DNA of 64,000 nucleotides, from contig NZ_KB911581.1 of NCBI RefSeq assembly GCF_000383595.1, positions 8,391,519-8,455,518 of the forward strand, given 5' to 3'. The translations under genes and the position numbers were made by a program. Shown piece after piece: positions 1 to 64,000 of this stretch (its first letter is position 1; the number at the start of each line of letters is the position of its first letter). The notes under the pieces were generated by a model. That model was not told the origin of the DNA. It saw nothing but the letters and a program-made list of their open reading frames with translations, and ran no database searches. Origin of the DNA: Streptomyces bottropensis ATCC 25435. GTDB taxonomy: Bacteria > Actinomycetota > Actinomycetes > Streptomycetales > Streptomycetaceae.

Positions 1-244
1 AGAGGTCGACCAGGGCCTGCGGGTCGGGCGGGTCGCGCAGGTCGGCGCCGGCGCAGAAGGTGTTGCCGGTGTGGGTGAGGACGACGGCCCGTACGGCGTC
101 GTCCTTGCCGCACCGGTCGAGGGCGTCGCGGAGTGCGGCGACGAGGGCCGCCGAGAGGGCGTTGCGGTTGGCCGGGGAGTCGAGGGTGAGGGTGGTGATG
201 CCCCGGTGGTGTGCGGTGCCTACGAGGGGTTCGGTGTCCGTCAC
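1..244 (-). CDS. enoyl-CoA hydratase/isomerase family protein (partial, 3' end outside window)
   Basis: Only the first 81 residues are present. The GTG start at 244 overlaps the TGA of the upstream ligase gene (GTGA), so the two are translationally coupled. The N-terminus reads VTDTEPLVGTAHHRGITTL, followed by SPANRNALS and FCAGADL, which are the crotonase-fold substrate-pocket and oxyanion-hole signatures. The family hydrates or isomerises enoyl-CoA thioesters in the cytoplasm. As the last visible gene of the acyl-CoA operon it would act after the acyl-CoA dehydrogenase and the biotin-dependent carboxylase. The catalytic residues further downstream lie outside the window, so hydratase versus isomerase or hydrolase cannot be decided. 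Confidence 0.85.
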   Translation of the reverse strand, partial: MTDTEPLVGTAHHRGITTLTLDSPANRNALSAALVAALRDALDRCGKDDAVRAVVLTHTGNTFCAGADLRDPPDPQALVDL

Positions 245-1809
245 AGGCGCTCCCTGAGTTCGCGGCGGAGGATCTTCCCGGAGGCCGCGCGGGGCACGGC
301 GTCGATGAAGGTGACGTGGCGGACGCGCTTGTAGGGGGCGACGCGTTCGGCGACGTACATCATGATCTCGCCCTCGGAGAGTTCACCGCCGGTGGGGCGG
401 CGGACGACGAAGGCGTGCGGGACCTCGTTGCCGTCGTCGTTGTAGTGGCCGATGACGGCCGCGTCGGTGATGCCGGGGTGGGTGACGAGGAGGGCTTCGA
501 GTTCGGCGGGGGCGACCTGGAACCCCTTGTACTTGATCAGTTCCTTGACGCGGTCGACGACGTACAGCCAGCCGTCGGCGTCGGTGTGGCCGATGTCGCC
601 GGTGGAGAGCCAGCCGTCGGCGTCGATCATGTCGGCGGTGGCCTGGGGGCGGCCCAGGTAGCCCTTCATGACCTGGGGGCCCCGGATGACGATCTCGCCC
701 GGTTCGCCGGGGCCGAGGTCCGTGCCGGGGTCGTCGAGGGAGACGATCCGCATCTCGGTGCCGGCGATGAGCCTGCCCACGGTGCCGGGGGGCGCGGAGG
801 CGGCCCGGTCGAGGGGCACGATGTGGGAGCAGGGGGACAGTTCGGTCATGCCGTAGCCCTGGACGACGGGTGGCAGGCCGAGGCGGGCGGAGCAGGCGGC
901 GGCGAGCCTCGCGTCGAGGGGTGCGGCGGCGGAGAGGATGTGCCGGACCGTGGAGAGGTCGTGTCGCTCGGCCGCCGGATGCTTGGCGAGGGCGAGGACG
1001 ATCGGCGGGGCCACGTAGAGGTGGGTGATGCGGTGCCGGACGATCGCCGCGAGGTAGCTCTCCAGGTCGAAGCGGGGCAGGACGACGACCGTGGCGCCGA
1101 GTCGCAGCGGGGCGTTCATCAGGGCGGTGAGACCGTAGATGTGGAAGAACGGCAGGACGGCGAGGATGCGGTCGCCGGGGCCCGCCGGCATGACCGGTTC
1201 GAGCTGGGCGAGGTTGGTGGCGATGGACCGGTGGGTGAGCATGACCCCCTTGGGGACGCCGGTGGTGCCGGAGGAGTACGGCAGGACCGCCACGTCCGTG
1301 ACCGGGTCGATGTCGACGGCCGGTTCGGGTGCCGCACCGGCGAGCATGTCGATCAGCGAGCGGTGCCCGGGAGCGCTGTCGCAGACGAAGATCTCCCGTA
1401 TGCCGCCGACGCGTTCGGCGGCGGCGCGGGCGGTCTGCAGCAGCGGGGAGACGGTGACGATCCAGCTCGCCCCCGAGTCCCGCAGCTGGGTGGCCAGCTC
1501 TCCGGGGGTGGCCAGCGGGTGCGCGGTGGTGACCGTGGCGCCCGCGCGGGTGGCCGCGTAGAACGCCGTCGGGTAGGCGATCGTGTTGGGGCTGTGCAGG
1601 GCGAGGACGTCGCCCTTGCCCACGCCCGCCTCGGCGAACGCGGCGGCGAGGCGCCGGTGGAAGCGGTCCACCTGTTCGTAGGTGAGGGTCGTGCCGTCGA
1701 CGCCGTCGATCAGCGCGGGCAGGTCGCCGAACTCGGCGGCACGGGCCAGTACGGCGTCGTGGATGGGGAGTTCGACGGGTGGGACGTCTGCGTACTCGCT
1801 GCGGAACAT
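241..1809 (-). CDS. AMP-dependent acyl-CoA synthetase, 4-coumarate:CoA ligase type
   Basis: This 522-aa protein has full ANL-superfamily length. The P-loop-like motif YSSGTTGVPKGVMLTH is near residue 180, the acyl/adenylate pocket segment QGYGMTELSP is near 320, and the C-terminal hinge and lysine region runs STGDIGHTDADGWLYVVDR, then KELIKYKGFQVAPAELE, ending ASGKILRREL. It should activate a carboxylic acid to its CoA thioester through an acyl-AMP intermediate. It lies 66 bp downstream of the acyl-CoA dehydrogenase and its TGA overlaps the GTG of the enoyl-CoA hydratase. In this setting it would supply the acyl-CoA that the operon degrades. The real substrate cannot be read from sequence; '4-coumarate' is only the closest family label. 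Confidence 0.9.
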   Translation of the reverse strand: MFRSEYADVPPVELPIHDAVLARAAEFGDLPALIDGVDGTTLTYEQVDRFHRRLAAAFAEAGVGKGDVLALHSPNTIAYPTAFYAATRAGATVTTAHPLATPGELATQLRDSGASWIVTVSPLLQTARAAAERVGGIREIFVCDSAPGHRSLIDMLAGAAPEPAVDIDPVTDVAVLPYSSGTTGVPKGVMLTHRSIATNLAQLEPVMPAGPGDRILAVLPFFHIYGLTALMNAPLRLGATVVVLPRFDLESYLAAIVRHRITHLYVAPPIVLALAKHPAAERHDLSTVRHILSAAAPLDARLAAACSARLGLPPVVQGYGMTELSPCSHIVPLDRAASAPPGTVGRLIAGTEMRIVSLDDPGTDLGPGEPGEIVIRGPQVMKGYLGRPQATADMIDADGWLSTGDIGHTDADGWLYVVDRVKELIKYKGFQVAPAELEALLVTHPGITDAAVIGHYNDDGNEVPHAFVVRRPTGGELSEGEIMMYVAERVAPYKRVRHVTFIDAVPRAASGKILRRELRERL

Positions 1810-1875
1810 GGTTCCTCCTCGTGCGCTCCGGCTCGTGACGCCGCGCTCCGGCGACGTGGGGCGGCGCCCGGCGGC

Positions 1876-3039
1876 TCAGTACGACTTCGGCAGGCCCAGG
1901 GTCTGGTGGGAGACGTAGTTGAGAATCATCTCCCGGCTCACCGGCGCGATACGAGACACGCGCGCGGCCGTGATGAGCGAGGCGAGGCCGAACTCGGCCG
2001 TGAGGCCGTTGCCGCCGAGGGTGTGCACGGCCTGGTCGACGGCCTTCACACAGGCCTCCCCCGCCGCGTACTTGGCCATGTTGGCGGCCTCGCCGGCCGC
2101 CGCGTCGTCGCCGGCGTCGTAGAGGTGCGCCGCCTTCTGCATCATCAGGCGGGCCAGTTCGAGTTCGATGTGGGACTGGGCGAGGGGGTGGGCGATGGCC
2201 TGGTGGGCGCCGATGGGCTGCCCCCAGACGGTGCGTTCGCGGGCGTAGTCGACGGCTCGGGCGAGGGCGTACCTGGCCATGCCGATCGCGAAGGCGGCGG
2301 TCATGATCCGTTCCGGGTTGAGGCCGGCGAACAGCTGGAGGAGACCGGCGTTCTCGTCGCCGACCAGGGCGTCGGCGGGGAGCCGGATGTCGTCGAAGGT
2401 CAGCTCGAACTGCTTCTCGGCGGCCCGGAGTTCCATGTCGATCGGGCGGTACGCGAAGCCGGGGGTGTCGGTGGGGACGATGAAGAGGCAGGGCTTGAGG
2501 GTGCCGGTGCGGGCGTCCTCGGTGCGGCCCACGATGAGGACGGCGTCGGCCCTGTCGACGCCGGAGATGAAGACCTTGCGGCCGGTGAGCAGCCAGTCCC
2601 CGGTCTCGTCCCGGCGGGCCGTGGTGGTGATGCGGTGGCTGTTGGAGCCGGCGTCGGGTTCGGTGATGCCGAAGGCCATGAGGCGGGTGCCGTTCGCCAG
2701 CGCGGGCAGCCAGGCCCGTCGCTGGGCCTCGGTGCCGAAGCGGGCGATGACCGTGCCGCAGATGGCCGGCGACACGATCATCATCAGCAGGGGGCAGCCC
2801 GCGGCGCCGAGTTCCTCCAGGACGATGGAGAGTTCGGCGATGCCGCCGCCTCCGCCGTCGTACTCCTCGGGGAGGTTGACGCCCAGGTAGCCGAGTTCGG
2901 CCGCCTCGGACCAGAGTTCGTCGGGGTGGCGGCCCTCCTTGTTGATCGTGGTGATGTAGTCGCGGCCGTAGCGTTTGCCGAGGGCGGAGACCGCGGCTCG
3001 GAGGGCCTTGTGTTCTTCGGATTCCAGCACGGGGGACAT
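1876..3039 (-). CDS. acyl-CoA dehydrogenase
   Basis: This 387-aa flavoenzyme has normal acyl-CoA dehydrogenase length. Landmarks are the helical N-domain, the FAD/substrate segment FGITEPDAGSNSHRI, the beta-domain motif TGRKVFISGVDRAD, and the C-terminal helices with RTVWGQPIGAHQAIAHPLA and VDQAVHTLGGNGLTAEFGL. It oxidises acyl-CoA to 2-enoyl-CoA, passing electrons to ETF. It sits between the carboxylase alpha gene (111 bp upstream) and the acyl-CoA ligase (66 bp downstream). In leucine (liu) or acyclic-terpene (atu) pathways the matching enzyme is isovaleryl- or citronellyl-CoA dehydrogenase; which applies here is not known. Confidence 0.9.
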   Translation of the reverse strand: MSPVLESEEHKALRAAVSALGKRYGRDYITTINKEGRHPDELWSEAAELGYLGVNLPEEYDGGGGGIAELSIVLEELGAAGCPLLMMIVSPAICGTVIARFGTEAQRRAWLPALANGTRLMAFGITEPDAGSNSHRITTTARRDETGDWLLTGRKVFISGVDRADAVLIVGRTEDARTGTLKPCLFIVPTDTPGFAYRPIDMELRAAEKQFELTFDDIRLPADALVGDENAGLLQLFAGLNPERIMTAAFAIGMARYALARAVDYARERTVWGQPIGAHQAIAHPLAQSHIELELARLMMQKAAHLYDAGDDAAAGEAANMAKYAAGEACVKAVDQAVHTLGGNGLTAEFGLASLITAARVSRIAPVSREMILNYVSHQTLGLPKSY

Positions 3040-3150
3040 CGGGGGCTCCTAAGGGGGAGGGTGCGTCTGCCGTTCGGAGGGGTGCGGGTGGTTCGTGGCT
3101 TGGTCGCGCTCGCGCGGCGAAGCCGCCTGTCGAGACAGCCCCGCGCCCCC

Positions 3151-5022
3151 TCAGCGGGGCTGCTCCTCGACCACGGCCAGGAGGGCGCCCATCTCCACCT
3201 GCTGACCAGGTACCGCGTGCAGGGCGGTCAGCGTGCCTGTCGCCGGGGCCGTGATCCTGTGTTCCATCTTCATCGCCTCCAGCCAGAGGAGGGGCTGGCC
3301 CGCCTGTACGGCCGACCCGGGACTCAGGTCCTGCGCCAGGCGGACGACCGTGCCCGGCATGGGGGCCAGGAGGGAGCCGGGGGCGTGCTCGGTGGTGGGG
3401 TCGGGGAAGCGGGGCAGGGCGGTGAGGGTCGTGGTGTCGACGTGGATCCGGTCGCCGTACCGCGCGACCTCGAACGTCCGCCGCACACCGTCCACTTCGA
3501 GCACGACGAGGCGGGCGTCCGCGTGGACGACCCGGACGCCGTCCGCCTCCGGGCCGGTCCTGGTGTGCCGGTAGCGGACCTCGTGCTCCTCCCCCGCCAT
3601 CACGTACCGCTTGACCTGGGGCTGGGACGGCAGACTGCGCCAGCCTCCGAAGCGGGGGTCGCCCCCGGAGGCGGCGTCGGCCAGGGCGGCGGCCAGCGGG
3701 GCGTGCGGATCGGGGGCGGGGTCCGTGAGGCCGGCGAGGTGGCGGCCGTAGAAGCCGGTGTCCATCCGGGCCGACGTGAACTCCTCGTGGCGCAGGGAGT
3801 TCACCAGCAGGGCCCTGTTCGTGGCCGGGCCGTGGATCGTGGCCCGCTCCAGGGCGCCCGCCAGCCTGCGGACGGCCTCCGCGCGGGTGGGGGCGTGGAC
3901 GACGGCCTTGGCGAGCATGGGGTCGTAGTGGACGCCGATGGTGTCGCCGTCCTCGTAGCCGGTGTCCAGGCGGACCCCGGGCACGGACAGGCGGTGCAGG
4001 GTGCCCGTCTGCGGGGCCCAGTCGTGGGCCGGGTCCTCGGCGTACAGGCGGGCCTCGATCGCGTGGCCGCGTGCGGGCGGGGGGTCGGCCGGGAGGGCGT
4101 GGCCCTCGGCGACGCGGATCTGTTCGGCGACCAGGTCGAGGCCGAAGACGGCCTCCGTGACCGGGTGTTCGACCTGGAGGCGGGTGTTCATCTCCAGGAA
4201 GTGGGCCCTGCCGTCGGCGACGAGGAACTCGACCGTGCCCGCGCCGACGTAGGAGACGGCCCGGGCGGCGCGTACGGCCAGGGTGTGGAGTTCCTCGGTG
4301 AGTTCGCCGGTCAGGGCGGGGGCCGGGGCCTCCTCGACGACCTTCTGATGGCGGCGCTGGAGGGAGCAGTCGCGGGTGCCCAGGGGCCAGATCGTGCCGT
4401 GGGTGTCGGCGAGGATCTGGACCTCGACGTGGCGGCCGTTCTCGACGTACGGCTCGACGAAGACCTCGCCGTCGCCGAAGGCGCTCGCGGCCTCGGCGCG
4501 GGCGCTCTCCAGGGCCGCGTCCAGGTCGTCGAGGTGACGGACCACGCGCATACCGCGTCCGCCGCCGCCCGCCGCGGCCTTCACCAGGACCGGCAGGTCG
4601 TCCTCGGTGACCTTGTGGAGGGGGGCCAGACCCATGAGTTCCTTGGCGCGGGTCTTGGACGCCATGGCTTCGATCGCCTCGGGGGCCGGGCCGATCCAGG
4701 TGAGGCCCGCGTCGAGGACCTGGCGGGCGAAGCCGGGGTTCTCGGAGAGGAAGCCGTAGCCGGGGTGGACGGCGTCGGCGCCGGCCGCGAGGGCGGCCCG
4801 CACGATGCGGTCACCGCGCAGATAGGTGTCGGCGGGGGCCGCGCCCGGCAGTCGCACGGCCGCGTCGGCCATCCGCGTGTGCAGGGCGCTCTCGTCGGCG
4901 TCGGAGTGCACGGCGACCGTCCGGATGCCCAGCTCACGGCAGGTGCGGAAGATCCGGCAGGCGATCTCGCCCCGGTTGGCCACCAGGAGGGAAGTGATCA
5001 GGGAAGTACGCACGAGCCTCAC
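3151..5022 (-). CDS. acyl-CoA carboxylase alpha subunit (biotin carboxylase + BCCP)
   Basis: I start this 623-aa protein at the GTG at 5022, because it overlaps the TGA of the beta-subunit gene (GTGA) as at other junctions of this operon; a longer reading frame to 5088 would run into that gene. Domains: biotin carboxylase N-lobe (SLLVANRGEIACRIFRTCREL), ATP-grasp loop AAAGGGGRGMRVV, catalytic/ATP segments (EVFVEPYVENGRHVEVQI, LEMNTRLQVEHPVTE), a linker, and a C-terminal biotinyl domain with the attachment site EAMKMEHRI. It carboxylates biotin and partners the beta chain. Odd feature: between SKTRAKELM and VTEDDLP there are only about nine residues, where relatives have a longer stretch with an AGVP motif. 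See findings. Confidence 0.92.
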   Translation of the reverse strand: MRLVRTSLITSLLVANRGEIACRIFRTCRELGIRTVAVHSDADESALHTRMADAAVRLPGAAPADTYLRGDRIVRAALAAGADAVHPGYGFLSENPGFARQVLDAGLTWIGPAPEAIEAMASKTRAKELMGLAPLHKVTEDDLPVLVKAAAGGGGRGMRVVRHLDDLDAALESARAEAASAFGDGEVFVEPYVENGRHVEVQILADTHGTIWPLGTRDCSLQRRHQKVVEEAPAPALTGELTEELHTLAVRAARAVSYVGAGTVEFLVADGRAHFLEMNTRLQVEHPVTEAVFGLDLVAEQIRVAEGHALPADPPPARGHAIEARLYAEDPAHDWAPQTGTLHRLSVPGVRLDTGYEDGDTIGVHYDPMLAKAVVHAPTRAEAVRRLAGALERATIHGPATNRALLVNSLRHEEFTSARMDTGFYGRHLAGLTDPAPDPHAPLAAALADAASGGDPRFGGWRSLPSQPQVKRYVMAGEEHEVRYRHTRTGPEADGVRVVHADARLVVLEVDGVRRTFEVARYGDRIHVDTTTLTALPRFPDPTTEHAPGSLLAPMPGTVVRLAQDLSPGSAVQAGQPLLWLEAMKMEHRITAPATGTLTALHAVPGQQVEMGALLAVVEEQPR

Positions 5023-6617
5023 ATCCGGAAGACGCCGAAGCCACCGCGTGCGCCCTCGTAGGGCGCCGTGTGGATCGCGGACAGGCACAGGCCGAGGACG
5101 GTACGGGTGTCACGGGGGTCGATGACCCCGTCGTCGTACAGCCGCCCGGACAGGAACATCGGCAGGGACTCGGACTCGATCTGCCGCTCCACCATCGCGC
5201 GCAGCGCGGCATCGGCGTCCTCGTCGTAGGGCTGGCCCTTCGCCGCGGCCGACTGGCGGGCCACGATCGACAGGACGCCGGCGAGCTGCTGCGGGCCCAT
5301 CACCGCCGACTTGGCGCCGGGCCAGGCGAAGAGGAAGCGGGGGTCGAAGGCGCGCCCGCACATGCCGTAGTGGCCGGCGCCGTACGAGGCGCCCATCAGG
5401 ACGGACAGGTGGGGCACCCGGCTGTTGCTCACCGCGTTGATCATCATCGCGCCGTGCTTGATGATGCCGCCCTGCTCGTACTCCCTGCCGACCATGTAGC
5501 CGGTGGTGTTGTGGAGGAAGAGGAGCGGGATGTCGCGCTGGTTGGCGAGCTGGATGAACTGGGCCGCCTTCTGGGACTCCTCGCTGAAGAGGACCCCGCG
5601 GGCGTTGGCGAGGACGCCGACCGGATAGCCGTGGAGCGTGGCCCAGCCGGTGCTGAGGCTGGTGCCGTAGAGGGGCTTGAACTCGTCGAAGTCGGAGGCG
5701 TCGACGATCCGGGCGATCACCTCGCGGGGGTCGAACGGTGTGCGGAGGTCACCGGGGACGAGGCCCAGCAGTTCCTCCGGGTCGTACTTCGGGGGCGCGG
5801 CCGGGGCCGGGTCCGCGTGGGCCTTGCGGTGGTTGAGGCGGGCGACGACCCGGCGGGCCTGGCGGAGGGCGTCGGGCTCGTCGACGGCGAAGTGGTCGGC
5901 GAGGCCCGACACGCGCGCGTGCATCTCGGCGCCGCCCAGCGACTCGTCGTCGCTCTCCTCGCCGGTGGCCATCTTCACCAGGGGCGGCCCGCCGAGGAAC
6001 ACCTTCGCCCGCTCCTTGACCATGATCACGTGGTCGGACATCCCGGGGACGTAGGCCCCGCCGGCGGTGGAGTTGCCGAAGACGACGGCGATGGTGGGGA
6101 TGCCGGCGGCGGACAGGCGGGTGAGGTCGCGGAAGATCGCTCCCCCGGGGATGAAGATCTCCTTCTGCGAGGGGAGGTCGGCCCCGCCGGACTCCACCAG
6201 GCTGATGCAGGGCAGGCGGTTGGCGAGCGCGATGTCGTTCGCCCGCAGCGCCTTCTTCAGGCTCCACGGGTTGCTCGCGCCGCCGCGCACGGTCGGGTCG
6301 TTCGCGGTGATCAGGCACTCGACGCCCTCGACGGTCCCGATGCCGGTGACGAGGGAGGCGCCGACCGCGTACTCGCTGCCCCAGGCGGCGAGCGGGGACA
6401 GCTCCAGGAAGGGCGTGTCCGGGTCGAGGAGCAGTTCGACACGCTCGCGGGCGAGCAGCTTGCCGCGCCCCCGGTGCCTGGCGACGTACTTCTCGCCGCC
6501 GCCCGCGAGGGCCTTGGCGTGCTCGGCGTCGAGTTCGGCGAGCCTCGCGAGCATGGCCTCGCGGTTCGCGGTGTGGTCGGGGGCGCCCGGGTCGAGGGCG
6601 GAGCTGAGGACGGTCAC
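5019..6617 (-). CDS. acyl-CoA carboxylase beta subunit (carboxyltransferase)
   Basis: This 532-aa protein has a carboxyltransferase pair (crotonase-like N and C halves). Key segments are KYVARHRGRGKLLARERVE near the N-terminus, the acyl-CoA site NDPTVRGGASNP with GNSTAGGAYVPGMSD, and the C-domain LHNTTGYMVGREYEQGGIIKHGA with GASYGAGHYGM. It transfers CO2 from biotin to an acyl-CoA. The GTG start at 6617 overlaps the TGA of the AtuA gene and its own TGA overlaps the alpha gene, so the subunits are made in coupled fashion. The long 532-aa form with the GREYEQGGI segment resembles methylcrotonyl-/geranyl-CoA carboxylase beta chains more than propionyl-CoA ones (inference). Confidence 0.92.
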   Translation of the reverse strand: MTVLSSALDPGAPDHTANREAMLARLAELDAEHAKALAGGGEKYVARHRGRGKLLARERVELLLDPDTPFLELSPLAAWGSEYAVGASLVTGIGTVEGVECLITANDPTVRGGASNPWSLKKALRANDIALANRLPCISLVESGGADLPSQKEIFIPGGAIFRDLTRLSAAGIPTIAVVFGNSTAGGAYVPGMSDHVIMVKERAKVFLGGPPLVKMATGEESDDESLGGAEMHARVSGLADHFAVDEPDALRQARRVVARLNHRKAHADPAPAAPPKYDPEELLGLVPGDLRTPFDPREVIARIVDASDFDEFKPLYGTSLSTGWATLHGYPVGVLANARGVLFSEESQKAAQFIQLANQRDIPLLFLHNTTGYMVGREYEQGGIIKHGAMMINAVSNSRVPHLSVLMGASYGAGHYGMCGRAFDPRFLFAWPGAKSAVMGPQQLAGVLSIVARQSAAAKGQPYDEDADAALRAMVERQIESESLPMFLSGRLYDDGVIDPRDTRTVLGLCLSAIHTAPYEGARGGFGVFRM

Positions 6618-8413
6618 GGGTGTACCTCCGCGGAATCCGGGCGGCCGGCGGCGGGCGCCGGCAGGAGCGTCTGCGGTATGTCCAGGTGACGGGAGCGCAG
6701 CCATTCGCCGAGGGCCTTGGCCTGGGGGTCGAAACGGGCCTGCGAGGCGACGCCCTCGCCGAGGATGCCGACGATCTCGAAGTTGAGGGCGCGCAGGTGG
6801 GGGAGCGTGTGCCGGGTGACGGGCAGGCCGGCCGTCTCCGGGAGGAGTGCGCGCAGGAGGTCGGTGGTGAGGGTGTGGGCCAGCCACCGCCAGGCGTCGT
6901 CGGTACGGGCCCAGACGCCGATGTTGGCGTTGCCGCCCTTGTCGCCGCTGCGGGCACCGGCGACGAGGCCGAGGGGCGCGCGGCGCACCGGGCCCGGGGG
7001 CAGCGGCTCCGGTAGGGGCGGCTCGTCGACCGGCCCCAGGGCGAGGGCGCCGGGGGCCGGGGCCACGGGGACCCGGCGGCCGTCGTGCAGGACCGCCGTG
7101 TGGGCGACGGCGCCCTGGCCGACGTAGGCCGCCTCGAAGACCCCGTAGGGCGCGCCCCTTCCGGGTGGGGCCAGGACGTGGAAGCCGGGATAGCTGGCGA
7201 GGGCCAGCTCCACGGCGGCGCCGCTGAGGGCGCGGCCGACGGTGGTCTCGTCGGTGTCGCGGACGACGAGGTGGAGGAGGGCGCTGGCGGTCTCCTCGGT
7301 ACGGGCGTCCGCGTGGTCGGTGCGGGCCAGCTCCCAGTCGACGTGCGCGGGGCGGGACTTGGCGGCGGCGAGCGCGGTCTCCAGCTGGTCGCGGACGAGG
7401 GCGGCCTTGCGCTCGATGTCCAGGCCGGTCAGCACGAAGGTGACCTCGTTGCGGAACCCGCCGAGCCGGTTGAGGCCGACCTTGAGGGTGGGCGGCGGGG
7501 CCTCGCCGCGTACGCCCTCGACGCGGACGCGGTCGGGGCCGTCCTGGGTGAGCCTGATCGTGTCGAGGCGGGCGGTGACGTCCGGGCCCGCGTACCGGGC
7601 GCCGCCGGTCTCGTAGAGCAGCTGGGCGGTGACCGTGCCGATGTCGACGAGGCCGCCGGTGCCGGGGTGCTTGGTGATGACGGCCGAGCCGTCGGCGTGG
7701 AGTTCGGCGAGGGGGAAGCCCGGGCGGGTGGTGCCGACCTCGCCGAAGAAGGCGTAGTTGCCGCCGGTGGCCTGGGTGCCGCACTCCAGTACGTGCCCGG
7801 CGACGACCGCGCCCGCGAGCCGGTCGTACTCCCCCGGGCCCCAGCCGAAGTGGGCGGCGGCGGGCCCGGTGACCAGGGCCGCGTCCGTGACCCGGCCGGT
7901 GACCACGATGTCGGCTCCCTCGCGCAGACAGGCCGCGATACCGAATCCGCCGAGGTAGGCGTGGGCGGCGAGGCTGCCGGGGTGCAGGGCGGTGAGGTCG
8001 TCGCCCTCGACGTGCGCGACGCGGACGGGGACGCCGAGCCGGTCGGCCAGTTTCCGTACGGCGTCGGCGAGCCCGGCGGGGTTGAGCCCGCCGGCGTTGG
8101 CGACGATCCGTACGCCCCGCTCCCGCGCCAGCCCCAGACACTCCTCCAGCTGGCGCAGGAAGGTGCGGGCGTACCCGGCGGTGGGGTCCTTCAGGCGGTC
8201 GCGGCCGAGGATGAGCATGGTCAGTTCGGCGAGGTAGTCGCCGGTGAGGACGTCGAGTTCACCGCCGGTGAGCATCTCGCGCATCGCGTCGAAGCGGTCG
8301 CCGTAGAAGCCGGAGGCGTTGCCGATGCGGAGGGGAGTGGTCGACGTCGGCGCCGCTGCCGCTGCCGTGGCTGCCGCCGCCGTGGCCGGCGTCACCGGCG
8401 TCACCGGCGTCAC
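6614..8413 (-). CDS. AtuA family protein (acyclic terpene utilization A; DUF1446)
   Basis: The gene encodes 599 aa from the GTG at 8413, which overlaps the upstream TGA. GTGs at 8404 and 8395 lie in a 9-bp triplet repeat (VTP VTP VTP) and are equally possible. The N-terminal DUF1446/AtuA domain begins PLRIGNASGFYGDRFDAM and contains VRIVANAGGLNPAG, ADIVVTGRVTDAALV, LECGTQATGGNYAFFGE and KVGLNRLGGFRNEVTF. The C-terminal AtuA-like ferredoxin-fold domain carries VAGARSGDKGGNANIGVWA. AtuA is known from Pseudomonas citronellol/geraniol degradation, where its reaction is undefined. Here it is coupled to the carboxylase, so it probably serves the same acyl-CoA pathway. Confidence 0.88.
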   Translation of the reverse strand: MTPVTPVTPATAAAATAAAAAPTSTTPLRIGNASGFYGDRFDAMREMLTGGELDVLTGDYLAELTMLILGRDRLKDPTAGYARTFLRQLEECLGLARERGVRIVANAGGLNPAGLADAVRKLADRLGVPVRVAHVEGDDLTALHPGSLAAHAYLGGFGIAACLREGADIVVTGRVTDAALVTGPAAAHFGWGPGEYDRLAGAVVAGHVLECGTQATGGNYAFFGEVGTTRPGFPLAELHADGSAVITKHPGTGGLVDIGTVTAQLLYETGGARYAGPDVTARLDTIRLTQDGPDRVRVEGVRGEAPPPTLKVGLNRLGGFRNEVTFVLTGLDIERKAALVRDQLETALAAAKSRPAHVDWELARTDHADARTEETASALLHLVVRDTDETTVGRALSGAAVELALASYPGFHVLAPPGRGAPYGVFEAAYVGQGAVAHTAVLHDGRRVPVAPAPGALALGPVDEPPLPEPLPPGPVRRAPLGLVAGARSGDKGGNANIGVWARTDDAWRWLAHTLTTDLLRALLPETAGLPVTRHTLPHLRALNFEIVGILGEGVASQARFDPQAKALGEWLRSRHLDIPQTLLPAPAAGRPDSAEVHP

Positions 8414-8417
8414 CGGG
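8391..8417 (-). repeat. three 9-bp tandem repeats at the atuA-like start
   Basis: GTCACCGGC is repeated three times on the plus strand (8391, 8400, 8409; the last copy ends in G). On the coding strand each copy supplies an in-frame GTG, giving three candidate starts and an N-terminal VTPVTPVTP. The outermost GTG also forms the GTGA overlap with the upstream stop. Confidence 0.8.
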
Positions 8418-9207
8418 TGGTCTCCTTCGGCTCGCGTCCCGTTCCCGGGGGGCCGGCGAAGGCCTGGGCGATGTCCAGCCAGCGGTCGGCGTCGGCGCCC
8501 TCGGGGTGGAGGGCGAGGTCGGTGCGGTGGGCGCGCTGGGTGACCAGGAGGCAGAAGTCGAGGGCGGGGCCGCCGACGCGGTCGGTCGCGTCCTCGGGGC
8601 CGTACGTCCACACCTCGCCGGCGGGACTGGTGAGTTCCACGCGGAACTCCTCGAACGGCGGGGTGAGCCCGTGCACGCCGAACGCGAAGTCGCGGGTGCG
8701 GATGCCGAGCCGGACGATGTGGCGGAGCCGGTCGCCGGGGGCGATCCGGGGGACTCCGAGGGCGTCGGCGACGTCCAGGCCGTGGGCCCAGGTCTCCATC
8801 AGGCGGGCGGTCGCCATGGAGGCGGTGGACATGGGCGGGCCGTACCAGGGGAACCGCGCGCCCTCGGGCGCCGCGCGCAGGGCGTCCTCCAGGGCCGCGC
8901 GCCCGGCCCGCCAGTGCGCGACCAGTCGCTCGGGGGGCTTGGCGGCCCCTTCCTCCGCGCCGATGTCCACGAAGTCGCCGGGCGCGGTCAGCGCGCTCTC
9001 GACCTCACGGGCGAAGGCGGCCTGGTCGGTCACGGCCAGCACGGAGGAGTGGTCCGTCCAGGCGAGGTGGGCGATCTGGTGGGCGACGGTCCAGCCGGGG
9101 GCGGGCGTGTCGAGCGCCCATTGCTCCGGGCTCAACTCGGCGACGAGCAGGTCGAGTTGCTCGCTCTCGGCATGAAGGTCGTCGATCACGGGCGTGGGGT
9201 CGGCCAT
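8410..9207 (-). CDS. TIGR03084-type metal-binding protein (DinB/mycothiol-dependent maleylpyruvate isomerase-like)
   Basis: This is the first gene of the operon: 265 aa from the ATG at 9207 (MADPTPVIDDLHAESEQLD). The reading frame extends further upstream, but that part is low-complexity and lies beyond the promoter-like region. The four-helix DinB-like N-domain has WTVAHQIAHLAWTDHSS, with the histidine spacing expected of a metal site, and METWAHGLDVADALG in the middle. The C-domain contains SPAGEVWTYGPEDATDRV and resembles the mycothiol-dependent enzyme fold. The family name is recalled from its sequence pattern; no reaction is known to me. Its stop overlaps the AtuA start. Confidence 0.8.
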   Translation of the reverse strand: MADPTPVIDDLHAESEQLDLLVAELSPEQWALDTPAPGWTVAHQIAHLAWTDHSSVLAVTDQAAFAREVESALTAPGDFVDIGAEEGAAKPPERLVAHWRAGRAALEDALRAAPEGARFPWYGPPMSTASMATARLMETWAHGLDVADALGVPRIAPGDRLRHIVRLGIRTRDFAFGVHGLTPPFEEFRVELTSPAGEVWTYGPEDATDRVGGPALDFCLLVTQRAHRTDLALHPEGADADRWLDIAQAFAGPPGTGREPKETTR

Positions 9208-9235
9208 GGGGGGAGCATGGCAGCGGAGACAGAAA

Positions 9236-9251
9236 CAAGCAAGCGTGCTTG
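9236..9251. promoter_or_regulatory. inverted repeat, candidate operator of the acyl-CoA operon
   Basis: CAAGCA-AGCG-TGCTTG has perfect 6-bp arms and a 4-bp spacer. It lies 29-44 bp upstream of the first gene's ATG. CAAGC/GCTTG arms are common in TetR-type operators controlling acyl-CoA genes. No regulator gene lies nearby in this window, so the binding protein is unknown. Confidence 0.5.
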
Positions 9252-9373
9252 GATTTTTGGTCGCCGAGCCGCCCGGTCCGCCCGCCGCGCTCACGGGAGG
9301 GCGGGGGTGGAGACGCCGGGAGGCGGGAGAGGAAGCGGGAGGAGGCGAGAGAGGAGGCGAGAGGAGGTGTAAG

Positions 9374-9416
9374 TTGCAAAACTGATTACAGCCATGACTT
9401 AGTCCATTGCTTTGCA
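9374..9416 (+). promoter_or_regulatory. AT-rich promoter-like region before the RhtA-like gene
   Basis: TTGCAA at 9374-9379 and TTAGTC at 9398-9403 are spaced 18 bp and could form -35/-10 elements. TGCAAA (9375-9380) and TTTGCA (9411-9416) are widely spaced inverted copies flanking the unit. The stretch is markedly AT-rich against its surroundings. Assignment to a sigma factor is not possible by eye. Confidence 0.35.
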
Positions 9417-9495
9417 CTACCGAGTCCCCCATACTGAACGAAACGCCCTCTCCGCCCCTGCGAACCCCGCTCTCCGCTCTCCTTGGACGGCCCCC

Positions 9496-10473
9496 GTGAC
9501 ACTCCCCAGCGCTGACCAGTCCGCGCCCGCCGCAGCCGCAGCCGCGACCGCGCCGTCGGCCGGAACCGGGCTCGCCTCCGGCGACACCCGCGCCTCGCGC
9601 GCTCCACGGGGCCTCGGGTCACTCGGGCCCGTGGGGCTGGTGCTGGCCGGCGGGATCTCGGTGCAGTTCGGCGGGGCCTTGGCGGTGACGCTGATGCCGC
9701 GTGCCGGTGCGCTCGGGGTGGTGACCCTGCGCCTCGCGGTGGCCGCGCTGGTGATGCTCGTGGTCTGCCGCCCCCGGCTGCGCGGGCACTCGCGCACCGA
9801 CTGGAGCACGGTGGTCGTCTTCGGCGCCACCATGGCCGCGATGAACGGCCTCTTCTACCAGTCCATCGCCCGCATCCCGCTCGGCCCCGCCGTCACCCTG
9901 GAGGTGCTCGGCCCGCTGGTGCTCTCCGTCCTGGCGTCCCGCCGCGCCGTGAACATGGTGTGGGCCGGGCTCGCCCTCTGCGGTGTCTTCCTGCTCGGCG
10001 GTGGCGGGGACTTCGGCGCCCTCGACCCGCTCGGCGTCGCCTTCGCCCTGGCCGCCGGGCTGATGTGGGCCCTGTACATCGTCTTCAGCGCGCGGACGGG
10101 GAGGCGGTTCCCGCAGGCCGACGGGCTGGCGCTGGCCATGGTCGTCGCGGCGGTGCTGTTCCTGCCGCTAGGGATCGTCGAGTCGGGGACGCGGCTGATC
10201 GACCCGACGACGCTCGCCCTGGGCGCCGCCGTCGCCGTCCTGTCCTCCGTCCTCCCCTACACCCTGGAACTCCTCGCCCTGCGCCGCATGCCCTCGTCCA
10301 CCTTCGCGGTCCTCATGAGCCTGGAGCCCGCGATCGCCGCGACCGCCGGCTTCCTGATCCTCGACCAGGCCCTCGCCGCCACCGAGGCCCTCGCGATCGC
10401 CCTGGTCATCGGGGCGAGCATGGGAGCGGTGCGGACGCAGGTGGGGCGGGGGAAGGCGGGGGTTGCGGGGTGA
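9496..10473 (+). CDS. rhtA: EamA/DMT-family exporter, RhtA-like (threonine/homoserine efflux type)
   Basis: From the GTG at 9496 the protein is 325 aa. The frame is open back to a TTG at 9412, but that part has no membrane features. About ten hydrophobic helices follow an Ala-rich N-tail. The segments LAGGISVQFGGALAVTLMPRAGALGVVTLRLAVAAL, AAMNGLFYQSIARIPLGPAVTLEVLGPLVL and VLSSVLPYTLELLALRRMPSSTFAVLMSLEPA (cited piecewise) follow E. coli RhtA closely. The role would be export of amino acids or small amphipathic metabolites. It stands alone, converging with the GntR-type gene. The substrate is inferred from homology only, so the gene symbol is tentative. Confidence 0.75.
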   Translation: MTLPSADQSAPAAAAAATAPSAGTGLASGDTRASRAPRGLGSLGPVGLVLAGGISVQFGGALAVTLMPRAGALGVVTLRLAVAALVMLVVCRPRLRGHSRTDWSTVVVFGATMAAMNGLFYQSIARIPLGPAVTLEVLGPLVLSVLASRRAVNMVWAGLALCGVFLLGGGGDFGALDPLGVAFALAAGLMWALYIVFSARTGRRFPQADGLALAMVVAAVLFLPLGIVESGTRLIDPTTLALGAAVAVLSSVLPYTLELLALRRMPSSTFAVLMSLEPAIAATAGFLILDQALAATEALAIALVIGASMGAVRTQVGRGKAGVAG

Positions 10474-10503
10474 GCGAACGGGCGGGGAAGGCCCTCTCCG
10501 GTG

Positions 10504-11055
10504 CTACGGCCCCGCCTCGACCGCGATCTCGTAGCGCAGTCGCTGGCTCCTGGCCGGCATCACCATGCGGTCGACCTGGATCGGGCGGTCGTCGCGGTCG
10601 AAGGTGACCCTCGTCAGCCGGAGCACCGGTTCGTCCGGCGCGGTACGCAGAGTCGCCCGCTCCTCGTCGTCCGGGTTGTCGGCCGTCACGTCCTCGCGGA
10701 CGAGGGCGCCGATGTGGCCGAGCCGGGCGAGCAGGGTGACCGCTCCACCGGGGATCCTGGCGGTTCCGGCGAGAGCGGTGCCGCGCGCGATGCCGGCCGG
10801 GTAGTAGGTGTCGGTGAGTTCGTTCGGCCGGTCGTCGAGGAGGATCAGGCGGCGGCGTACGACGACCGGCTCCCCCTCCGTCGACCCGAGCAACCGCGCC
10901 ACCTCGGCGGGGGCCGCCACCTCACCTGCGTACAGAATCCGCTGGGTGCCCCGCCGCCCCTGCGCCGCCGCGTCCGCGCCCCAGGCGTCGCCCTGCCCCT
11001 TCTCCCTCGGAGTCAGATACGGCATCGACGTGCTGACCCACCTGTTCTCGTGCAC
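10504..11055 (-). CDS. UTRA-domain protein, GntR/HutC family without the DNA-binding domain
   Basis: From the GTG at 11055, preceded by GGAGG with a short spacer, the protein is 183 aa. It is essentially one UTRA ligand-binding domain: GTQRILYAGEVAAPAEVARL, EPVVVRRRLILLDDRPNELT, DTYYPAGIARGTALAG, VTADNPDDEERATLRTAPDE and PVLRLTRVTFDRDDRPIQVD. There is no winged-helix domain in frame or upstream. Such stand-alone UTRA proteins occur in Streptomyces and may act with a separate DNA-binding partner. It is divergent from the DUF952 gene and the two share a 48-bp promoter region. Confidence 0.8.
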   Translation of the reverse strand: MHENRWVSTSMPYLTPREKGQGDAWGADAAAQGRRGTQRILYAGEVAAPAEVARLLGSTEGEPVVVRRRLILLDDRPNELTDTYYPAGIARGTALAGTARIPGGAVTLLARLGHIGALVREDVTADNPDDEERATLRTAPDEPVLRLTRVTFDRDDRPIQVDRMVMPARSQRLRYEIAVEAGP

Positions 11056-11086
11056 GGAACCTCCCGGCCGTCGGACCTGTCTCCCT

Positions 11087-11096
11087 GTTGTATAAC
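11087..11096. promoter_or_regulatory. GTTGTATAAC: -10 element of a leaderless gene and possible GntR-like site
   Basis: TATAAC (11091-11096) ends seven bases before the GTG at 11104, the spacing of a leaderless transcript's -10 box. GTTGTATAAC is also a partial inverted repeat of the GT-TATA-AC kind bound by HutC-type GntR regulators. That fits the neighbouring UTRA protein but is only suggestive. Confidence 0.4.
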
Positions 11097-11103
11097 CGGG
11101 CCT

Positions 11104-11463
11104 GTGATCTACCACGTCGTCTCCCTCGCCGCCTGGAACGCCCGCCCCGACCAGCCGTACGCGCCCGCGTCGCTTGCGGAGGACGGGTTCGTGCACTGTT
11201 CTCCCGATGAGGCGACGACGCTGGCCGTCGTCAACGCCTTCTACCGGGACGCGCCCAAGCCGCTGCACGTGCTCCTTCTCGACGAGGAACGGCTGGATGC
11301 CCGGGTGGAGTTGGAGGCCGCCGCTCCCGCGCCGCCGCCGGGGGTCGGGGCGGACGTTCTGTTTCCCCATGTCTTCGGGCCGCTGAACCGCGAGGCCGTG
11401 GTGCGGGTCCTGGAGATCCGGTGGGACGAGGAGGGGCGCGCGATGGGGCTCGGGGCGGAGTAA
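11104..11463 (+). CDS. DUF952 domain protein
   Basis: The GTG at 11104 gives 119 aa beginning VIYHVVSLAAWNARPDQPY, then EDGFVHCSPDEATTLAVVNAFYRD and HVLLLDEERL, ending near LFPHVFGPLNREAVVRVLEI. These are the family hallmarks of DUF952, a compact fold related to ADP-ribosyltransferases and found next to varied metabolic genes. The ATG/GTG-proximal -10 box suggests a leaderless mRNA. No function is assigned to the family that I can state with confidence. Confidence 0.85.
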   Translation: MIYHVVSLAAWNARPDQPYAPASLAEDGFVHCSPDEATTLAVVNAFYRDAPKPLHVLLLDEERLDARVELEAAAPAPPPGVGADVLFPHVFGPLNREAVVRVLEIRWDEEGRAMGLGAE

Positions 11464-11534
11464 CGGGGCGGGCGTCGCCCATCACCGGGCGCCCGACCAG
11501 TGGCTCGGGTCGGCTCGGAGGGCTCGGTGCCGTT

Positions 11535-14522
11535 TCACCCGCGCGCCTCGTCCAGCCCCTCCGCCAGCACCTCCGCCAGGTGCAGCCCCCGTCTCCCCGC
11601 CAGCTGCTCCAGCTGGGTCCGGCAGGAGTAGCCGTCCGCCAGGACCAGCGCGTCGGCCGCCGCGTCCCGTACCGCCGGGAGGAGCTGGTCCTCCGCGCAG
11701 GCGACCGAGACCTCGTAGTGGCCCTTCTCGAAGCCGAAGTTGCCGGCGAGGCCGCAGCAGCCTCCGCTGAGGTCGCCGGTGATGCCGGCGGCGGCGCGGA
11801 GGCGGCGGTCGGGGGCGTCGCCCAGTACCGCGTGCTGGTGGCAGTGGGTCTGGCCGACGGCCGGGCGGCCGACGACGGGCGGGGTCCAGTGCGGGGCGTG
11901 GCGTTCGAGCGCCTCCGCGAAGGTGAGGACCGAGGCGGCGAGCCGGTGCGCCCGGGGATCGCCGGGGAGCAGTTCGGGCAGGTCGGTGCGGAGCGTCGCG
12001 GCGCAGCTCGGTTCGAGGACGACGACGGGGAGAGGGGCCGGGGCGAGGGCGGGGTCCTGGTCCGGGGGTCGCCGCCCCGGCGCGGGGGTCGTGGCCGCGT
12101 CCAGCACGTCCAGCATGTCCAGCGTGCGGCGCAGCACCGCGCGCGCCCGGTCGAGCTGGCCCGTCGAGACGTAGGTCAGGCCGCAACAGACCCGGCCCTC
12201 CCGCGCAGGCGCCACGATCACCCGCAGACCGGCCGCCTCCAGCACCTTGAGCGCCGCCTGCCCCACGGACGGCGAGAGGTACTCCGTGAAGGTGTCGGTC
12301 CACAGCAGGACTGTCGTCGCTCCGGCCGCTGCCGCGCGCTCCTCGTCCGTCTCCTCCGGCCTGCCCCGCTCCCCGAACTCTTTCTCGTACCACCGCGTGA
12401 ACGGCACCCGCGCGAGCCGGGGCAGCTCCCGCTCCCCCGCGATGCCGCCCAGCCGTTTCGCGAGCGCGGCCAAGGGGCGTGCGGCGGCGAGGGTGTTGAC
12501 GAGGGCGGCCGCGCGTGCGCGGGCGATCAGGCGGAGCCACTGCGGCAGCCGGCCCATCGTGTGGTGGGCGGCCGGGCGGCGGCGGCCGGCGTAGTGGTGG
12601 TGGAGGAACTCGGCCTTGTACGTGGCCATGTCGACGCCGACCGGGCAGTCGGAGCGGCAGCCCTTGCAGGAGAGGCAGAGGTCGAGGGCGTCCCGTACCT
12701 CGGGCGAGCGCCAGCCGTCGGTGACCACCTCGCCGGCCAGCATCTCGTGCAGGAGGCGGGCCCGGCCCCGGGTGGAGTGCTCCTCCTCCCCCGTCGCGCG
12801 GAAGGAGGGGCACATGACGGCTCCGGACGCCGGACTCACCTCGGTCGTCCGGCACTTGGCGACGCCCACGCAGCGCCGGACCGCCGCCGAGAAGTCGCCG
12901 CCGTCGTCGGGGTAGGCGAACTCCACCGGCGCGGGTGTGCGCGGCAGCACCGCGAAGCGCAGGTTCGCGTCGAGGGGGGCGGGGCGGACGAGCATGCCGG
13001 GGTTCAGGAGGTCGTCGGGGTCCCAGACGCCCTTCACCCGCTCGAACAGCCGGACCATCTCGGTGCCGTACATCGTCGGCAGGAGTTCGGCGCGGGCCTG
13101 GCCGTCGCCGTGTTCGCCGGAGAGGGAGCCGCCGTGGGAGGTGACCAGTTCGGCCATTTCCTCGGAGAAGCGGCGGAAGCGGGCGACGCCCGCCGGGGTC
13201 AGCAGATCGAAGTCGATACGGACGTGGATGCAGCCGTCGCCGAAGTGGCCGTAGGGCGTGCCCCGCAGGTCGTGGGCGCGCAGCAGGCCGCGGAAGTCCC
13301 GCAGGTACGCGCCGAGCCGGGCCGGTGGCACCGCGCAGTCCTCCCAGCCGGGCCAGGCCTCCGTGCCGTCGGGCATACGAGTCGCCGTACCGCTCGCGTC
13401 CTCACGGATGCGCCACAGCGCGCGCTGGGCGGCGGGGTCCGTCACCACGAGCGCGTCGGCGGCCCCGGCCGCGCGGACGATCGCGTCGGCGTGCGCCCGC
13501 GCCTCGGCGGGCGTGGCGCCGCCCGTCTCCACGAACAGCCAGGCCCCGCCCGGCGGAAGGCCGGTCGCCCCCGGCGGGACGAGGTCCGCGGCCATGCCCT
13601 CCACCGTGAGCGGGCGGTGCGGCAGCAGGCCGGGGGCGGCCTCGGCCGCCGCGCTCTCGTCGGCGTACGCCAGCACGGCGAGGGCACGCGCGCGGGGGGC
13701 CTCGACGAGACGTACGACCGCTTCCGTGAGCACCCCGAGCGTGCCCTCGGAGCCGCAGAAGGAGCGGGCCACATCCGTGCCGTTCTCCGGGAGGAGGGCG
13801 TCGAGGGCGTAGCCGGAGATACGGCGGGGGAGGTGGGGGAAGCCGGTGCGCAGGAGGGCCGGCTCGCGCTCCACCAGCGCCCTCAGACCGTCCGGCGCGC
13901 CCGACCAGCCCTGGCCGAGCCGCAGCGCCTGGCCCCTGGCGCCGGTCACCGCCAGCGCGCGTACGTTGTCGGCCGTCGTGCCCCAGGCGACCGAGTGGGA
14001 GCCGCAGGAGTTGTTGCCGATCATGCCGCCGAGGGTGCAGCGACTGTGGGTGGAGGGGTCGGGGCCGAAGCGCAGGCCGTGCGGGGCGGCGGCCTCCTGG
14101 AGCCGGTCCAGGACCAGGCCGGGCTGGACGACCGCCGTGCGTGCCTCGGGGTCGAGGGAGACCAGCCGGTTCATGTGGCGGGTGAGGTCCAGCACCACGC
14201 CCGTGCCCGTGGCCTGCCCGGCGATCGACGTGCCGCCGCCGCGCGCGACGACCGGGACGCCGTGCTCCCGGCACACGGACAGGACGGCCGCCACGTCGTC
14301 CGCGTCCCGGGGGGCGACCACGCCGAGCGGCACCCGCCGGTAGTTGGAGGCGTCCATCGTCACCAGGGCGCGTGCCGTCACGTCGAAGGCGGCCTCGCCG
14401 CGCACGCCGGCCGCCCGCAGCGCGGCAGGCAGCGCGGCCCGCAGCGCCGCCGCGTCCGCGTCACCTGCGGCGCCCCGCGCGCTCGCGCCGCCATCGGCCG
14501 TCCTGCCCCCGAGTTCCGTCAT
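11535..14522 (-). CDS. FAD-linked oxidase fused to Fe-S/CCG-domain protein (D-lactate/2-hydroxyacid dehydrogenase-like)
   Basis: This 995-aa protein starts at the ATG at 14522 (MTELGG); an in-frame ATG eight codons upstream is also possible. The N-terminal half is a VAO-type FAD oxidase (VVARGGGTSIAGQATGTGVV, GGMIGNNSCGSHSVAWGTTA, and later YGHFGDGCIHVRIDFDL and SLSGEHGDGQARAELL). The C-terminal half holds a cysteine motif LCLSCKGCRSDCPVGVDMA, a second cysteine set (CVGVAKC...MCPS), and two CCG repeats (RVCCGLTY and GGCCGLAGNFGFEKGHYE). This layout is that of GlcD-GlpC-type dehydrogenases feeding electrons from 2-hydroxyacids to the membrane. It is monocistronic. Confidence 0.88.
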   Translation of the reverse strand: MTELGGRTADGGASARGAAGDADAAALRAALPAALRAAGVRGEAAFDVTARALVTMDASNYRRVPLGVVAPRDADDVAAVLSVCREHGVPVVARGGGTSIAGQATGTGVVLDLTRHMNRLVSLDPEARTAVVQPGLVLDRLQEAAAPHGLRFGPDPSTHSRCTLGGMIGNNSCGSHSVAWGTTADNVRALAVTGARGQALRLGQGWSGAPDGLRALVEREPALLRTGFPHLPRRISGYALDALLPENGTDVARSFCGSEGTLGVLTEAVVRLVEAPRARALAVLAYADESAAAEAAPGLLPHRPLTVEGMAADLVPPGATGLPPGGAWLFVETGGATPAEARAHADAIVRAAGAADALVVTDPAAQRALWRIREDASGTATRMPDGTEAWPGWEDCAVPPARLGAYLRDFRGLLRAHDLRGTPYGHFGDGCIHVRIDFDLLTPAGVARFRRFSEEMAELVTSHGGSLSGEHGDGQARAELLPTMYGTEMVRLFERVKGVWDPDDLLNPGMLVRPAPLDANLRFAVLPRTPAPVEFAYPDDGGDFSAAVRRCVGVAKCRTTEVSPASGAVMCPSFRATGEEEHSTRGRARLLHEMLAGEVVTDGWRSPEVRDALDLCLSCKGCRSDCPVGVDMATYKAEFLHHHYAGRRRPAAHHTMGRLPQWLRLIARARAAALVNTLAAARPLAALAKRLGGIAGERELPRLARVPFTRWYEKEFGERGRPEETDEERAAAAGATTVLLWTDTFTEYLSPSVGQAALKVLEAAGLRVIVAPAREGRVCCGLTYVSTGQLDRARAVLRRTLDMLDVLDAATTPAPGRRPPDQDPALAPAPLPVVVLEPSCAATLRTDLPELLPGDPRAHRLAASVLTFAEALERHAPHWTPPVVGRPAVGQTHCHQHAVLGDAPDRRLRAAAGITGDLSGGCCGLAGNFGFEKGHYEVSVACAEDQLLPAVRDAAADALVLADGYSCRTQLEQLAGRRGLHLAEVLAEGLDEARG

Positions 14523-14740
14523 GCGTCCCAGGATGCACCCGACCACTGACAGTGACCGTGGAGCGACAGAGCGGCGATGACACAGCGGCGGGACGCCGAC
14601 GGGAGACCGGGCGGAAAGGCGGCGCGCCGCTCACCGGGTACGTTGGCTTGATTCCGGAGAGCTAACCGGAAACCGGCCAACCACCGTCACGAACTCCCAT
14701 ATAGTGACGCCCAATTGAGCACCAGACGTCGCTTCTCGTT

Positions 14741-14803
14741 CAGGGACCGACCGAGTTACCCATCCAGGAACCGACTGAGTTACCGAGTTCAGAACCGACC
14801 GAG
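14741..14803. repeat. three imperfect 24-25 bp direct repeats upstream of cvnA
   Basis: CAGGGACCGACCGAGTTACC (14741), CAGGAACCGACTGAGTTACC (14765) and CAGAACCGACCGAG (14790) repeat with a 24-25 bp period, about two helical turns. The array ends 12 bp before the cvnA ATG, so it lies in the 5' leader or promoter and is a candidate regulator-binding array. Confidence 0.7.
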
Positions 14804-14814
14804 GACACCAGCCG

Positions 14815-17250
14815 ATGACCGCGCCCAGCTCACCTCGCTCACCAGGCGAACGCCCCGCCCTGCGCTCAGTCCTTCCCCTGCCCCTGGTGACCGCCCTGCT
14901 CACCGCGACCGCCACCGGAGCCGCGGTCGCGGTGGCGCCGCAGTCCGTGCGGACGCCCCTCGCCGCCGGGGCGGGGGCGGCCGCGCTGCTGCTCACGGCG
15001 GTCGTCGCGGTCGCCATGCACGCGCGCGTGTCGGTGCGACTGCTGCGCCTGCGGCTCGACGCCGTCTCCCGGGAGACCGGTCTGCTGCTGCGGGAGCGGG
15101 CCCGGAGGGCCGAGGAGTTCGCGCAGGAGCGGGGGCGGCTGACGGAGGAGTTCGTCCAGGAGCGGGCGCGGATCGCGGCCGAGTTCGCCCGGGAACGGGT
15201 GCGGCTGACGACGGAGTCCGAGCGCGAACGCGAACGACTGTCCGACGAGCGGGACCGCGCGGCGGAGGAGATCACCCAGGAGCGGGTGGCGCTGTCCGAA
15301 CGCGCCAAGCAGGCCGAGACCGAACGCTCCGCCGTCCTCGCCGTCACCGCCAACGTGGCAGGCCGGATGCAGGCCCTCGCCACCGCCACCCTCGCCGACC
15401 TCCGCGCCATGGAGGAACGTCACGCCGACGAGGACGTCCTCGCCGACCTGCTCCACCTCGACCACCGCACCGCCCAGGCGGGCCGTCTCGCCGACTCCGT
15501 CGCCGTCCTCGCGGGCGCGCGCTCGGGCCGCCGCTGGGCCCGCCCGATCCCCATGGAGTCGATCCTGCGCGGCGCGATGGGCCGCATCGGCGCCTACCGC
15601 CGGGTCCGGCTGCACTCCTCCAGCGAGACCGCCGTCGCCGGTCACGCCGCCGAGGGCGTCATGCACGCGCTCGCCGAACTCCTCGACAACGCGGCGAACT
15701 TCTCGCCACCGACCGCCGAGGTCCATGTGTACGTCGAGGAGGTCCCGGCCGGCGCGATCATCTCGGTCGAGGACTCCGGGCTCGTCATGGGCGATGTCCA
15801 GCTCCGGCGCGCCGAACGCGCCGTGTCGGGCGAGGCCACCGACCTGGCGAGCCTCTCCGGCACGCGTCTCGGCCTCGCCGTCGTCGGCCGCCTCGCCCGC
15901 AAGCACGCCCTGCGGATCTCCTTCCGCCCGTCCGCGCGCGGCGGCACGGGCGTCCTCATGCTCATCCCGCAGGACGTCCTGGCGAGCACGATGCCCACGA
16001 CGGCGTCTCCCACGGGGTCCGCCCCGGCCCAGTCGCCCTACGGAGGCGTGCGCGCCCCGCACGATCTGGACGCCGAGCCGACGCCGACCCACTCGTTCCC
16101 GACGGACGCCCCGGCCGCCCCTGTCGCCGACCCGGTGGCGGACGCCCTGATCGACTCCTTGTCCGGCTACAGGAACGCCACCCCCGCGCCGGATCCGACC
16201 CCGGCTCCGGCCCCGGCCCCGGACAATCCGGCCGGCGCACCGGCGTTCGGTTCCTCGTACGACGGTTCGTCCGACTACTCGTCCGGCTACTCGTCCGACT
16301 ATTCGTCCGGTTCCTCGCAGGACTCCTCTTACGACTCCCCTTACGACTCCTCTCACGACCCTTCGTACGGGTCCCCGAGAGGCACTTCGGGTTCCGCCTT
16401 CGGCTCGTCGTTCCGCTCGTCGTTCAGCTCGGAATTCGGCACCGGGGAGTACGAGTCCGGTTCCGCCGACGAGACCGCCGCCCCCTCAGACGCCCTGCCC
16501 CGGCGCCGTCGCGGCCAGTCCCTCGCCGACGCGGAGGCCCGTACCCGGGCCGCGGCCGATGCCGCCGCGGCCCGGCCGGAGCGGACCTCCCGGCCCGCCG
16601 AGGACGCAAGCAGCGGTGCCGTGCGGTTCAGCAGTTTCCGCCGCGCGGTGCGGGGCACGGGCGGCGGGCTGGACCAGGCGTTCGTCCAGGGGACGGCCGC
16701 GGACGACGAGGGCGCCACGGGTGTGCCGCCCGGGACCGGCGCCGCCCTGGAACCCGTACGGGACGCCGCCGCGCCCGCCGAAGCCGTACGGCAGCCGGAG
16801 TTGGAGCCGGTGCGGGAGTCCGAGTGGGGTGCGGTGGCGGGCTCGGCGTGGGAGCCCGGACCCGAACCCGTACGGGAGACGGCCTGGGAACCCGGGCCAC
16901 CCGTGCAGGACGGCGCATGGGCGCCCGAGCCCGCGCGGGGCCTCGTGTGGGAGCCGGAGGCGGTGAAGGAGGCGGCCTGGCAGGCGGAGGCCGCCGCCGA
17001 GCTTCCCTGGGCGCCGGACCCCGCGGGGGAGGCCAAGTGGGAGCTGGACCCCGTAAGGGAACTGGCCTGGGAACCCGCACGGGACACCCGCCCGGCCCCG
17101 GACGACGACACCGGCTCCGCGTCCTACCCCTCCCCGTCCTACCCGGACCCCGACCCGGACCCCGACCCGGACCCCGACCCGGCCGGAGAGCGGCTCCCCG
17201 CCCCGGACCCGCGCACGCACCCCCACCTGGAAGGCGACCACACCCCATGA
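14815..17250 (+). CDS. cvnA: conservon sensor-like ATPase CvnA (histidine-kinase-like), with a long repetitive tail
   Basis: This protein is 811 aa. Two membrane helices (about 19-41 and 48-69) are followed by a charged coiled coil (about 75-180). Next comes a GHKL ATPase module with N-box LAELLDNAANFSPP near 285, VEDSGLVMG near 320 and the segment GTRLGLAVVGRLARKHAL. No phosphoacceptor H-box is apparent, as is usual for CvnA proteins. From about residue 410 the protein is low-complexity: a Ser/Tyr/Asp-rich stretch, nine Trp residues (671-752) settling into a strict 10-residue period, and a (DP)n run. The start follows GAGGA. Its TGA overlaps cvnB (ATGA). Conservons are proposed membrane-associated GTPase signalling units in actinobacteria. 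Confidence 0.88.
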   Translation: MTAPSSPRSPGERPALRSVLPLPLVTALLTATATGAAVAVAPQSVRTPLAAGAGAAALLLTAVVAVAMHARVSVRLLRLRLDAVSRETGLLLRERARRAEEFAQERGRLTEEFVQERARIAAEFARERVRLTTESERERERLSDERDRAAEEITQERVALSERAKQAETERSAVLAVTANVAGRMQALATATLADLRAMEERHADEDVLADLLHLDHRTAQAGRLADSVAVLAGARSGRRWARPIPMESILRGAMGRIGAYRRVRLHSSSETAVAGHAAEGVMHALAELLDNAANFSPPTAEVHVYVEEVPAGAIISVEDSGLVMGDVQLRRAERAVSGEATDLASLSGTRLGLAVVGRLARKHALRISFRPSARGGTGVLMLIPQDVLASTMPTTASPTGSAPAQSPYGGVRAPHDLDAEPTPTHSFPTDAPAAPVADPVADALIDSLSGYRNATPAPDPTPAPAPAPDNPAGAPAFGSSYDGSSDYSSGYSSDYSSGSSQDSSYDSPYDSSHDPSYGSPRGTSGSAFGSSFRSSFSSEFGTGEYESGSADETAAPSDALPRRRRGQSLADAEARTRAAADAAAARPERTSRPAEDASSGAVRFSSFRRAVRGTGGGLDQAFVQGTAADDEGATGVPPGTGAALEPVRDAAAPAEAVRQPELEPVRESEWGAVAGSAWEPGPEPVRETAWEPGPPVQDGAWAPEPARGLVWEPEAVKEAAWQAEAAAELPWAPDPAGEAKWELDPVRELAWEPARDTRPAPDDDTGSASYPSPSYPDPDPDPDPDPDPAGERLPAPDPRTHPHLEGDHTP

Positions 17251-17813
17251 CCGGTACCGGTATCGGCACCACCGCCGACGACAGGCTCACCTGGCTCATG
17301 GAGGGACTGCTGGAACGCACTCCGGGCGCCCGGCACGCGCTCGTCCTCTCCCGGGACGGTCTGCGCCTGTGCCGTACCCCCGAGCTGTCCGTCGACCGGG
17401 CGGACCAGCTCTCCGCGATCGCCGCCGGCATCCAGTCGCTCTCGCAGGGGGCGTCCATGGAGTTCGGCGACGGCAGCGGAGGCGTACGGACGGCGATGGC
17501 GGAGTTCCACGGCGGGGTCCTGTTCATCGTGGAGGCGGGCGAGGGCGCGCATCTGGCCGTGGTGACGGACGAGGAGGCGGACGCCGGTCTCGTCGGCCAC
17601 AACATGAGCGAGCTGGTCGAACAACTCGGCGAGCACCTGAGCGCGAAGCCGCGCCAGCCGACGAGCGCGGCCGCCCCATCGGCCGCGACCGGCCCGACGG
17701 CCGCGAGGAACGCGACCGGCCCGATGGGCGCGACGGGCACGACCGGTGCCGCCGCCGTGATCACCGCTACGACGACGACCGCGGCTACGGCTCTGGCGCC
17801 CCGTACGTCATGA
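17247..17813 (+). CDS. cvnB: roadblock/LC7-domain protein CvnB
   Basis: The 188-aa protein opens with a roadblock/LC7 domain: DRLTWLMEGLLERTPGARHA, LVLSRDGLRLCRTPELSVDR, AIAAGIQSLSQGASMEFG, and VLFIVEAGEGAHLAVVTDEE with ADAGLVGHNMSELVEQL. Roadblock proteins in these systems are thought to bind the small GTPase partner and the sensor. After about residue 133 a Thr/Ala/Pro-rich low-complexity tail follows. Both ends overlap neighbours by ATGA, so it is coupled to cvnA and cvnC. Confidence 0.9.
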   Translation: MTGTGIGTTADDRLTWLMEGLLERTPGARHALVLSRDGLRLCRTPELSVDRADQLSAIAAGIQSLSQGASMEFGDGSGGVRTAMAEFHGGVLFIVEAGEGAHLAVVTDEEADAGLVGHNMSELVEQLGEHLSAKPRQPTSAAAPSAATGPTAARNATGPMGATGTTGAAAVITATTTTAATALAPRTS

Positions 17814-18157
17814 GCCGGCCCGGCAGGGACGACCTGCCCGACCGGCTCTACACGCTCACCGGGGGGCGCAGCCGTTCGGCGCCCGGAACGCCGTTCGACC
17901 TGGTGACCCTGGTGGTGGCGGAGAGCCAGCCGGTGCCCGGCATGCAGTCGGAGCACGTGGCGATCCTGCGGCTGACGGAGCGGCCGACGGCGGTCGTGGA
18001 GATCGCCGCCGAGCTGCGGCTGCCGGTGAGCATCACGAAGGTGCTGCTCTCCGACCTCCTCGCGGCCGGCCGGGTCAGCGCCCGGCACCCGAACCAGGCC
18101 ACGCTGATCGATCCGGACATCCTGGAGCAGGTGCTAGTTGGACTTCGCAACCTCTGA
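17810..18157 (+). CDS. cvnC: DUF742 protein CvnC
   Basis: The 115-aa DUF742 protein has RLYTLTGGRSRSA, FDLVTLVVAESQPVPGMQSE, HVAILRLTERPTAVVEIAAE, LRLPVSITKVLLSDLLAAGR and the family C-terminus EQVLVGLRNL. The central part is a predicted winged-helix-like fold. The ATG overlaps the cvnB stop. Normally the next gene, cvnD, starts inside the last codons of cvnC. Here the downstream reading frame does start there, but it encodes a P450. Confidence 0.88.
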   Translation: MSRPGRDDLPDRLYTLTGGRSRSAPGTPFDLVTLVVAESQPVPGMQSEHVAILRLTERPTAVVEIAAELRLPVSITKVLLSDLLAAGRVSARHPNQATLIDPDILEQVLVGLRNL

Positions 18158-19418
18158 CAACGGCGACGGCCACCCGTTCCCCCTGCCTCCGCTCTCGTCC
18201 CCCGCGTCCGTCCCCGTGCCCCTCCTCGGTGCGCGTGTCCAGGGTGCTCCCGCCGCCCGGTACGGGGATCTGCGGCGGGAGCACGGCGAGGTGGTGCCCG
18301 TGCTGCTCGACGGGGGCCTACCGGCGTGGCTGGTGCTCGGCTACAGCGAGCTGCACCAGGTGACCAGCGATCCGGAGCTGTTCAGCCGGGACTCGGGGCT
18401 GTGGAACCAGTGGCCGAACATCCCGGCCGACTGGCCGCTGCTCCCCGTCATCAGCCCCGATCAGCCCTCGGTCCTCGGCACGGTCGGCGAGCGGCACCGG
18501 CAGCGGGCCGCGCTGATCGAGGAGGCGCTGGAGGCGGTCGAGCCGCTCGAACTGCGCGGCCATGTCGAGCGGTTCGCGGACGAGTTGATCGACGTGGTGT
18601 GCGGGGTGGGCGCGGCCGATCTGGTGGGGCAGTTCGCGGCGCTGCTGCCCGTACGGGTGCTGGCGTACCTCTTCGGCTTCCGGGAGGAACACGGTCCCGG
18701 GCTGGTGGTCGCGCTGAACGACATCCTCGACGGCCAGGACCGGGCGATGGCGGCGGAGGGGTATCTGCGCACGGCGATGGACCGGCTGGTGTCGGAGCGG
18801 CTGCGGCAGCCCGGCGACGACGTGGTCTCGCGGCTCCTCGCGAACGCGCGCGCGTACGAGGTGACGGTCGAGGAGGTCACCCACGACGTGATGGTGATGC
18901 TGGCGGTGGGGCATCAGCCGACCGCCGACTGGATCGGCAACTCGCTGCATCTGATGCTGACGGACGAGCGGTTCGCGGCGTCGTTGTTCGGAGGGCGCAG
19001 CAGTGTGGCCGAGGCGATGAACGAGGTGCTGTGGGAGGACGCGCCGATCCAGAACGTGGCCGGGCGGTGGGCCACCCGTGACACACGGCTCGGTGGGCGG
19101 GTGCTCCGTGCGGGTGACCTCGTCCTGCTGGGGCTCCAGGGGGCCAACTCCGATCCGCGGGTGCGTACGCAGGGGGCGCTCACCGGTGGCAACAACGCGC
19201 ACTTCTCCTTCGGGCACGGGGAGCACCGGTGTCCCTTTCCGGCGCAGGAGACGGCCGAGGTCATCGCCCGTACGGGTATCGAAGTCGTCCTGGACCGGCT
19301 TCCGGACATGGACCTCGCGGTCCCGTCCGGGGCCCTGGCCCGGCGGGTGTCTCCTTGGCTACGGGGGCTGGTGGAGCTGCCTGTGCGGTTCGCGCCGGGG
19401 CCGGTCCGTGGGGTCTGA
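18138..19418 (+). CDS. cytochrome P450, CYP157-like, in the cvnD position
   Basis: The protein is 426 aa from a TTG at 18138, overlapping cvnC by 20 bp. The heme loop FSFGHGEHRCPFPAQE supplies the cysteine ligand. Two canonical motifs are altered: the K-helix ExxR reads NEVLWEDAP (no Arg), as known for CYP157 enzymes, and the I-helix reads VGHQPTADW instead of AGxxTT. The first residues, MDFATSD, are those I associate with conservon GTPases; the P450-like part begins around HPFPLPPLSSPASVPVPLLG. CYP157-type P450s usually lie after cvnD. The GTPase gene is missing, so this may be a deletion fusion. Catalytic competence is uncertain. Confidence 0.85.
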   Translation: MDFATSDNGDGHPFPLPPLSSPASVPVPLLGARVQGAPAARYGDLRREHGEVVPVLLDGGLPAWLVLGYSELHQVTSDPELFSRDSGLWNQWPNIPADWPLLPVISPDQPSVLGTVGERHRQRAALIEEALEAVEPLELRGHVERFADELIDVVCGVGAADLVGQFAALLPVRVLAYLFGFREEHGPGLVVALNDILDGQDRAMAAEGYLRTAMDRLVSERLRQPGDDVVSRLLANARAYEVTVEEVTHDVMVMLAVGHQPTADWIGNSLHLMLTDERFAASLFGGRSSVAEAMNEVLWEDAPIQNVAGRWATRDTRLGGRVLRAGDLVLLGLQGANSDPRVRTQGALTGGNNAHFSFGHGEHRCPFPAQETAEVIARTGIEVVLDRLPDMDLAVPSGALARRVSPWLRGLVELPVRFAPGPVRGV

Positions 19419-19460
19419 CGTGCCGGGGTGTCGCCCCCGCCGCCCCTACCCGGTCCATCC

Positions 19461-20731
<1,271 letters not shown>

Positions 20732-20750
20732 TCACCGGCGTACGACGCTG

Positions 20751-20783
20751 AAGGGCGCCCGGCAACCAGTGCCGGGCGCCCTT
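20751..20783. terminator. bidirectional intrinsic terminator
   Basis: AAGGGCGCCCGGCA-ACCAG-TGCCGGGCGCCCTT is a perfect 14-bp stem with a 5-nt loop. It lies midway between the convergent serC and aminopeptidase-like genes. The stem ends in A/T pairs on both sides but no long U-tract follows. Confidence 0.85.
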
Positions 20784-20802
20784 CTCGTTCGTCACCGCGC
20801 GG

Positions 20803-22419
20803 TCAGCCTCGGAAGCCGAGTATGCCGTGCAGGGTCTCACCGCTGGTCGCGCCGGCCCCGCCGACGGTGCTCAGGGTGGACTGCGCCGACTTCTGCTCGG
20901 CGGGCGCCGGCGTCGGGTCGGGCAGCTTCTTGCACGTGGCGTCGGCCGTGCCCTTGCCGTGCGGCACCTTGCCGTTGGTCAGGTACGTCGCCAGGTACTT
21001 GTCGAGGCAGCTGTTGCCGCTCAGCGAGATGCCGTGGTTGCCGCCGCCCTGCTCGACGACCAGGCTGGAGTTCTTGAGCAGCTTGTGGACGGTGACCCCA
21101 CCCTGGTACGGGGTGGCCGCGTCGTCCGTCGCCTGGAACAGCAGCGTCGGCGGGAGCTTGGAGTTGGCGATGTTCACCGGCTTCAGCGACTTGGTCGGCC
21201 AGAACGCGCACGGCGCGTTGTACCAGGCGTTGTTCCAGGCCATGAACGGGGCCTTCTTGTAGACCGCCCAGTTGTCCTTGGTCCACTTCTTCCAGTCGCG
21301 CGGCCAGGACGCGTCACGGCACTGCACCGAGGTGTAGACGCTGTAGCCGTTGTCACCGGAGGAGTCGATGGCGGCGAAGTTGTCGTACGCGTCCACCAGC
21401 GGGGCGGTGTCCTTGTCGTTCACGTACGCCGCGAACGCCTCGGCCAGGAAGGGCCAGTAGCCGTTGTAGTAGCCGCCCGGGATGAAGGTGTCCTCCAGCT
21501 CGGAGGCGCCCACCTTGCCCTCAGCCGGCTTCTTGGCGAGCGCGTCCCGCATGGCGTACCACTTGGCTTCGATCTTCTTCGGATCGGTGCCGAGCTTGTA
21601 CGTGGAGTTGTACTTCGCGACCCACTTCGTGAACGCCTTGTGGCGCTTGTCGAAGGCGTAGTCCTGGTCGAGGTTGTCCTCGTACCAGACACCCGTCGGG
21701 TCCACGATCGAGTCCAGCACCAGGCGCCGCACCCGCTGCGGGTACAGCTTGGCGTAGACGGCGCCGAGGTAGGTGCCGTACGAGTAACCGAAGTAGTTGA
21801 TCTTCTTCGCGCCGAGGGACTTACGGATCGAGTCCAGGTCCTTCACGGCGCTGATCGTGTTGATGTACGGCAGGACGTCCTTGTACTTGGTACCGCAGGC
21901 CTTGGCGAAGGACTGGGCGCGCTTCACGTTGGCCGTCTCGATCGCGGACGTGCTGGGCACGGAGTCCGGGCGCACCGGGTCGAAGTAACCGGGCTTGCAG
22001 TCCAGGGCGGGCTTGCTCGCGCCCACTCCCCGCGGGTCGAAGCCGATGACGTCGTACTGCGCGGCGACCTTCTTCGGCAGCGAGGACGCGACGAACGAGG
22101 CCAGACCCGTACCGCTGCCACCGGGGCCGCCCGGGTTGACCAGCAGCGGGCCCTGGTACGTCTTCGAGGTGTGCGGCACGCGGGACAGCGCCAGCGTGAT
22201 CTTCTTCCCGTTCGGCTTCGCGTAGTCGAGCGGCACCTTCACCGAGCCGCACTGGAGCGTCGGCGAGTTGTCGGTGGCGCACTTCTTCCAGGCGACCTTC
22301 GCGGCGGCGGCCTGGACGGTGTTCGCGGAGGGCGACCCGCTGGCGTTGGCGGGAACGGCGCTGAGCGTCCCGGCCAGAACGACGCCGGCGCCGCACAGCA
22401 CGGCTGCGCTTCTTCTCAT
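20803..22419 (-). CDS. secreted alpha/beta-hydrolase, tripeptidyl-aminopeptidase (Tap/Slp)-like
   Basis: The protein is 538 aa from the ATG at 22419, preceded by AGAGAGAA. The signal peptide (MRRSAAVLCGAGVVLAG...SAVPANASG) directs Sec export. The mature enzyme has the oxyanion segment LLVNPGGPGGSGTG, YDVIGFDPRGVG, nucleophile motif FGYSYGTYLGAVYA, acidic residue in LLFQATDDAATPYQ and the histidine in EQGGGNHGISLSGNSCL, plus the C-terminal TAP-like domain. The family removes tripeptides from N-termini of extracellular proteins. In Streptomyces it often processes secreted proteins. The reading frame runs upstream past the start but without signal-peptide logic. Confidence 0.9.
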   Translation of the reverse strand: MRRSAAVLCGAGVVLAGTLSAVPANASGSPSANTVQAAAAKVAWKKCATDNSPTLQCGSVKVPLDYAKPNGKKITLALSRVPHTSKTYQGPLLVNPGGPGGSGTGLASFVASSLPKKVAAQYDVIGFDPRGVGASKPALDCKPGYFDPVRPDSVPSTSAIETANVKRAQSFAKACGTKYKDVLPYINTISAVKDLDSIRKSLGAKKINYFGYSYGTYLGAVYAKLYPQRVRRLVLDSIVDPTGVWYEDNLDQDYAFDKRHKAFTKWVAKYNSTYKLGTDPKKIEAKWYAMRDALAKKPAEGKVGASELEDTFIPGGYYNGYWPFLAEAFAAYVNDKDTAPLVDAYDNFAAIDSSGDNGYSVYTSVQCRDASWPRDWKKWTKDNWAVYKKAPFMAWNNAWYNAPCAFWPTKSLKPVNIANSKLPPTLLFQATDDAATPYQGGVTVHKLLKNSSLVVEQGGGNHGISLSGNSCLDKYLATYLTNGKVPHGKGTADATCKKLPDPTPAPAEQKSAQSTLSTVGGAGATSGETLHGILGFRG

Positions 22420-22664
22420 GAAGTTCTCTCTGAACGATGGGGGGTTCAGGTCCGCGAGGTTCGCGGTCCAGCCCGCATGGTTCCCGAAGATCACGCCCGG
22501 CAATAACTTATTCGACCAAGACTTGACCGAATTGAGTCATTGCTTACTCTCAAATGACCCACAGAAAGGGGCAGTTGCGCCAATCCGGACACCTGGTTCC
22601 GGACGGCCGCTCACCGCCGACGAGGGCACCCGGCGAGCCCCGGGCGCCCCCTCACACGCGCGCG

Positions 22665-24356
<1,692 letters not shown>

Positions 24357-24384
24357 TCACGCGTCCCCCCGGCCGCCCGTCACC

Positions 24385-25206
24385 TCAGCTGCTGAGCTTC
24401 CTGAACCGGCGTACCGCGAGCGGCAGGAAGACCAGCGTCAGCACCAGCGGCCACACCCCGGCCATCAGCAGCGCGTTCCGCTCGACCCAGGCGTCGCCAC
24501 CGCCGACCGGCGTCCCGAACAGCTCGCGGGCCGCCGCGGCCGTGGAGGAGACCGGGTTCCAGGCGGCGATCCAGCCCAGCCAGTCGGGCATCAGCTGTGG
24601 GGCGACGTAGATGCTGGAGATCATGGTCAGCGGGAAGGCGACCGCGAACAGCCCGCCCGCCGCCTCCGGGTTGGGGACCAGCAGGCCCAGCCAGACACCG
24701 ATCCAGATCAGAGCGAAGCGCAGCCACAGGAGCAGACCGAACGCGGCCAGGAAGCCGAGGCCGCCGTCCGGGCGCCAGCCCATCGCGACCGCCGTCAGCA
24801 TCATGATGGCCAACTCCGCGCAGGCGACGAGCAGATCGGTCAGCCCACGCCCGGCGACCACCGCGGACGGCGCCATCGGCATGGAACGGAAGCGGTCGAT
24901 GACCCCCTTGGTGGAGTCGTGGACGACCAGCGTGGCCGTGTTGATGAACCCGAAGGCCATCGTCATCACGAACATGCCCGGCATCAGGAAGTCCCGGTAG
25001 TCCCCGCCGCCGGGCACCTTCATGGCACTGCCGAAGACATAGCCGTACAGCAGCACGGACAGGATGGGAAAGCCCAGCTGCCAGGCGATGTTGACCGGCT
25101 GGCGCCGGTAGTGGGTGAGGCCGCGGCGGACGATGTTCCAGACGTCGCAGAACAGCCAGTACGTACGGCCGCGCGCACGTGACGCGCCCAGGTCGACGGT
25201 GGTCAT
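24385..25206 (-). CDS. ABC-2 type transporter permease (DrrB-like)
   Basis: This 273-aa protein has six membrane helices in the ABC-2 pattern: cytoplasmic N-tail with [20 protein letters not shown], then [37 protein letters not shown], and the coupling segment [21 protein letters not shown], ending in [18 protein letters not shown]. DrrB-type permeases export drugs or antibiotics with a DrrA ATPase. The ATG overlaps the stop of the ATPase frame (ATGA), but that ATPase is truncated. The permease may thus be an orphan or use another ATPase. Confidence 0.88.
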
Positions 25207-25598
25207 GCGACGGCCCCCTTCGCGGTGTCACGGATGTCACGGTCCGCCCCGCTCCCGGTCCCGGTGGCCCCCGGCTTCTGCGCGCTCCGGCCCGTCAGGC
25301 GCAGGAACACGTCGTCCAGGCTCGGCCTGCGCAGGCCGATGTCCACGACCCGCACGCCCTCGTCCTGGAGGGTGCGGGCCACCTCGGTGAGCGCCGCGAC
25401 GCGGTCGGTCACCGGCGCGTGGACCCGCGACTCGGCGTCGTCCGACTCCGGTTCGCCGTCCGAGACCCGGGCGACGACCTTCACCGCGCGCGGGATGTCG
25501 GCGCGCTCGGCGACGACGACCTCGACGCGGTCACCGCCGACCGTGCTCTTCAGCCCGTCGGGGGTGTCGTCGGCGATGGCCCGCCCCTGGTCGATCAC
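25203..25598 (-). pseudogene. C-terminal remnant of a DrrA-like ABC transporter ATPase
   Basis: The first recognisable residues are VIDQGRAIADDTPDGLKSTV, which is the region just after the H-loop in DrrA-type ATPases. This is followed by the DrrA C-terminal domain (LGLRRPSLDDVFLRLTG-like: IGLRRPSLDDVFLRLTGRSA). The Walker A, signature and Walker B motifs, normally about 200 residues, are absent. Upstream DNA runs within 95 bp into the stop of another gene, so the missing part has been deleted, not merely frameshifted. A GTG at 25598 could still give 131 aa, but no ATPase activity is possible. Confidence 0.85.
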
Positions 25599-25693
25599 AC
25601 GGCCTGCAACGCCTCCTGGACGGGCTTGAGGTGTTCGTCGCGCGGCGGGGCGGGGGCGGGGAGGGGTGACGGGGAGCGCGGGTGCCTCGTGGC

Positions 25694-26710
25694 TCAGGAG
25701 GGCCGGCGCAGCCGCCTGAAGCCCCATACGACGACGACCGCACCGCCGACGGCGAGGGCGCCGACCTTGAAGGTGGAGCTGGTGCCGTCGCCGTCCGCCG
25801 CTTCGGTGCCGGAATCCTTCTGGCCGGAGGAGGACGAGCCGGAACCGCCGCTCCCGGAGCCGCCGCCGGGCACGTCCCGCGCGACGACCGAGCTGCCCGA
25901 CCCCTCGCTGCCGTACATGATCTTCGAGCCGTCGGTGTCGAACGTGACCGACTCCCCCTGCCGCTGCAGGGGCACGTTCAGCCGCTCGACCTTCTTGAGT
26001 CTGCCGCCGTTCCAGTCGTAGAGGATGCCGCCGAAGTAGGCGCGCAGGGCGAGCTGCTTGCCGTCCGGTGAGAACGCGCCGTCGGTGACTTCCAGGTCCG
26101 GGACGGAGGCGACCTTCTTGAACACGTTCGTGCCGGAGGGCGAGAGGTCGGCCGGACCCTCGTACAGCGATCCGCCCTCCTCGTTCTTGTCGGCGATGTA
26201 GACCCGACCGGTCTTCGGATGCACCATCAGCGCCTCCGCGTCCCGCGCCCCGCCCTCGTACTTCACCACGTACTGCGTGGCCTTGATCGTCTGGTCCTTC
26301 AGCTCCTTCGGCTCCGGGAGTTCGTAGATCCAGACGTACGCCCAGGTGCCGCCGAGGTTGTCGCCGATGTCGCCGACGTAGAGCTTGTCGCCGGGCCCCA
26401 TGGAGATCGCCTCGACGTCGCGCGGAGTGCCGACGCCCGTCATGGTGACCGTGGCGACCGTCTCGCCCGTCTTGCTGTCGACGGCGTAGAGGAAGGCCCC
26501 GTCGTCGCTGTCGTTGTGGGTCCAGTAGACCCCCGGGTGCTGACGCGACGCGGCGAGACCGCTCGACTCGGTGATCCGCGTGTCCTTCATCGTGAACCCG
26601 TCGTCGTCGGCGGCCGCGGGCGCGGCCGGGAGCGCGGCGAGCAGGACGGCGGCGAGACCGGCGAAGCCGGCGCGGAACCGGCACGGGGAGGTGAGGGGGC
26701 GACGGCGCAT
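25694..26710 (-). CDS. secreted, C-terminally anchored beta-propeller-like (WD40-type) protein
   Basis: This 338-aa protein has a signal peptide (RAGFAGLAAVLLAALPAAPA AAD). It also has repeated strand motifs such as SSGLAASRQHPGVYWTHND, DVEAISMGPGDKLYVGDIGD, DAEALMVHPKTGRVYIADKN and TDGAFSPDGKQLALRAYFGG. A Gly/Ser-rich spacer follows, then one C-terminal membrane helix (FKVGALAVGGAVVVVWGF) before RRLRRPS. It is therefore probably displayed on the outer face of the membrane. The propeller repeats resemble WD40/YncE-like proteins that bind partners or ligands. No catalytic residues are seen. It is alone, upstream of the ABC remnant. Confidence 0.75.
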   Translation of the reverse strand: MRRRPLTSPCRFRAGFAGLAAVLLAALPAAPAAADDDGFTMKDTRITESSGLAASRQHPGVYWTHNDSDDGAFLYAVDSKTGETVATVTMTGVGTPRDVEAISMGPGDKLYVGDIGDNLGGTWAYVWIYELPEPKELKDQTIKATQYVVKYEGGARDAEALMVHPKTGRVYIADKNEEGGSLYEGPADLSPSGTNVFKKVASVPDLEVTDGAFSPDGKQLALRAYFGGILYDWNGGRLKKVERLNVPLQRQGESVTFDTDGSKIMYGSEGSGSSVVARDVPGGGSGSGGSGSSSSGQKDSGTEAADGDGTSSTFKVGALAVGGAVVVVWGFRRLRRPS

Positions 26711-26806
26711 GGGCCCAAGCCTGCCATCTCGCTCCCCTGGGTGGGGTGGGGGGAGCGCCGTCGGGGTGGGGGTGGTCGGTCGGGTGCGGGTGGGGGGCTT
26801 CTCGCG

Positions 26807-26866
26807 CAGTTCCCCGCGTCCCTCGGAAAAGCAGGGGCTGCGCCCCGTGCTTCTCCGCCCACGTGG
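26807..26866. repeat. dispersed intergenic element (copy 2)
   Basis: The stretch contains CTTCTCGCGCAGTTCCCCGC, then AAAAGCAGGGGCTGCGCCCC and GTGCTTCTCC. The ends (CTTCTC.. and ..AAAAGCA/GTGCTTCTCC) can pair into a long hairpin. Near-identical words occur at 50379-50436. Confidence 0.65.
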
Positions 26867-26897
26867 CGGGGTTCACAGGGCTGTTCGGGGCGAGAGG

Positions 26898-26915
26898 CGC
26901 TACCAGTCGGTAGCG
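26898..26915. promoter_or_regulatory. inverted repeat, candidate operator of the SGNH hydrolase gene
   Basis: CGCTACC-AGTC-GGTAGCG has perfect 7-bp arms and a 4-bp spacer. It is centred 27 bp upstream of the ATG at 26934. The geometry suits a TetR-like dimer. No regulator gene is adjacent. Confidence 0.5.
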
Positions 26916-26933
26916 ATCGTTCATGATGTGCCA

Positions 26934-27620
26934 ATGCTCAGGTTCATGCCCGTAGGCGACTCCATGACGATCGGGAGCGCCGGCGAACACACATGGCGCT
27001 ACCGGCTCTGGCAGCACCTGCGCACGACGTACGACGGGCCCTTCAAGATCGTCGGCCCGCGCGAGACGCTGCACGACAAGGCGACGGACGCCCCGACGTC
27101 GTACGAGTACGCCGGCACCGACCCGCGCTTCCCCCGCGGCCATCTCGCCGGCTGGGGCGAGGGCTGGCTCCACATGGCGCCGCTGATCGCCGACGCGGTC
27201 CGCGGCAACCGGGCGAACGTCCTTCTCGTCTCCCTCGGCCTCATCGACCTCGGCTTCTACACCAACGCCGAGCAGACCGCCGAGAACACCCGCCGCTTCG
27301 TCGAGGCCGCCCGCGAGGCGAACCCGCACGTGCGCATGGTCCTCCTCCCCGTCACCCCCAACGTCCGCGCCGAGTCCGACGCCCCCTTCGCCGCCCAGGT
27401 CGCCCGCTTCAACGAACTCCTCGCCAAGACGGCCGCCGACCTCGACGAACCCCGCTCCCCGCTCCTCGTGGCCTCCCCGCCCCCGTCGTACGACATCCAC
27501 CGGGACACCTACGACGGCACCCACCCCAACGCCTCCGGCGAACACAAGATCGCGGCGACCTTCGCGAACGCGATGCACGAGGCGTGGGACCTGGGGGGAC
27601 CGTACGAGGAAGGGCCCTAA
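26934..27620 (+). CDS. SGNH/GDSL hydrolase family protein
   Basis: The protein is 228 aa from the ATG at 26934 (MLRFMPVGDSMTIGSAGEHT), where GDSM carries the block-I serine. Block II/III features are GHLAGWGEGW and VLLVSLGLIDLGF (Gly/Asn positions partly altered: LGLIDL instead of GxND). Block V is DTYDGTHPNASGEHKIA, with the catalytic Asp-x-x-His. There is no signal peptide, so it is probably cytoplasmic, an esterase or acetylhydrolase of unknown substrate. The non-canonical block III (no Asn) may reduce oxyanion support. The 3' end overlaps the convergent methyltransferase gene by 4 bp. Confidence 0.8.
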   Translation: MLRFMPVGDSMTIGSAGEHTWRYRLWQHLRTTYDGPFKIVGPRETLHDKATDAPTSYEYAGTDPRFPRGHLAGWGEGWLHMAPLIADAVRGNRANVLLVSLGLIDLGFYTNAEQTAENTRRFVEAAREANPHVRMVLLPVTPNVRAESDAPFAAQVARFNELLAKTAADLDEPRSPLLVASPPPSYDIHRDTYDGTHPNASGEHKIAATFANAMHEAWDLGGPYEEGP

Positions 27621-28411
27621 GCCCCAGACCCGGCGCCCTCGGCAGTCCTCGTCGCCGTCACCAGCGCGAACGTCAGATACTCCCCCTGGTCCGCCTCCAG
27701 CATCTCCACGACCGCCCGATCGGCTCCCCCTGCCTGCGGATCGCGTTCCGCACATGCCCGCGCCCAGAGCAGCCAGTCCCGCCAGCCGTCCTCCTGGAGC
27801 CGGGCCGAGGTGACGTCGACCAGTTCGGTGACCGCCCACTGGAACCGCCACCACTCGGCGGTGTGCCAGGCGATGGCCTCCCAGCCGACGACGGCCTTGA
27901 TGTGCGGCGGCACGGACCCGAGGTCGCGCACCTCGCGGGTCAGCGCGGGTGTGGCGACGCCGAGCTGCCCGCCGGGCCGCAGGAACCGCACCAGGTACGG
28001 CAGATAGCTGTCCGCCGTCCCGAAGTACTCGAACGCGTCCACGCTGACGACGGCGTCGAAGCCGCCCTCCTCGAACGGCAGGGCATGCGCCTCGGCCCGC
28101 ACCGCCGTCACCCGGTCCCCCACCCCGGCCTTGTCGAAGACCTCCGCCGCCTCCTCCGCCGCGATCCACCAGTCCGCGGCGACCACCTCCACCCCGAACT
28201 CCCGCGCCAGGAACACGGAGGTCGCCCCCTTCCCCGACCCCAGGTCCAACACCCGCATCCCGGGCCGCAGTTCGAGGTCCCGCACCAGGTCCTCCAGCAG
28301 CCACAGCGGGTTCGGCCCCATGTCGAGGCCGAGCAGCCAGGAGGGGTCGTAGGCGGAGGAGCGCGGGTAACGGTCGGGGCGGTGGAGGGCGTCGCGCGCG
28401 GTGGTGGTCAC
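27617..28411 (-). CDS. class I SAM-dependent methyltransferase
   Basis: The protein is 264 aa from the GTG at 28411 (MTTTARDALHRPDRYP). The Rossmann SAM-binding motif is RVLDLGSGKGATSVFLA near residue 56, then the acidic strand end VVAADWW, motif II-like EEGGFDAVVSVDAFEYFG and LRPGGQLGVATPAL. This pattern matches cyclopropane-synthase/SAM-methyltransferase family proteins acting on small molecules. The substrate is unknown. It is divergent from the MFS transporter across 174 bp and converges on the SGNH gene, so functional linkage with the transporter is possible but unproven. Confidence 0.85.
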   Translation of the reverse strand: MTTTARDALHRPDRYPRSSAYDPSWLLGLDMGPNPLWLLEDLVRDLELRPGMRVLDLGSGKGATSVFLAREFGVEVVAADWWIAAEEAAEVFDKAGVGDRVTAVRAEAHALPFEEGGFDAVVSVDAFEYFGTADSYLPYLVRFLRPGGQLGVATPALTREVRDLGSVPPHIKAVVGWEAIAWHTAEWWRFQWAVTELVDVTSARLQEDGWRDWLLWARACAERDPQAGGADRAVVEMLEADQGEYLTFALVTATRTAEGAGSGA

Positions 28412-28585
28412 GGGAGACGACCCAAACGGTTCGGGCGCCGGGCGCGCAAGGGAGTTTCGTCGTACTCCGTGCTGACGAATCCGCCCACCGCCTCCCGGGT
28501 CCGGCGCTCCGCACTTGATCGGTGGCCCCCCGCTCGCTTGGATGTCCCGGTCGGACGCGGCGGTGACGGATGCGGGGCGGGACGG

Positions 28586-29986
28586 ATGGCGCGGGGCGGT
28601 GGGCTGGGCCGGGAGTTCCGGTGGCTGTGGACGGCGTACGCGGTCAGCGCGTTCGGCACGCGGCTGTCGTTCGACGCGTTCCCCCTGATCGCGGTGCTGG
28701 TCCTGCACGTCGGCCCGACACAGGTCTCCGCGCTGGCGGCCACCGGCCTGGCGGTGGGCGCGGTGGTGGCCCTGCCGCTCGGCCCCTGGGTGGAGTTCCG
28801 CCGCAAGCGTCCGGTGATGATGACGATGGACCTGGTCCGCTGTGCGGCCCTGCTGACGGTCCCGGCCGCCTACGCCCTCGACCTGCTCACCTTCCCCCAG
28901 CTCCTCCTGGTCTCCATGGTCGTCACCGTGGCCGACATCACCTTCACCGCGGCGAGCGGCGCCTTCCTGAAATCCCTGGTCCCCCCGGAACACCTCGTGG
29001 CCGCCAACGGCCGCTTCGAGGCCACGACCTGGACCACCACCATGCTCGGCCCGCCCCTCGGCGGCGCCGCGATGGGACTCTTCGGTCCGGTCGTCACCCT
29101 GCTGATCGACGCCACCAGCTACCTGGTCTCGGCGGCGGGCATCCGGGCGATCGGCGACCGCGAGCCGCCGCACCCGGCACGGACGGCACCGCCGACGCAT
29201 ACGGCAGAGGTGGCGGTGGCGGGGGCCTCGGAGACCGCCGTGGGTGCCGCGGTACCCGCGACGCCCGCCCCACCCGCGACGCACAAGACACCCACGGCGC
29301 CCAAGACCCTCACCCCCCGTCTCCGCCCCACCGACCTCCTCGACGGCTGGCGGTTCCTGCTCGCCGACCCGGCCCTGCGCCCCCTCTTCCTCAACACCAT
29401 CGTGGTCAACGCGCTGATCATGGCGCCCGCACCGCTGCTGCTGATCCTCATGGTCGGTGAACTCGGCTTCGCCCCCTGGCAGTACGGCCTCGCTTTCGCC
29501 GTCCCCTGCGCCGGTGGACTGATCGGCTCCCGCCTCTCCCGTCGCCTGGTCGCCCGGCACGGCGACGACCGGGTCCTGCGGGTCGCCGGAACCCTGCGGG
29601 CCTGCTGGCCGCTGGGGCTGGCGTTCATCGGTCACGGCCCGGCGGGCCTCGTCCTCGTCATGGTCGTCGAGCTGGGCCTGATCACCTGCATCAGCGTCTT
29701 CAACCCCGTGATGGCCACCCAGCGCCTCACCCGGACCCCGTCGGACCGCGTCGCCCGCGTCCTCACCGCCTGGTCCGTCACCGGCAAACTCGCCACCGCC
29801 GCCACGACGGCCCTCTGGGGCCTCCTCGCCGCCCTGACGACCCCCCGAACGGCGATCGCCACGGCCGGCCTCCTCCTCCTGGCGACCCCGCTGCTCCTCC
29901 TCACCCACCGCCACCGGTCAGGAGGGGTGCCCCGCACCCCCGCCCCGAACGACCACCAGAACCCGGAGCCCCTTCCGAAGAACTGA
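28586..29986 (+). CDS. MFS transporter
   Basis: The protein is 466 aa from the ATG at 28586. It has about 12 membrane helices split by a long Thr/Pro/Ala-rich loop (about residues 195-250). The inter-helix signature is WVEFRRKRPVMMTMDLVRCA, and the first helix begins LWTAYAVSAFGTRLSFDAF, a pattern seen in the MFS_3/DHA3 efflux group. It probably exports a small molecule. The central loop has alternating proline and threonine with repeated PKT/HKT words. The gene is monocistronic. Confidence 0.85.
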   Translation: MARGGGLGREFRWLWTAYAVSAFGTRLSFDAFPLIAVLVLHVGPTQVSALAATGLAVGAVVALPLGPWVEFRRKRPVMMTMDLVRCAALLTVPAAYALDLLTFPQLLLVSMVVTVADITFTAASGAFLKSLVPPEHLVAANGRFEATTWTTTMLGPPLGGAAMGLFGPVVTLLIDATSYLVSAAGIRAIGDREPPHPARTAPPTHTAEVAVAGASETAVGAAVPATPAPPATHKTPTAPKTLTPRLRPTDLLDGWRFLLADPALRPLFLNTIVVNALIMAPAPLLLILMVGELGFAPWQYGLAFAVPCAGGLIGSRLSRRLVARHGDDRVLRVAGTLRACWPLGLAFIGHGPAGLVLVMVVELGLITCISVFNPVMATQRLTRTPSDRVARVLTAWSVTGKLATAATTALWGLLAALTTPRTAIATAGLLLLATPLLLLTHRHRSGGVPRTPAPNDHQNPEPLPKN

Positions 29987-30045
29987 CACCGGACGTCGCA
30001 CGGGGCCCACCAGGGGAAACGGCACGACCGGCCAAGCCGTGACGG

Positions 30046-30978
30046 TCAGAACATCGTGTTGTCGTTCGCCGACGTCTCCGGCACGTCCTGGAGTGCGTCC
30101 CAGTGTTCGACGATCTTGCCGTTCCGCACCCGGAACAGGTCGACGACGGCCTGGCCGCGCTCGCCCGGGGCGTTGACGTAGTGGCTGTGGACGGCGACGA
30201 GGTCGCCCTCGGCGATGACGCGCTTGCGCGTGACGGTGAGGGAGGGGAACTGCTGGAAGTAGCCGCCCAGACCGGCCCTGGCCCCGGCCACGCCGTCGGG
30301 GATGTTCGGGTTGTGCTGGTGGTACTCGGGGCCCCAGTACCGGTCGAGCGCCGAGAGGTCCTTCCGCACCAGCAGTCGGTCGAAGGCCTTGGTCACCAGC
30401 TTCTCGTTGTACGCGGTCAGCCGGGCCGGCCCCGGCACCTCGGTGCGCGGCCGGCTGACGGTGGAGAACATGTCGTTGCCGTTGGCCGAGGACTCCGGCA
30501 CCTCCTGCCCCACGTCCCAGTGCTCCGCGATCCGCCCGCCCTGGAAGCGGAAGATGTCGAACACGGCGGAGCCCCGGGTGCCTGGCGTGAGCACGACGTT
30601 GGAGTGCACGAGGACGAGGTCGCCCTGGGCGATGACCCGCCTGATGTCGTAGGCGGCGTCCGGGAACTGCTGCCGCACCGCCGCCGCGAGCCCCTTCAGC
30701 GTCTCCGCCCCGTCCGGCGCGAACGGGTTGTGCTGGATGTAGTCCGGCCGCACGTACCGGTCCACGACCGCCGTGTTCCCGTCCTCGAACACCCCCTTCA
30801 GCACCCGTACCGCCACGGCCTTCTGGTACGCGAGCCGAGCGGCGTCCCCGTGCGGGGCCCGCTCGGCGACGGCGGTGGACGGGGCCGCGACGGCCGGTAC
30901 GACGGCGGCGGTGGAGGTGAGCGCGACGGCCGCGAGGACGGCGACGAGCGCGCGGCGGGCAGGCGTGGTGGGGGTCAC
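30046..30978 (-). CDS. secreted protein with two SnoaL-like (NTF2-fold) domains
   Basis: The protein is 310 aa from the GTG at 30978 (MTPTTPARRALVAVLAAV), preceded by GGGAGCC. A signal peptide ends near AAPSTA. Two homologous halves follow: domain A (about 55-165) with RYVRPDYIQHNPFAPDG and HWDVGQEVPESSANGNDMF, and domain B (about 180-310) with RYWGPEYHQHNPNIPDG and HWDALQDVPETSANDNTMF. The YxQHNPxxPDG and HWDxxQ signatures are those of SnoaL-like polyketide-cyclase-fold proteins. The function of exported forms is unknown. It is divergent from the aldo/keto reductase. Confidence 0.85.
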   Translation of the reverse strand: MTPTTPARRALVAVLAAVALTSTAAVVPAVAAPSTAVAERAPHGDAARLAYQKAVAVRVLKGVFEDGNTAVVDRYVRPDYIQHNPFAPDGAETLKGLAAAVRQQFPDAAYDIRRVIAQGDLVLVHSNVVLTPGTRGSAVFDIFRFQGGRIAEHWDVGQEVPESSANGNDMFSTVSRPRTEVPGPARLTAYNEKLVTKAFDRLLVRKDLSALDRYWGPEYHQHNPNIPDGVAGARAGLGGYFQQFPSLTVTRKRVIAEGDLVAVHSHYVNAPGERGQAVVDLFRVRNGKIVEHWDALQDVPETSANDNTMF

Positions 30979-31055
30979 GAGGCTCCCATCGGAGAGGTTC
31001 GGCAGGTCAGCTCCCGCTTGAAAGTTCAAGCAGTGATGCTTACGAAAGGAAAGCA

Positions 31056-31070
31056 CTAACCTTCAGTTAG
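31056..31070. promoter_or_regulatory. CTAAC-N5-GTTAG inverted repeat between divergent genes
   Basis: Perfect 5-bp arms with a CTTCA spacer lie in an AT-rich 147-bp region between the SnoaL protein and the aldo/keto reductase. It could serve as an operator for both. MarR- or HxlR-type regulators use similar short arms; none is encoded adjacent. Confidence 0.4.
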
Positions 31071-31125
31071 CGTCAAGATCTCTCCCCTTGCCTAGAGCGC
31101 ACTCCACCGCCTTGGCTAAGGAGTC

Positions 31126-32118
31126 ATGAAGTACACACAGCTCGGACGCACAGGTCTCAAGGTCAGTCGGCTGGTCCTCGGCACGATGAACTTCGGTCCG
31201 CAGACAGATGAATCAACCAGCCACGGCATCATGGACGCCGCACTGGACGCGGGCATCAACTTCTTCGACACGGCGAACGTCTATGGGTGGGGTGAGAACA
31301 AGGGCCGGACCGAGGAGATCATCGGCAACTGGTTCGCCAAGGGCGGTGAGCGCCGCGACAAGGTCGTCCTCGCGACCAAGGTGTACGGGAACATGGCGGC
31401 GTCGGCCGACTCCTGGCCCAACCACGACAAGCTCTCCGCCCTGAACATCCGGCGGGCCGTGGACGCCAGCCTCAAGCGGCTGCGCACGGACTACATCGAC
31501 GTCTACCAGTTCCACCACATCGACCGGGCCACCCCCTTCGAGGAGATCTGGCAGGCCGTCGACGTCCTGGTCCAGCAGGGCAAGATCCTCTACGCCGGCT
31601 CCAGCAACTTCCCCGGCTACAAGATCGCCCAGGCGAACGAGACCGCCGCCCGCCGGGGCGGCACCATCGGCCTCGTCAGCGAGCAGTGCCTCTACAACCT
31701 CGCCGAGCGCCGCGCCGAGATGGAGGTCATCCCGGCCGCGCAGGAGTACGGCCTCGGGGTCATCCCCTGGTCGCCGCTGCACGGCGGACTGCTCGGCGGG
31801 GTCATCAAGAAGGAGGCCACGCAGGGCCGCCGCGCCTCAGGCCGCAGCGCCGACGCCCTCGCCGACCCGGCCGTACGCGGCCAGGTCCAGGCGTACGAGG
31901 ACCTCCTCGACAAGCACGGCCTCGAACCGGGAGAGGCCGCCCTCGCCTGGCTCCTGACCCGTCCCGGCGTGACCGGCCCGATCGTCGGCCCCCGTACGGC
32001 CGAACAGCTCCGGTCGGCGATCCGCGCGAGCGAGCTGGAGCTGAACGAGGAGCTGCTGACCTCGCTGGACGAGATCTTCCCGGGCCCGGGCCCGTCCCCG
32101 GAGGCCTTCGCCTGGTGA
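31126..32118 (+). CDS. aldo/keto reductase
   Basis: The protein is 330 aa from an ATG with AAGGAG five bases upstream. The AKR (beta/alpha)8 tetrad is visible: Asp in NFFDTANVYG, Tyr five residues later, Lys in VVLATKVYGNM and His in VYQFHHIDRATP. The NADPH-binding C-terminal part has VIPWSPLHGGLLGG and GPRTAEQLRSAIRA. It reduces carbonyl compounds in the cytoplasm, with the substrate unknown; it resembles the YghZ/Kv-beta-like group. It is transcribed alone, opposite the SnoaL protein gene, with which it may share an operator. Confidence 0.92.
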   Translation: MKYTQLGRTGLKVSRLVLGTMNFGPQTDESTSHGIMDAALDAGINFFDTANVYGWGENKGRTEEIIGNWFAKGGERRDKVVLATKVYGNMAASADSWPNHDKLSALNIRRAVDASLKRLRTDYIDVYQFHHIDRATPFEEIWQAVDVLVQQGKILYAGSSNFPGYKIAQANETAARRGGTIGLVSEQCLYNLAERRAEMEVIPAAQEYGLGVIPWSPLHGGLLGGVIKKEATQGRRASGRSADALADPAVRGQVQAYEDLLDKHGLEPGEAALAWLLTRPGVTGPIVGPRTAEQLRSAIRASELELNEELLTSLDEIFPGPGPSPEAFAW

Positions 32119-32128
32119 GGGCCCCGTA

Positions 32129-32160
32129 AGGGGCGCGGGGAACTGCGCGACAAGCCCCCG
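32129..32160. repeat. dispersed intergenic element (copy 3, reverse orientation)
   Basis: AGGGGCGCGGGGAACTGCGCGACAAGCCCCC is the reverse complement of the GCGCAGTTCCCCGCGCCCCT core seen at 51.86 kb. A GCCCC-GTAA-GGGGC hairpin (32121-32134) directly after the aldo/keto reductase stop overlaps its edge and may terminate that gene. A partial copy (GTCCGCAGTTCCCCGAGGCC) follows near 32180. Confidence 0.6.
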
Positions 32161-32279
32161 TCGGCGGGCGGGCCGGCACGGTCCGCAGTTCCCCGAGGCC
32201 ATCGGCACGGTCCCCCGTTCCCCGACCGTCACCGGTGGCCGACGGTCACCGACACCCGATGGTCACGGAGCCCCGACGG

Positions 32280-32369
32280 TCACCTGCCAACCGCCGCCGC
32301 GAGAGCAACCACCGCGAACATCAGCACGAGCACACCGGCCATGATCCGGTTACGGGTCTTCGGGTCCAC
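32280..32369 (-). CDS. 29-residue single-helix membrane peptide
   Basis: From the GTG at 32369 the peptide begins MDPKTRNRIMAGVLVLMFAV and ends VALAAAVGR. It has a basic head, then one clean hydrophobic helix. The frame is intact between the aldo/keto reductase and thpR, and I recall nearly identical small proteins in other streptomycetes. No Shine-Dalgarno stands out. Its role is unknown; it would be an inner-membrane micropeptide. Confidence 0.65.
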   Translation of the reverse strand: MDPKTRNRIMAGVLVLMFAVVALAAAVGR

Positions 32370-32398
32370 CCCACGAGCGTAACCGGCGGCCCGAACGG

Positions 32399-32980
32399 TC
32401 ATCCGGCCGCCCCGAGCGGCCAGCGCCCCAGCGCCTCGTACCGCGGCTGCTCCCCCGGCACCCCGGACGTCGGCAGACTGCTGCGCACCAGCGCGAGGTC
32501 GGCCACCGTCCACGTACGCCCGGCGAAGGCGTCGAGCGCGTCGACGCACGGCCGTACGTCGATGTCGTCACGGCTGCGGGCCACCGTCAGATGGGGCGTG
32601 TACCGGCGGTGCTCCCCCATCGGCACCCCGGCCTTGCGCGCCGCCGCCTCCGCCCGGTCGGCCAGCAGCCGGAGCGCGCCGAGGTCACCCTCGGCGCCCG
32701 CCCACAACGCCCGCCCGTGCCCGAACTGTCCGCCGCCGCGCACGGCCAGCGGGAACGGCTCGCCGCGCCGCGCGGCCCGCTCCAGGCGCCGCGACAGCTC
32801 CGGTACGACGTCCACCTCGACCTCGCCGTAGAAGGCGAGGGTGAAGTGCCAGCCGGCCGGTGCGGTCCAGCGCAACCGGTCCGCACCGGCCAGGCCCTTC
32901 AACTCCCCGATCACCACGCCGAGTTCGTCGACGACGTCGGCGGGCGGCAACACCGCGGCGAACAGCCGCACGGTACTCAT
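32399..32980 (-). CDS. thpR: RNA 2',3'-cyclic phosphodiesterase (2'-5' RNA ligase family)
   Basis: The protein is 193 aa from the ATG at 32980 (MSTVRLFAAVLPPADVVDEL); an ATG three codons upstream and a GTG six codons upstream are also in frame. The two HxTx motifs that form the active site are WHFTLAFYG near residue 45 and TPHLTVARS near 129. The family opens 2',3'-cyclic phosphates or, in vitro, joins 2'-5' RNA ends. The gene is 28 bp downstream of the MFS gene on the same strand and probably belongs to the marR-MFS transcription unit. Confidence 0.9.
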   Translation of the reverse strand: MSTVRLFAAVLPPADVVDELGVVIGELKGLAGADRLRWTAPAGWHFTLAFYGEVEVDVVPELSRRLERAARRGEPFPLAVRGGGQFGHGRALWAGAEGDLGALRLLADRAEAAARKAGVPMGEHRRYTPHLTVARSRDDIDVRPCVDALDAFAGRTWTVADLALVRSSLPTSGVPGEQPRYEALGRWPLGAAG

Positions 32981-33008
32981 GGCACTCATGACGGCCACTT
33001 TCGCAGGA

Positions 33009-34547
33009 CTAGGCCACGGTCGTCACGGGAACGGTCCGCTCGCCGTGCTGCCCCTCGGCCCGTTCCCTGGGCACGAACCGCACCCGCGGGTGACCCCGGT
33101 TCCATCCCATCGACACCCGCAGACCGCCGGCCCTGACGAGGATCAGGCCCACGGTGACCGCGGCGACGGTGGAGACGACCCCACCGGCGAGGAAGCCCGC
33201 GCGGGCGCCGTACGCGTCGGTGGCCCAGCCGGCGATCGGCGCGCCCAGCGGGGTGCCGCCGAGGAAGACCATCATGTAGAGGGCCATGACACGGCCGCGC
33301 ATCGCGGGGTCGGTGCCCATCTGGATGGCGGTGTTGGTGGTGACGTTCACCGTCAGGCCGAACATCCCTATCGGCACCATGAGCAGGGCGAACAGCCAGT
33401 ACGTCGGTGCCAGCGCGGCCACGATCTGCAGCAGGCCGAAGGCGAGCGCGCCCCCGATCAGCACCCGCAGCCGGGTGGTGCCGCGACGGGCGGCGAGCAG
33501 GGCACCGGCGACCGAGCCGACCGCCATGAGCGTGTTGAAGAGGCTGTAGGAGCCGGCGCCCGAGTGGAACACGTCGTCCGCGTAGGCCGACAGCCAGACG
33601 GGGAAGTTGAAGCCGAAGGTGCCGATGAAGCCGACGAGGACGATGGGCCAGAGCAGTTCGGGGCGGCGGGCCACGTAACGCAGGCCCTCACGGAGCTGGC
33701 CCTTGGCGCGGGGCGCGCGGCGCACGGGGTGCAGGTCGCGGGTCCGCATCAGCAGCAGGCCGGCGATGGGGGCGACGAAGGACAGGCCGTTGAAGAGGAA
33801 CGCCCAGCCCGTGCCGACGGTGGTGATCATCACGCCGGCGACGGCGGGGCCCACCAGACGGGCCGACTGGAAGTTCGCCGAGTTGAGGCTGACCGCGTTC
33901 TGCAGCTGGTCCGGGCCGACCATCTCCGACACGAACGACTGACGGGCCGGGTTGTCGACCACGGTGGCCATGCCCACGGCGAAGGCGGCCACGTACACGT
34001 GCCACACCTGGACCTGGCCGGAGAGCGTGAGCGCGGCGAGCGCCAGTCCCGTGACGGCCATGGACGTCTGGGTCAGGAACAGCAGGCGCCGCTTGGGGAA
34101 CCGGTCGACCAGCACCCCGCCGTACAGCCCGAACAGCAGCATCGGCAGGAACTGCAGCGCCATCGTCACACCGACGGCCGTGGACGATCCGGCCAGGCTC
34201 AGCACGAGCCAGTCCTGGGCGATCCGCTGCATCCACGTGCCGACGTTCGACACGACCTGCCCGAGGAAGAACAGCCGGTAGTTCCGCACCCGCAGCGACC
34301 GGAACATGGACACGCGTTCACGCGGGGCGGGGGTCTGGGCGGGGGCCGGGGTACTCGCGGGGGTGGGGGTACTCGCCGTGGGCGCGGGCGCCTTGGGGCC
34401 GGCGGTGTCCGGCGGTGCCTCGGCGGTGGCGGGCCGGTCCAGCGGGCCGGTGGTGTCCGGCGGCGCTTCCGGCACCTCGTGCGCCTGCGGGGTGGGGCGG
34501 GAGGTCGGTGGCGCGGGGACGGAAGCTGCTCCGGGGCCCGTACTCAA
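33009..34547 (-). CDS. MFS transporter (MFS_3/EntS-like efflux)
   Basis: I place the start at the TTG at 34547 because AAGGAGG lies nine bases upstream. The protein is 512 aa. The first ~80 residues are Pro/Thr/Ala-rich (PTPASTPAPAQTPAP...) and precede MFRSLRVRNYRLFFLGQVVS, the usual beginning of MFS_3 transporters. Twelve helices follow, with GGVLVDRFPKRRLLFLTQTS as the loop signature. It probably exports drugs, siderophores or metabolites. The MarR gene directly upstream on the same strand is the likely local regulator. A GTG just before SMFRSL could be an alternative start. Confidence 0.85.
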   Translation of the reverse strand: MSTGPGAASVPAPPTSRPTPQAHEVPEAPPDTTGPLDRPATAEAPPDTAGPKAPAPTASTPTPASTPAPAQTPAPRERVSMFRSLRVRNYRLFFLGQVVSNVGTWMQRIAQDWLVLSLAGSSTAVGVTMALQFLPMLLFGLYGGVLVDRFPKRRLLFLTQTSMAVTGLALAALTLSGQVQVWHVYVAAFAVGMATVVDNPARQSFVSEMVGPDQLQNAVSLNSANFQSARLVGPAVAGVMITTVGTGWAFLFNGLSFVAPIAGLLLMRTRDLHPVRRAPRAKGQLREGLRYVARRPELLWPIVLVGFIGTFGFNFPVWLSAYADDVFHSGAGSYSLFNTLMAVGSVAGALLAARRGTTRLRVLIGGALAFGLLQIVAALAPTYWLFALLMVPIGMFGLTVNVTTNTAIQMGTDPAMRGRVMALYMMVFLGGTPLGAPIAGWATDAYGARAGFLAGGVVSTVAAVTVGLILVRAGGLRVSMGWNRGHPRVRFVPRERAEGQHGERTVPVTTVA

Positions 34548-34612
34548 AAGGGTTCGCCTCCTTGGGTGGAACGTGTGCGTGTCGTGCGGTTGCGTAAGCC
34601 TCACGGCTCCCG

Positions 34613-34642
34613 TTCTGTCTGCTTCTGTCTGTTTCTGTCTGC
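34613..34642. repeat. three 10-bp tandem repeats in the marR-MFS intergenic region
   Basis: TTCTGTCTGC, TTCTGTCTGT and TTCTGTCTGC lie head to tail (coding-strand sense GCAGACAGAA). The 10-bp period puts each on the same DNA face. It lies 66-95 bp upstream of the MFS start. Confidence 0.75.
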
Positions 34643-34762
34643 TGGTTCCCGGGTCGGCCCATGCCTGTCCCCAGGGGGCGCGCGGGCCGTCGGCCGGGGC
34701 GTATCGGGGGCCGGTCCGGCGTGCGAACGTGGCCCGAACGCGCCCGGCGGGCGGGCGCGGGG

Positions 34763-35200
34763 TCAGAGGTGGGCGAGCCTCTCCAGAACGGGCGCGGCCG
34801 CGCGCAGCTTCTCCCACTCGTCCGCGTCGAGAGCCTCGACGAGGGAGGCGAGGAACGCGTTGCGTTTGCGGCGGCTCTCCTCCAGCATCGCCTCGGCCCG
34901 CTCGGTCTGGGTGACCACCTTCTGCCGCCGGTCCTCGGGGTGCGGCTCCAGCTTCACGAGGCCCTTGCTCTCCAGCAGGGCGACGATCCGGGTCATCGAC
35001 GGGGGCTGCACATGCTCCTTGCGGGCCAGCTCACCGGGGGTGGCGGTGCCGCAGCGGGCGAGGGTGCCCAGCACCGACATCTCGGTCGGGCTCAGCGACT
35101 CGTCGACCCGCTGGTGCTTGAGCCGACGGGACAGGCGCATCACGGCGGAACGGAGGGCGTTCACAGCGGCCTCGTCGTCGCCATGGTTCAGGTCAGGCAT
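34763..35200 (-). CDS. MarR family transcriptional regulator
   Basis: This 145-aa winged-helix protein has LSPTEMSVLGTLARCGTATP, GELARKEHVQPPSMTRIVAL (recognition helix) and the wing KLEPHPEDRRQKVV. The N- and C-terminal helices form the dimer interface. MarR proteins usually bind palindromes and respond to phenolic or toxic ligands. A large palindrome begins four bases upstream of the start codon, and an MFS pump follows. This suggests autoregulation and control of efflux (inference). Confidence 0.92.
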   Translation of the reverse strand: MPDLNHGDDEAAVNALRSAVMRLSRRLKHQRVDESLSPTEMSVLGTLARCGTATPGELARKEHVQPPSMTRIVALLESKGLVKLEPHPEDRRQKVVTQTERAEAMLEESRRKRNAFLASLVEALDADEWEKLRAAAPVLERLAHL

Positions 35201-35203
35201 GTT

Positions 35204-35235
35204 CTTTAGCGTAACTCATTACCCTCGCTAAAGAC
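35204..35235. promoter_or_regulatory. 32-bp palindromic operator at the marR promoter
   Basis: TCTTTAGCG (35204-35212) and CGCTAAAGA (35227-35235) are perfect 9-bp inverted arms. Within the 14-bp spacer TAA-CTCA-TTA is a second short dyad. The site abuts the marR start, so a bound dimer or pair of dimers would cover the promoter or initiation region. Confidence 0.75.
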
Positions 35236-35296
35236 CATCGGAACTCCACAGCCGTGCCCGTGAGCCCCGCCACTCATGCCGATCACCACCCTTACA

Positions 35297-35312
35297 TCAC
35301 TCATATGAGTGA
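35297..35312. promoter_or_regulatory. perfect 16-bp palindrome upstream of the ribbon-helix-helix gene
   Basis: TCACTCATATGAGTGA reads the same on both strands. It lies in the 164-bp region between the divergent marR and RHH genes, 53-68 bp before the RHH ATG, a typical operator or activator position. The TNAC-N8-GTNA frame recalls dimeric response-regulator sites such as BldM's, but the match is loose. Confidence 0.6.
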
Positions 35313-35364
35313 CTGGTAAGCAGAACGTGACACGGAGGGTCGCACGCATCCGACCCTTGTACAC

Positions 35365-35547
35365 ATGGGGACCACTGTGCTCAGCCTGCGGATAGACGGG
35401 GAGCTGCTCGACCGGCTCCGGACCCACGCGGCGAAAAGGGGAATGAGCGTCCAGGACTATGTGATCGGGACGCTCATTCGCGACGACTTCGACGAGCGGT
35501 TCCAGACCGCGGTCGACGAGACGGAGAAGTTCTACGGGGTGCGGTGA
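35365..35547 (+). CDS. ribbon-helix-helix (CopG/Arc-like) small protein
   Basis: This 60-aa protein begins MGTTVLSLRIDGELLDRLRT, where TVLSLRI is the antiparallel beta-strand that would contact DNA, followed by two helices (HAAKRGMSVQDYVIGTLIRD). The acidic tail ends FYGVR. The RHH fold suggests a DNA-binding dimer, either a regulator or an antitoxin. No toxin-like gene follows on the same strand; the next gene is a convergent NCS2 permease. It is therefore more likely a stand-alone regulator. Confidence 0.75.
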   Translation: MGTTVLSLRIDGELLDRLRTHAAKRGMSVQDYVIGTLIRDDFDERFQTAVDETEKFYGVR

Positions 35548-35563
35548 GGCGGCCGGGTGCCGC

Positions 35564-36982
35564 TCACGTCAGCCCCAGGGCCGGCATCAGGTAGTAGAAG
35601 CCGAAGACCGCCGCCACCACGTACATCGCCGCCGGAACCTCGCGTCCACGACCCGCGGCCAGACGCAGGACGACGAAGGTGAGGAAGCCCATGCCGATGC
35701 CGTTGGTGATCGAGTAGGTGAACGGCATCATCACCATCGTCACGAACGCCGGGATCGCGATCGTGTAGTCGGCCCAGTCGATCTCGCGGACCGAGTTCGC
35801 GAGGATCAGGAACCCGACCGCCAGCAGCGCCGGGGTCGCCGCCTGGGAGGGCACCATCGTGGCGACCGGCGTCAGGAACAGCGCGACGGCGAACAGAGCG
35901 CCGGTGACCACGTTCGCGAAGCCGGTGCGCGCCCCCTCCCCCACGCCGGCCGTCGACTCCACGAAGCAGGTCGTCGCGGACGAGGAGCTGGCGCCACCGG
36001 CCGCGACGGCGATGCCGTCGACGAAGAGCACCTTGTTGATACCCGGCAGCTGCCCGTCCGCGTCGGTCAGCCTGGCCTCGTCGCCGACGCCCATGATCGT
36101 GCCCATCGCGTCGAAGAAGCACGACAGCAGCACGGTGAAGACGAAGAGGACACCGGTCAGCACACCGACCTTCGCGAACCCGCCGAAGAGGCTGACCTGT
36201 CCGATCAGCCCGAAGTCGGGGGTCGCGACCGGGGTGCCGGGCCATTTCGGCGTGGTCAGACCCCAGGCACCCGCGGGCAGGTCCGCCGCGGCCTGGACGA
36301 CGACCGCGAGCAGCGTCATCGCGACGATCGAGATCAGGATCGCGCCCGGCACCCCGCGCACGATCAGCGCGAGCGTCAGCAGCGCGCCCAGGACGAAGAC
36401 GAGCACCGGCCAGCCGTCGAGATGCCCGGTGGCGCCCAGCTGGAGCGGCACGGTCGTGTGGGCGGCGTCCGGGACTCGGGTGACGAACCCGGAGTCCACC
36501 AGCCCGATCAGCATGATGAACAGGCCGATACCGATGGAGATGCCCTTGCGCAGACTCAGCGGCACGGCGTTCATGACCCGCTCACGCAGCCCCGTCGCCA
36601 CCAGCAGCATCACGACGAACCCGGCCAGCACGACCATGCCCATCGCGTCCGGCCACGACATGCGCGGCGCGAGCTGCAGCGCGACGACCGTGTTCACGCC
36701 CAGCCCCGCCGCCAGCGCGATCGGCACGTTGCCGATGACACCCATGAGGAGCGTGGTGAAGGCGGCGGTGACCGCGGTCGCGGTGACCAGCTGGCCGTAG
36801 TCCAGCTGGTTCCCGTACATGTCCTTCGCGCTGCTCAGGATGATCGGGTTCAGCACGATGATGTACGCCATCGCGAAGAAGGTGGCGAAACCGCCCCGGA
36901 TCTCGCGCGACAGCGTGCTGCCGCGTTCCGTGATCCTGAAGTGGCGGTCGAGCACGCCGACGGTGCTGCTCTGCGGGGACAT
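35564..36982 (-). CDS. NCS2 family permease, AzgA/PbuG-like (purine uptake)
   Basis: The protein is 472 aa from the ATG at 36982, preceded by GAGG; two further ATGs lie 4 and 6 codons upstream. It has about 13 membrane segments. Signature segments are REIRGGFATFFAMAYIIVLN, IALAAGLGVNTVVA, SIGIGLFIMLIGLVDSGFV and FFDAMGTIMGVGDEARLTDA. The substrate motif ASSSSATTCFVESTAGVGEG is characteristic of AzgA-like hypoxanthine/guanine/adenine:H+ symporters. The gene stands alone, convergent with the RHH gene. Confidence 0.9.
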   Translation of the reverse strand: MSPQSSTVGVLDRHFRITERGSTLSREIRGGFATFFAMAYIIVLNPIILSSAKDMYGNQLDYGQLVTATAVTAAFTTLLMGVIGNVPIALAAGLGVNTVVALQLAPRMSWPDAMGMVVLAGFVVMLLVATGLRERVMNAVPLSLRKGISIGIGLFIMLIGLVDSGFVTRVPDAAHTTVPLQLGATGHLDGWPVLVFVLGALLTLALIVRGVPGAILISIVAMTLLAVVVQAAADLPAGAWGLTTPKWPGTPVATPDFGLIGQVSLFGGFAKVGVLTGVLFVFTVLLSCFFDAMGTIMGVGDEARLTDADGQLPGINKVLFVDGIAVAAGGASSSSATTCFVESTAGVGEGARTGFANVVTGALFAVALFLTPVATMVPSQAATPALLAVGFLILANSVREIDWADYTIAIPAFVTMVMMPFTYSITNGIGMGFLTFVVLRLAAGRGREVPAAMYVVAAVFGFYYLMPALGLT

Positions 36983-37051
36983 GCGGAACCTCATCCCCAA
37001 CAGGCATGCACGGCGCTGTTGGAGTTTTCTACGAACAGAAGCGGTCAGGCA

Positions 37052-37078
37052 GAAACCGTTTCAGTATGAACATATAAT
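37052..37078. promoter_or_regulatory. AT-rich divergent promoter region with GAAACCGTTTC dyad
   Basis: GAAACCGTTTC (37052-37062) is an 11-bp palindrome around a central C, and TATAAT (37073-37078) is a consensus -10 hexamer on the plus strand, facing the DUF2530 gene. The 150-bp gap between the NCS2 permease and the DUF2530 gene is strikingly AT-rich. No convincing -35 is seen for TATAAT. Confidence 0.4.
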
Positions 37079-37131
37079 TCAACTCTCGCCATCTCCGCGC
37101 GTAGACCCATCCGCCTCGTAAGCTGTGCCCC

Positions 37132-37602
37132 ATGGCCGCGTTTTTCTCGGGATCCCCCAAGCACGAGGCACCGGAGCCCCTGGAGGGGCCCATCGTGCCG
37201 ACCATCATCGGCGGCACGATCCTGTGGCTCGTCCTCTTCGTCGTCCAGCTCCCCTTCTACGGCTGGTACGCGGACCACGGACACACCTGGTGGATCTGGA
37301 CCTGCCTCGCCGGCGGCGGCCTGGGGTTCATCGGCATCTACTACGTCCGCCGACGTGACGCGGCGATCAAGCGGGACGCGGCGGAGAAGGCGGCCACGGA
37401 GGCGAAGGCCGCCGACCACGCGAAAGCAGGGACCGAAGGGGCAGGGACCGAAGGGGCAAGGACCGAAGAGGCAGGGACCGAAGAGGCAGGGACCGAAGAG
37501 GCAGGGACCGAAGAGGCGGCTGTCGCAGGGACGGCAGCCGAAGGGGCGGCGACCGAAGAACCCGAAGCCGGCGACGTGACCGCGCGGCCCGCCGGCAACT
37601 GA
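37132..37602 (+). CDS. DUF2530 membrane protein with pentapeptide-repeat tail
   Basis: The protein is 156 aa. The N-terminal ~75 residues form the DUF2530 domain: GPIVPTIIGGTILWLVLFVV, QLPFYGWYADHGHTWWIWTC and LAGGGLGFIGIYYVRRRD, with two membrane helices. The rest is Ala/Glu/Thr-rich and includes AGTEG/AGTEE pentads (six 15-bp DNA repeats at 37426-37515). The tail would be acidic and cytoplasmic. The function of DUF2530 is not known to me. Confidence 0.85.
   Translation: MAAFFSGSPKHEAPEPLEGPIVPTIIGGTILWLVLFVVQLPFYGWYADHGHTWWIWTCLAGGGLGFIGIYYVRRRDAAIKRDAAEKAATEAKAADHAKAGTEGAGTEGARTEEAGTEEAGTEEAGTEEAAVAGTAAEGAATEEPEAGDVTARPAGN
37426..37515 (+). repeat. six 15-bp coding tandem repeats
   Basis: GCAGGGACCGAAGAG, with GGG or AAG variants, is repeated six times (37426, 37441, 37456, 37471, 37486, 37501). 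It encodes (A-G/R-T-E-E/G)6. The near-identity of copies 3-6 suggests recent slippage, so copy number probably varies between strains. Confidence 0.9.
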
Positions 37603-37751
37603 GCCCGTCCGGCGGTTCCAGCCCCGGCCGTCACCGCACCACAGGCGGCGTACGACCCCGGCATCACGGCGCGGCCCGCCCCTCCTCCGCAGGTCGGATC
37701 TTTGCCGCACTCGGCGGGTGAACCCTCAGATCCGCACGTACCGTCGAACGC

Positions 37752-40154
37752 ATGACGCACATCGACGCGGGTACCGAACTCGATCCTGTGCACCCGACGC
37801 CCGTCCCGGCCCGCCCGGGGCGGGCGCCCGGTCTGACGGCCGCCGAGGTGGCCGACCGGGTCGCCCGCGGCGAGGTGAACGACGTACCCGTGCGGAGCAG
37901 CCGCTCCCTGGTGGACATCGTCCGCGCGAACGTCTTCACCCGGTTCAACGCGATCATCGGCGTCCTGTGGGTCGTCATGCTGTTCGTCGCCCCCATCCAG
38001 GACAGCCTGTTCGGCTTCGTGATCCTGGCCAACACGGGCATCGGCATCGTCCAGGAGTGGCGGGCGAAGAAGACCCTCGACTCCCTCGCGGTGATCGGCG
38101 AGGCGAAACCCACGGTCCGGCGGGACGGGGTCGCGGCCCAGGTCGGCACCTCCGACATCGTCCTCGGGGACCTCATCGAGATCGGCCCCGGCGACAAGAT
38201 CGTCGTGGACGGCGAGTGCGTCGAGACCGACGGCCTGGAGATCGACGAGTCGCTGCTCACCGGCGAGGCCGACCCGGTCGTCAAACACCCCGGTGACCAG
38301 GTGATGTCGGGCAGCTTCGTGGTCGCCGGCGGCGGCGCCTTCACCGCGACGAAGGTGGGCCGGGAGGCCTACGCGGCCCAGCTGGCGGAGGAGGCGAGCC
38401 GCTTCACCCTGGTCCACTCCGAACTGCGCTCCGGCATCTCCACCATCCTCAAGTACGTCACCTGGATGATGGTCCCGACCGCGATCGGCCTGATCGTCAG
38501 CCAGCTGATCGTGAAGGAGAACGACTTCAAGGACTCCGTCGCCCGCACGGTCGGCGGCATCATCCCGATGGTCCCCGAGGGTCTGGTGCTGCTGACGTCG
38601 GTCGCCTTCGCGATCGGGGTGATCCGTCTCGGCCGCAAGCAGTGCCTGGTGCAGGAACTGCCCGCCATCGAGGGCCTGGCCCGCGTCGACACCGTCTGCC
38701 TCGACAAGACCGGCACCCTCACCGAGGGCGGCATGGACGTCACCGAACTGCGCCCCCTGGGCGGCGCCGACGAGGCGTACGTACGCAAGGTCCTCGGCGC
38801 GCTCGGTGAGTCCGACCCCCGCCCGAACGCCTCCCTCCAGGCCGTCATCGACGCCTACCCGGACAGCGACGGCTGGCGGTGCACCGAGTCCCTGCCCTTC
38901 TCCTCGGCCCGCAAGTACAGCGGCGCGTCCTTCGGCGAGAGCGACGGCGAGTCCAGCACCTGGCTGCTCGGCGCGCCCGACGTCCTGCTCCCCGACGACG
39001 ACCCGGCCCTCACCGACACCGGCCGGCTCAACGAGCAGGGGCTACGGGTCCTGCTGCTCGCCCGGGTCACCCGCGCACTCGACGACTCCGAGGTCGCCCG
39101 GGACGCCCGCCCCACCGCCCTCGTCGTCCTCGAACAGCGGCTGCGCCCCGACGCCGCCGACACCCTGCGCTACTTCGAGGAGCAGGACGTACGGGCCAAG
39201 GTCATCTCCGGCGACAACGCGGTGTCGGTCGGCGCGGTGGCCGGAAAGCTGGGTCTGACCGGCGAGGTCGTCGACGCCCGCCGGCTGCCCGGCGAGCGCG
39301 ACGGCATGGCGGACGCCCTCGACTCCGGCACGGTCTTCGGCCGGGTCACCCCGCAGCAGAAGCGGGACATGGTCGGCGCCCTGCAGTCCCACGGCCACAC
39401 GGTCGCGATGACCGGCGACGGCGTGAACGACGTACTGGCCCTCAAGGACGCCGACATCGGTGTGGCGATGGGCTCGGGCTCGGAGGCGACCAGGGCCGTC
39501 GCGCAGATCGTGCTGCTCGACAACAGCTTCGCCACGCTGCCCTCGGTCGTCGCGGAGGGCCGCCGGGTCATCGGCAACATCACGCGGGTGGCGACCCTGT
39601 TCCTCGTCAAGACGGTGTACTCGGTACTCCTCGCCGTCCTGGTGGTCTGCTGGCAGGTGGAGTACCCCTTCCTCCCCCGCCACCTGACCCTGCTCTCGAC
39701 CCTGACGATCGGCATCCCGGCGTTCTTCCTCGCCCTGGCCCCCAACAGAGAGCGCGCGCAACCCCACTTCGTGCGGCGCGTGATGCGGTACTCGATCCCG
39801 GGCGGTGTGCTGGCGGCCGTCGCCACCTTCGTCACCTATCTGCTCGCCCGCCACCACTACGCGGGCGAGGGCGCGTTGGAGGCGGAGACCAGCGCGGCCA
39901 CCCTCACGCTCTTCCTGATCTCCATGTGGGTGCTGGCCATCATCGCCCGCCCGTACACCTGGTGGCGCGTGGGCCTGGTGGCCGCGATGGGCGGCTGCTT
40001 CCTGCTGGTCCTCGTCGTGCCGTCGCTCCAGGACTTCTTCGCCCTGCGGCTGGTGGGGACGACCATGCCGTGGATGGCGGTCGCCGTCGCCGCCCTGGCC
40101 TCGGCCCTACTGGAGTTCCTGTGGAGATGGGTGGACCGCCGCTTCCCGGCGTAG
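37752..40154 (+). CDS. cation-transporting P-type ATPase (CtpE-like)
   Basis: The protein is 800 aa. The A-domain signature is DESLLTGEADPV near residue 165, the phosphorylation site VCLDKTGTLTEGG near 318, nucleotide-domain segments (LPFSSARKYSGASF), and the hinge VAMTGDGVNDVLALKDADIG. The M4 motif is IIPMVPEGLVLLTSVAFA. PEGL together with the lack of heavy-metal CPC motifs and of N-terminal metal domains fits the P2-like CtpE group, linked in mycobacteria to Ca2+ uptake. The cation here is inferred. An inverted repeat, CGGATCT (37695) / AGATCCG (37728), lies upstream. Confidence 0.88.
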   Translation: MTHIDAGTELDPVHPTPVPARPGRAPGLTAAEVADRVARGEVNDVPVRSSRSLVDIVRANVFTRFNAIIGVLWVVMLFVAPIQDSLFGFVILANTGIGIVQEWRAKKTLDSLAVIGEAKPTVRRDGVAAQVGTSDIVLGDLIEIGPGDKIVVDGECVETDGLEIDESLLTGEADPVVKHPGDQVMSGSFVVAGGGAFTATKVGREAYAAQLAEEASRFTLVHSELRSGISTILKYVTWMMVPTAIGLIVSQLIVKENDFKDSVARTVGGIIPMVPEGLVLLTSVAFAIGVIRLGRKQCLVQELPAIEGLARVDTVCLDKTGTLTEGGMDVTELRPLGGADEAYVRKVLGALGESDPRPNASLQAVIDAYPDSDGWRCTESLPFSSARKYSGASFGESDGESSTWLLGAPDVLLPDDDPALTDTGRLNEQGLRVLLLARVTRALDDSEVARDARPTALVVLEQRLRPDAADTLRYFEEQDVRAKVISGDNAVSVGAVAGKLGLTGEVVDARRLPGERDGMADALDSGTVFGRVTPQQKRDMVGALQSHGHTVAMTGDGVNDVLALKDADIGVAMGSGSEATRAVAQIVLLDNSFATLPSVVAEGRRVIGNITRVATLFLVKTVYSVLLAVLVVCWQVEYPFLPRHLTLLSTLTIGIPAFFLALAPNRERAQPHFVRRVMRYSIPGGVLAAVATFVTYLLARHHYAGEGALEAETSAATLTLFLISMWVLAIIARPYTWWRVGLVAAMGGCFLLVLVVPSLQDFFALRLVGTTMPWMAVAVAALASALLEFLWRWVDRRFPA

Positions 40155-40187
40155 GGCACCCGTCCGGTACCGCTCCGGAAACCGGAC

Positions 40188-40244
40188 GCCTGCGGCCGGC
40201 GTCCTCGCCTCCGGCCGGCGTCCTCGCCTGCGGCCGGCCTCGCG
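40188..40244. repeat. 19-bp tandem repeat, about three copies
   Basis: GCCTGCGGCCGGCGTCCTC (40188), GCCTCCGGCCGGCGTCCTC (40207) and GCCTGCGGCCGGCCTCGCG (40226) lie between the convergent P-type ATPase and secreted-protein genes. Each unit contains the CGGCCG dyad; together they may fold and stop transcription. Confidence 0.7.
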
Positions 40245-40327
40245 GAGGCCGCGCCGTCGCGTCACCGGCATCGAGCGGCATCGAACGGCACCGGGAGGCG
40301 GCGCAGGGAAGGGAGCGCCCGGGGGCC

Positions 40328-41173
40328 CTACGTCACGTCGACGTAGTCACCCGTCGCGCTGACCGGCGCCGTCGTGCTCACCCCGGCGTAGCTGAAGCGC
40401 CAGTAACCGTCGTACGTGGCGGTGCCGGTGGCCTTCACATTGCCGGAGGCGTCCGAGTAGACCGTTCTGACCGTGGTGTACGTGCTGCTGCCCGCCTTGC
40501 GGAACTGGAGCTTGACCGGCTGCTCGGTGAAGGCCGTGTAGGTGTGGCTCTGCCAGTCGGCGCGGGTGAGCCTGCCCGTCGCGGTGACCGTCCTGCCCTT
40601 CTTGACCGGCTCCGGCCCGGCGTTGACGGTGAGCTTCGCGATCCGCCGCACGAGGGTGGAGGCCGGCCCGCCCTGCTCCTTGTAGCCGATCTTGCTGTAG
40701 TCGAGCTCGTCGTTCGACGGGTCCTGGCCGTTGAACGCGATGGCGTCGGCGCCCGCCTTCCAGGTCCCGGCCTGCGAGTTGCGCAGGTCGCCGTCGCCCG
40801 GACGGATGTCGATGGTGCCCGTACAGCTCGCCGTCGTCGCGGTGGCGACCTTGCAGGTGGCGAAGTCGTCGCCGAACAGCTGCGGGGTGTCCTCGTCGCC
40901 GAAGGTGCCGCGGTAGAGGAAGGGCTCCGCGAAGAAGTCCTTCGCGGTGATGTCGACGCCGGAACCGTGTGTCAGCGTGAACGACACCGCGGTGGAGACC
41001 GTGCCGCCGATGCCGACCTTGAGGGACGTGGCGACCTTGAAGTTCGAGAAGCTGACGTTCAGCGTGTAGGGCTGACCGCTCGTCGCCGTCGTGCCGGCCG
41101 CGTGCGCGGCCGGTATCCCGAGGGCGGAAAAGGCCAGGGCGCCGACGGCGGCCACAGTGGCTCTTGTGCGCAT
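40328..41173 (-). CDS. secreted beta-sandwich protein, paralogue A (DUF5707-like)
   Basis: The protein is 281 aa from the ATG at 41173 after GGGGAACAC. The signal peptide is MRTRATVAAVGALAFSALGI...AHA. Two all-beta modules follow: the first has FTLTHGSGVDITAKDFFAEP, a Cys pair region and NSQAGTWKAG. The second has PEPVKKGRTVTATGRLTRAD, VKLQFRKAGSSTYTTVRTVY and DGYWRFSYAGVSTTAPVSAT. It is homologous along its length to the next two genes. Such proteins are often auto-annotated as calcium-binding, but I see no EF-hand; the DUF5707 label is from memory. Confidence 0.75.
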   Translation of the reverse strand: MRTRATVAAVGALAFSALGIPAAHAAGTTATSGQPYTLNVSFSNFKVATSLKVGIGGTVSTAVSFTLTHGSGVDITAKDFFAEPFLYRGTFGDEDTPQLFGDDFATCKVATATTASCTGTIDIRPGDGDLRNSQAGTWKAGADAIAFNGQDPSNDELDYSKIGYKEQGGPASTLVRRIAKLTVNAGPEPVKKGRTVTATGRLTRADWQSHTYTAFTEQPVKLQFRKAGSSTYTTVRTVYSDASGNVKATGTATYDGYWRFSYAGVSTTAPVSATGDYVDVT

Positions 41174-41369
41174 GTGTTCCCCAAGTGGAGAAAGAGTGAT
41201 CCAGGGCCTTGTGGCCCGGACGATCTGAACACGCGTTCCCTCGACCGAATTCGCCCCCGACGCGAATTTGGCCCGGCCATACGGACTCTTGAAAGACGCA
41301 TACGGAACGCTTGGTCCCGCTCTTACGGACTCTTGCGGACTCTTACGGAAGTCGGAGTCACTCCTTACG

Positions 41370-41410
41370 AAAAAAGGGCGCCGGCCCGGGAAATCCCGGA
41401 GCCGACGCCC
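41370..41410 (-). terminator. intrinsic terminator of paralogue B
   Basis: On the minus strand a GC-rich stem (GGGCGtCGGC...GCCGGCGCCC with an inner CCGGGATTTCCCGGG hairpin) is followed by TTTTTT. It lies 22 bp after the stop of the 41432-42352 gene, a classic rho-independent terminator. Confidence 0.85.
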
Positions 41411-41431
41411 CATCTCCTGCTATTGCCGCGC

Positions 41432-42352
41432 CTACTTCACGTCGATGGCGTCGGCCGCCGAGGTCACGGCCGCCGTGCCCGAGCTGCCCGCGAAGACGTA
41501 ACGGTAGGAACCGTCGGCGGACGCCTTGACGGTGGTCTTCAGGGCGCCCGTGGTGGACGTCTTGACCGTCTTGACGTCCGTGTAGGTGGACGTGCCCGCC
41601 TTCTTGAACTGCAGCTTCACGGACTGGCCGCCGTACGCCGGGAACTTCTCGGTGTCCCAGTTGGCACGGGTCAACTTGCTCGTGACCGTGATGGTCTTGC
41701 CCTTCTTGACGGGCTCGGGAGAGGCGTTGGCGCCGGTGAGCTTCGTCTGGCGCTGGACTTTGGCGGTGCCGAGCTTGCCCTGCCAGGTCTCTTGCAGGTC
41801 TCCGGTGAGCGGGTCGCCCCGGAACGCGAGGCCGCCGACCTTCCAGGTCGCGGCCTGCGAGTTGACGAGAGTCTGGCCCGGGTAGAGCTCGATGGACGCC
41901 TTGCAGCCGGCGGTGGTCGAGGAGGTGGCCGTGCAGGTCGCCTCCTCCTCGCCGAACTGCACCGGCACGTCGGACTCGTCGAGCAACGAGCCGGGCATCG
42001 ACTTCAGGTACAGGAACGGCCCGTTGGCGAAGTCCTCGGCGGTGATGTCGACGTCCGCGGCGTGCGTGAGCGTGTAGGTGACCGGCACCGAGCGGTGCTT
42101 GGTCGCGCCGACGACGATCGGCTTGCCGCCGTTCACCTTCATGCCGGAGAAGGAGACGTCGAGGTCCCCCGCGGTCGCGTCGGCGGCGGTGGCCGCGCCG
42201 AACGCCGACGGCCCACCGTCGACGGCTCCGGCCGCCCACTGCGGGGAGGTGGCGATGCCGTTCGCCTCGTCCGCGGCGTACACGGTGGGCACGGCGAAGG
42301 CGGAGAGTGCGAGGGCGCCGGAGACGGCGATCGCGGTGGTGCGGATACGCAT
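41432..42352 (-). CDS. secreted beta-sandwich protein, paralogue B (DUF5707-like)
   Basis: The protein is 306 aa from the ATG at 42352, again following GGGGGAACAC. The signal peptide is MRIRTTAIAVSGALALSAFA...VYA. The domain order matches paralogue A: VPVTYTLTHAADVDITAEDF, a two-Cys segment (EATCTATSSTTAGCKASIEL), NSQAATWKVGGLAFRGDP, then the shared C-module SPEPVKKGKTITVTSKLTRA, VKLQFKKAGTSTYTDVKTVK and DGSYRYVFAGSSGTAAVTSA. It probably folds as two Ig-like sandwiches outside the cell. It has its own strong terminator and presumably its own promoter. No enzymatic motif is visible. Confidence 0.75.
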   Translation of the reverse strand: MRIRTTAIAVSGALALSAFAVPTVYAADEANGIATSPQWAAGAVDGGPSAFGAATAADATAGDLDVSFSGMKVNGGKPIVVGATKHRSVPVTYTLTHAADVDITAEDFANGPFLYLKSMPGSLLDESDVPVQFGEEEATCTATSSTTAGCKASIELYPGQTLVNSQAATWKVGGLAFRGDPLTGDLQETWQGKLGTAKVQRQTKLTGANASPEPVKKGKTITVTSKLTRANWDTEKFPAYGGQSVKLQFKKAGTSTYTDVKTVKTSTTGALKTTVKASADGSYRYVFAGSSGTAAVTSAADAIDVK

Positions 42353-42494
42353 GTGTTCCCCCGGTGGAGAGTGAAGACGTGGGGCCCGACGGCGTTGTCA
42401 CATGGGGCCCCGGTGATCGCGGGCCCGTTGACCCGCGTGCTCTACGGCGTCGGGGCGCACCGGCGGAACCGGCACGCCCCCTTGGTGTGGCTGC

Positions 42495-43274
42495 TTACTT
42501 GACGTCGATGGTGTCGCCCGTGGCGGTCGCGGCCGCCGTGGTCGAGGTGCCCGCGAAGACGTAGCGGTATGTGCCGTCGGCGCTCGCCTTCACCGTGGTG
42601 GAGACATCGCCCGTGGAGGCCGAGTTGACGGTCTTGACCGCCTTGTAGGTGGACGTGCCGCTCTTCTTGAACTGGAGCTGCACCGGCTGACCGCTGAGAG
42701 CACCGTTCACATTGGTGTTCCAGTTGGCGCGGGTCAGCTTGCTGGTGATGGTGATCGTCGCGCCCTTGGCCACGGGCTCCGGGGCGGCGTTGGCAGGCGC
42801 GAGCTGGCTCGCGCGCAGGACCTTGAAGGACTTGGCGTTGTCCTTGATGTAGTAGTCGTAGTCCTTGGCCTGGGCGAGCACCGTGGTCTTCCAGGTACCA
42901 GCGACGGAGTTGATGACGTCGTAGCCCGGCTTGAAGGTGAAGGTCGCCGAGCAGTTGTACTTGGACGACGTCACCTTCTTGCAGCTGATCGGGTCCTTGT
43001 TGGACGCGATGATGCTTTCGGAGGTCTCAACCGTCTGGCCGCGGTACAGGTACGCGCTGGCCGTCCGGTGGCCCGAGTTGTCGGTGACGGTGAACTTGAG
43101 CGTGACCGTCTTGCTGGCCTTGGCACCGACGACGACGGCCTTGCCTCCGTTGACGGAGACATTGCTGATCCTGGTGTCGCCGATGTGGTCGTCGGCCTGC
43201 GCGGCCGGAGCGACGAGGGCGGTCAGAGCCAGGGCGCCGGTGACGGCGACGCCCAGAGTGGCGCGCTTACGCAA
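42495..43274 (-). CDS. secreted beta-sandwich protein, paralogue C (DUF5707-like)
   Basis: The protein is 259 aa. I choose the TTG at 43274: the leader GGGGAAAACA-TTG-CGTAAGCGC aligns with GGGGAACAC-ATG-CG of paralogues A and B. The upstream in-frame GTG would use the ribosome-binding site as codons. The signal peptide is RKRATLGVAVTGALALTALV. The mature part has VSVNGGKAVVVGAKASKTVT, a two-Cys segment (DPISCKKVTSSKYNCSATF) and the common module PEPVAKGATITITSKLTRAN, with DGTYRYVFAGTSTTAAATAT at the end. It completes a tandem triplication. Confidence 0.75.
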   Translation of the reverse strand: MRKRATLGVAVTGALALTALVAPAAQADDHIGDTRISNVSVNGGKAVVVGAKASKTVTLKFTVTDNSGHRTASAYLYRGQTVETSESIIASNKDPISCKKVTSSKYNCSATFTFKPGYDVINSVAGTWKTTVLAQAKDYDYYIKDNAKSFKVLRASQLAPANAAPEPVAKGATITITSKLTRANWNTNVNGALSGQPVQLQFKKSGTSTYKAVKTVNSASTGDVSTTVKASADGTYRYVFAGTSTTAAATATGDTIDVK

Positions 43275-43611
43275 TGTTTTCCCCACGTGGAAGGGATCCC
43301 GCGGACGCTAGGTCGGCACGAGACCCGGTTCAGGTCTGTCGAGCCGGTCAGGTTCCGGGAGTCGTGTGACTCCCGGGACTCCTGAGAAAGCCGTCGGCTC
43401 GGGTGATCAGATCCACGAGGCAGGGGAATGGTTGTACGAGTTCTGCGATTGCGGTGAAGATGTTGCCCGGGTCACACCGAACCTGTGCGCTCCTCGGCCT
43501 CCGATCAGCCGCACCAGCGAAGCCGGGCCAACTCCTCTCGCCTAAGGGCCGCCCCATAAATTGCCGATCAGCGTGAAGGGGTAGTCCGCGGGCTCGTATG
43601 CAGGTCGAGGT
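43275..43611. other. 337-bp gap upstream of paralogue C
   Basis: I see no gene here. It should hold the promoter of paralogue C. One strong hairpin stands out: CCGGGAGTC-GTGT-GACTCCCGG (43355-43376). GC content begins to drop to the right of it, marking the left edge of the accessory patch. Confidence 0.5.
43355..43376. terminator. 9-bp-stem hairpin at the left edge of the low-GC patch
   Basis: CCGGGAGTC and GACTCCCGG pair perfectly around a GTGT tetraloop. No U-tract follows on either strand, so termination is only one option; it could end leftward transcription coming from the accessory patch. Confidence 0.4.
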
Positions 43612-43818
43612 TCACCTGCCGCCCGACTTGATCCATGGCCATTTCACGATGCAGACCACGACAGGCGCAACGAGCATGGTCAGCATCCACAGGCCCACGC
43701 TCGCCGGAGAGTAGATGTAGTAGCGCCAATGCTCTGGTAGGGGCGACGGCGCGAGCAGCAGCAAGATCAGCGTGGCCCATGTGGCCAGCACGGCGACTGC
43801 CATGCGTGCTGCGGTCAT
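43612..43818 (-). CDS. small membrane protein, function unknown
   Basis: The protein is 68 aa from the ATG at 43818, with GAGGGAG about ten bases upstream (a GTG six codons earlier is in frame). It has two hydrophobic helices, AVAVLATWATLILLLLAP and SVGLWMLTMLVAPVVVCIV, joined by LPEHWRYYIYSP, and a basic C-terminus KWPWIKSGGR. I do not recognise a family. Codon use is less GC-biased than in the flanking core genes. Confidence 0.5.
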   Translation of the reverse strand: MTAARMAVAVLATWATLILLLLAPSPLPEHWRYYIYSPASVGLWMLTMLVAPVVVCIVKWPWIKSGGR

Positions 43819-44016
43819 CTCTATCGGCTCCCTCACCGGTGCTCATCTCTATGGAACGGATGACAGGGAGGCTGGGATGATCTTGGTGTGGCTGGTGTGA
43901 CCACGGCGTCGAAGCCGTCCTGGATAGCCGGCGACGGCGTCCACCACGCCATGCTCGGCATCGCCCGTCTACACAACCTCGCGCTGACCGGGTGATCAAA
44001 GCAGAGACGGCCCAGG

Positions 44017-44304
44017 TCAGGCCGGATCAGGGACAGCCCGCCGCAGAGGCCGCTGATGTCCGCAATCCAGCCGGGCGCCGTCGGCATCAACGACTACGTA
44101 GTCCAGAACGACCTTGGTGGGGTCGCCGTCCTCGTAGAGCCACACGGTGATGCAGTCCGTCGAGACGTAGGTGCCGAACCAGACATCGATCCCTTCGGCC
44201 TCCGGCCCGACAGTAAAAGCCTCTCCAGGCTCCAGCCAGTAGTCCTCGCCGTACGGTTCGATGAAGAGACACAGTTCGCTGGCGCCCAAGTTCTTCACAG
44301 GCAT
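44017..44304 (-). CDS. small hypothetical protein
   Basis: The protein is 95 aa from the ATG at 44304 (MPVKNLGASELCLFIEPYGE); two more ATGs lie 12 and 14 codons upstream. It has the composition of a real soluble protein: ELCLFIEPYGEDYWLEPGEA followed by FTVGPEAEGIDVWFGTYVST. It is acidic with alternating hydrophobic residues, suggesting a small beta-barrel. I recall similar unannotated proteins in Streptomyces but no function. It lies beside the IS3 remnant. Confidence 0.6.
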   Translation of the reverse strand: MPVKNLGASELCLFIEPYGEDYWLEPGEAFTVGPEAEGIDVWFGTYVSTDCITVWLYEDGDPTKVVLDYVVVDADGARLDCGHQRPLRRAVPDPA

Positions 44305-44439
44305 CCTGCTGCGTCCCACCGGGCCCCCAAAGATCGCCATCCTCACGAAGGTCTACAGAGTAGCCGCGAGGTCCTATACCACCCCTGGGGGAGCCGTCGA
44401 AAGACCTCACGGGACTTGCGGGACTTGTCTTAGACGGGC

Positions 44440-45115
44440 CTTAAGGAGAACAAGCGGGGCGCGGTCGCCCTGGCTCGCTCCTCCGACAGGCGGGTCTCCA
44501 ACCTGTTCAGGGGACAGCGCCGAGGGGATACAGAACAGCGTCGGACAGTAAGGCCGGCAGCGGCCAGGGGCGCCGACGATCTGAGGACGACCGAGTGGGA
44601 GGAGCTGCGTCGGCAGCGCAGGCCGGACTTCAAGCAGGCTGAGACCATTGAGGCGCTGTGACAAGCGGCTGTTTTTCACGAAGGAGACTGATGGGCGAGC
44701 ACGTGTGTGCGTTCGCCAGAGGCGGAGAAGACCACCGACAAGAGACCGCCGATACACCCCTCTCACTCACGAGGTCACTGTGTTGCTCATGACCTCGCGG
44801 CCCACGTAGGGAGCCGCGCATCCGCGCCGAGCTGAATCGGCTCGGTTTCGCGAACGCGGCATCACCAGAGGTCACGCGCCGCAGGTGGCGGAGCCGGCTC
44901 GTCCGGCGAACGCCATGCCCGCGACGGACCTCAGCCGTGACTTCACCGCCCCGGCAGCATGGCACTTGGCTGGTCAGCGGCATCACCTTCATCGCACGTC
45001 CATGAGCAAATTCACTGTGCGATATATGCCGGTTGAGGATTCGCAGAGCGTGGGACGGACCGGCTCATGCACCAACAGTGCCATTGCCGAGGCGCACTTC
45101 GCAGCGCGTGAGTCC
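44440..45115 (+). mobile_element. decayed IS3-family insertion sequence (orfA and orfB remnants)
   Basis: Three segments match IS3-family proteins in order. First, an OrfA-like stretch (44440-44658) reads KENKRGAVALARSSDRRVSN and later EWEELRRQRRPDFKQAE, aligning with the HTH and leucine-zipper regions, then a stop. Second, the orfA/orfB junction (44660-44740) has FFTKETDG and PEAEKTT in different frames. Third, an OrfB-like part has RIRAELNRLGF (near 44818), DLSRDFTAPA (near 44930) and SVGRTGSCTNSAIAEAHFAA (near 45045), the DDE region with its last Glu. Internal deletion and frameshifts make it inactive. I could not define terminal repeats. Confidence 0.75.
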
Positions 45116-45216
45116 GGCAGTGCCGCGCCGGAGATAGTACTCACGGCGGTCGCACCGAGCTGCGGGACACAAGTGCGAGCCCCGCAGCCCGATGCGACTA
45201 AGCCAGGTCGTGGGAG

Positions 45217-46239
45217 TCAGCTCTCCGTATCGGTCGGGAGGAGGTCCCCTACCTCGATGCCGCAGTCCGCCTCGATCTTGGTGATCGATTGCAGTCGGGC
45301 TTCGCTCTTCGTAAGGTCGGGACCGCCAGGCTCGTCGCTCAGACGCAGTTGCGCCTCGTAAACGTGCAACGCCGCATACGATCCGAGCGTGCTGAGATCC
45401 TCAATGACATCACCGAGTTCATCCACTGTGTGCTTGCTGGCTTCGGACACTGCGAGCGGCGCAGCCACGGAACAGAAGGTGTCTGGCGGCTCGGGTACCA
45501 CTCCCGCGACCTCGCGGTATCGGTCGGTAGCGTCAAGGTCGAAGTGCTGGGCTGCCTTCGGATCAGGAGTGGTGCTCTGCAACAGGCTCTTGACATTTGT
45601 GGCCGACTTCCCGGCCGTCCGGTAGGACACAGGTTCCTCAGCACCGGGGACCACCTGCTGCTCAACTTCCGCTTGGTAGGCCGCGACGGACAAAGGTGCT
45701 CCCTGGTATTCCCCCTGTCCTACCTGCCCCTCGTCGTACGGAAGAATTCCTCCTGCTCCCAGAGGTGACCAATCACCGTCGGAGAAGTGGGCGAAGACGA
45801 TGACATAGTCATGACCCACTTCAAGTCGTGAGGAGTCGTGCGACCCCACGCGAAGGCGTACACCGTCCTTGAGCTGCCACCCGTTGACAGGTATGGAAAG
45901 AGTGTCGGGCAGAGCCGCTGCGCCGGACCGCGCCCAGACGCGCTCCTTCACCCGCAAGTCGACCGTCCTCGACAAATACGCCTCTCCGCTCTCGGTTTCT
46001 TCCGCGGTGGCCGTACCCGCGTGTTCAGCCTCGACTGTCACCACGGCAGTCTGATCTCCGTATGACACCCAGTCGGTCGCGCTTTCGGCAGGCACTGCAT
46101 ACAGCGACTCGGCCAGGAGGACGTCCGAACGGGCCTCGCGAGCCTGGCTGTCGTAGGCGAACGGAATGAGCACAGCCGAACCGACGAGAGCCGCTCCCAA
46201 CCCAGCCCCTGCAATCTTCGCACCCTTGGTCATATGCAC
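45217..46239 (-). CDS. membrane-anchored extracytoplasmic protein of unknown function
   Basis: The protein is 340 aa from the GTG at 46239, which follows AAGGGGG with a six-base spacer; an ATG two codons later and one overlapping the upstream stop (TGATG at 46260) are alternatives. An N-terminal helix (AKIAGAGLGAALVGSAVLIP) anchors or exports it. The rest is soluble and acidic with DLRVKERVWARSGAA and LEVGHDYVIVFAHFSDGDWS, plus two cysteines near the C-terminus. No family is recognised. It directly follows the metalloprotease gene on the same strand, so the two probably form one unit. Confidence 0.65.
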   Translation of the reverse strand: MHMTKGAKIAGAGLGAALVGSAVLIPFAYDSQAREARSDVLLAESLYAVPAESATDWVSYGDQTAVVTVEAEHAGTATAEETESGEAYLSRTVDLRVKERVWARSGAAALPDTLSIPVNGWQLKDGVRLRVGSHDSSRLEVGHDYVIVFAHFSDGDWSPLGAGGILPYDEGQVGQGEYQGAPLSVAAYQAEVEQQVVPGAEEPVSYRTAGKSATNVKSLLQSTTPDPKAAQHFDLDATDRYREVAGVVPEPPDTFCSVAAPLAVSEASKHTVDELGDVIEDLSTLGSYAALHVYEAQLRLSDEPGGPDLTKSEARLQSITKIEADCGIEVGDLLPTDTES

Positions 46240-46259
46240 GGGATTCCCCCTTATCCGCA

Positions 46260-46877
46260 TCAGTAAGTCGAATTGATGTTGTCTCGGTTGTTCGCGCCGA
46301 GCCGGTACGTGGGGTCGTAGGACATGCATCCAAGAGCGGGGTCGCGAAGGAGCTTGCGCGGGTTCGCCTCAGTGCCGTGAGTCAGACCCACGGCATGGCC
46401 TGTCTCATGACACACATGCCACTTGTTGAGCTTGCCCATCTCGCTGTGATCCGAGTTGATGAGGATGTGGTGCTGGTCGCATTTCCTGGACGTAACAGCG
46501 TCATCACACCACGTGACGCCTACCACCGTCTTATACAGCCGCTTGGACTTGTAGATGATGTCGGTCTCCGAGTCGCCTTTATAGACGCCGGACGACGAAA
46601 CCTGCACGGCAAGGTCCGTAGGTCCGTAAAAATCCTTGACTGTTCTCGAGATGGTACGTCTCTCTGCGCTGTCGAGGCTCTTCTCGCTGTATATGGTGAG
46701 CGCCCTGTTGTCGGTCTGACAGAACGTGTCGTTCAATTCACCATCCACACAGCGTGGGCCGTAATTCGCGGTCGGGTACATGTTGTCCGTGTACGCAGCC
46801 TGCACAACAGTTGCTCCAGCAACCACTGTCACAGCCGCAGCCGCTCCAATGAAAGCCGTCCTTCGATTGAATGCCAT
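46260..46877 (-). CDS. secreted zinc metalloprotease, metzincin-like
   Basis: The protein is 205 aa from the ATG at 46877, with AAGGGG upstream. The signal peptide is NRRTAFIGAAAAVTVVAGAT. The zinc site is HETGHAVGLTH (His157, Glu158, His161, His167), the long HExxHxxGxxH motif of metzincins, followed by a Met-turn candidate GCMSYDP (Met185). Six cysteines could form disulfides outside the cell. The short length and the matrixin-like motif suggest a small secreted endopeptidase; I cannot place it in a named subfamily. It is cotranscribed with the membrane-anchored protein downstream. Confidence 0.82.
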   Translation of the reverse strand: MAFNRRTAFIGAAAAVTVVAGATVVQAAYTDNMYPTANYGPRCVDGELNDTFCQTDNRALTIYSEKSLDSAERRTISRTVKDFYGPTDLAVQVSSSGVYKGDSETDIIYKSKRLYKTVVGVTWCDDAVTSRKCDQHHILINSDHSEMGKLNKWHVCHETGHAVGLTHGTEANPRKLLRDPALGCMSYDPTYRLGANNRDNINSTY

Positions 46878-47118
46878 AGACGGAACCCCTTCTTTCCCTC
46901 GCTCCTATGGCGCCACAGGACCGCCTGTGATGCCGAGCGGAAATTCCATCTTGAATGAAGTTCCGCCACAAGCCGCCCGAGGGGGAAAGCTTGGCGCAAA
47001 ACAAACCGGAAAGGACTGAATATGCATGCTGTGAAGACCGCCGATATTTGCGGCCCGGTCATGAAGTGCCAGCACGACCCTGGTGGAGAGCGGAAATAGC
47101 GGCTCGTAAGGGTGCAGC

Positions 47119-50100
47119 TCAGTCGAACCAGCGGTCCCGTGCCAGCTCCGCCGTCCTGGACGGGTCTTCGAGCAGGGCGGCCACCTCGAAGCGGCGCGGC
47201 CACTGGCCCGCCGCCCAGGCGAGCCCGGCGGCGACGCCCTCCAGGGTGGCGGCGTGCAGGACGCCGTCGCGGGTGCGGCGCCAGTCCAGCTCGACGCCGT
47301 CGACGACCAGCTCCTCGTGCTCCACGTACGACGCGGGGGTGGCCGGGCCGAGCAGGATCCGTACCGCTTCCGGAACGTCGTGCTCCGCGCCCTGGGAGTC
47401 CACCTCCCCGGTGACCGACTCGCTGAGCCGCCGCACCTGGAACAGCTCGGCCAACTCCCCGGCCCGTGAAGGCCGTACGGGCAGCAGGGGCATACCGGCG
47501 GTGAAGGGCAGCAGGTCGGGGGAGTCGACGACGACGGCGTCGGCCGCGTCCACGACGGCCACCTCGCCGTCCACCACCGCGCGCAACTCGTCGGGCAGGG
47601 TCACCTGTTCCGGGTCGAGGTCGGCCAGGGCGCCGTACAGGCCGTGGAGTTGGGCGGCGGAGACGGGGAGGTCCGGGTCGGCCAGCCGGTCCAGCAGTTC
47701 GGCGGCGCCGCCCGGCTCGTCCAGCAGCGCGGCCACCGAGGTGCGCACACCCAGCGCCCGCAGGACCTGCTCGTCGTCGAAGCCGGTGGCGTCGGCCTCG
47801 TCGTACAGGCCGCGCAGCAGCGGGTCGCCGCCGGCCGCGAGGAGGCCGGCGGGGCGGCGGCCGTCGAGGACCGGGTGTCCGCGCAGCCACCAGGCGGTGT
47901 AGGGGCGTACGACCTCGTGCGTGCCGTCCGGGAGCAGGATGCGGACCGGCTGGACGAGAGCGTCGCGCAGCGGGGGCCGGGCGAGCAGGGCGAGCGCCTC
48001 CGGCCAGCGGTCCTCGTCGACGAGGTCCAGGTCGCGCACGGCCACGATCTCCGTCGCGACCGGCGGCACGGGGCTGTCCGGGAACCGGTCGAGGATGTCC
48101 TCGGACCAGACGTCCACCGCGTCGAGCAGCCCGGCGTCGTCCGGCTCGGCGAAGTCCCCGTCGCGCGGCTCCAGTTCGTCGGGGTCGAGGACGACGTCGG
48201 TGGCCCGGACGAGAGCGAAGGTGGCGAGGACCCCGCAGGCCGCCAGGGGCTGTTCGCCCCAGCGGTCGGCCAGTTCGGCGTCCACGAGGGCGAGTTCGTC
48301 CTCGCGCATGACCTGGGCGAAGGAGCTGCCGGGGAGGACTAGTTCACCGGCGGGGGCCAGTTCGCCCTCCTCGTCGGGCAGGGCGAGGGCGCCGAGCCAG
48401 GGTTCGTCGCCGGGGTCGAGCGCGGCGTCACGGACCAGGGCGAGGACGAGGTCGGCGAGTTCGTCGGCGTCCGGCCGGCCGTCCTCCTCGTCCCAGACGC
48501 CGCCCTCGTCGTCCAGCGACGCGGCGACGGCGGCCCGGACCTGCGGGGTGGTGAGCACGGCGCGCGGGGTCGCGGGCAGGGCGCCCAGCTTCTCCAGCAG
48601 CGGATGCGCGGCGTCCGGGTGGGCGACCTTCAGGCCGAGGCGGGCGAGGGTGTCGGCGCGGGCCGCCTGCGGGCCGTCGGGGGCGGGGAGGAGGATCTGC
48701 CGCGGCCCGATGGTGGTCCGCCCGTCCGCGAGCGGGACGGGCAGGCCGGACAGCCGGTCCGGGTCGACACCGGCGAGGCTGTCGTAGAGCCGCCACCACC
48801 AGTCGGGCGCCTTCTCCAGGCCCGCGAGCCGGTCGATGACGTCCCCCAGCGGCAGGCGCGCGACGCCCAGCGCGCGCAGCTCCGCGCGCCGTTCGAGCCC
48901 GGCGGGCAGCAGGCTGGGCAGGACGTCGGCGAGCACCCGCACGGTCTCGGCGCCGGCGCCCTCGACGACCTCGGCGTCACGGGGGCGCAGGGCGGCGGGC
49001 AGGTCGTCCAGCTCGTCGTCGGGCTCGGGCGTCACCGCACGCGGCAGGAACGCGGTGCGCGGCAGCCGCTCCAGGATCGCCTGGCGCAGCGCCCCGTCCA
49101 GCTCACCCTTGCCCAGCGGGCCGGGCACCAGGTCGATGATCCCCTCGCCCACCGGCTCCCAGGCGGCCAGCAGCGCGGCGTACGCGTCCGCCGCACGCTG
49201 CACGAGGAAGTCGGTGAGCGGGCCGGGCGCCGCGCGCCGGCGGGTCGTGTCCAGGGGGAAGGAGGCGATGAGCAGCGCGGGCACGCCGAGGGCCTCGTCG
49301 CTGGGGGTGGGCGCGTGCACGACGGCGCTGGTGCGCGGGCGGACCGGTGCGCCGTCGGGCCCGGTCGGCACGGCCCAGGTGACGGACCAGTGCGGACGCA
49401 GCCGCTCCTCGACGGGCCGGTCGGCGAGCAGCACGGCATCGAGCGCCCCGTGCTCGGCGACGGTGCGCCAGCGCGTGACCCCGTCCCGTGAGTCCTCGAC
49501 GACGACGTGCGCCCCCTCCACGCTCCGCCGCATCGTCCGCACCTCGTCGGCGCCGATCTCGATGACGACCTCGTCGAGACCGGGCAGGGCGAGGAGCAGC
49601 GCGTCGTCGACCGCGTGCAGCAGCCGCTCGGCCAGATCGGCGGCGGCGGTGTCGCGCAGCGGCAGGATGACCACGGTGTCGTACGACTCCGGGGCGGTCC
49701 CCTCGGCCGCGAACGGCAGCCGCAGCAACGGCACATGCCCGTCCCGGCGGCGGATCTCGTCCCCGAGGCCGGGGCTGTGCCGGGCGGTGTCGGCGGCGAG
49801 CAGCCGCGCCTCGGCGAGCGACCAGCGGATACCGCCGTGCCGCCCGATGACGGCGGGCTCGTCGGTGACCGCGAGCACGGCGGCGAAACCCACACCGAAA
49901 CGGCCGACGGCACCGTCGTGGGAGTCCTGGCTGTCCCGCTTCGCGGACGCGCGGAGCGTGGACAGCGACTCGACGCCGCCCGCGTCGAGGGGCGCGCCGG
50001 TGTTGGCGGCGACGAGGACGCCGTCCCGCAGCGTCAGCCGCAGCCGGCCCGGCACCTTGGCGCGCGCGGCGGCGTCGGCGGCGTTCTGCGCCAACTCCAC

Positions 50101-50265
50101 GACGAGACGGTCCCGGTAGCCGCCGAGGACGAGGTCCTCCTCGGAGTTGGCATCCTCACGGAACCGGGCCGGACTGGTAGCCCAGGCGTCGAGCACGCCC
50201 CGCCGCAGCCGAGCCGTCCCGAACGGGTCCGCACCCTCGGCCGCCGGCCGCACGAACTTGCTCAC
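47119..50265 (-). CDS. HSP90/sacsin-like GHKL ATPase, large actinobacterial protein
   Basis: The protein is 1048 aa from a GTG preceded by GGAGG. The GHKL ATPase domain is at the N-terminus: VVELAQNAADAAARA (N-box), GVLVAANTGAPLDAGGVESL and VGRFGVGFAAVLAVTDEPAV (G-box), as in Hsp90 and sacsin. The remaining ~750 residues are acidic, Leu-rich and without known enzymatic motifs. Actinobacterial genomes keep one such gene, usually annotated as a molecular chaperone. A role in protein quality control is inferred from the ATPase type. The DUF3027 gene lies upstream on the same strand. Confidence 0.85.
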   Translation of the reverse strand: MSKFVRPAAEGADPFGTARLRRGVLDAWATSPARFREDANSEEDLVLGGYRDRLVVELAQNAADAAARAKVPGRLRLTLRDGVLVAANTGAPLDAGGVESLSTLRASAKRDSQDSHDGAVGRFGVGFAAVLAVTDEPAVIGRHGGIRWSLAEARLLAADTARHSPGLGDEIRRRDGHVPLLRLPFAAEGTAPESYDTVVILPLRDTAAADLAERLLHAVDDALLLALPGLDEVVIEIGADEVRTMRRSVEGAHVVVEDSRDGVTRWRTVAEHGALDAVLLADRPVEERLRPHWSVTWAVPTGPDGAPVRPRTSAVVHAPTPSDEALGVPALLIASFPLDTTRRRAAPGPLTDFLVQRAADAYAALLAAWEPVGEGIIDLVPGPLGKGELDGALRQAILERLPRTAFLPRAVTPEPDDELDDLPAALRPRDAEVVEGAGAETVRVLADVLPSLLPAGLERRAELRALGVARLPLGDVIDRLAGLEKAPDWWWRLYDSLAGVDPDRLSGLPVPLADGRTTIGPRQILLPAPDGPQAARADTLARLGLKVAHPDAAHPLLEKLGALPATPRAVLTTPQVRAAVAASLDDEGGVWDEEDGRPDADELADLVLALVRDAALDPGDEPWLGALALPDEEGELAPAGELVLPGSSFAQVMREDELALVDAELADRWGEQPLAACGVLATFALVRATDVVLDPDELEPRDGDFAEPDDAGLLDAVDVWSEDILDRFPDSPVPPVATEIVAVRDLDLVDEDRWPEALALLARPPLRDALVQPVRILLPDGTHEVVRPYTAWWLRGHPVLDGRRPAGLLAAGGDPLLRGLYDEADATGFDDEQVLRALGVRTSVAALLDEPGGAAELLDRLADPDLPVSAAQLHGLYGALADLDPEQVTLPDELRAVVDGEVAVVDAADAVVVDSPDLLPFTAGMPLLPVRPSRAGELAELFQVRRLSESVTGEVDSQGAEHDVPEAVRILLGPATPASYVEHEELVVDGVELDWRRTRDGVLHAATLEGVAAGLAWAAGQWPRRFEVAALLEDPSRTAELARDRWFD

Positions 50266-50378
50266 GGTTCATCCTCCATGTCGCCAGGTGCACGAAGGTA
50301 CCGCGTCGCCGCGCTGGCTAGGCTGGATGCCCAGGGGGGTGGGGGGTAGCTGTACTTCGGCGGGTGCGGGCGCGCGCG

Positions 50379-50436
50379 GCTTCTCGCGCGGTTCGACGCG
50401 CCCCCGAGAAGCAGGGGCCGCGCCCCGTGCTTCTCC
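50379..50436. repeat. dispersed intergenic element (copy 4)
   Basis: GCTTCTCGCGCGGTTCGACG leads into GAGAAGCAGGGGCCGCGCCC and GTGCTTCTCC. It is the same arrangement as the 26.8-kb copy with scattered substitutions, and the CTTCTCG/CGAGAAG ends pair into a hairpin. Confidence 0.6.
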
Positions 50437-50443
50437 GGCCCAC

Positions 50444-50518
50444 GGGGCCGTCGCCTCCCGGGCCCCGCGGGGCCGTCGCCTCCCGGGCCCCGCGGGGCCG
50501 TCGTCCACCAGGCTCGCG
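50444..50518. repeat. 25-bp GC-rich tandem repeat, three copies
   Basis: GGGGCCGTCGCCTCCCGGGC-CCCGC starts at 50444 and 50469, and a truncated, diverged copy at 50494. It directly follows the dispersed element and precedes the DUF3027 stop. The CCCGGGCCCCGCGGGG words can fold. Confidence 0.75.
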
Positions 50519-50539
50519 GGGCCTGTGTCCGTGCCGGAG

Positions 50540-51472
50540 CTACGAATGCCCCAGATCCGCCTCGGACTCGGCCTCTTCCGAACCCACCGGCACCGACCCC
50601 GAGTCCGGCGACGGCCGCAGCGGGAAGGGGTCCACCCGCGTCTCGTCCAGCCGCGGCGGAGCCGGGCGCGGCGGGGCGGGCATGACCGCCGCCTCCGAGT
50701 GCCCTCCACAGCCGTACGTCAGGGACACCATCCGCCCGTCCGCCGGCGCGAACTCGTTCGCGCACACGCCGAAGGCCTGCCCGAGCGACCCCCCGATCGC
50801 CACGAGGAACCCGCAGCTGACGCACGACGCCGGCGCGGCCTGCGCCATCGCGGTCTTCGCCCCGAACCCTTCCTCCCACCGGTCCGCGGCCGTGCGCAGC
50901 CCGTACCGGGACAGCACCCGGGCCCGCCGCATGCCCAGCTCCTCGGCGACCGCGGCGATCGACCCGCGCGTCGGTACGAGCGGCAGGTGCGCCGGGACCC
51001 CGGCGGTGACCTCGGCGTCCTCCGCCTCCACCAGCTCGGCCATGTCGTGCGAGACCGGCGAGTTCGGCAAGGGCTCGTCCTCGCCGGAGTACCCGGGCTC
51101 CAGCCGCAGGTCCTCGGCGTCCGTGGGCAGCAGGTCGCCGGGTCCCATGTCGCCCGGCCGGAGCCGCTCGCTCCACGGCACCCACTCCGGCGCGAGCAGC
51201 GCGTCGGGGCCCGGGAGCAGGACGACCTCGTCCAGCGTCACGGACTTCGCGCGTGAGGCACGGGCGACCGTGACGGCCCAGCGCCAGCCGCGGTAGCCCA
51301 TCTCCTTGCACTCGAAGTAGTGCGTCACGACCCGGTCGCCCTCGGACACGAGCCCCGCGTGCTCGCCGACCACGCCTGGTGCGGCGGCCTCCTCGGCCGC
51401 GGAGCGGGCGAGGCCGACGGCCTCGGCACACAGACGGTCGGGGGTGCGGCTTCGCGTTGTCGCTGCGCTCAC
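50540..51472 (-). CDS. DUF3027 protein
   Basis: The protein is 310 aa from the GTG at 51472 (MSAATTRSRTPDRLCAEAVG). DUF3027 features are HYFECKEMGYRGWRWAVTVA, DEVVLLPGPDALLAPEWVPW and, later, a region with CVSCGFLVAIGGSLGQAFGV and CANEFAPADGRMVSLTYGCG. Four cysteines there could bind a metal. The Pro-rich C-tail carries acidic residues. The family is conserved and restricted to actinobacteria; its role is unknown to me. It lies upstream of the HSP90-like gene, 274 bp apart. Confidence 0.85.
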   Translation of the reverse strand: MSAATTRSRTPDRLCAEAVGLARSAAEEAAAPGVVGEHAGLVSEGDRVVTHYFECKEMGYRGWRWAVTVARASRAKSVTLDEVVLLPGPDALLAPEWVPWSERLRPGDMGPGDLLPTDAEDLRLEPGYSGEDEPLPNSPVSHDMAELVEAEDAEVTAGVPAHLPLVPTRGSIAAVAEELGMRRARVLSRYGLRTAADRWEEGFGAKTAMAQAAPASCVSCGFLVAIGGSLGQAFGVCANEFAPADGRMVSLTYGCGGHSEAAVMPAPPRPAPPRLDETRVDPFPLRPSPDSGSVPVGSEEAESEADLGHS

Positions 51473-51854
51473 AGGTATCGCTTCTCTCCTACGCCGTCTC
51501 ACGAGTGCGCCTCCCTCGGCGGGGGGGTGCGGACGGAGCGGACCAGGGGGCCGCGTCGACGTCCGCGCCCGATCGCACTCGGGCGCACCTATGTCATCCA
51601 TTCTGCGGGATGAACGAGAGGCGCGCGGCCGAGAACAACCGCCGCAGGCGCGCTATGCACGCTACCTTCTCCGAGGCTCTGCGCCCACACCGACGTAGCG
51701 GTTCCGCGATTCCGCTGCGCTCGGCCTGGGCGGGGAGGGGTGCGTGGGGCGCCCCTCAGGCACCCCCGCCGGTTGGCAGAAAACCACCGGGGCTGCCGCC
51801 CCCGGGCCCCGCATCATCGGAGGTCGCAGCCCGTCCGCAGGCACATCGTGGCTG

Positions 51855-51884
51855 ATCGCGCAGTTCCCCGCGCCCCTGAAAAGC
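51855..51884. repeat. dispersed intergenic element (copy 5, best core)
   Basis: TCGCGCAGTTCCCCGCGCCCCTGAAAAGC (given in two parts: TCGCGCAGTTCCCC and GCGCCCCTGAAAAGC) is the cleanest copy of the family in this window. Confidence 0.7.
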
Positions 51885-52007
51885 CCAGCCCACGCAGGCC
51901 TCGAAAGTCAACGACCCCGAATCCCTGAAAAAGCACCGGCCCGCAGCCCCGGCTCTCCAGGGCCGCGAGGAACCGCACGAAGCACCAGGAGCGCAGCCCA
52001 GCCCTCC

Positions 52008-52032
52008 AGGGGCGCGAGGAACTGCGCGAGAA
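52008..52032. repeat. dispersed intergenic element (copy 6, inverted)
   Basis: AGGGGCGCGAGGAACTGCGC followed by GAGAA is the inverse of the 51.86-kb copy. The pair could form a large imperfect stem spanning about 150 bp. Confidence 0.6.
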
Positions 52033-52134
52033 CCCCCACCGACCCGCGGACGCACAACCAGCCCCCGCCCACCCCCCGGGGCCATCCGAGCGGTAAACGC
52101 ACTACGGTCCCCCTTCTCGGGGCACTATGACGAG

Positions 52135-53523
52135 GTGACCGGCGCCGAGCAGAGCGGAGCGCGCGGATCGGGTCGGGTGACCGGCGTCGTCCGCTCGGTC
52201 GGCCGCGCCCTGCACCTGCCGTTCACCGGCCCCGCCCGAGGCATCCGCAAAGCCACCCACGCCCACGGCGCCGGCGAATCCGGCCTCGGCAAACTCATCG
52301 AACTGCACGGAGTGAACGGCGCGGGCGACGTGATGATCACCGTCTCCCTCGCCTCCACGGTGTTCTTCTCCGTCCCCACCGACGAGGCCCGCGGCCGAGT
52401 CGCCCTCTACCTCGCCATCACCCTCGCCCCCTTCGCCCTCCTCGCCCCCGTCGTCGGCCCCCTGCTCGACCGCCTCCCGCACGGCCGCCGCGCCGCGATG
52501 GCCGGCGCGATGCTGGCCCGCGCCCTCCTCGCCCTGCTCCTCGTCGGCGCCGTCGAGACCGGCAGCCTCCAGCTCTACCCCGCCGCCCTCGGCGTCCTGG
52601 TCGCGTCGAAGGCGTACGGAGTGGTCCGCAGCGCCGTCGTACCCCGCCTCCTCCCACCCCGGTTCTCCCTGGTGAAGGCCAACTCCCGGGTCACCCTCTG
52701 CGGTCTGCTCGCCACCGGCGTCGCCGCGCCCATCGGCGCCGGACTCCAGGCACTCGGCCCGCGCTGGCCGCTCTACGGAGCCTTCGTGATCTTCGTCGCG
52801 GGGACGTTCCTCTCCTTCACCCTCCCCGCGAAGGTCGACTCCGCGAAGGGCGAGGACAGGGCCCTGCTCGCGGCCGACCCCGAGCATCTGCACGGCCCGC
52901 ACCGCAGCGGGACGCTGAAACGGCCCGGCCTGCGGACGGTCGGCCCGGCGGTCACCCACGCCCTCGCCGCCAACGCCGCGCTGCGCGGCCTCTCCGGCTT
53001 CCTGATCTTCTTCCTGGCCTTCCTGCTGCGCATCCACCCCCTCCACGGGCAGAGCGCCGCCGTCTCCCTGGGCATGGTGGCCGTGGCCGCCGGCCTCGGC
53101 AACGCGCTGGGCACGGCCGTGGGGGCGTGGGCGAAGCAACGGTCGCCGGAACTGATCATCGTGACCGTCGTCGCCGTCGAACTCGGCGTGGCGATCACCG
53201 CGGCCCTGTTCTTCAGCGCGTTCTTCATCGCCTGCCTCGCCGCCGTCGCCGGGTTCTCGCAGGCCCTGTCGAAGCTGTGCCTGGACGCCCTGATCCAGCG
53301 CGACGTCCCCGAACTCGTCCGGACCTCCGCCTTCGCCCGCTCCGAGACCCTGCTGCAGATGGCCTGGGTGGTCGGCGGCGCCATCGGTATCGCCCTCCCC
53401 CTCAACGGCACCCTCGGGATGGCCGTGGCCGCCGCCATCGTCGCCGCGGGCTGGCTCACCACGGTCCGGGGCCTGCTCTCCTCGGCCCGCCACGGCGGCG
53501 CCCCCCGCGCCCGCGTGGCCTGA
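52135..53523 (+). CDS. MFS transporter
   Basis: The protein is 462 aa from the GTG at 52135. After a ~50-residue cytoplasmic tail (GKLIELHGVNGAGDVMITVS marks the first helix) there are about 12 membrane segments. The loop VVGPLLDRLPHGRRAAMAGA corresponds to the MFS A-motif region. Later parts include LAANAALRGLSGFLIFFLAF and TSAFARSETLLQMAWVVGGA. It is a conserved actinobacterial transporter with unknown cargo, encoded just upstream of the DUF2771 lipoprotein and mqn genes on the same strand. Confidence 0.85.
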   Translation: MTGAEQSGARGSGRVTGVVRSVGRALHLPFTGPARGIRKATHAHGAGESGLGKLIELHGVNGAGDVMITVSLASTVFFSVPTDEARGRVALYLAITLAPFALLAPVVGPLLDRLPHGRRAAMAGAMLARALLALLLVGAVETGSLQLYPAALGVLVASKAYGVVRSAVVPRLLPPRFSLVKANSRVTLCGLLATGVAAPIGAGLQALGPRWPLYGAFVIFVAGTFLSFTLPAKVDSAKGEDRALLAADPEHLHGPHRSGTLKRPGLRTVGPAVTHALAANAALRGLSGFLIFFLAFLLRIHPLHGQSAAVSLGMVAVAAGLGNALGTAVGAWAKQRSPELIIVTVVAVELGVAITAALFFSAFFIACLAAVAGFSQALSKLCLDALIQRDVPELVRTSAFARSETLLQMAWVVGGAIGIALPLNGTLGMAVAAAIVAAGWLTTVRGLLSSARHGGAPRARVA

Positions 53524-53585
53524 CCGAATCCCCGACCGGCCCGGCACGCCGTACCCCACGTAGGGGCACCCCTGGACGGGCCAGA

Positions 53586-53591
53586 TAGCCT
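53586..53591 (+). promoter_or_regulatory. -10 element of the DUF2771 gene (leaderless)
   Basis: TAGCCT ends six bases before the ATG at 53598, so the start codon would lie at the transcript's 5' end. No Shine-Dalgarno is present. Confidence 0.5.
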
Positions 53592-53597
53592 TCGCCC

Positions 53598-54068
53598 ATG
53601 ACCTTCCCGCGTTCCCGTCGCGCCGCAGCCACTCTCGGCGCCGTTTCCGCCGGACTTCTCGTCCTGTCGGCCTGCGATGAGCCGACGCCGATGGCCACCG
53701 TCACGATCGGCACCGAATCGATCAGCGCCGAGGCCGAGTGCTACCGGACCCTCGACGCCGCTCAGGCCAAGGAGTGCGCGAAGGAGAAGCCCTCCAAGTC
53801 GATCGAACTGCCGGAGGGCAAGGCCCTGCGCATCGGCGTCGACCCGGAGGTGGCGAAGACCGGCTGGGCCCTGTGGATCAACGGGGAGCAGGCCACCAGC
53901 GACACGTTCGACAAGACGTACTGGTCGTTCGAGAACCCGGGCCTCTTCGCCACCCAGCCCGGTCAGCCCGCCCAGAAGTCGCTCACGATCAGCATCGTCG
54001 AGCAGAACGCCTCGGGCTCGGCGATCAAGGGCGTGTGGAACTTCAAGCTGAAGAACCCGGACGCCTGA
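53598..54068 (+). CDS. DUF2771 lipoprotein
   Basis: The protein is 156 aa. The signal peptide ends in a lipobox, GLLVLSACDE, so Cys26 should be lipidated and the protein tethered to the outer face of the membrane. The mature part has two further cysteines (AECYRTLDAAQAKECAKEKP) and beta-rich segments such as IGVDPEVAKTGWALWINGEQ and YWSFENPGLFATQ. This matches the actinobacterial DUF2771 family, which neighbours the futalosine genes. Its role is unknown. A leaderless promoter precedes it; mqnB follows after 16 bp and is probably cotranscribed. Confidence 0.85.
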   Translation: MTFPRSRRAAATLGAVSAGLLVLSACDEPTPMATVTIGTESISAEAECYRTLDAAQAKECAKEKPSKSIELPEGKALRIGVDPEVAKTGWALWINGEQATSDTFDKTYWSFENPGLFATQPGQPAQKSLTISIVEQNASGSAIKGVWNFKLKNPDA

Positions 54069-54084
54069 TCCCCTGCCGCCGCCC

Positions 54085-54855
54085 ATGCGCATCCTCGTAG
54101 CCACCGCCGTCCCCGCCGAACGGGACGCGGTGGCACGAGCGCTCCCGGGCCCCGCCACCGAGGTGCGCCTCCCGGCGGGGACCCTCCACCGCTTCCGTAC
54201 GTCCCCGCACGAGCACGACCTCCTCGCCGCCGGTGTGGGCCCCGCCCTCGCCGCCGCCTCCACCGCCGCCGCGCTGACCGCGGCGGTCCTCACGGGCAGG
54301 CCGTACGGGCTGGTCGTGTCCGCCGGTATCGCGGGCGGCTTCCCGCCCGAGGCCCCCCTCGGCTCGCTCGTCCTCGCCGACGAGATCACCGCGGCCGATC
54401 TGGGCGCCGAGACCCCGGACGGCTTCGCCCCGGTCACCGACCTCGGCTTCGGCACCGTCACCCACCGGCCGCCGCGCGGCCTCGTCCGCGCCGCCGCGAC
54501 CGCCACCGGTGCCCGCGCGGGCACCGTGCTCACCGTCTCCACGGTCACCGGCAGCGCGGCGCGCGCGTCCGCCCTGCGGGCCAGGCACCCCCGCGCGCTG
54601 GCCGAGGCGATGGAGGGCTTCGGGGTCGCCGAGGCCGCCGCCGCGCACGCCACGCCCGTCCTCGAACTGCGCGCCGTCTCCAATCCCGTGGGCCCGCGCG
54701 ACCGCGCCGCCTGGCGCATCGGCGACGCGCTGAGCGCACTCACCGAGGCCTACGGGAAGCTGACGCCCGTACTGGAGAGTTGGGACCCCCATGAGCCCTA
54801 CGAGTCACATGAGCCCCACCAGCCCCATGAACCCGATGAGCCCCATGAGCACTGA
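54085..54855 (+). CDS. mqnB: futalosine hydrolase
   Basis: This 256-aa protein of the nucleoside-phosphorylase/MTAN superfamily reads MRILVATAVPAERDAVARAL, LLAAGVGPALAAASTAAALT, GLVVSAGIAGGFPPEAPLGS, then AEAMEGFGVAEAAAAHATPV (MEG substrate motif) and LRAVSNPVGPRDRAAWRIGD (catalytic Asp in GPRD). It hydrolyses futalosine to hypoxanthine and dehypoxanthinyl futalosine in the futalosine route to menaquinone. The C-terminus has an unusual tail of His-Glu-Pro triplets (HEPYESHEPHQPHEPDEPHE). mqnD starts 11 bp after the stop. Confidence 0.93.
   Translation: MRILVATAVPAERDAVARALPGPATEVRLPAGTLHRFRTSPHEHDLLAAGVGPALAAASTAAALTAAVLTGRPYGLVVSAGIAGGFPPEAPLGSLVLADEITAADLGAETPDGFAPVTDLGFGTVTHRPPRGLVRAAATATGARAGTVLTVSTVTGSAARASALRARHPRALAEAMEGFGVAEAAAAHATPVLELRAVSNPVGPRDRAAWRIGDALSALTEAYGKLTPVLESWDPHEPYESHEPHQPHEPDEPHEH
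54789..54852 (+). repeat. degenerate 9-bp ATGAGCCCC repeats spanning the mqnB end
   Basis: ATGAGCCCC-type units recur across the mqnB 3' end. In the mqnB frame they encode HEP-like triplets; in the +1 frame, open into mqnD, they encode Met-Ser-Pro triplets, giving several extra in-frame ATGs upstream of the chosen mqnD start. Confidence 0.75.
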
Positions 54856-54865
54856 GGCGACGCCC

Positions 54866-55735
54866 ATGAACCGCGCGACCACTCCCCCCGGGACCGGCGG
54901 AGTGCGGATGGCGTACTCGCCCTGCCCCAACGACACCTTCGTCTTCGACGCCTGGGCGCACGGCCGGATCCCCGGCGCGCCCGCGCTCGACGTGACGTTC
55001 GCCGACATCGACATCACCAACGGCATGGCCGAGCGCGGTGAACTCGACGTACTGAAGGTGTCGTACGCCGTGCTGCCGTACGTCCTCGACGAGTACGCGC
55101 TGCTGCCCTGCGGCGGTGCGCTCGGGCGGGGCTGTGGCCCGTTGGTGCTGACGCGCGAGCCGGGCACGGACCTCACCGGCCGTACGGTGGCCGTGCCGAG
55201 CGAGCGGTCGACGGCGTATCTCCTCTTCCGCCTCTGGGCGGCGGACACCCTGCCCGGCGGGGTCGGCGAGATCGTGGTGCTGCCGTTCCACGAGATCATG
55301 CCCGCGGTGCGGGACGGCAAGGTCGACGCCGGACTCGTCATCCACGAGGCCCGCTTCACGTACCGGAATTACGGCCTCCACAAGCTGGCCGACATGGGCG
55401 AGCACTGGGAGGACACGACGGGGCTGCCGATCCCGCTGGGCGCGATCATCGCGAAGCGCTCGCTGGGCGCCGAGGCCCTGACCGGGCTCGCGGAGACGGT
55501 CCGCGCCTCCGTCCGCGCGGCCTGGGACGACCCCGAGGCCTCCCGCCCCTACGTCCTCGAACACGCCCAGGAGATGGACCCGGCCGTCGCCGACCAGCAC
55601 ATCGGCCTGTACGTCAACGAGTTCACGGCCGACCTCGGCGAGGACGGCTACGCGGCGGTCAGGGGGCTGCTCACCCGTGCGGCGGCCGAGGGACTGGTAC
55701 CGCCCCTCGGCCCGGACGCGCTCGAATTCCCTTGA
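54866..55735 (+). CDS. mqnD: 1,4-dihydroxy-6-naphthoate synthase
   Basis: The protein is 289 aa from the ATG at 54866, chosen for GAGG eight bases upstream; the frame opens further back through the MSP repeats. It is a periplasmic-binding-protein-fold enzyme: MAYSPCPNDTFVFDAWAHGR, FADIDITNGMAERGELDVLK, SYAVLPYVLDEYALLPCGGA and LVIHEARFTYRNYGLHKLAD, with the active-site His in this last segment. It converts cyclic dehypoxanthinyl futalosine to 1,4-dihydroxy-6-naphthoate for menaquinone. It follows mqnB in an operon; mqnA and mqnC are not in the window. Confidence 0.95.
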   Translation: MNRATTPPGTGGVRMAYSPCPNDTFVFDAWAHGRIPGAPALDVTFADIDITNGMAERGELDVLKVSYAVLPYVLDEYALLPCGGALGRGCGPLVLTREPGTDLTGRTVAVPSERSTAYLLFRLWAADTLPGGVGEIVVLPFHEIMPAVRDGKVDAGLVIHEARFTYRNYGLHKLADMGEHWEDTTGLPIPLGAIIAKRSLGAEALTGLAETVRASVRAAWDDPEASRPYVLEHAQEMDPAVADQHIGLYVNEFTADLGEDGYAAVRGLLTRAAAEGLVPPLGPDALEFP

Positions 55736-55756
55736 GTCACCTCGGAAGTTGTCGGT

Positions 55757-56140
55757 CTACACGTCCAACTGGTCGGCCACGGCGCGGAGAAGACCCGCGA
55801 TCTTCCCGCCCGCGGCGCGATCGGGATAACGGCCCCGCTCCAGCATGGGCGTGATGTTCTCCAGCAGCGTGGTCAGATCCTGCACGATCGAGGCCAGCTC
55901 GTCGGGCTTCTTGCGCTGGGCGGCGGCGACCGACGGGGCCGGCTCCAGGATCGTCACGGAGAGGGCCTGGTCGCCGCGCTGACCGGCGACGACCCCGAAC
56001 TCGACCTTCTGGCCCGGCTTCAGGGTGTCGACACCGGCGGGCAGTACGGAGGAGTGGACGAAGACGTCACCGCCGTCGTCACGGGAGAGAAAGCCGAAGC
56101 CCTTCTCGCTATTGAACCATTTGACCTTGCCGGTAGGCAC
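55757..56140 (-). CDS. cold-shock-domain protein with C-terminal extension
   Basis: The protein is 127 aa from the GTG at 56140. The cold-shock domain [20 protein letters not shown], then [20 protein letters not shown], carries the RNP1 and RNP2 motifs (KGFGFL and VFVHS). It ends at about residue 68. The remaining ~60 residues, with [20 protein letters not shown] and [17 protein letters not shown], are helical and absent from ordinary ~67-aa Csp proteins. It probably binds single-stranded RNA or DNA. The extension could mediate oligomerisation. It converges on mqnD with a 21-bp gap. Confidence 0.92.
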
Positions 56141-56321
56141 GTCTGTCCTCGTCCTCGTACTCGTCGGAAACTGCGTATGGAAAGTGCTCTGAAGGTGTTC
56201 TCGGTGGGCGCGAACTGCTCTGGACAGCACTGCAGCGGGTCGTCGGACCCGCCGGTCCCCAGCCTATTGGTCCGGGGGCGGGTGACAAGACGTCGGCCGA
56301 CTGTTCCCTCGCGCTGGGAAC

Positions 56322-56327
56322 TACCCT
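56322..56327 (+). promoter_or_regulatory. -10 element of the small membrane protein gene (leaderless)
   Basis: TACCCT ends six bases before the GTG at 56334, consistent with a leaderless transcript. No Shine-Dalgarno is visible. Confidence 0.45.
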
Positions 56328-56333
56328 GGTCGG

Positions 56334-56585
56334 GTGCGTGACAAAACCCAACCGAATTCCGCCGAACCCGGTGACCGGCTGATCCGTGCCGGTGCCATCG
56401 TGTTCTTCGTCGGCGCCGTGGCCACTCTCGTCACCGTGGCGCCGCTGTTCCTCGGGACGAGTCCTTTCCCGACCTACATGTTCGTCCTGAGCATGCTCAT
56501 GGGCGTCGGCTTCCTCATCGCGGGCGCGGGAGTCCTGCGGTCCGTCGCGGCGGGGCGCAGGAGGGCGCGCGAGGTACGTCCCTGA
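56334..56585 (+). CDS. small two-helix membrane protein
   Basis: The protein is 83 aa from the GTG at 56334 (MRDKTQPNSAEPGDRLIRAG). Two hydrophobic helices, AIVFFVGAVATLVTVAPLFL and YMFVLSMLMGVGFLIAGAGV, are separated by a short loop, with a basic tail AGRRRAREV. I recall conserved hypothetical proteins of this kind next to the cold-shock gene in streptomycetes; function is unknown. It is divergent from the cold-shock gene. Confidence 0.75.
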   Translation: MRDKTQPNSAEPGDRLIRAGAIVFFVGAVATLVTVAPLFLGTSPFPTYMFVLSMLMGVGFLIAGAGVLRSVAAGRRRAREVRP

Positions 56586-56600
56586 CGCTTCCCCGACGCC

Positions 56601-57218
56601 TCAGGACCGGTGGTGGGTCGTGAGCCACGCGGGGAACGCGGTCAGGTCCGGGAGGACGACATCGGCGCCGGCCTCGCGCAGCTCCCGCTCGTCGCAGGGT
56701 CCGGTGGCGACCGCGACCGCGTACGCCTGTGCCGTGCGGGCGCCGCGTACGTCGCCGGTGTGGTCGCCGACGTAGACGCTCGCGCCGTGCTCGCGCAGCG
56801 CCGACGCCTTGCCCTCGGCCCACAGGTCGCCCACGACCACGTCGGGCTCGATGCCGAGGTGCTCCAGGTGCCGCTTGGCGTTGGGCTCGTACTTGGCGGT
56901 GACCACGATCGCCCGCCCACCGGCCGCGCGGACCGCCGCGATGGCCTCCGGCGCGCCCGGCATCGCGGGGGTCGCGGCGATCGCGATCGCCGGGTACATC
57001 TCGCGGTAGAGGTCCGCCATCGCCGGGATCTCCGCCGCCGGGAACCAGCACGCCAGCTCGTCCGCGAGCGGAGGACCGAGGCGGGTGATCGCCAGGTCGG
57101 CGTCTATGTACGTCCCCGTCCGCGCCGCCAGCGCCTCGTAGCAGGCGTGGATCCCCGGCCGCGAGTCGATCAACGTCATGTCGAGATCGAACCCGACGGT
57201 GAGTGCGCGAGAAGTCAT
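56601..57218 (-). CDS. HAD superfamily phosphatase
   Basis: The protein is 205 aa from the ATG at 57218 (MTSRALTVGFDLDMTLIDSR). HAD motifs: I, DLDMTLIDS, with nucleophile and acid Asp; II, IVVTAKYEPNAKRHL; III/IV, LEHLGIEPDVVVGDLWAEGK and VYVGDHTGDVRGARTAQAYA. The cap helix region includes LGPPLADELACWFPAAEIPA, as in phosphoglycolate-phosphatase-like C1-cap enzymes. It dephosphorylates a small metabolite, not identifiable from sequence. An ATG three codons upstream is an alternative. Confidence 0.88.
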   Translation of the reverse strand: MTSRALTVGFDLDMTLIDSRPGIHACYEALAARTGTYIDADLAITRLGPPLADELACWFPAAEIPAMADLYREMYPAIAIAATPAMPGAPEAIAAVRAAGGRAIVVTAKYEPNAKRHLEHLGIEPDVVVGDLWAEGKASALREHGASVYVGDHTGDVRGARTAQAYAVAVATGPCDERELREAGADVVLPDLTAFPAWLTTHHRS

Positions 57219-57333
57219 ACCGCCCATTGTGGGGCGGGGGTCGCGCGGGGTCGGGGGAGGGACGGGTGCGGGTCCGGTGGGGCCGGCCGCACCCGCCGAC
57301 GAACCCGCCCGCCCGAGCTGTCCCGCGCCCTGG

Positions 57334-58395
57334 TCACCGGGCGCGTTGGGAGCGCCAGAGCAAGTACAGCGCGGAGGACACCGCCGCGATCCGCAGCATC
57401 CAGGGCCACGCGTCGGCGAGCGCCGCGTCCATGTGGCCCTTGGCGATCGGCTCACCCCAACGCCCGTCCGTACGCCCCCACAGCCAGACGACCCCGCCCG
57501 CGGCCACCACCCCCGGAATCCCCATGACCGCCCACTTCGACTCGGAAGGCGTCAACTTCCGCGACAGATAGGCGATCAGCCACCCGAGCCCCAGCGGCAC
57601 CAGACTCCCCATGACCGCCCCCGCGACCAGCAGCGCGGCGGCCAGCAACAGCAGCGGATTGCTCCACCCCCCGCCCCCCGAGGCCCGCAGCCGAGGCAAC
57701 GGCAACCGTCGCCGCCGCGCCCCACCCTCCTGTGCGGGGGCCGCGGCCGGCGCGGCAGCGGCACCCTCAGCCGTAGCGGTCTTCCCCGCCGTCTCCTCCA
57801 CGTCCACCGGCGGCGGCGGCGCCTTCAGCAGCTCGGGAATCTCCACCCCCCCGACGAACCCGGGCACGGAGTCCCCGAGCCCGAACCCGATATCGGCGCC
57901 CCCGGGCCCCCCGCCCCCACCGACCCGCCACCAGTCGGGCTGCACATCCCCGTCGCCCAGCTCGTGCAGCGGGGCGAGATGCGGCGGCGCACCGCCGCCC
58001 ACCGAAGGCGGCACGGCGTCGGCGGGACGCGGTCGCGGTACGACCCGCCGCAGCCCCTTGGCCGGCTCCCCGGCCCCGGCCGCACCGTCCCCGGCCGCAC
58101 CGTCCCCGGCCGCACCGGTCACCCGCTGCACGGGCACCGCCGCGGCCCGGGGCTCCGGTACGTCACCGGGCACGCCGGCCGCCTCGACGACCTCACCGGG
58201 CGTACCGAGGCGGGCGATGATGCGCCGCACGGCGGCCGGGCTGTCCACCGGCGCCTTCGCCCGCCGCCGGTCGATCTCGTCGCGCAGCCCCGCCACCAGA
58301 CGCATCCGCGTCGCCGACGGCAACTGCCGCTGCTGAGCCAGATCACCGACCCGGCTCAGATACTCGTAGACGACCTGGTCGCTCTCAATCCCCAC
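57334..58395 (-). CDS. membrane protein with N-terminal HAAS-like domain
   Basis: The protein is 353 aa from the GTG at 58395, with GGAGG six bases upstream. The first ~80 residues (DQVVYEYLSRVGDLAQQRQL, LRDEIDRRRAKAPVDSPAAV, IIARLGTPGEVV) resemble the HAAS/permease-prefix three-helix domain. A Pro/Gly/Ala-rich spacer of ~130 residues includes (AGDGAAGDGAAG) repeats. The C-terminal third has about four membrane helices (NPLLLLAAALLVAGAVMGSL and WAVMGIPGVVAAGGVVWLWG). It is conserved in the XPB-helicase neighbourhood. HAAS domains occur in regulated transporters; no further function is evident. Confidence 0.75.
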   Translation of the reverse strand: MGIESDQVVYEYLSRVGDLAQQRQLPSATRMRLVAGLRDEIDRRRAKAPVDSPAAVRRIIARLGTPGEVVEAAGVPGDVPEPRAAAVPVQRVTGAAGDGAAGDGAAGAGEPAKGLRRVVPRPRPADAVPPSVGGGAPPHLAPLHELGDGDVQPDWWRVGGGGGPGGADIGFGLGDSVPGFVGGVEIPELLKAPPPPVDVEETAGKTATAEGAAAAPAAAPAQEGGARRRRLPLPRLRASGGGGWSNPLLLLAAALLVAGAVMGSLVPLGLGWLIAYLSRKLTPSESKWAVMGIPGVVAAGGVVWLWGRTDGRWGEPIAKGHMDAALADAWPWMLRIAAVSSALYLLWRSQRAR

Positions 58396-58570
58396 GAAGC
58401 CCCTCCGGGGTTGGCGCGCGTACTTCCTCCCGACGGTATCGCTTCCGACCACGCGGAAGCCGCCAGGAACCACGCGACCGCACCCCCCACCGGCCCCGCA
58501 CCGGACCCCACCCGCCGACGCACCCGCGCCCCGACCCATGAGGCGCCCCGGCCCGGCGGAGCCCAGGCGC

Positions 58571-58576
58571 TAACGT
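58571..58576 (+). promoter_or_regulatory. -10 element of the helicase-associated gene (leaderless)
   Basis: TAACGT ends seven bases before the ATG at 58584, so the mRNA is probably leaderless. There is no Shine-Dalgarno. Confidence 0.45.
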
Positions 58577-58583
58577 TGGCCGG

Positions 58584-61175
58584 ATGAGCACCGAGGAGCA
58601 CACCCCCACGGAGGCGGCGCCTGCCGGTGGGGCCCCCCGTTCGCTGGCGGAGGCGCTGCGCGGGCGGGACGACCGTTCGCTCGCCGTGCTGCTCCGGGCG
58701 CGGCCGGATCTCATCACGCCCGTGCCGACCGACCTGACCCAGCTGGCGACCCGGGCGGGGACCCGCGCCTCGGTCGTCCGGGCCCTGGAGCGCCTGGACC
58801 GGTTCGCCCTGCAGACGGCGCAGGCCCTGGCCGTGGCGTCCGACCCGGCGTCGTACGGCGAGCTCGCGGGCCTGCTGGCCGGTGACGAGGCCGACCCCGC
58901 CGTCACCGCCGCACTGCCCCACGCGCTCGGCACCCTGCGCGACCAGGCCCTGGTGTGGGGCCCCGAGGACCGTCTGCGGCTCGTCCGCACGGCCCGTGAG
59001 CTGCTCGCCCCCTCCCCGCAGCACCCCTCCCCCACCGGTCTCGGCCCGACCGTCGCGGAGGCCACGGCGGGTATGTCGCCGGGGCGGGTGCAGGAGATCG
59101 TGGCGGAGGCGGGCCTGCCGAGCACCCATGACTCGGTGTCGGCCGTCACCGCCCTCAGCGGCCTCTTCTCCGACCGTCGCCGCATGGCCGCGCTCCTCGC
59201 CGCCGCGCCCCCCGAGTCCCTCGACGTCCTGACCCGCCTGTTGTGGGGGCCGCCGTACGGGCAGGTCACGGCCAGCCCGGCGGCGCACTTGCGCTGGCTG
59301 CTGGACCGGGGGCTGCTGCTGCCGACCGCGCCCGGCACGGTCGTCCTGCCGCGCGAGGTCGCCCTGCATCTGCGGGCGGGCCGGGCGCACCGTGAGGTGC
59401 GGCCGGTGCCGCCGCCCGTGGAGGCGTCGGCCGCGCACCGTCCCCAGGTGGTGGACGCGACGGCGGCCGGTCAGGCGTACACCGCGCTGGCGACCGTGGA
59501 GGAGTTGCTGAAGGACTGGGACGAGGGCGGGCCGGGCGTCCTGCGCGCGGGCGGGCTCAGTGTGCGGGATCTGAAGCGGACCGCCGTGGCCCTGGACCTG
59601 TCCGAGCAGGTCGCGGCGTTCTGGGTCGAACTCGCCTATGCCGCCGGGCTGTTGGCGTCCGACGGCGAGGCCGACGAACGGTACGCCGCGACCCCCGCGT
59701 ACGACGAGTGGCTGGAGCTGCCCGCCGCCGAGCGCTGGGCGCGGCTGGCCACGGCCTGGCTGTCGGCGACCCGTACGGCCGGGGTGATCGGCGAACGGGA
59801 CGCCAAGGACCGTACGTTGTCGGCGCTGGGCCCGGGTCTGGACCGTTCGGCCGCGCCGGAGGTGCGCCACCGGGTCCTCGCGCTGCTGGCCGGGCTGCCC
59901 GAGGGCACCTCGGCCACCCCCGACTCCGTACTGGCCCGTCTGCACTGGGAACGCCCCACCCGCGGCGGCCGGCAGCCGCAGTCCTCGCAAGCCCCTCAGG
60001 GGGAGGATCTGCGGGCCCGGATCGCCCGCTGGACCCTGTCGGAGGCCGAGTCGCTCGGGGTCACCGGGCGCGGCGCGCTGTCCTCGCACGGCCGCGCCCT
60101 CCTCGGCTTCCCGCACGAGGCCGCGGCAGGCACCGATCTGCCGGAGACCCCCGGCGACAAGCTCCCCGCCCATCACGTCCCTGTGCCGCATGCTCCGGCG
60201 CCGTCCCCCGACCCGGTCGCCGAGCGGGCCGCGGCCGCCTCCCGAGCCGCACGGCTGCTCGCGCCGCTGCTGCCCGAACCGCTCGACCACGTGCTGCTGC
60301 AGGCGGACCTGACGGCCGTCGCGCCGGGCCCGCTGAAGCGGCCGCTGGCGGACGCGCTGGGCGTCCTGGCGGACGTGGAGTCGAAGGGTGGCGCGACGGT
60401 GTACCGGTTCACGCCGGGGTCGGTGCGCCGGGCGCTGGACGCGGGCCGAAGCGCCTCCGACCTGCATGACTTCCTGACCGCCCACTCCCGTACGCCGGTT
60501 CCGCAGCCGCTCGCGTATTTGATCGACGACGTGGCCCGGCGCCATGGGCATCTGCGGATCGGCGCGGCGTCGGCGTACGTGCGGTGCGACGACGACGCGA
60601 TGCTCAGCGAGATCCTCGCCGACAAGCGGTCGCAGGGGCTCGGGCTGCGGCGGCTGGCGCCGACCGTGCTCGCGGCCCAGACGGATCCCGCGACGCTGCT
60701 CGACGGGCTGCGGGCGATGGGGTACGCGCCGGCCGCCGAGTCGGCGGAGGGCGATGTGCTGATCACCCGGGCGCATGCCCACCGCACCCCGCCCCGCACG
60801 GCCCCGGAGCCGGTCCCGGAGGGGCCCCCGGCCCCGGACGACACGCTGCTGGGCGCCGCGATCCGGGCCATCCGCGCCGGTGACCTCGCCTCCACCGCGC
60901 CCCGGCGGACGACCGGGGACCCGGCCCCGGCCGGCGCCCTGCCCCGCACGGGTTCCGCCGAGACCCTGGCGACGATGCAGGCGGCCGTCCTCACGGGCGA
61001 GGCCCTGTGGATCGGCTACGTCAACGCCGAGGGCTCCGCCAGTCAGCGCGTCATCGCCCCGGTCCGGGTCGAGGGCGGTTTCGTGACGGCGTACGACCAC
61101 ACGGCGGACGAGGTACGGACGTTCCCGCTCCACCGGATCACGGGTGTCGCGGAACTGGCCGACGAGGCGACCTGA
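58584..61175 (+). CDS. helicase-associated (XPB-linked) protein, large
   Basis: This 863-aa protein matches the actinobacterial 'helicase C-terminal/helicase-associated domain' proteins encoded next to XPB. The N-terminus is SLAEALRGRDDRSLAVLLRA followed by DLTQLATRAGTRASVVRALE, a winged-helix-like domain. There are middle helical repeats, and LDHVLLQADLTAVAPGPLKR near 570, the Helicase_C_3/XPB-N-like core. The C-terminus is MQAAVLTGEALWIGYVNAEG with RVIAPVRVEGGFVTAYDHTA, a WYL-type domain. No Walker motifs exist, so it is not itself a helicase. It may guide XPB in repair or transcription (inference). Confidence 0.82.
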   Translation: MSTEEHTPTEAAPAGGAPRSLAEALRGRDDRSLAVLLRARPDLITPVPTDLTQLATRAGTRASVVRALERLDRFALQTAQALAVASDPASYGELAGLLAGDEADPAVTAALPHALGTLRDQALVWGPEDRLRLVRTARELLAPSPQHPSPTGLGPTVAEATAGMSPGRVQEIVAEAGLPSTHDSVSAVTALSGLFSDRRRMAALLAAAPPESLDVLTRLLWGPPYGQVTASPAAHLRWLLDRGLLLPTAPGTVVLPREVALHLRAGRAHREVRPVPPPVEASAAHRPQVVDATAAGQAYTALATVEELLKDWDEGGPGVLRAGGLSVRDLKRTAVALDLSEQVAAFWVELAYAAGLLASDGEADERYAATPAYDEWLELPAAERWARLATAWLSATRTAGVIGERDAKDRTLSALGPGLDRSAAPEVRHRVLALLAGLPEGTSATPDSVLARLHWERPTRGGRQPQSSQAPQGEDLRARIARWTLSEAESLGVTGRGALSSHGRALLGFPHEAAAGTDLPETPGDKLPAHHVPVPHAPAPSPDPVAERAAAASRAARLLAPLLPEPLDHVLLQADLTAVAPGPLKRPLADALGVLADVESKGGATVYRFTPGSVRRALDAGRSASDLHDFLTAHSRTPVPQPLAYLIDDVARRHGHLRIGAASAYVRCDDDAMLSEILADKRSQGLGLRRLAPTVLAAQTDPATLLDGLRAMGYAPAAESAEGDVLITRAHAHRTPPRTAPEPVPEGPPAPDDTLLGAAIRAIRAGDLASTAPRRTTGDPAPAGALPRTGSAETLATMQAAVLTGEALWIGYVNAEGSASQRVIAPVRVEGGFVTAYDHTADEVRTFPLHRITGVAELADEAT

Positions 61176-61389
61176 GCGTCGGCCGCCCCCGGTCCCGGCC
61201 GTGTTGATCAAGTCGCTTCCCGTCCCTCACCCGTATGGGCGTACGCCGGAGTTCATGCAGGACATCGGGTGATTTCCCTCCGATGAGCGGTCGGGCGGGG
61301 GCGGGCGCATCGTGGGGTGGGCGACGGGGCAGCCACCCTGTGTCCGATCGAGATGGACTCCCCCGCGCTCGAAAGGCCCACCCGTACGC

Positions 61390-61563
61390 ATGCGCCCCCT
61401 GCTCACGCTCGTCTTCGCCGTCGCCGCCGTCGCCCTGGTGGGTGTGCTCGCCTCCCCGGCCGCGGCCAACCCGCCCCTGCCCCTGCCCGAACTCGGCACG
61501 CTGGTGGGTGAGGGCGTCGGCGTGGAGGGGCCCTTGATCCAGAACGTCAGCCTGCTGAAGTAG
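61390..61563 (+). CDS. 57-aa secreted peptide
   Basis: From the ATG at 61390 the peptide reads MRPLLTLVFAVAAVALVGVL with ASPAAAN as cleavage region, then a ~30-residue mature part rich in Pro, Leu, Gly and Val (PPLPLPELGTLVGEGVGVEG). It is a plausible Sec-exported small peptide. Its last 17 bp overlap the convergent YqhA-IstB gene. I do not recognise the family; it is not a chaplin. Confidence 0.6.
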   Translation: MRPLLTLVFAVAAVALVGVLASPAAANPPLPLPELGTLVGEGVGVEGPLIQNVSLLK

Positions 61564-62995
61564 AGGCGCGGCCGGCCCGGTAGCTGTCCCCTTCGAGGCG
61601 GACGATCTCGGCGTGGTGCGCGAGGCGGTCGACCATCGCGGGGGCGGCCCCGTCGAAGATCTCCTCCCAGCGGCCGAGCGGCCGGTCGCTGGTCACGACC
61701 AGCGAGGCCCGCTCGTAGCGGTGCGCGATCAGCTGGAAGACCAGCCTGGCGGTGTCCGTGTCGAAGGGGAGGTAGCCGACCTCGTCGACGACCAGCAGGG
61801 GGCAGGCGTCGAGCGCGGACAGTTCCTCCGCGAGCCTGCCCTCGGCGCGCGCCCCGGCAAGGCGGGCGGCCCACTGGGTGGCGGTCGCGAACAGCACCCG
61901 GTGCCCGGCCTGGCAGGCCCGTACGCCGAGCCCGATCGCCAGATGCGTCTTGCCGGTGCCGGGGGCGCCGACGAACACCACGTTCCGCCCGGCGGCCATG
62001 AAGTCCAGCGTCCCGAGCCGGGTCAGCACCCGCCGGTCGAAGGAGCGCGGGTGGCTCGTGTCGAAGTCCTCCAGCAGCTTGCGCGCCGGGAAGCCGGCCG
62101 CCCGCACCCGCCCCTCGACCCCGGTCTCGGCCGGGGGCGGCATGCGCCGGGCCTCGTACGGCACGATCCGGGCCCCGCCGCGCGTGAACCGGGTCCCGTG
62201 CTCGTGTGCGGACCCCCGGCCGCCGTGGGTCAGGTAGTTCTCGTACGAGGTGGCCTGGGCCGGGATCGGCAGCGGGCTGTTGGGGGGAGCGGGGGCGACG
62301 GAGCCCCTGTGCCGGGCCGGTTCCGTCGGCTGCGACGGCTCCCCGGGGCTCCGGTGTTCCGTGGGCTCCACCGGCACGGGCGGGCCCGGCGGCTGTTTCG
62401 GGGCGGTGGTGGGCGTGCCGTGGTGGGAGCCGTGTCCCTTGTCCTCGCGCAGCATCGGTCCCGACATGTACGCCAGGAGCACCGCCGAGGCGATGAAGGC
62501 CATGTGGATCACCGTGCCCCACAGCAGCGCGTGGTGCGAGGTGTGGTGGACGTCGACGAACATCTGGAGCAGATGGACGGAGGAGATGCCCACGATGGCG
62601 GTGGCGAGCTTGACCTTCAGCACGTTGGAGTTGACGTGCGAGAGCCATTCCGGCTGGTCGCGGTGGCCCTGGAGGCCGATGCGGGAGACGAAGGTCTCGT
62701 AGCCGCCGACGATCGTCATGATCAGCAGATTGGCGATCATGACGACGTCGACCAGCTTGAGCACGGCGAGCATCACGTACGTCTCGGAGGCGTTGCCGCT
62801 CACGCACCTGACGATTAACGTCCACAGCTCGTTGAAGAACTTGTAGACGTACACCCCCTGGGCCGCGACGAGACCGAAGTACAGCGGTGCCTGGAGCCAG
62901 CGGGTGGCGAAGAGGGCGTAGCCGAGCGTGGTGCCCTGCGGAGAGACGGGCGGGGTGACCGGGTCTGCCGGGGTGGTTGGCTGCACGGTCCGCAT
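61547..62995 (-). CDS. YqhA (UPF0114/TIGR00645) membrane domain fused to an IstB-like AAA+ ATPase
   Basis: The protein is 482 aa from the ATG at 62995 (MRTVQPTTPADPVTPP); ATGs 14 and 31 codons upstream are possible. Residues ~20-195 are the YqhA/UPF0114 membrane domain: GYALFATRWLQAPLYFGLVA, LKLVDVVMIANLLIMTIVGG, YETFVSRIGL and NVLKVKLATAIVGISSVHLL. A Pro/Thr/His-rich linker (~196-290) follows. Residues ~293-475 are IstB-like: FPARKLLEDFDTSHP, Walker A GAPGTGKTH (343-351), Walker B LLVVDEVGYLPFD (~400) and VTSDRPLGRWEEIF. No IstA gene is nearby. Codon 60 is a TTA (62816-62818), implying bldA dependence. Confidence 0.85.
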   Translation of the reverse strand: MRTVQPTTPADPVTPPVSPQGTTLGYALFATRWLQAPLYFGLVAAQGVYVYKFFNELWTLIVRCVSGNASETYVMLAVLKLVDVVMIANLLIMTIVGGYETFVSRIGLQGHRDQPEWLSHVNSNVLKVKLATAIVGISSVHLLQMFVDVHHTSHHALLWGTVIHMAFIASAVLLAYMSGPMLREDKGHGSHHGTPTTAPKQPPGPPVPVEPTEHRSPGEPSQPTEPARHRGSVAPAPPNSPLPIPAQATSYENYLTHGGRGSAHEHGTRFTRGGARIVPYEARRMPPPAETGVEGRVRAAGFPARKLLEDFDTSHPRSFDRRVLTRLGTLDFMAAGRNVVFVGAPGTGKTHLAIGLGVRACQAGHRVLFATATQWAARLAGARAEGRLAEELSALDACPLLVVDEVGYLPFDTDTARLVFQLIAHRYERASLVVTSDRPLGRWEEIFDGAAPAMVDRLAHHAEIVRLEGDSYRAGRASTSAG

Positions 62996-63145
62996 TCTTC
63001 GGAACTTTTGCCGCAAATCTGAATTCCTGCCACTCATCGGAATGAATAGACATGTAATAAGACCGGGATCCGGAGGGGCGGGCGCCACGGAAAGCCTTGT
63101 TGATCAGGCACACTGGACGTTTGGCCGAATCGAAAGGTGCCGCGC

Positions 63146-64000
63146 GTGAATGGTCCCCTCATCGTCCAGTCCGACAAGACGCTGCTCCTGGAGGTCGACC
63201 ACGAGCAGGCGGACGAGTGCCGTCGGGTCATCGCGCCGTTCGCCGAGCTGGAACGGGCGCCCGAGCACATCCACACCTACCGGGTGACCCCGCTCGGCCT
63301 GTGGAACGCGCGCGCCGCCGGGCACGACGCCGAGCAGGTCGTCGACGCGCTGGTGCAGTACAGCCGCTACCCGGTACCGCACGCGCTCCTCGTGGACGTC
63401 GCCGAGACGATGGACCGCTACGGCCGCCTCACCCTCTCCAAGCACCCGGTGCACGGCCTCGTCCTGACCACCACGGACCGGCCGGTGCTGGAGGAGATCC
63501 TGCGGTCCAAGAGGATCACTCCGCTCGTCGGCGCCCGGATCGACCCGGACACCGTCGCCGTGCACCCCTCCGAGCGCGGGCAGATCAAGCAGACGCTGCT
63601 GAAGCTGGGCTGGCCCGCCGAGGACCTCGCCGGCTACGTGGACGGCGAGGCCCACCCGATCGAACTCGCCGAGGACGGCTGGGCGCTGCGCCCGTACCAG
63701 AAGCAGGCGGTGGAGAACTTCTGGCACGGCGGCAGCGGAGTCGTCGTGCTGCCCTGCGGCGCCGGAAAGACGCTGGTCGGGGCCGGGTCCATGGCCCAGG
63801 CCAAGGCGACCACCCTCATCCTCGTCACGAACACCGTCTCCGCTCGTCAGTGGAAGCACGAGCTGGTGAAGCGGACGTCGCTGACCGAGGAGGAGATCGG
63901 CGAGTACAGCGGGACGCGCAAGGAGATCCGGCCGGTCACCATCGCCACCTACCAGGTGCTGACGACCCGCCGGAAGGGCGTCTACCCGCACCTGGAGCTG
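63146..64000 (+). CDS. XPB/Rad25-type DNA repair helicase (partial, 3' end outside window)
   Basis: The first 285 codons are present, from the GTG at 63146 (MNGPLIVQSDKTLLLEVDHE). The N-terminal damage-recognition-like region (YSRYPVPHALLVDVAETMDR and LTLSKHPVHGLVLTTTDRPV) is followed by ALRPYQKQAVENFW (Q-like motif) and Walker A VVLPCGAGKTLVGAG at ~210, then motif Ia LILVTNTVSARQWKHEL. It is an SF2 3'-5' helicase used in bacterial DNA repair, related to archaeal/eukaryotic XPB. It is divergent from the YqhA-IstB gene. Confidence 0.92.
   Translation, partial: MNGPLIVQSDKTLLLEVDHEQADECRRVIAPFAELERAPEHIHTYRVTPLGLWNARAAGHDAEQVVDALVQYSRYPVPHALLVDVAETMDRYGRLTLSKHPVHGLVLTTTDRPVLEEILRSKRITPLVGARIDPDTVAVHPSERGQIKQTLLKLGWPAEDLAGYVDGEAHPIELAEDGWALRPYQKQAVENFWHGGSGVVVLPCGAGKTLVGAGSMAQAKATTLILVTNTVSARQWKHELVKRTSLTEEEIGEYSGTRKEIRPVTIATYQVLTTRRKGVYPHLEL

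Follow-up and report, generated by a model that had tools for sequence, protein, structure and literature searches.

Recurrent loss of the GTPase gene cvnD from a CYP157A-like Streptomyces conservon, and capture of its translation start by a cytochrome P450 gene

The window (the whole stretch of 64,000 nucleotides of Streptomyces bottropensis DNA that was analysed) carries a group of conservon genes followed directly by a cytochrome P450 gene and then by serC, with the following features.

14815..17250, + strand: cvnA, histidine-kinase-like; HATPase_c (Pfam), two hydrophobic segments with a short loop, LPxR at residue 561
17247..17813, + strand: cvnB, Roadblock/LC7 (MglB-like); Robl_LC7, 1.1e-22 (Pfam)
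17810..18157, + strand: cvnC; DUF742, 3.6e-34 (Pfam)
18124..18140, + strand: Shine-Dalgarno-like GGAGCAGG inside cvnC, then TAG at 18135-18137 (in the P450 frame), then the TTG start
18138..18157, + strand: overlap of cvnC tail and P450 start, 20 nt, equal to the cvnC/cvnD overlap in relatives; cvnD is absent here
18138..19418, + strand: P450, CYP157A-like (cvnE type), with an N-terminal tail that begins at the captured TTG
19607..20731, + strand: serC; TIGR01366, E 1.8e-215

The four genes from cvnA to the P450 are all intact and lie on the same (+) strand, each overlapping the next. This agrees with the initial annotation, which had described cvnA, cvnB and cvnC as intact and coupled with no cvnD behind them, as the reading frames overlap and there is no GTPase open reading frame before the P450. 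The locus resembles the conservons (AGPS) in its gene order, in the LPxR tail of CvnA (present as LPRR at residue 561), in the Roadblock/LC7 domain of CvnB and the DUF742 domain of CvnC, both found by Pfam, and in its P450 accessory; it differs in that the defining CvnD gene is missing from its place beside cvnC, and in that a P450 stands on the cvnD start. Pfam found no sensor domain in CvnA, HATPase_c being the sole domain detected. Accessories of the cvnE type lie at most four genes from such a sensor-less cvnA, and here the P450 is three genes away. The best PDB match of CvnB is cvnB5 (3leq, E 7.5e-26).

In the K-helix, where CYP157 members carry EVLW or EQSLW in place of ExxR, the P450 has EVLW (residues 296-299), its heme ligand is Cys365 within FGHGEHRC, and the CYP157A-like label denotes these two features, the family having been compared through its published description. 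It shares both, together with linkage to a conservon, with CYP157A (PMC3599690), from which it differs in following cvnC directly, in having lost its CYP154 neighbour and in changes throughout its clade at 11 of 228 conserved columns. The closest PDB structure is CYP154C1 (1gwi, E 2.9e-44); NCBIfam P450 models match with scores below their cut-offs and none of the Pfam models reaches E 0.001. An AlphaFold2 model built with 24 close sequences had a mean pLDDT of 46 and was set aside. Judged by its gene content, the locus is a CYP157A-like Streptomyces conservon minus cvnD and minus a second, CYP154C-like P450, and it may be linked to cvn11 of S. coelicolor.

To place this arrangement among its relatives, loci were gathered by similarity to the window P450, which gives a sample enriched for the window's relatives, from 150 and then 392 Streptomyces genomes (only strong matches being kept in the second search), from the best 80 of 504 named loci and from extra stretches. 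Annotation of 205 loci for cvnC, cvnD, the P450 and a second P450, with four dropped for identity below 60%, left 201 loci representing 170 distinct sequences. In this sample cvnD is present in 142 and absent in 25, and three could not be scored, two being contig ends and the third (L181, genome G012) a CYP157-CYP154 pair with neither cvnC nor cvnD upstream, that is, a P450 pair outside a conservon. In the 150 evenly drawn genomes, 72 had a P450 match of at least 60%, with cvnD present in 65, absent in six (the window included) and one pair without a conservon. The alignment with relatives that the initial annotation had proposed thus recovered a GTPase gene between cvnC and the P450 in most orthologous loci, and its statement that cvnD normally lies there holds for 142 of the 170. 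The neighbourhood was compared in those 78 of the best 80 of 504 loci that span 5 kb or more, where serC adjoins 32 of 61 cvnD-bearing loci, 13 of 16 cvnD-less loci and the single unscored one; the remaining loci without an adjoining serC, the S. flaveus group among them, have another neighbourhood or lie on a short stretch.

The initial annotation had named two findings that would count against a deletion. One, an assembly error that dropped cvnD, or more broadly an artefact of assembly or annotation, is refuted and can be regarded as virtually impossible, because the identical joint is found in independent assemblies, several of them complete or single-contig (S. scabiei 87.22, HM190, G254, G228 and G350). 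The other was that close relatives should all share the arrangement with a P450 natively starting MDF. The arrangement is indeed shared across the S. scabiei-like clade, since the loss there is an old one that has become fixed; it is not native, as most orthologous loci bear cvnD.

Loss of cvnD does not appear to be common across conservons in general, since in 12 genomes, four of them chosen for lacking cvnD at the present locus, 119 of 128 DUF742 places are accompanied on the same strand by a cvnD no more than 1.5 kb away. The other nine comprise four instances of the present locus, three places with cvnD some 4 kb further on, one long kinase-like protein and one weak fragment. At G007:C1:3448260, G064:C1:1222202 and G254:C1:2215787 cvnC and cvnD stand on the same strand some 4 kb apart, and L232 (G109) encodes at 869-3775 a long protein, read by eye, that combines a kinase-like region with a C-terminal DUF742.

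At the present locus a codon tree of the P450 requires a minimum of five losses, on which Fitch and loss-only counting agree: one in G032/G109, one in S. flaveus, S. ureilyticus and S. scabichelini, one in S. bluensis together with the 17-row clade that contains the window, one in G315 and one in G033. A single clade of all 25 cvnD-less rows is rejected, at a cost of 248 log-likelihood units (p-AU 2.3e-55, 69 of the 170 rows). The tree is built from the P450 alone, some of its backbone branches are weak (45-57) and the last two losses are of one genome each. Comparison of the loci establishes at this level that cvnD was lost independently at no fewer than five points, in the window's clade and in at least four other lineages; repeated regain of cvnD through recombination may be considered as against repeated loss.

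The joint between cvnC and the P450 can be read against the cvnD-bearing loci, in which cvnD opens at a TTG 17 nt before the end of the last cvnC codon. This is the TTG at which the window P450 starts, as had been proposed when the P450 start inside the end of cvnC was identified as the usual cvnD start. In these relatives the P450 core lies in a frame other than that of cvnD, and its gene probably begins at the cvnD stop or close to it; therefore the proposed in-frame deletion joining cvnD to the P450 stands in part only: a deletion occurred and the P450 now sits on the cvnD start, and a plain in-frame event is excluded by the difference in frames. The likeness of MDFATSD to CvnD N-termini, offered as evidence at the same time, does not count as independent evidence. 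The CvnDs of this locus mostly begin MDS and a few MDF or MDY (TTG being read as M), and the codons concerned are largely set by the overlapping cvnC tail GLRNL and its stop, so that the first seven residues alone are no proof; the evidence for a cvnD deletion is comparative.

Start capture could be recognised in 17 loci of the S. scabiei-like clade, in S. bluensis and in three loci of the S. flaveus group. In all 21 the P450 core is in frame with the TTG and no stop intervenes, although the distance between them varies from 90 to 783 nt. The remaining three losses are represented by four loci (L020, L134, L192 and L195); in none of these is the core in frame with the TTG, and L020 and L134 have a Shine-Dalgarno-like site and a GTG after cvnC. 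These alignments establish that the CYP157 frame took over the cvnD ribosome site and TTG in two losses, that of the window's clade with S. bluensis and that of the S. flaveus group, and they indicate that such capture is absent from the other three. A breakpoint had been predicted near codon 8 of the P450. The joints of S. scabichelini (MDFVTSD/PVPLGG) and S. flaveus (MDFVTSDGRTPLGG/DPVPLGG; compare CvnDs such as MDSATSDARTPLGAS) fall almost where predicted and, by their sequence, are remains of cvnD, extending in S. flaveus some six residues past the overlap. For the window's clade the prediction has no such counterpart, there being no recognisable CvnD from codon 7 to the P450 core. Open frames of about 600 codons had suggested a cvnD-P450 fusion, which was rejected because the frames differ in relatives and the P450 frame is merely open across cvnD. 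In S. ipomoeae (L054, 5278-6000) the captured TTG gives the P450 an uninterrupted tail of about 240 residues, rich in Gly, Pro and Ser.

The cvnC Leu codon before the TTG (window 18134-18137) is CTC in all 142 cvnD-bearing rows and CTA (11) or TTA (5) in 16 of the 17 clade rows, the latter two creating a TAG in the P450 frame just upstream of the TTG. We take this codon change as a remodelling of the captured start. A remodelling for stronger initiation was considered and rejected, the effect being small (mean 50-nt MFE -8.1 against -9.7). TTA is the bldA codon, and the aligned cvnB, cvnC and P450 stretches, whether from the clade or from cvnD-bearing loci, contain no other instance of it, so that cvnC could be bldA-dependent in five clade loci.

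The ancestral order behind cvnA, as these loci show, was cvnB-C-D-CYP157-CYP154, the second P450 of the relatives being CYP154C1-like (1gwi, 705 bits). CYP154 was itself lost separately several times, the window's clade included; it is missing before serC here, and nothing closely similar was found in the window genome (best match 44%). The number of departures from conserved P450 sites per locus is 15-22 in the 19 loci without cvnD and CYP154, 2-4 in the six without cvnD only, 5-27 (median 7) in the nine without CYP154 only and of median 5 (maximum 35) in the 133 with both. The few departures where only cvnD is gone and the many where both are gone therefore suggest that change follows loss of the second P450 rather than loss of cvnD, although not in every CYP154-less locus, and the idea that cvnD loss drives P450 change was dropped. 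Many changes at conserved CYP157 sites are seen in two lineages without both genes and in four of the nine cvnD-bearing loci without CYP154. CYP157 and CYP154 may work as a pair.

Selection on the remaining genes was assessed by pairwise dN/dS (Nei-Gojobori) within the same locus. For the window's clade, represented by 17 distinct loci (nine for cvnA), the values are 0.27 for cvnA, 0.12 for cvnB, 0.27 for cvnC and 0.22 for the P450. They fall within the ranges of cvnD-bearing clades (0.24-0.37 for cvnA in three clades; 0.07-0.19, 0.10-0.39 and 0.10-0.25 for cvnB, cvnC and the P450 in nine clades each), in the upper part for the last three genes; pooled pairs with both cvnD and CYP154 give values slightly above those of the clade for the same three. 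An earlier cvnB estimate on fewer loci was 0.17, above the three clades then measured (0.08-0.13). These ratios establish that all four genes remain under purifying selection.

At columns conserved in cvnD-bearing loci, clade-wide changes number 3 of 171 in CvnA, none of 94 in CvnB, none of 66 in CvnC and the 11 already given for the P450; by the same measure cvnD-bearing clades show 0-3 (CvnB), 0-1 (CvnC) and 0-3 (P450). Where enough upstream sequence is available, LPxR is present in 10 of 11 cvnD-less loci as against 53 of 53 cvnD-bearing ones. Mean departures from conserved CvnB residues are 5.3 in six cvnD-less loci that keep the second P450, 2.7 in 17 lacking both and 1.9 in 131 with both, and several cvnD-less loci have only 0 or 1. 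The higher figures would fit weakened contacts with a GTPase, and some loosening is possible.

No orthologue of the missing CvnD was found elsewhere in the window genome: the best of its 12 CvnDs has 63% identity to a CvnD of the locus, for comparison with 74-81% in the 10 cvnD-bearing loci listed, and relocation of the gene was rejected on this ground. In the window's own genome near 2.50 Mb there is a cvnB-cvnD pair without cvnC (L231, 4432-5675, - strand); G064, G092, G108, G254 and G296 likewise contain cvnDs that have no cvnC nearby.

The best explanation, which we hold with considerable confidence, is a conservon from which cvnD and a CYP154C-like P450 were deleted, whose P450 captured the vacated start, whose remaining genes are constrained and which would still signal; it is probably a functional conservon derivative without a GTPase of its own. 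The initial annotation saw such a module as having the P450 for its output or else as borrowing a GTPase in trans; the first of these readings finds no support. In PMC13343842 the CvnE and CvnF accessories are modulators of CvnA: CvnF8 activates CvnA8, CvnE11 is placed on the ATPase domains of CvnA11 (published as a model only), and P450 accessories accompany CvnAs without a sensor domain, a pairing that the window CvnA and P450 fit. Given the published action of CvnF8 and CvnE11 on CvnA, a role for the P450 as an input-side modulator is more likely than one as output. The P450-like CvnE would sense a ligand, or simply bind CvnA, and so tune the kinase, which would in turn act on CvnB and CvnC.

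What lies downstream may take one of three forms. That CvnB (GAP-like) and CvnC (GEF-like) act in trans on the CvnD of another conservon, as a second input there, is quite possible, if slightly short of probable. The conserved columns of both proteins are unchanged throughout the clade and 12 other CvnDs are encoded in the genome, although an identity of 63% is low for a specific partner and CvnB is more variable in several cvnD-less loci. The nearest paralogue type (that of locus L003, at 63%) has a match of E 1e-95 or better in all 14 cvnD-less genomes tested, as against 19 of 25 cvnD-bearing ones; this is a slight difference between related genomes, and the type is also present in 14 of 20 genomes that lack the present locus. 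A complete unit of CvnA, CvnB, CvnC and P450 that signals free of any GTPase, with CvnC (called HTH-like in the literature) or some other protein as output, can be entertained with rather less assurance: cvnD has gone repeatedly while cvnC and the P450 were kept, and all four genes are constrained in the window's clade, yet the retained CvnB and CvnC surfaces are equally explained by action in trans, and cvnC and cvnD mutants of S. coelicolor cvn8 behave alike (PMC8510531). The stronger proposal, in which a P450-like ligand sensor with CvnA, CvnB and CvnC forms a complete GTPase-free pathway reached independently at least five times, is doubtful.

Slow decay, in which a conservon without its switch is vanishing and the P450 survives for some other role, is unlikely. 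The loss of CYP154 as well, the more changed CvnB of some loci, the broken cvnC match (in two frames) of the S. ossamyceticus draft (L015/L050) and the P450 pair retained by G012 without cvnC or cvnD all speak for it; against it, dN/dS is far below 1 for all four genes across those 17 loci (nine for cvnA), and the start region has been remodelled and retained.

Loss of a conservon GTPase was already known, Wuichet and Sogaard-Andersen having inferred in 2014 the loss of Group 2 mglA for some conservons (PMC4316618). Their orphan MglB homologues flanked by conservon genes have likewise lost a Group 2 GTPase gene, and the accessible part of that paper notes a patchy distribution, with no treatment of repeated loss from a single locus, of start capture or of the selection acting on the remaining genes. 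In the mycobacterial mfp conservon, homologues of CvnB and CvnC regulate a homologue of CvnD, MfpD being a GAP and MfpC likely a GEF for the GTPase MfpB; it differs from the present locus in that the GTPase is present and no P450 is named there in the available text (PMC13343842, PMC13015309). A literature search, with subscription journals largely outside it, found no description of recurrent cvnD loss at the present locus or of the start capture.

The start capture clearly exemplifies how a gene whose neighbour is deleted can adopt the coupled translation start that the neighbour had used. Recurrent natural deletions of cvnD with the neighbours retained amount to replicate experiments that part the GTPase from the remainder of the module, and with them it can be asked if CvnB and CvnC make use of a GTPase from elsewhere, and if the signal is carried by CvnC or by the P450; they bear on the output of conservons and on the role of their P450 accessories.
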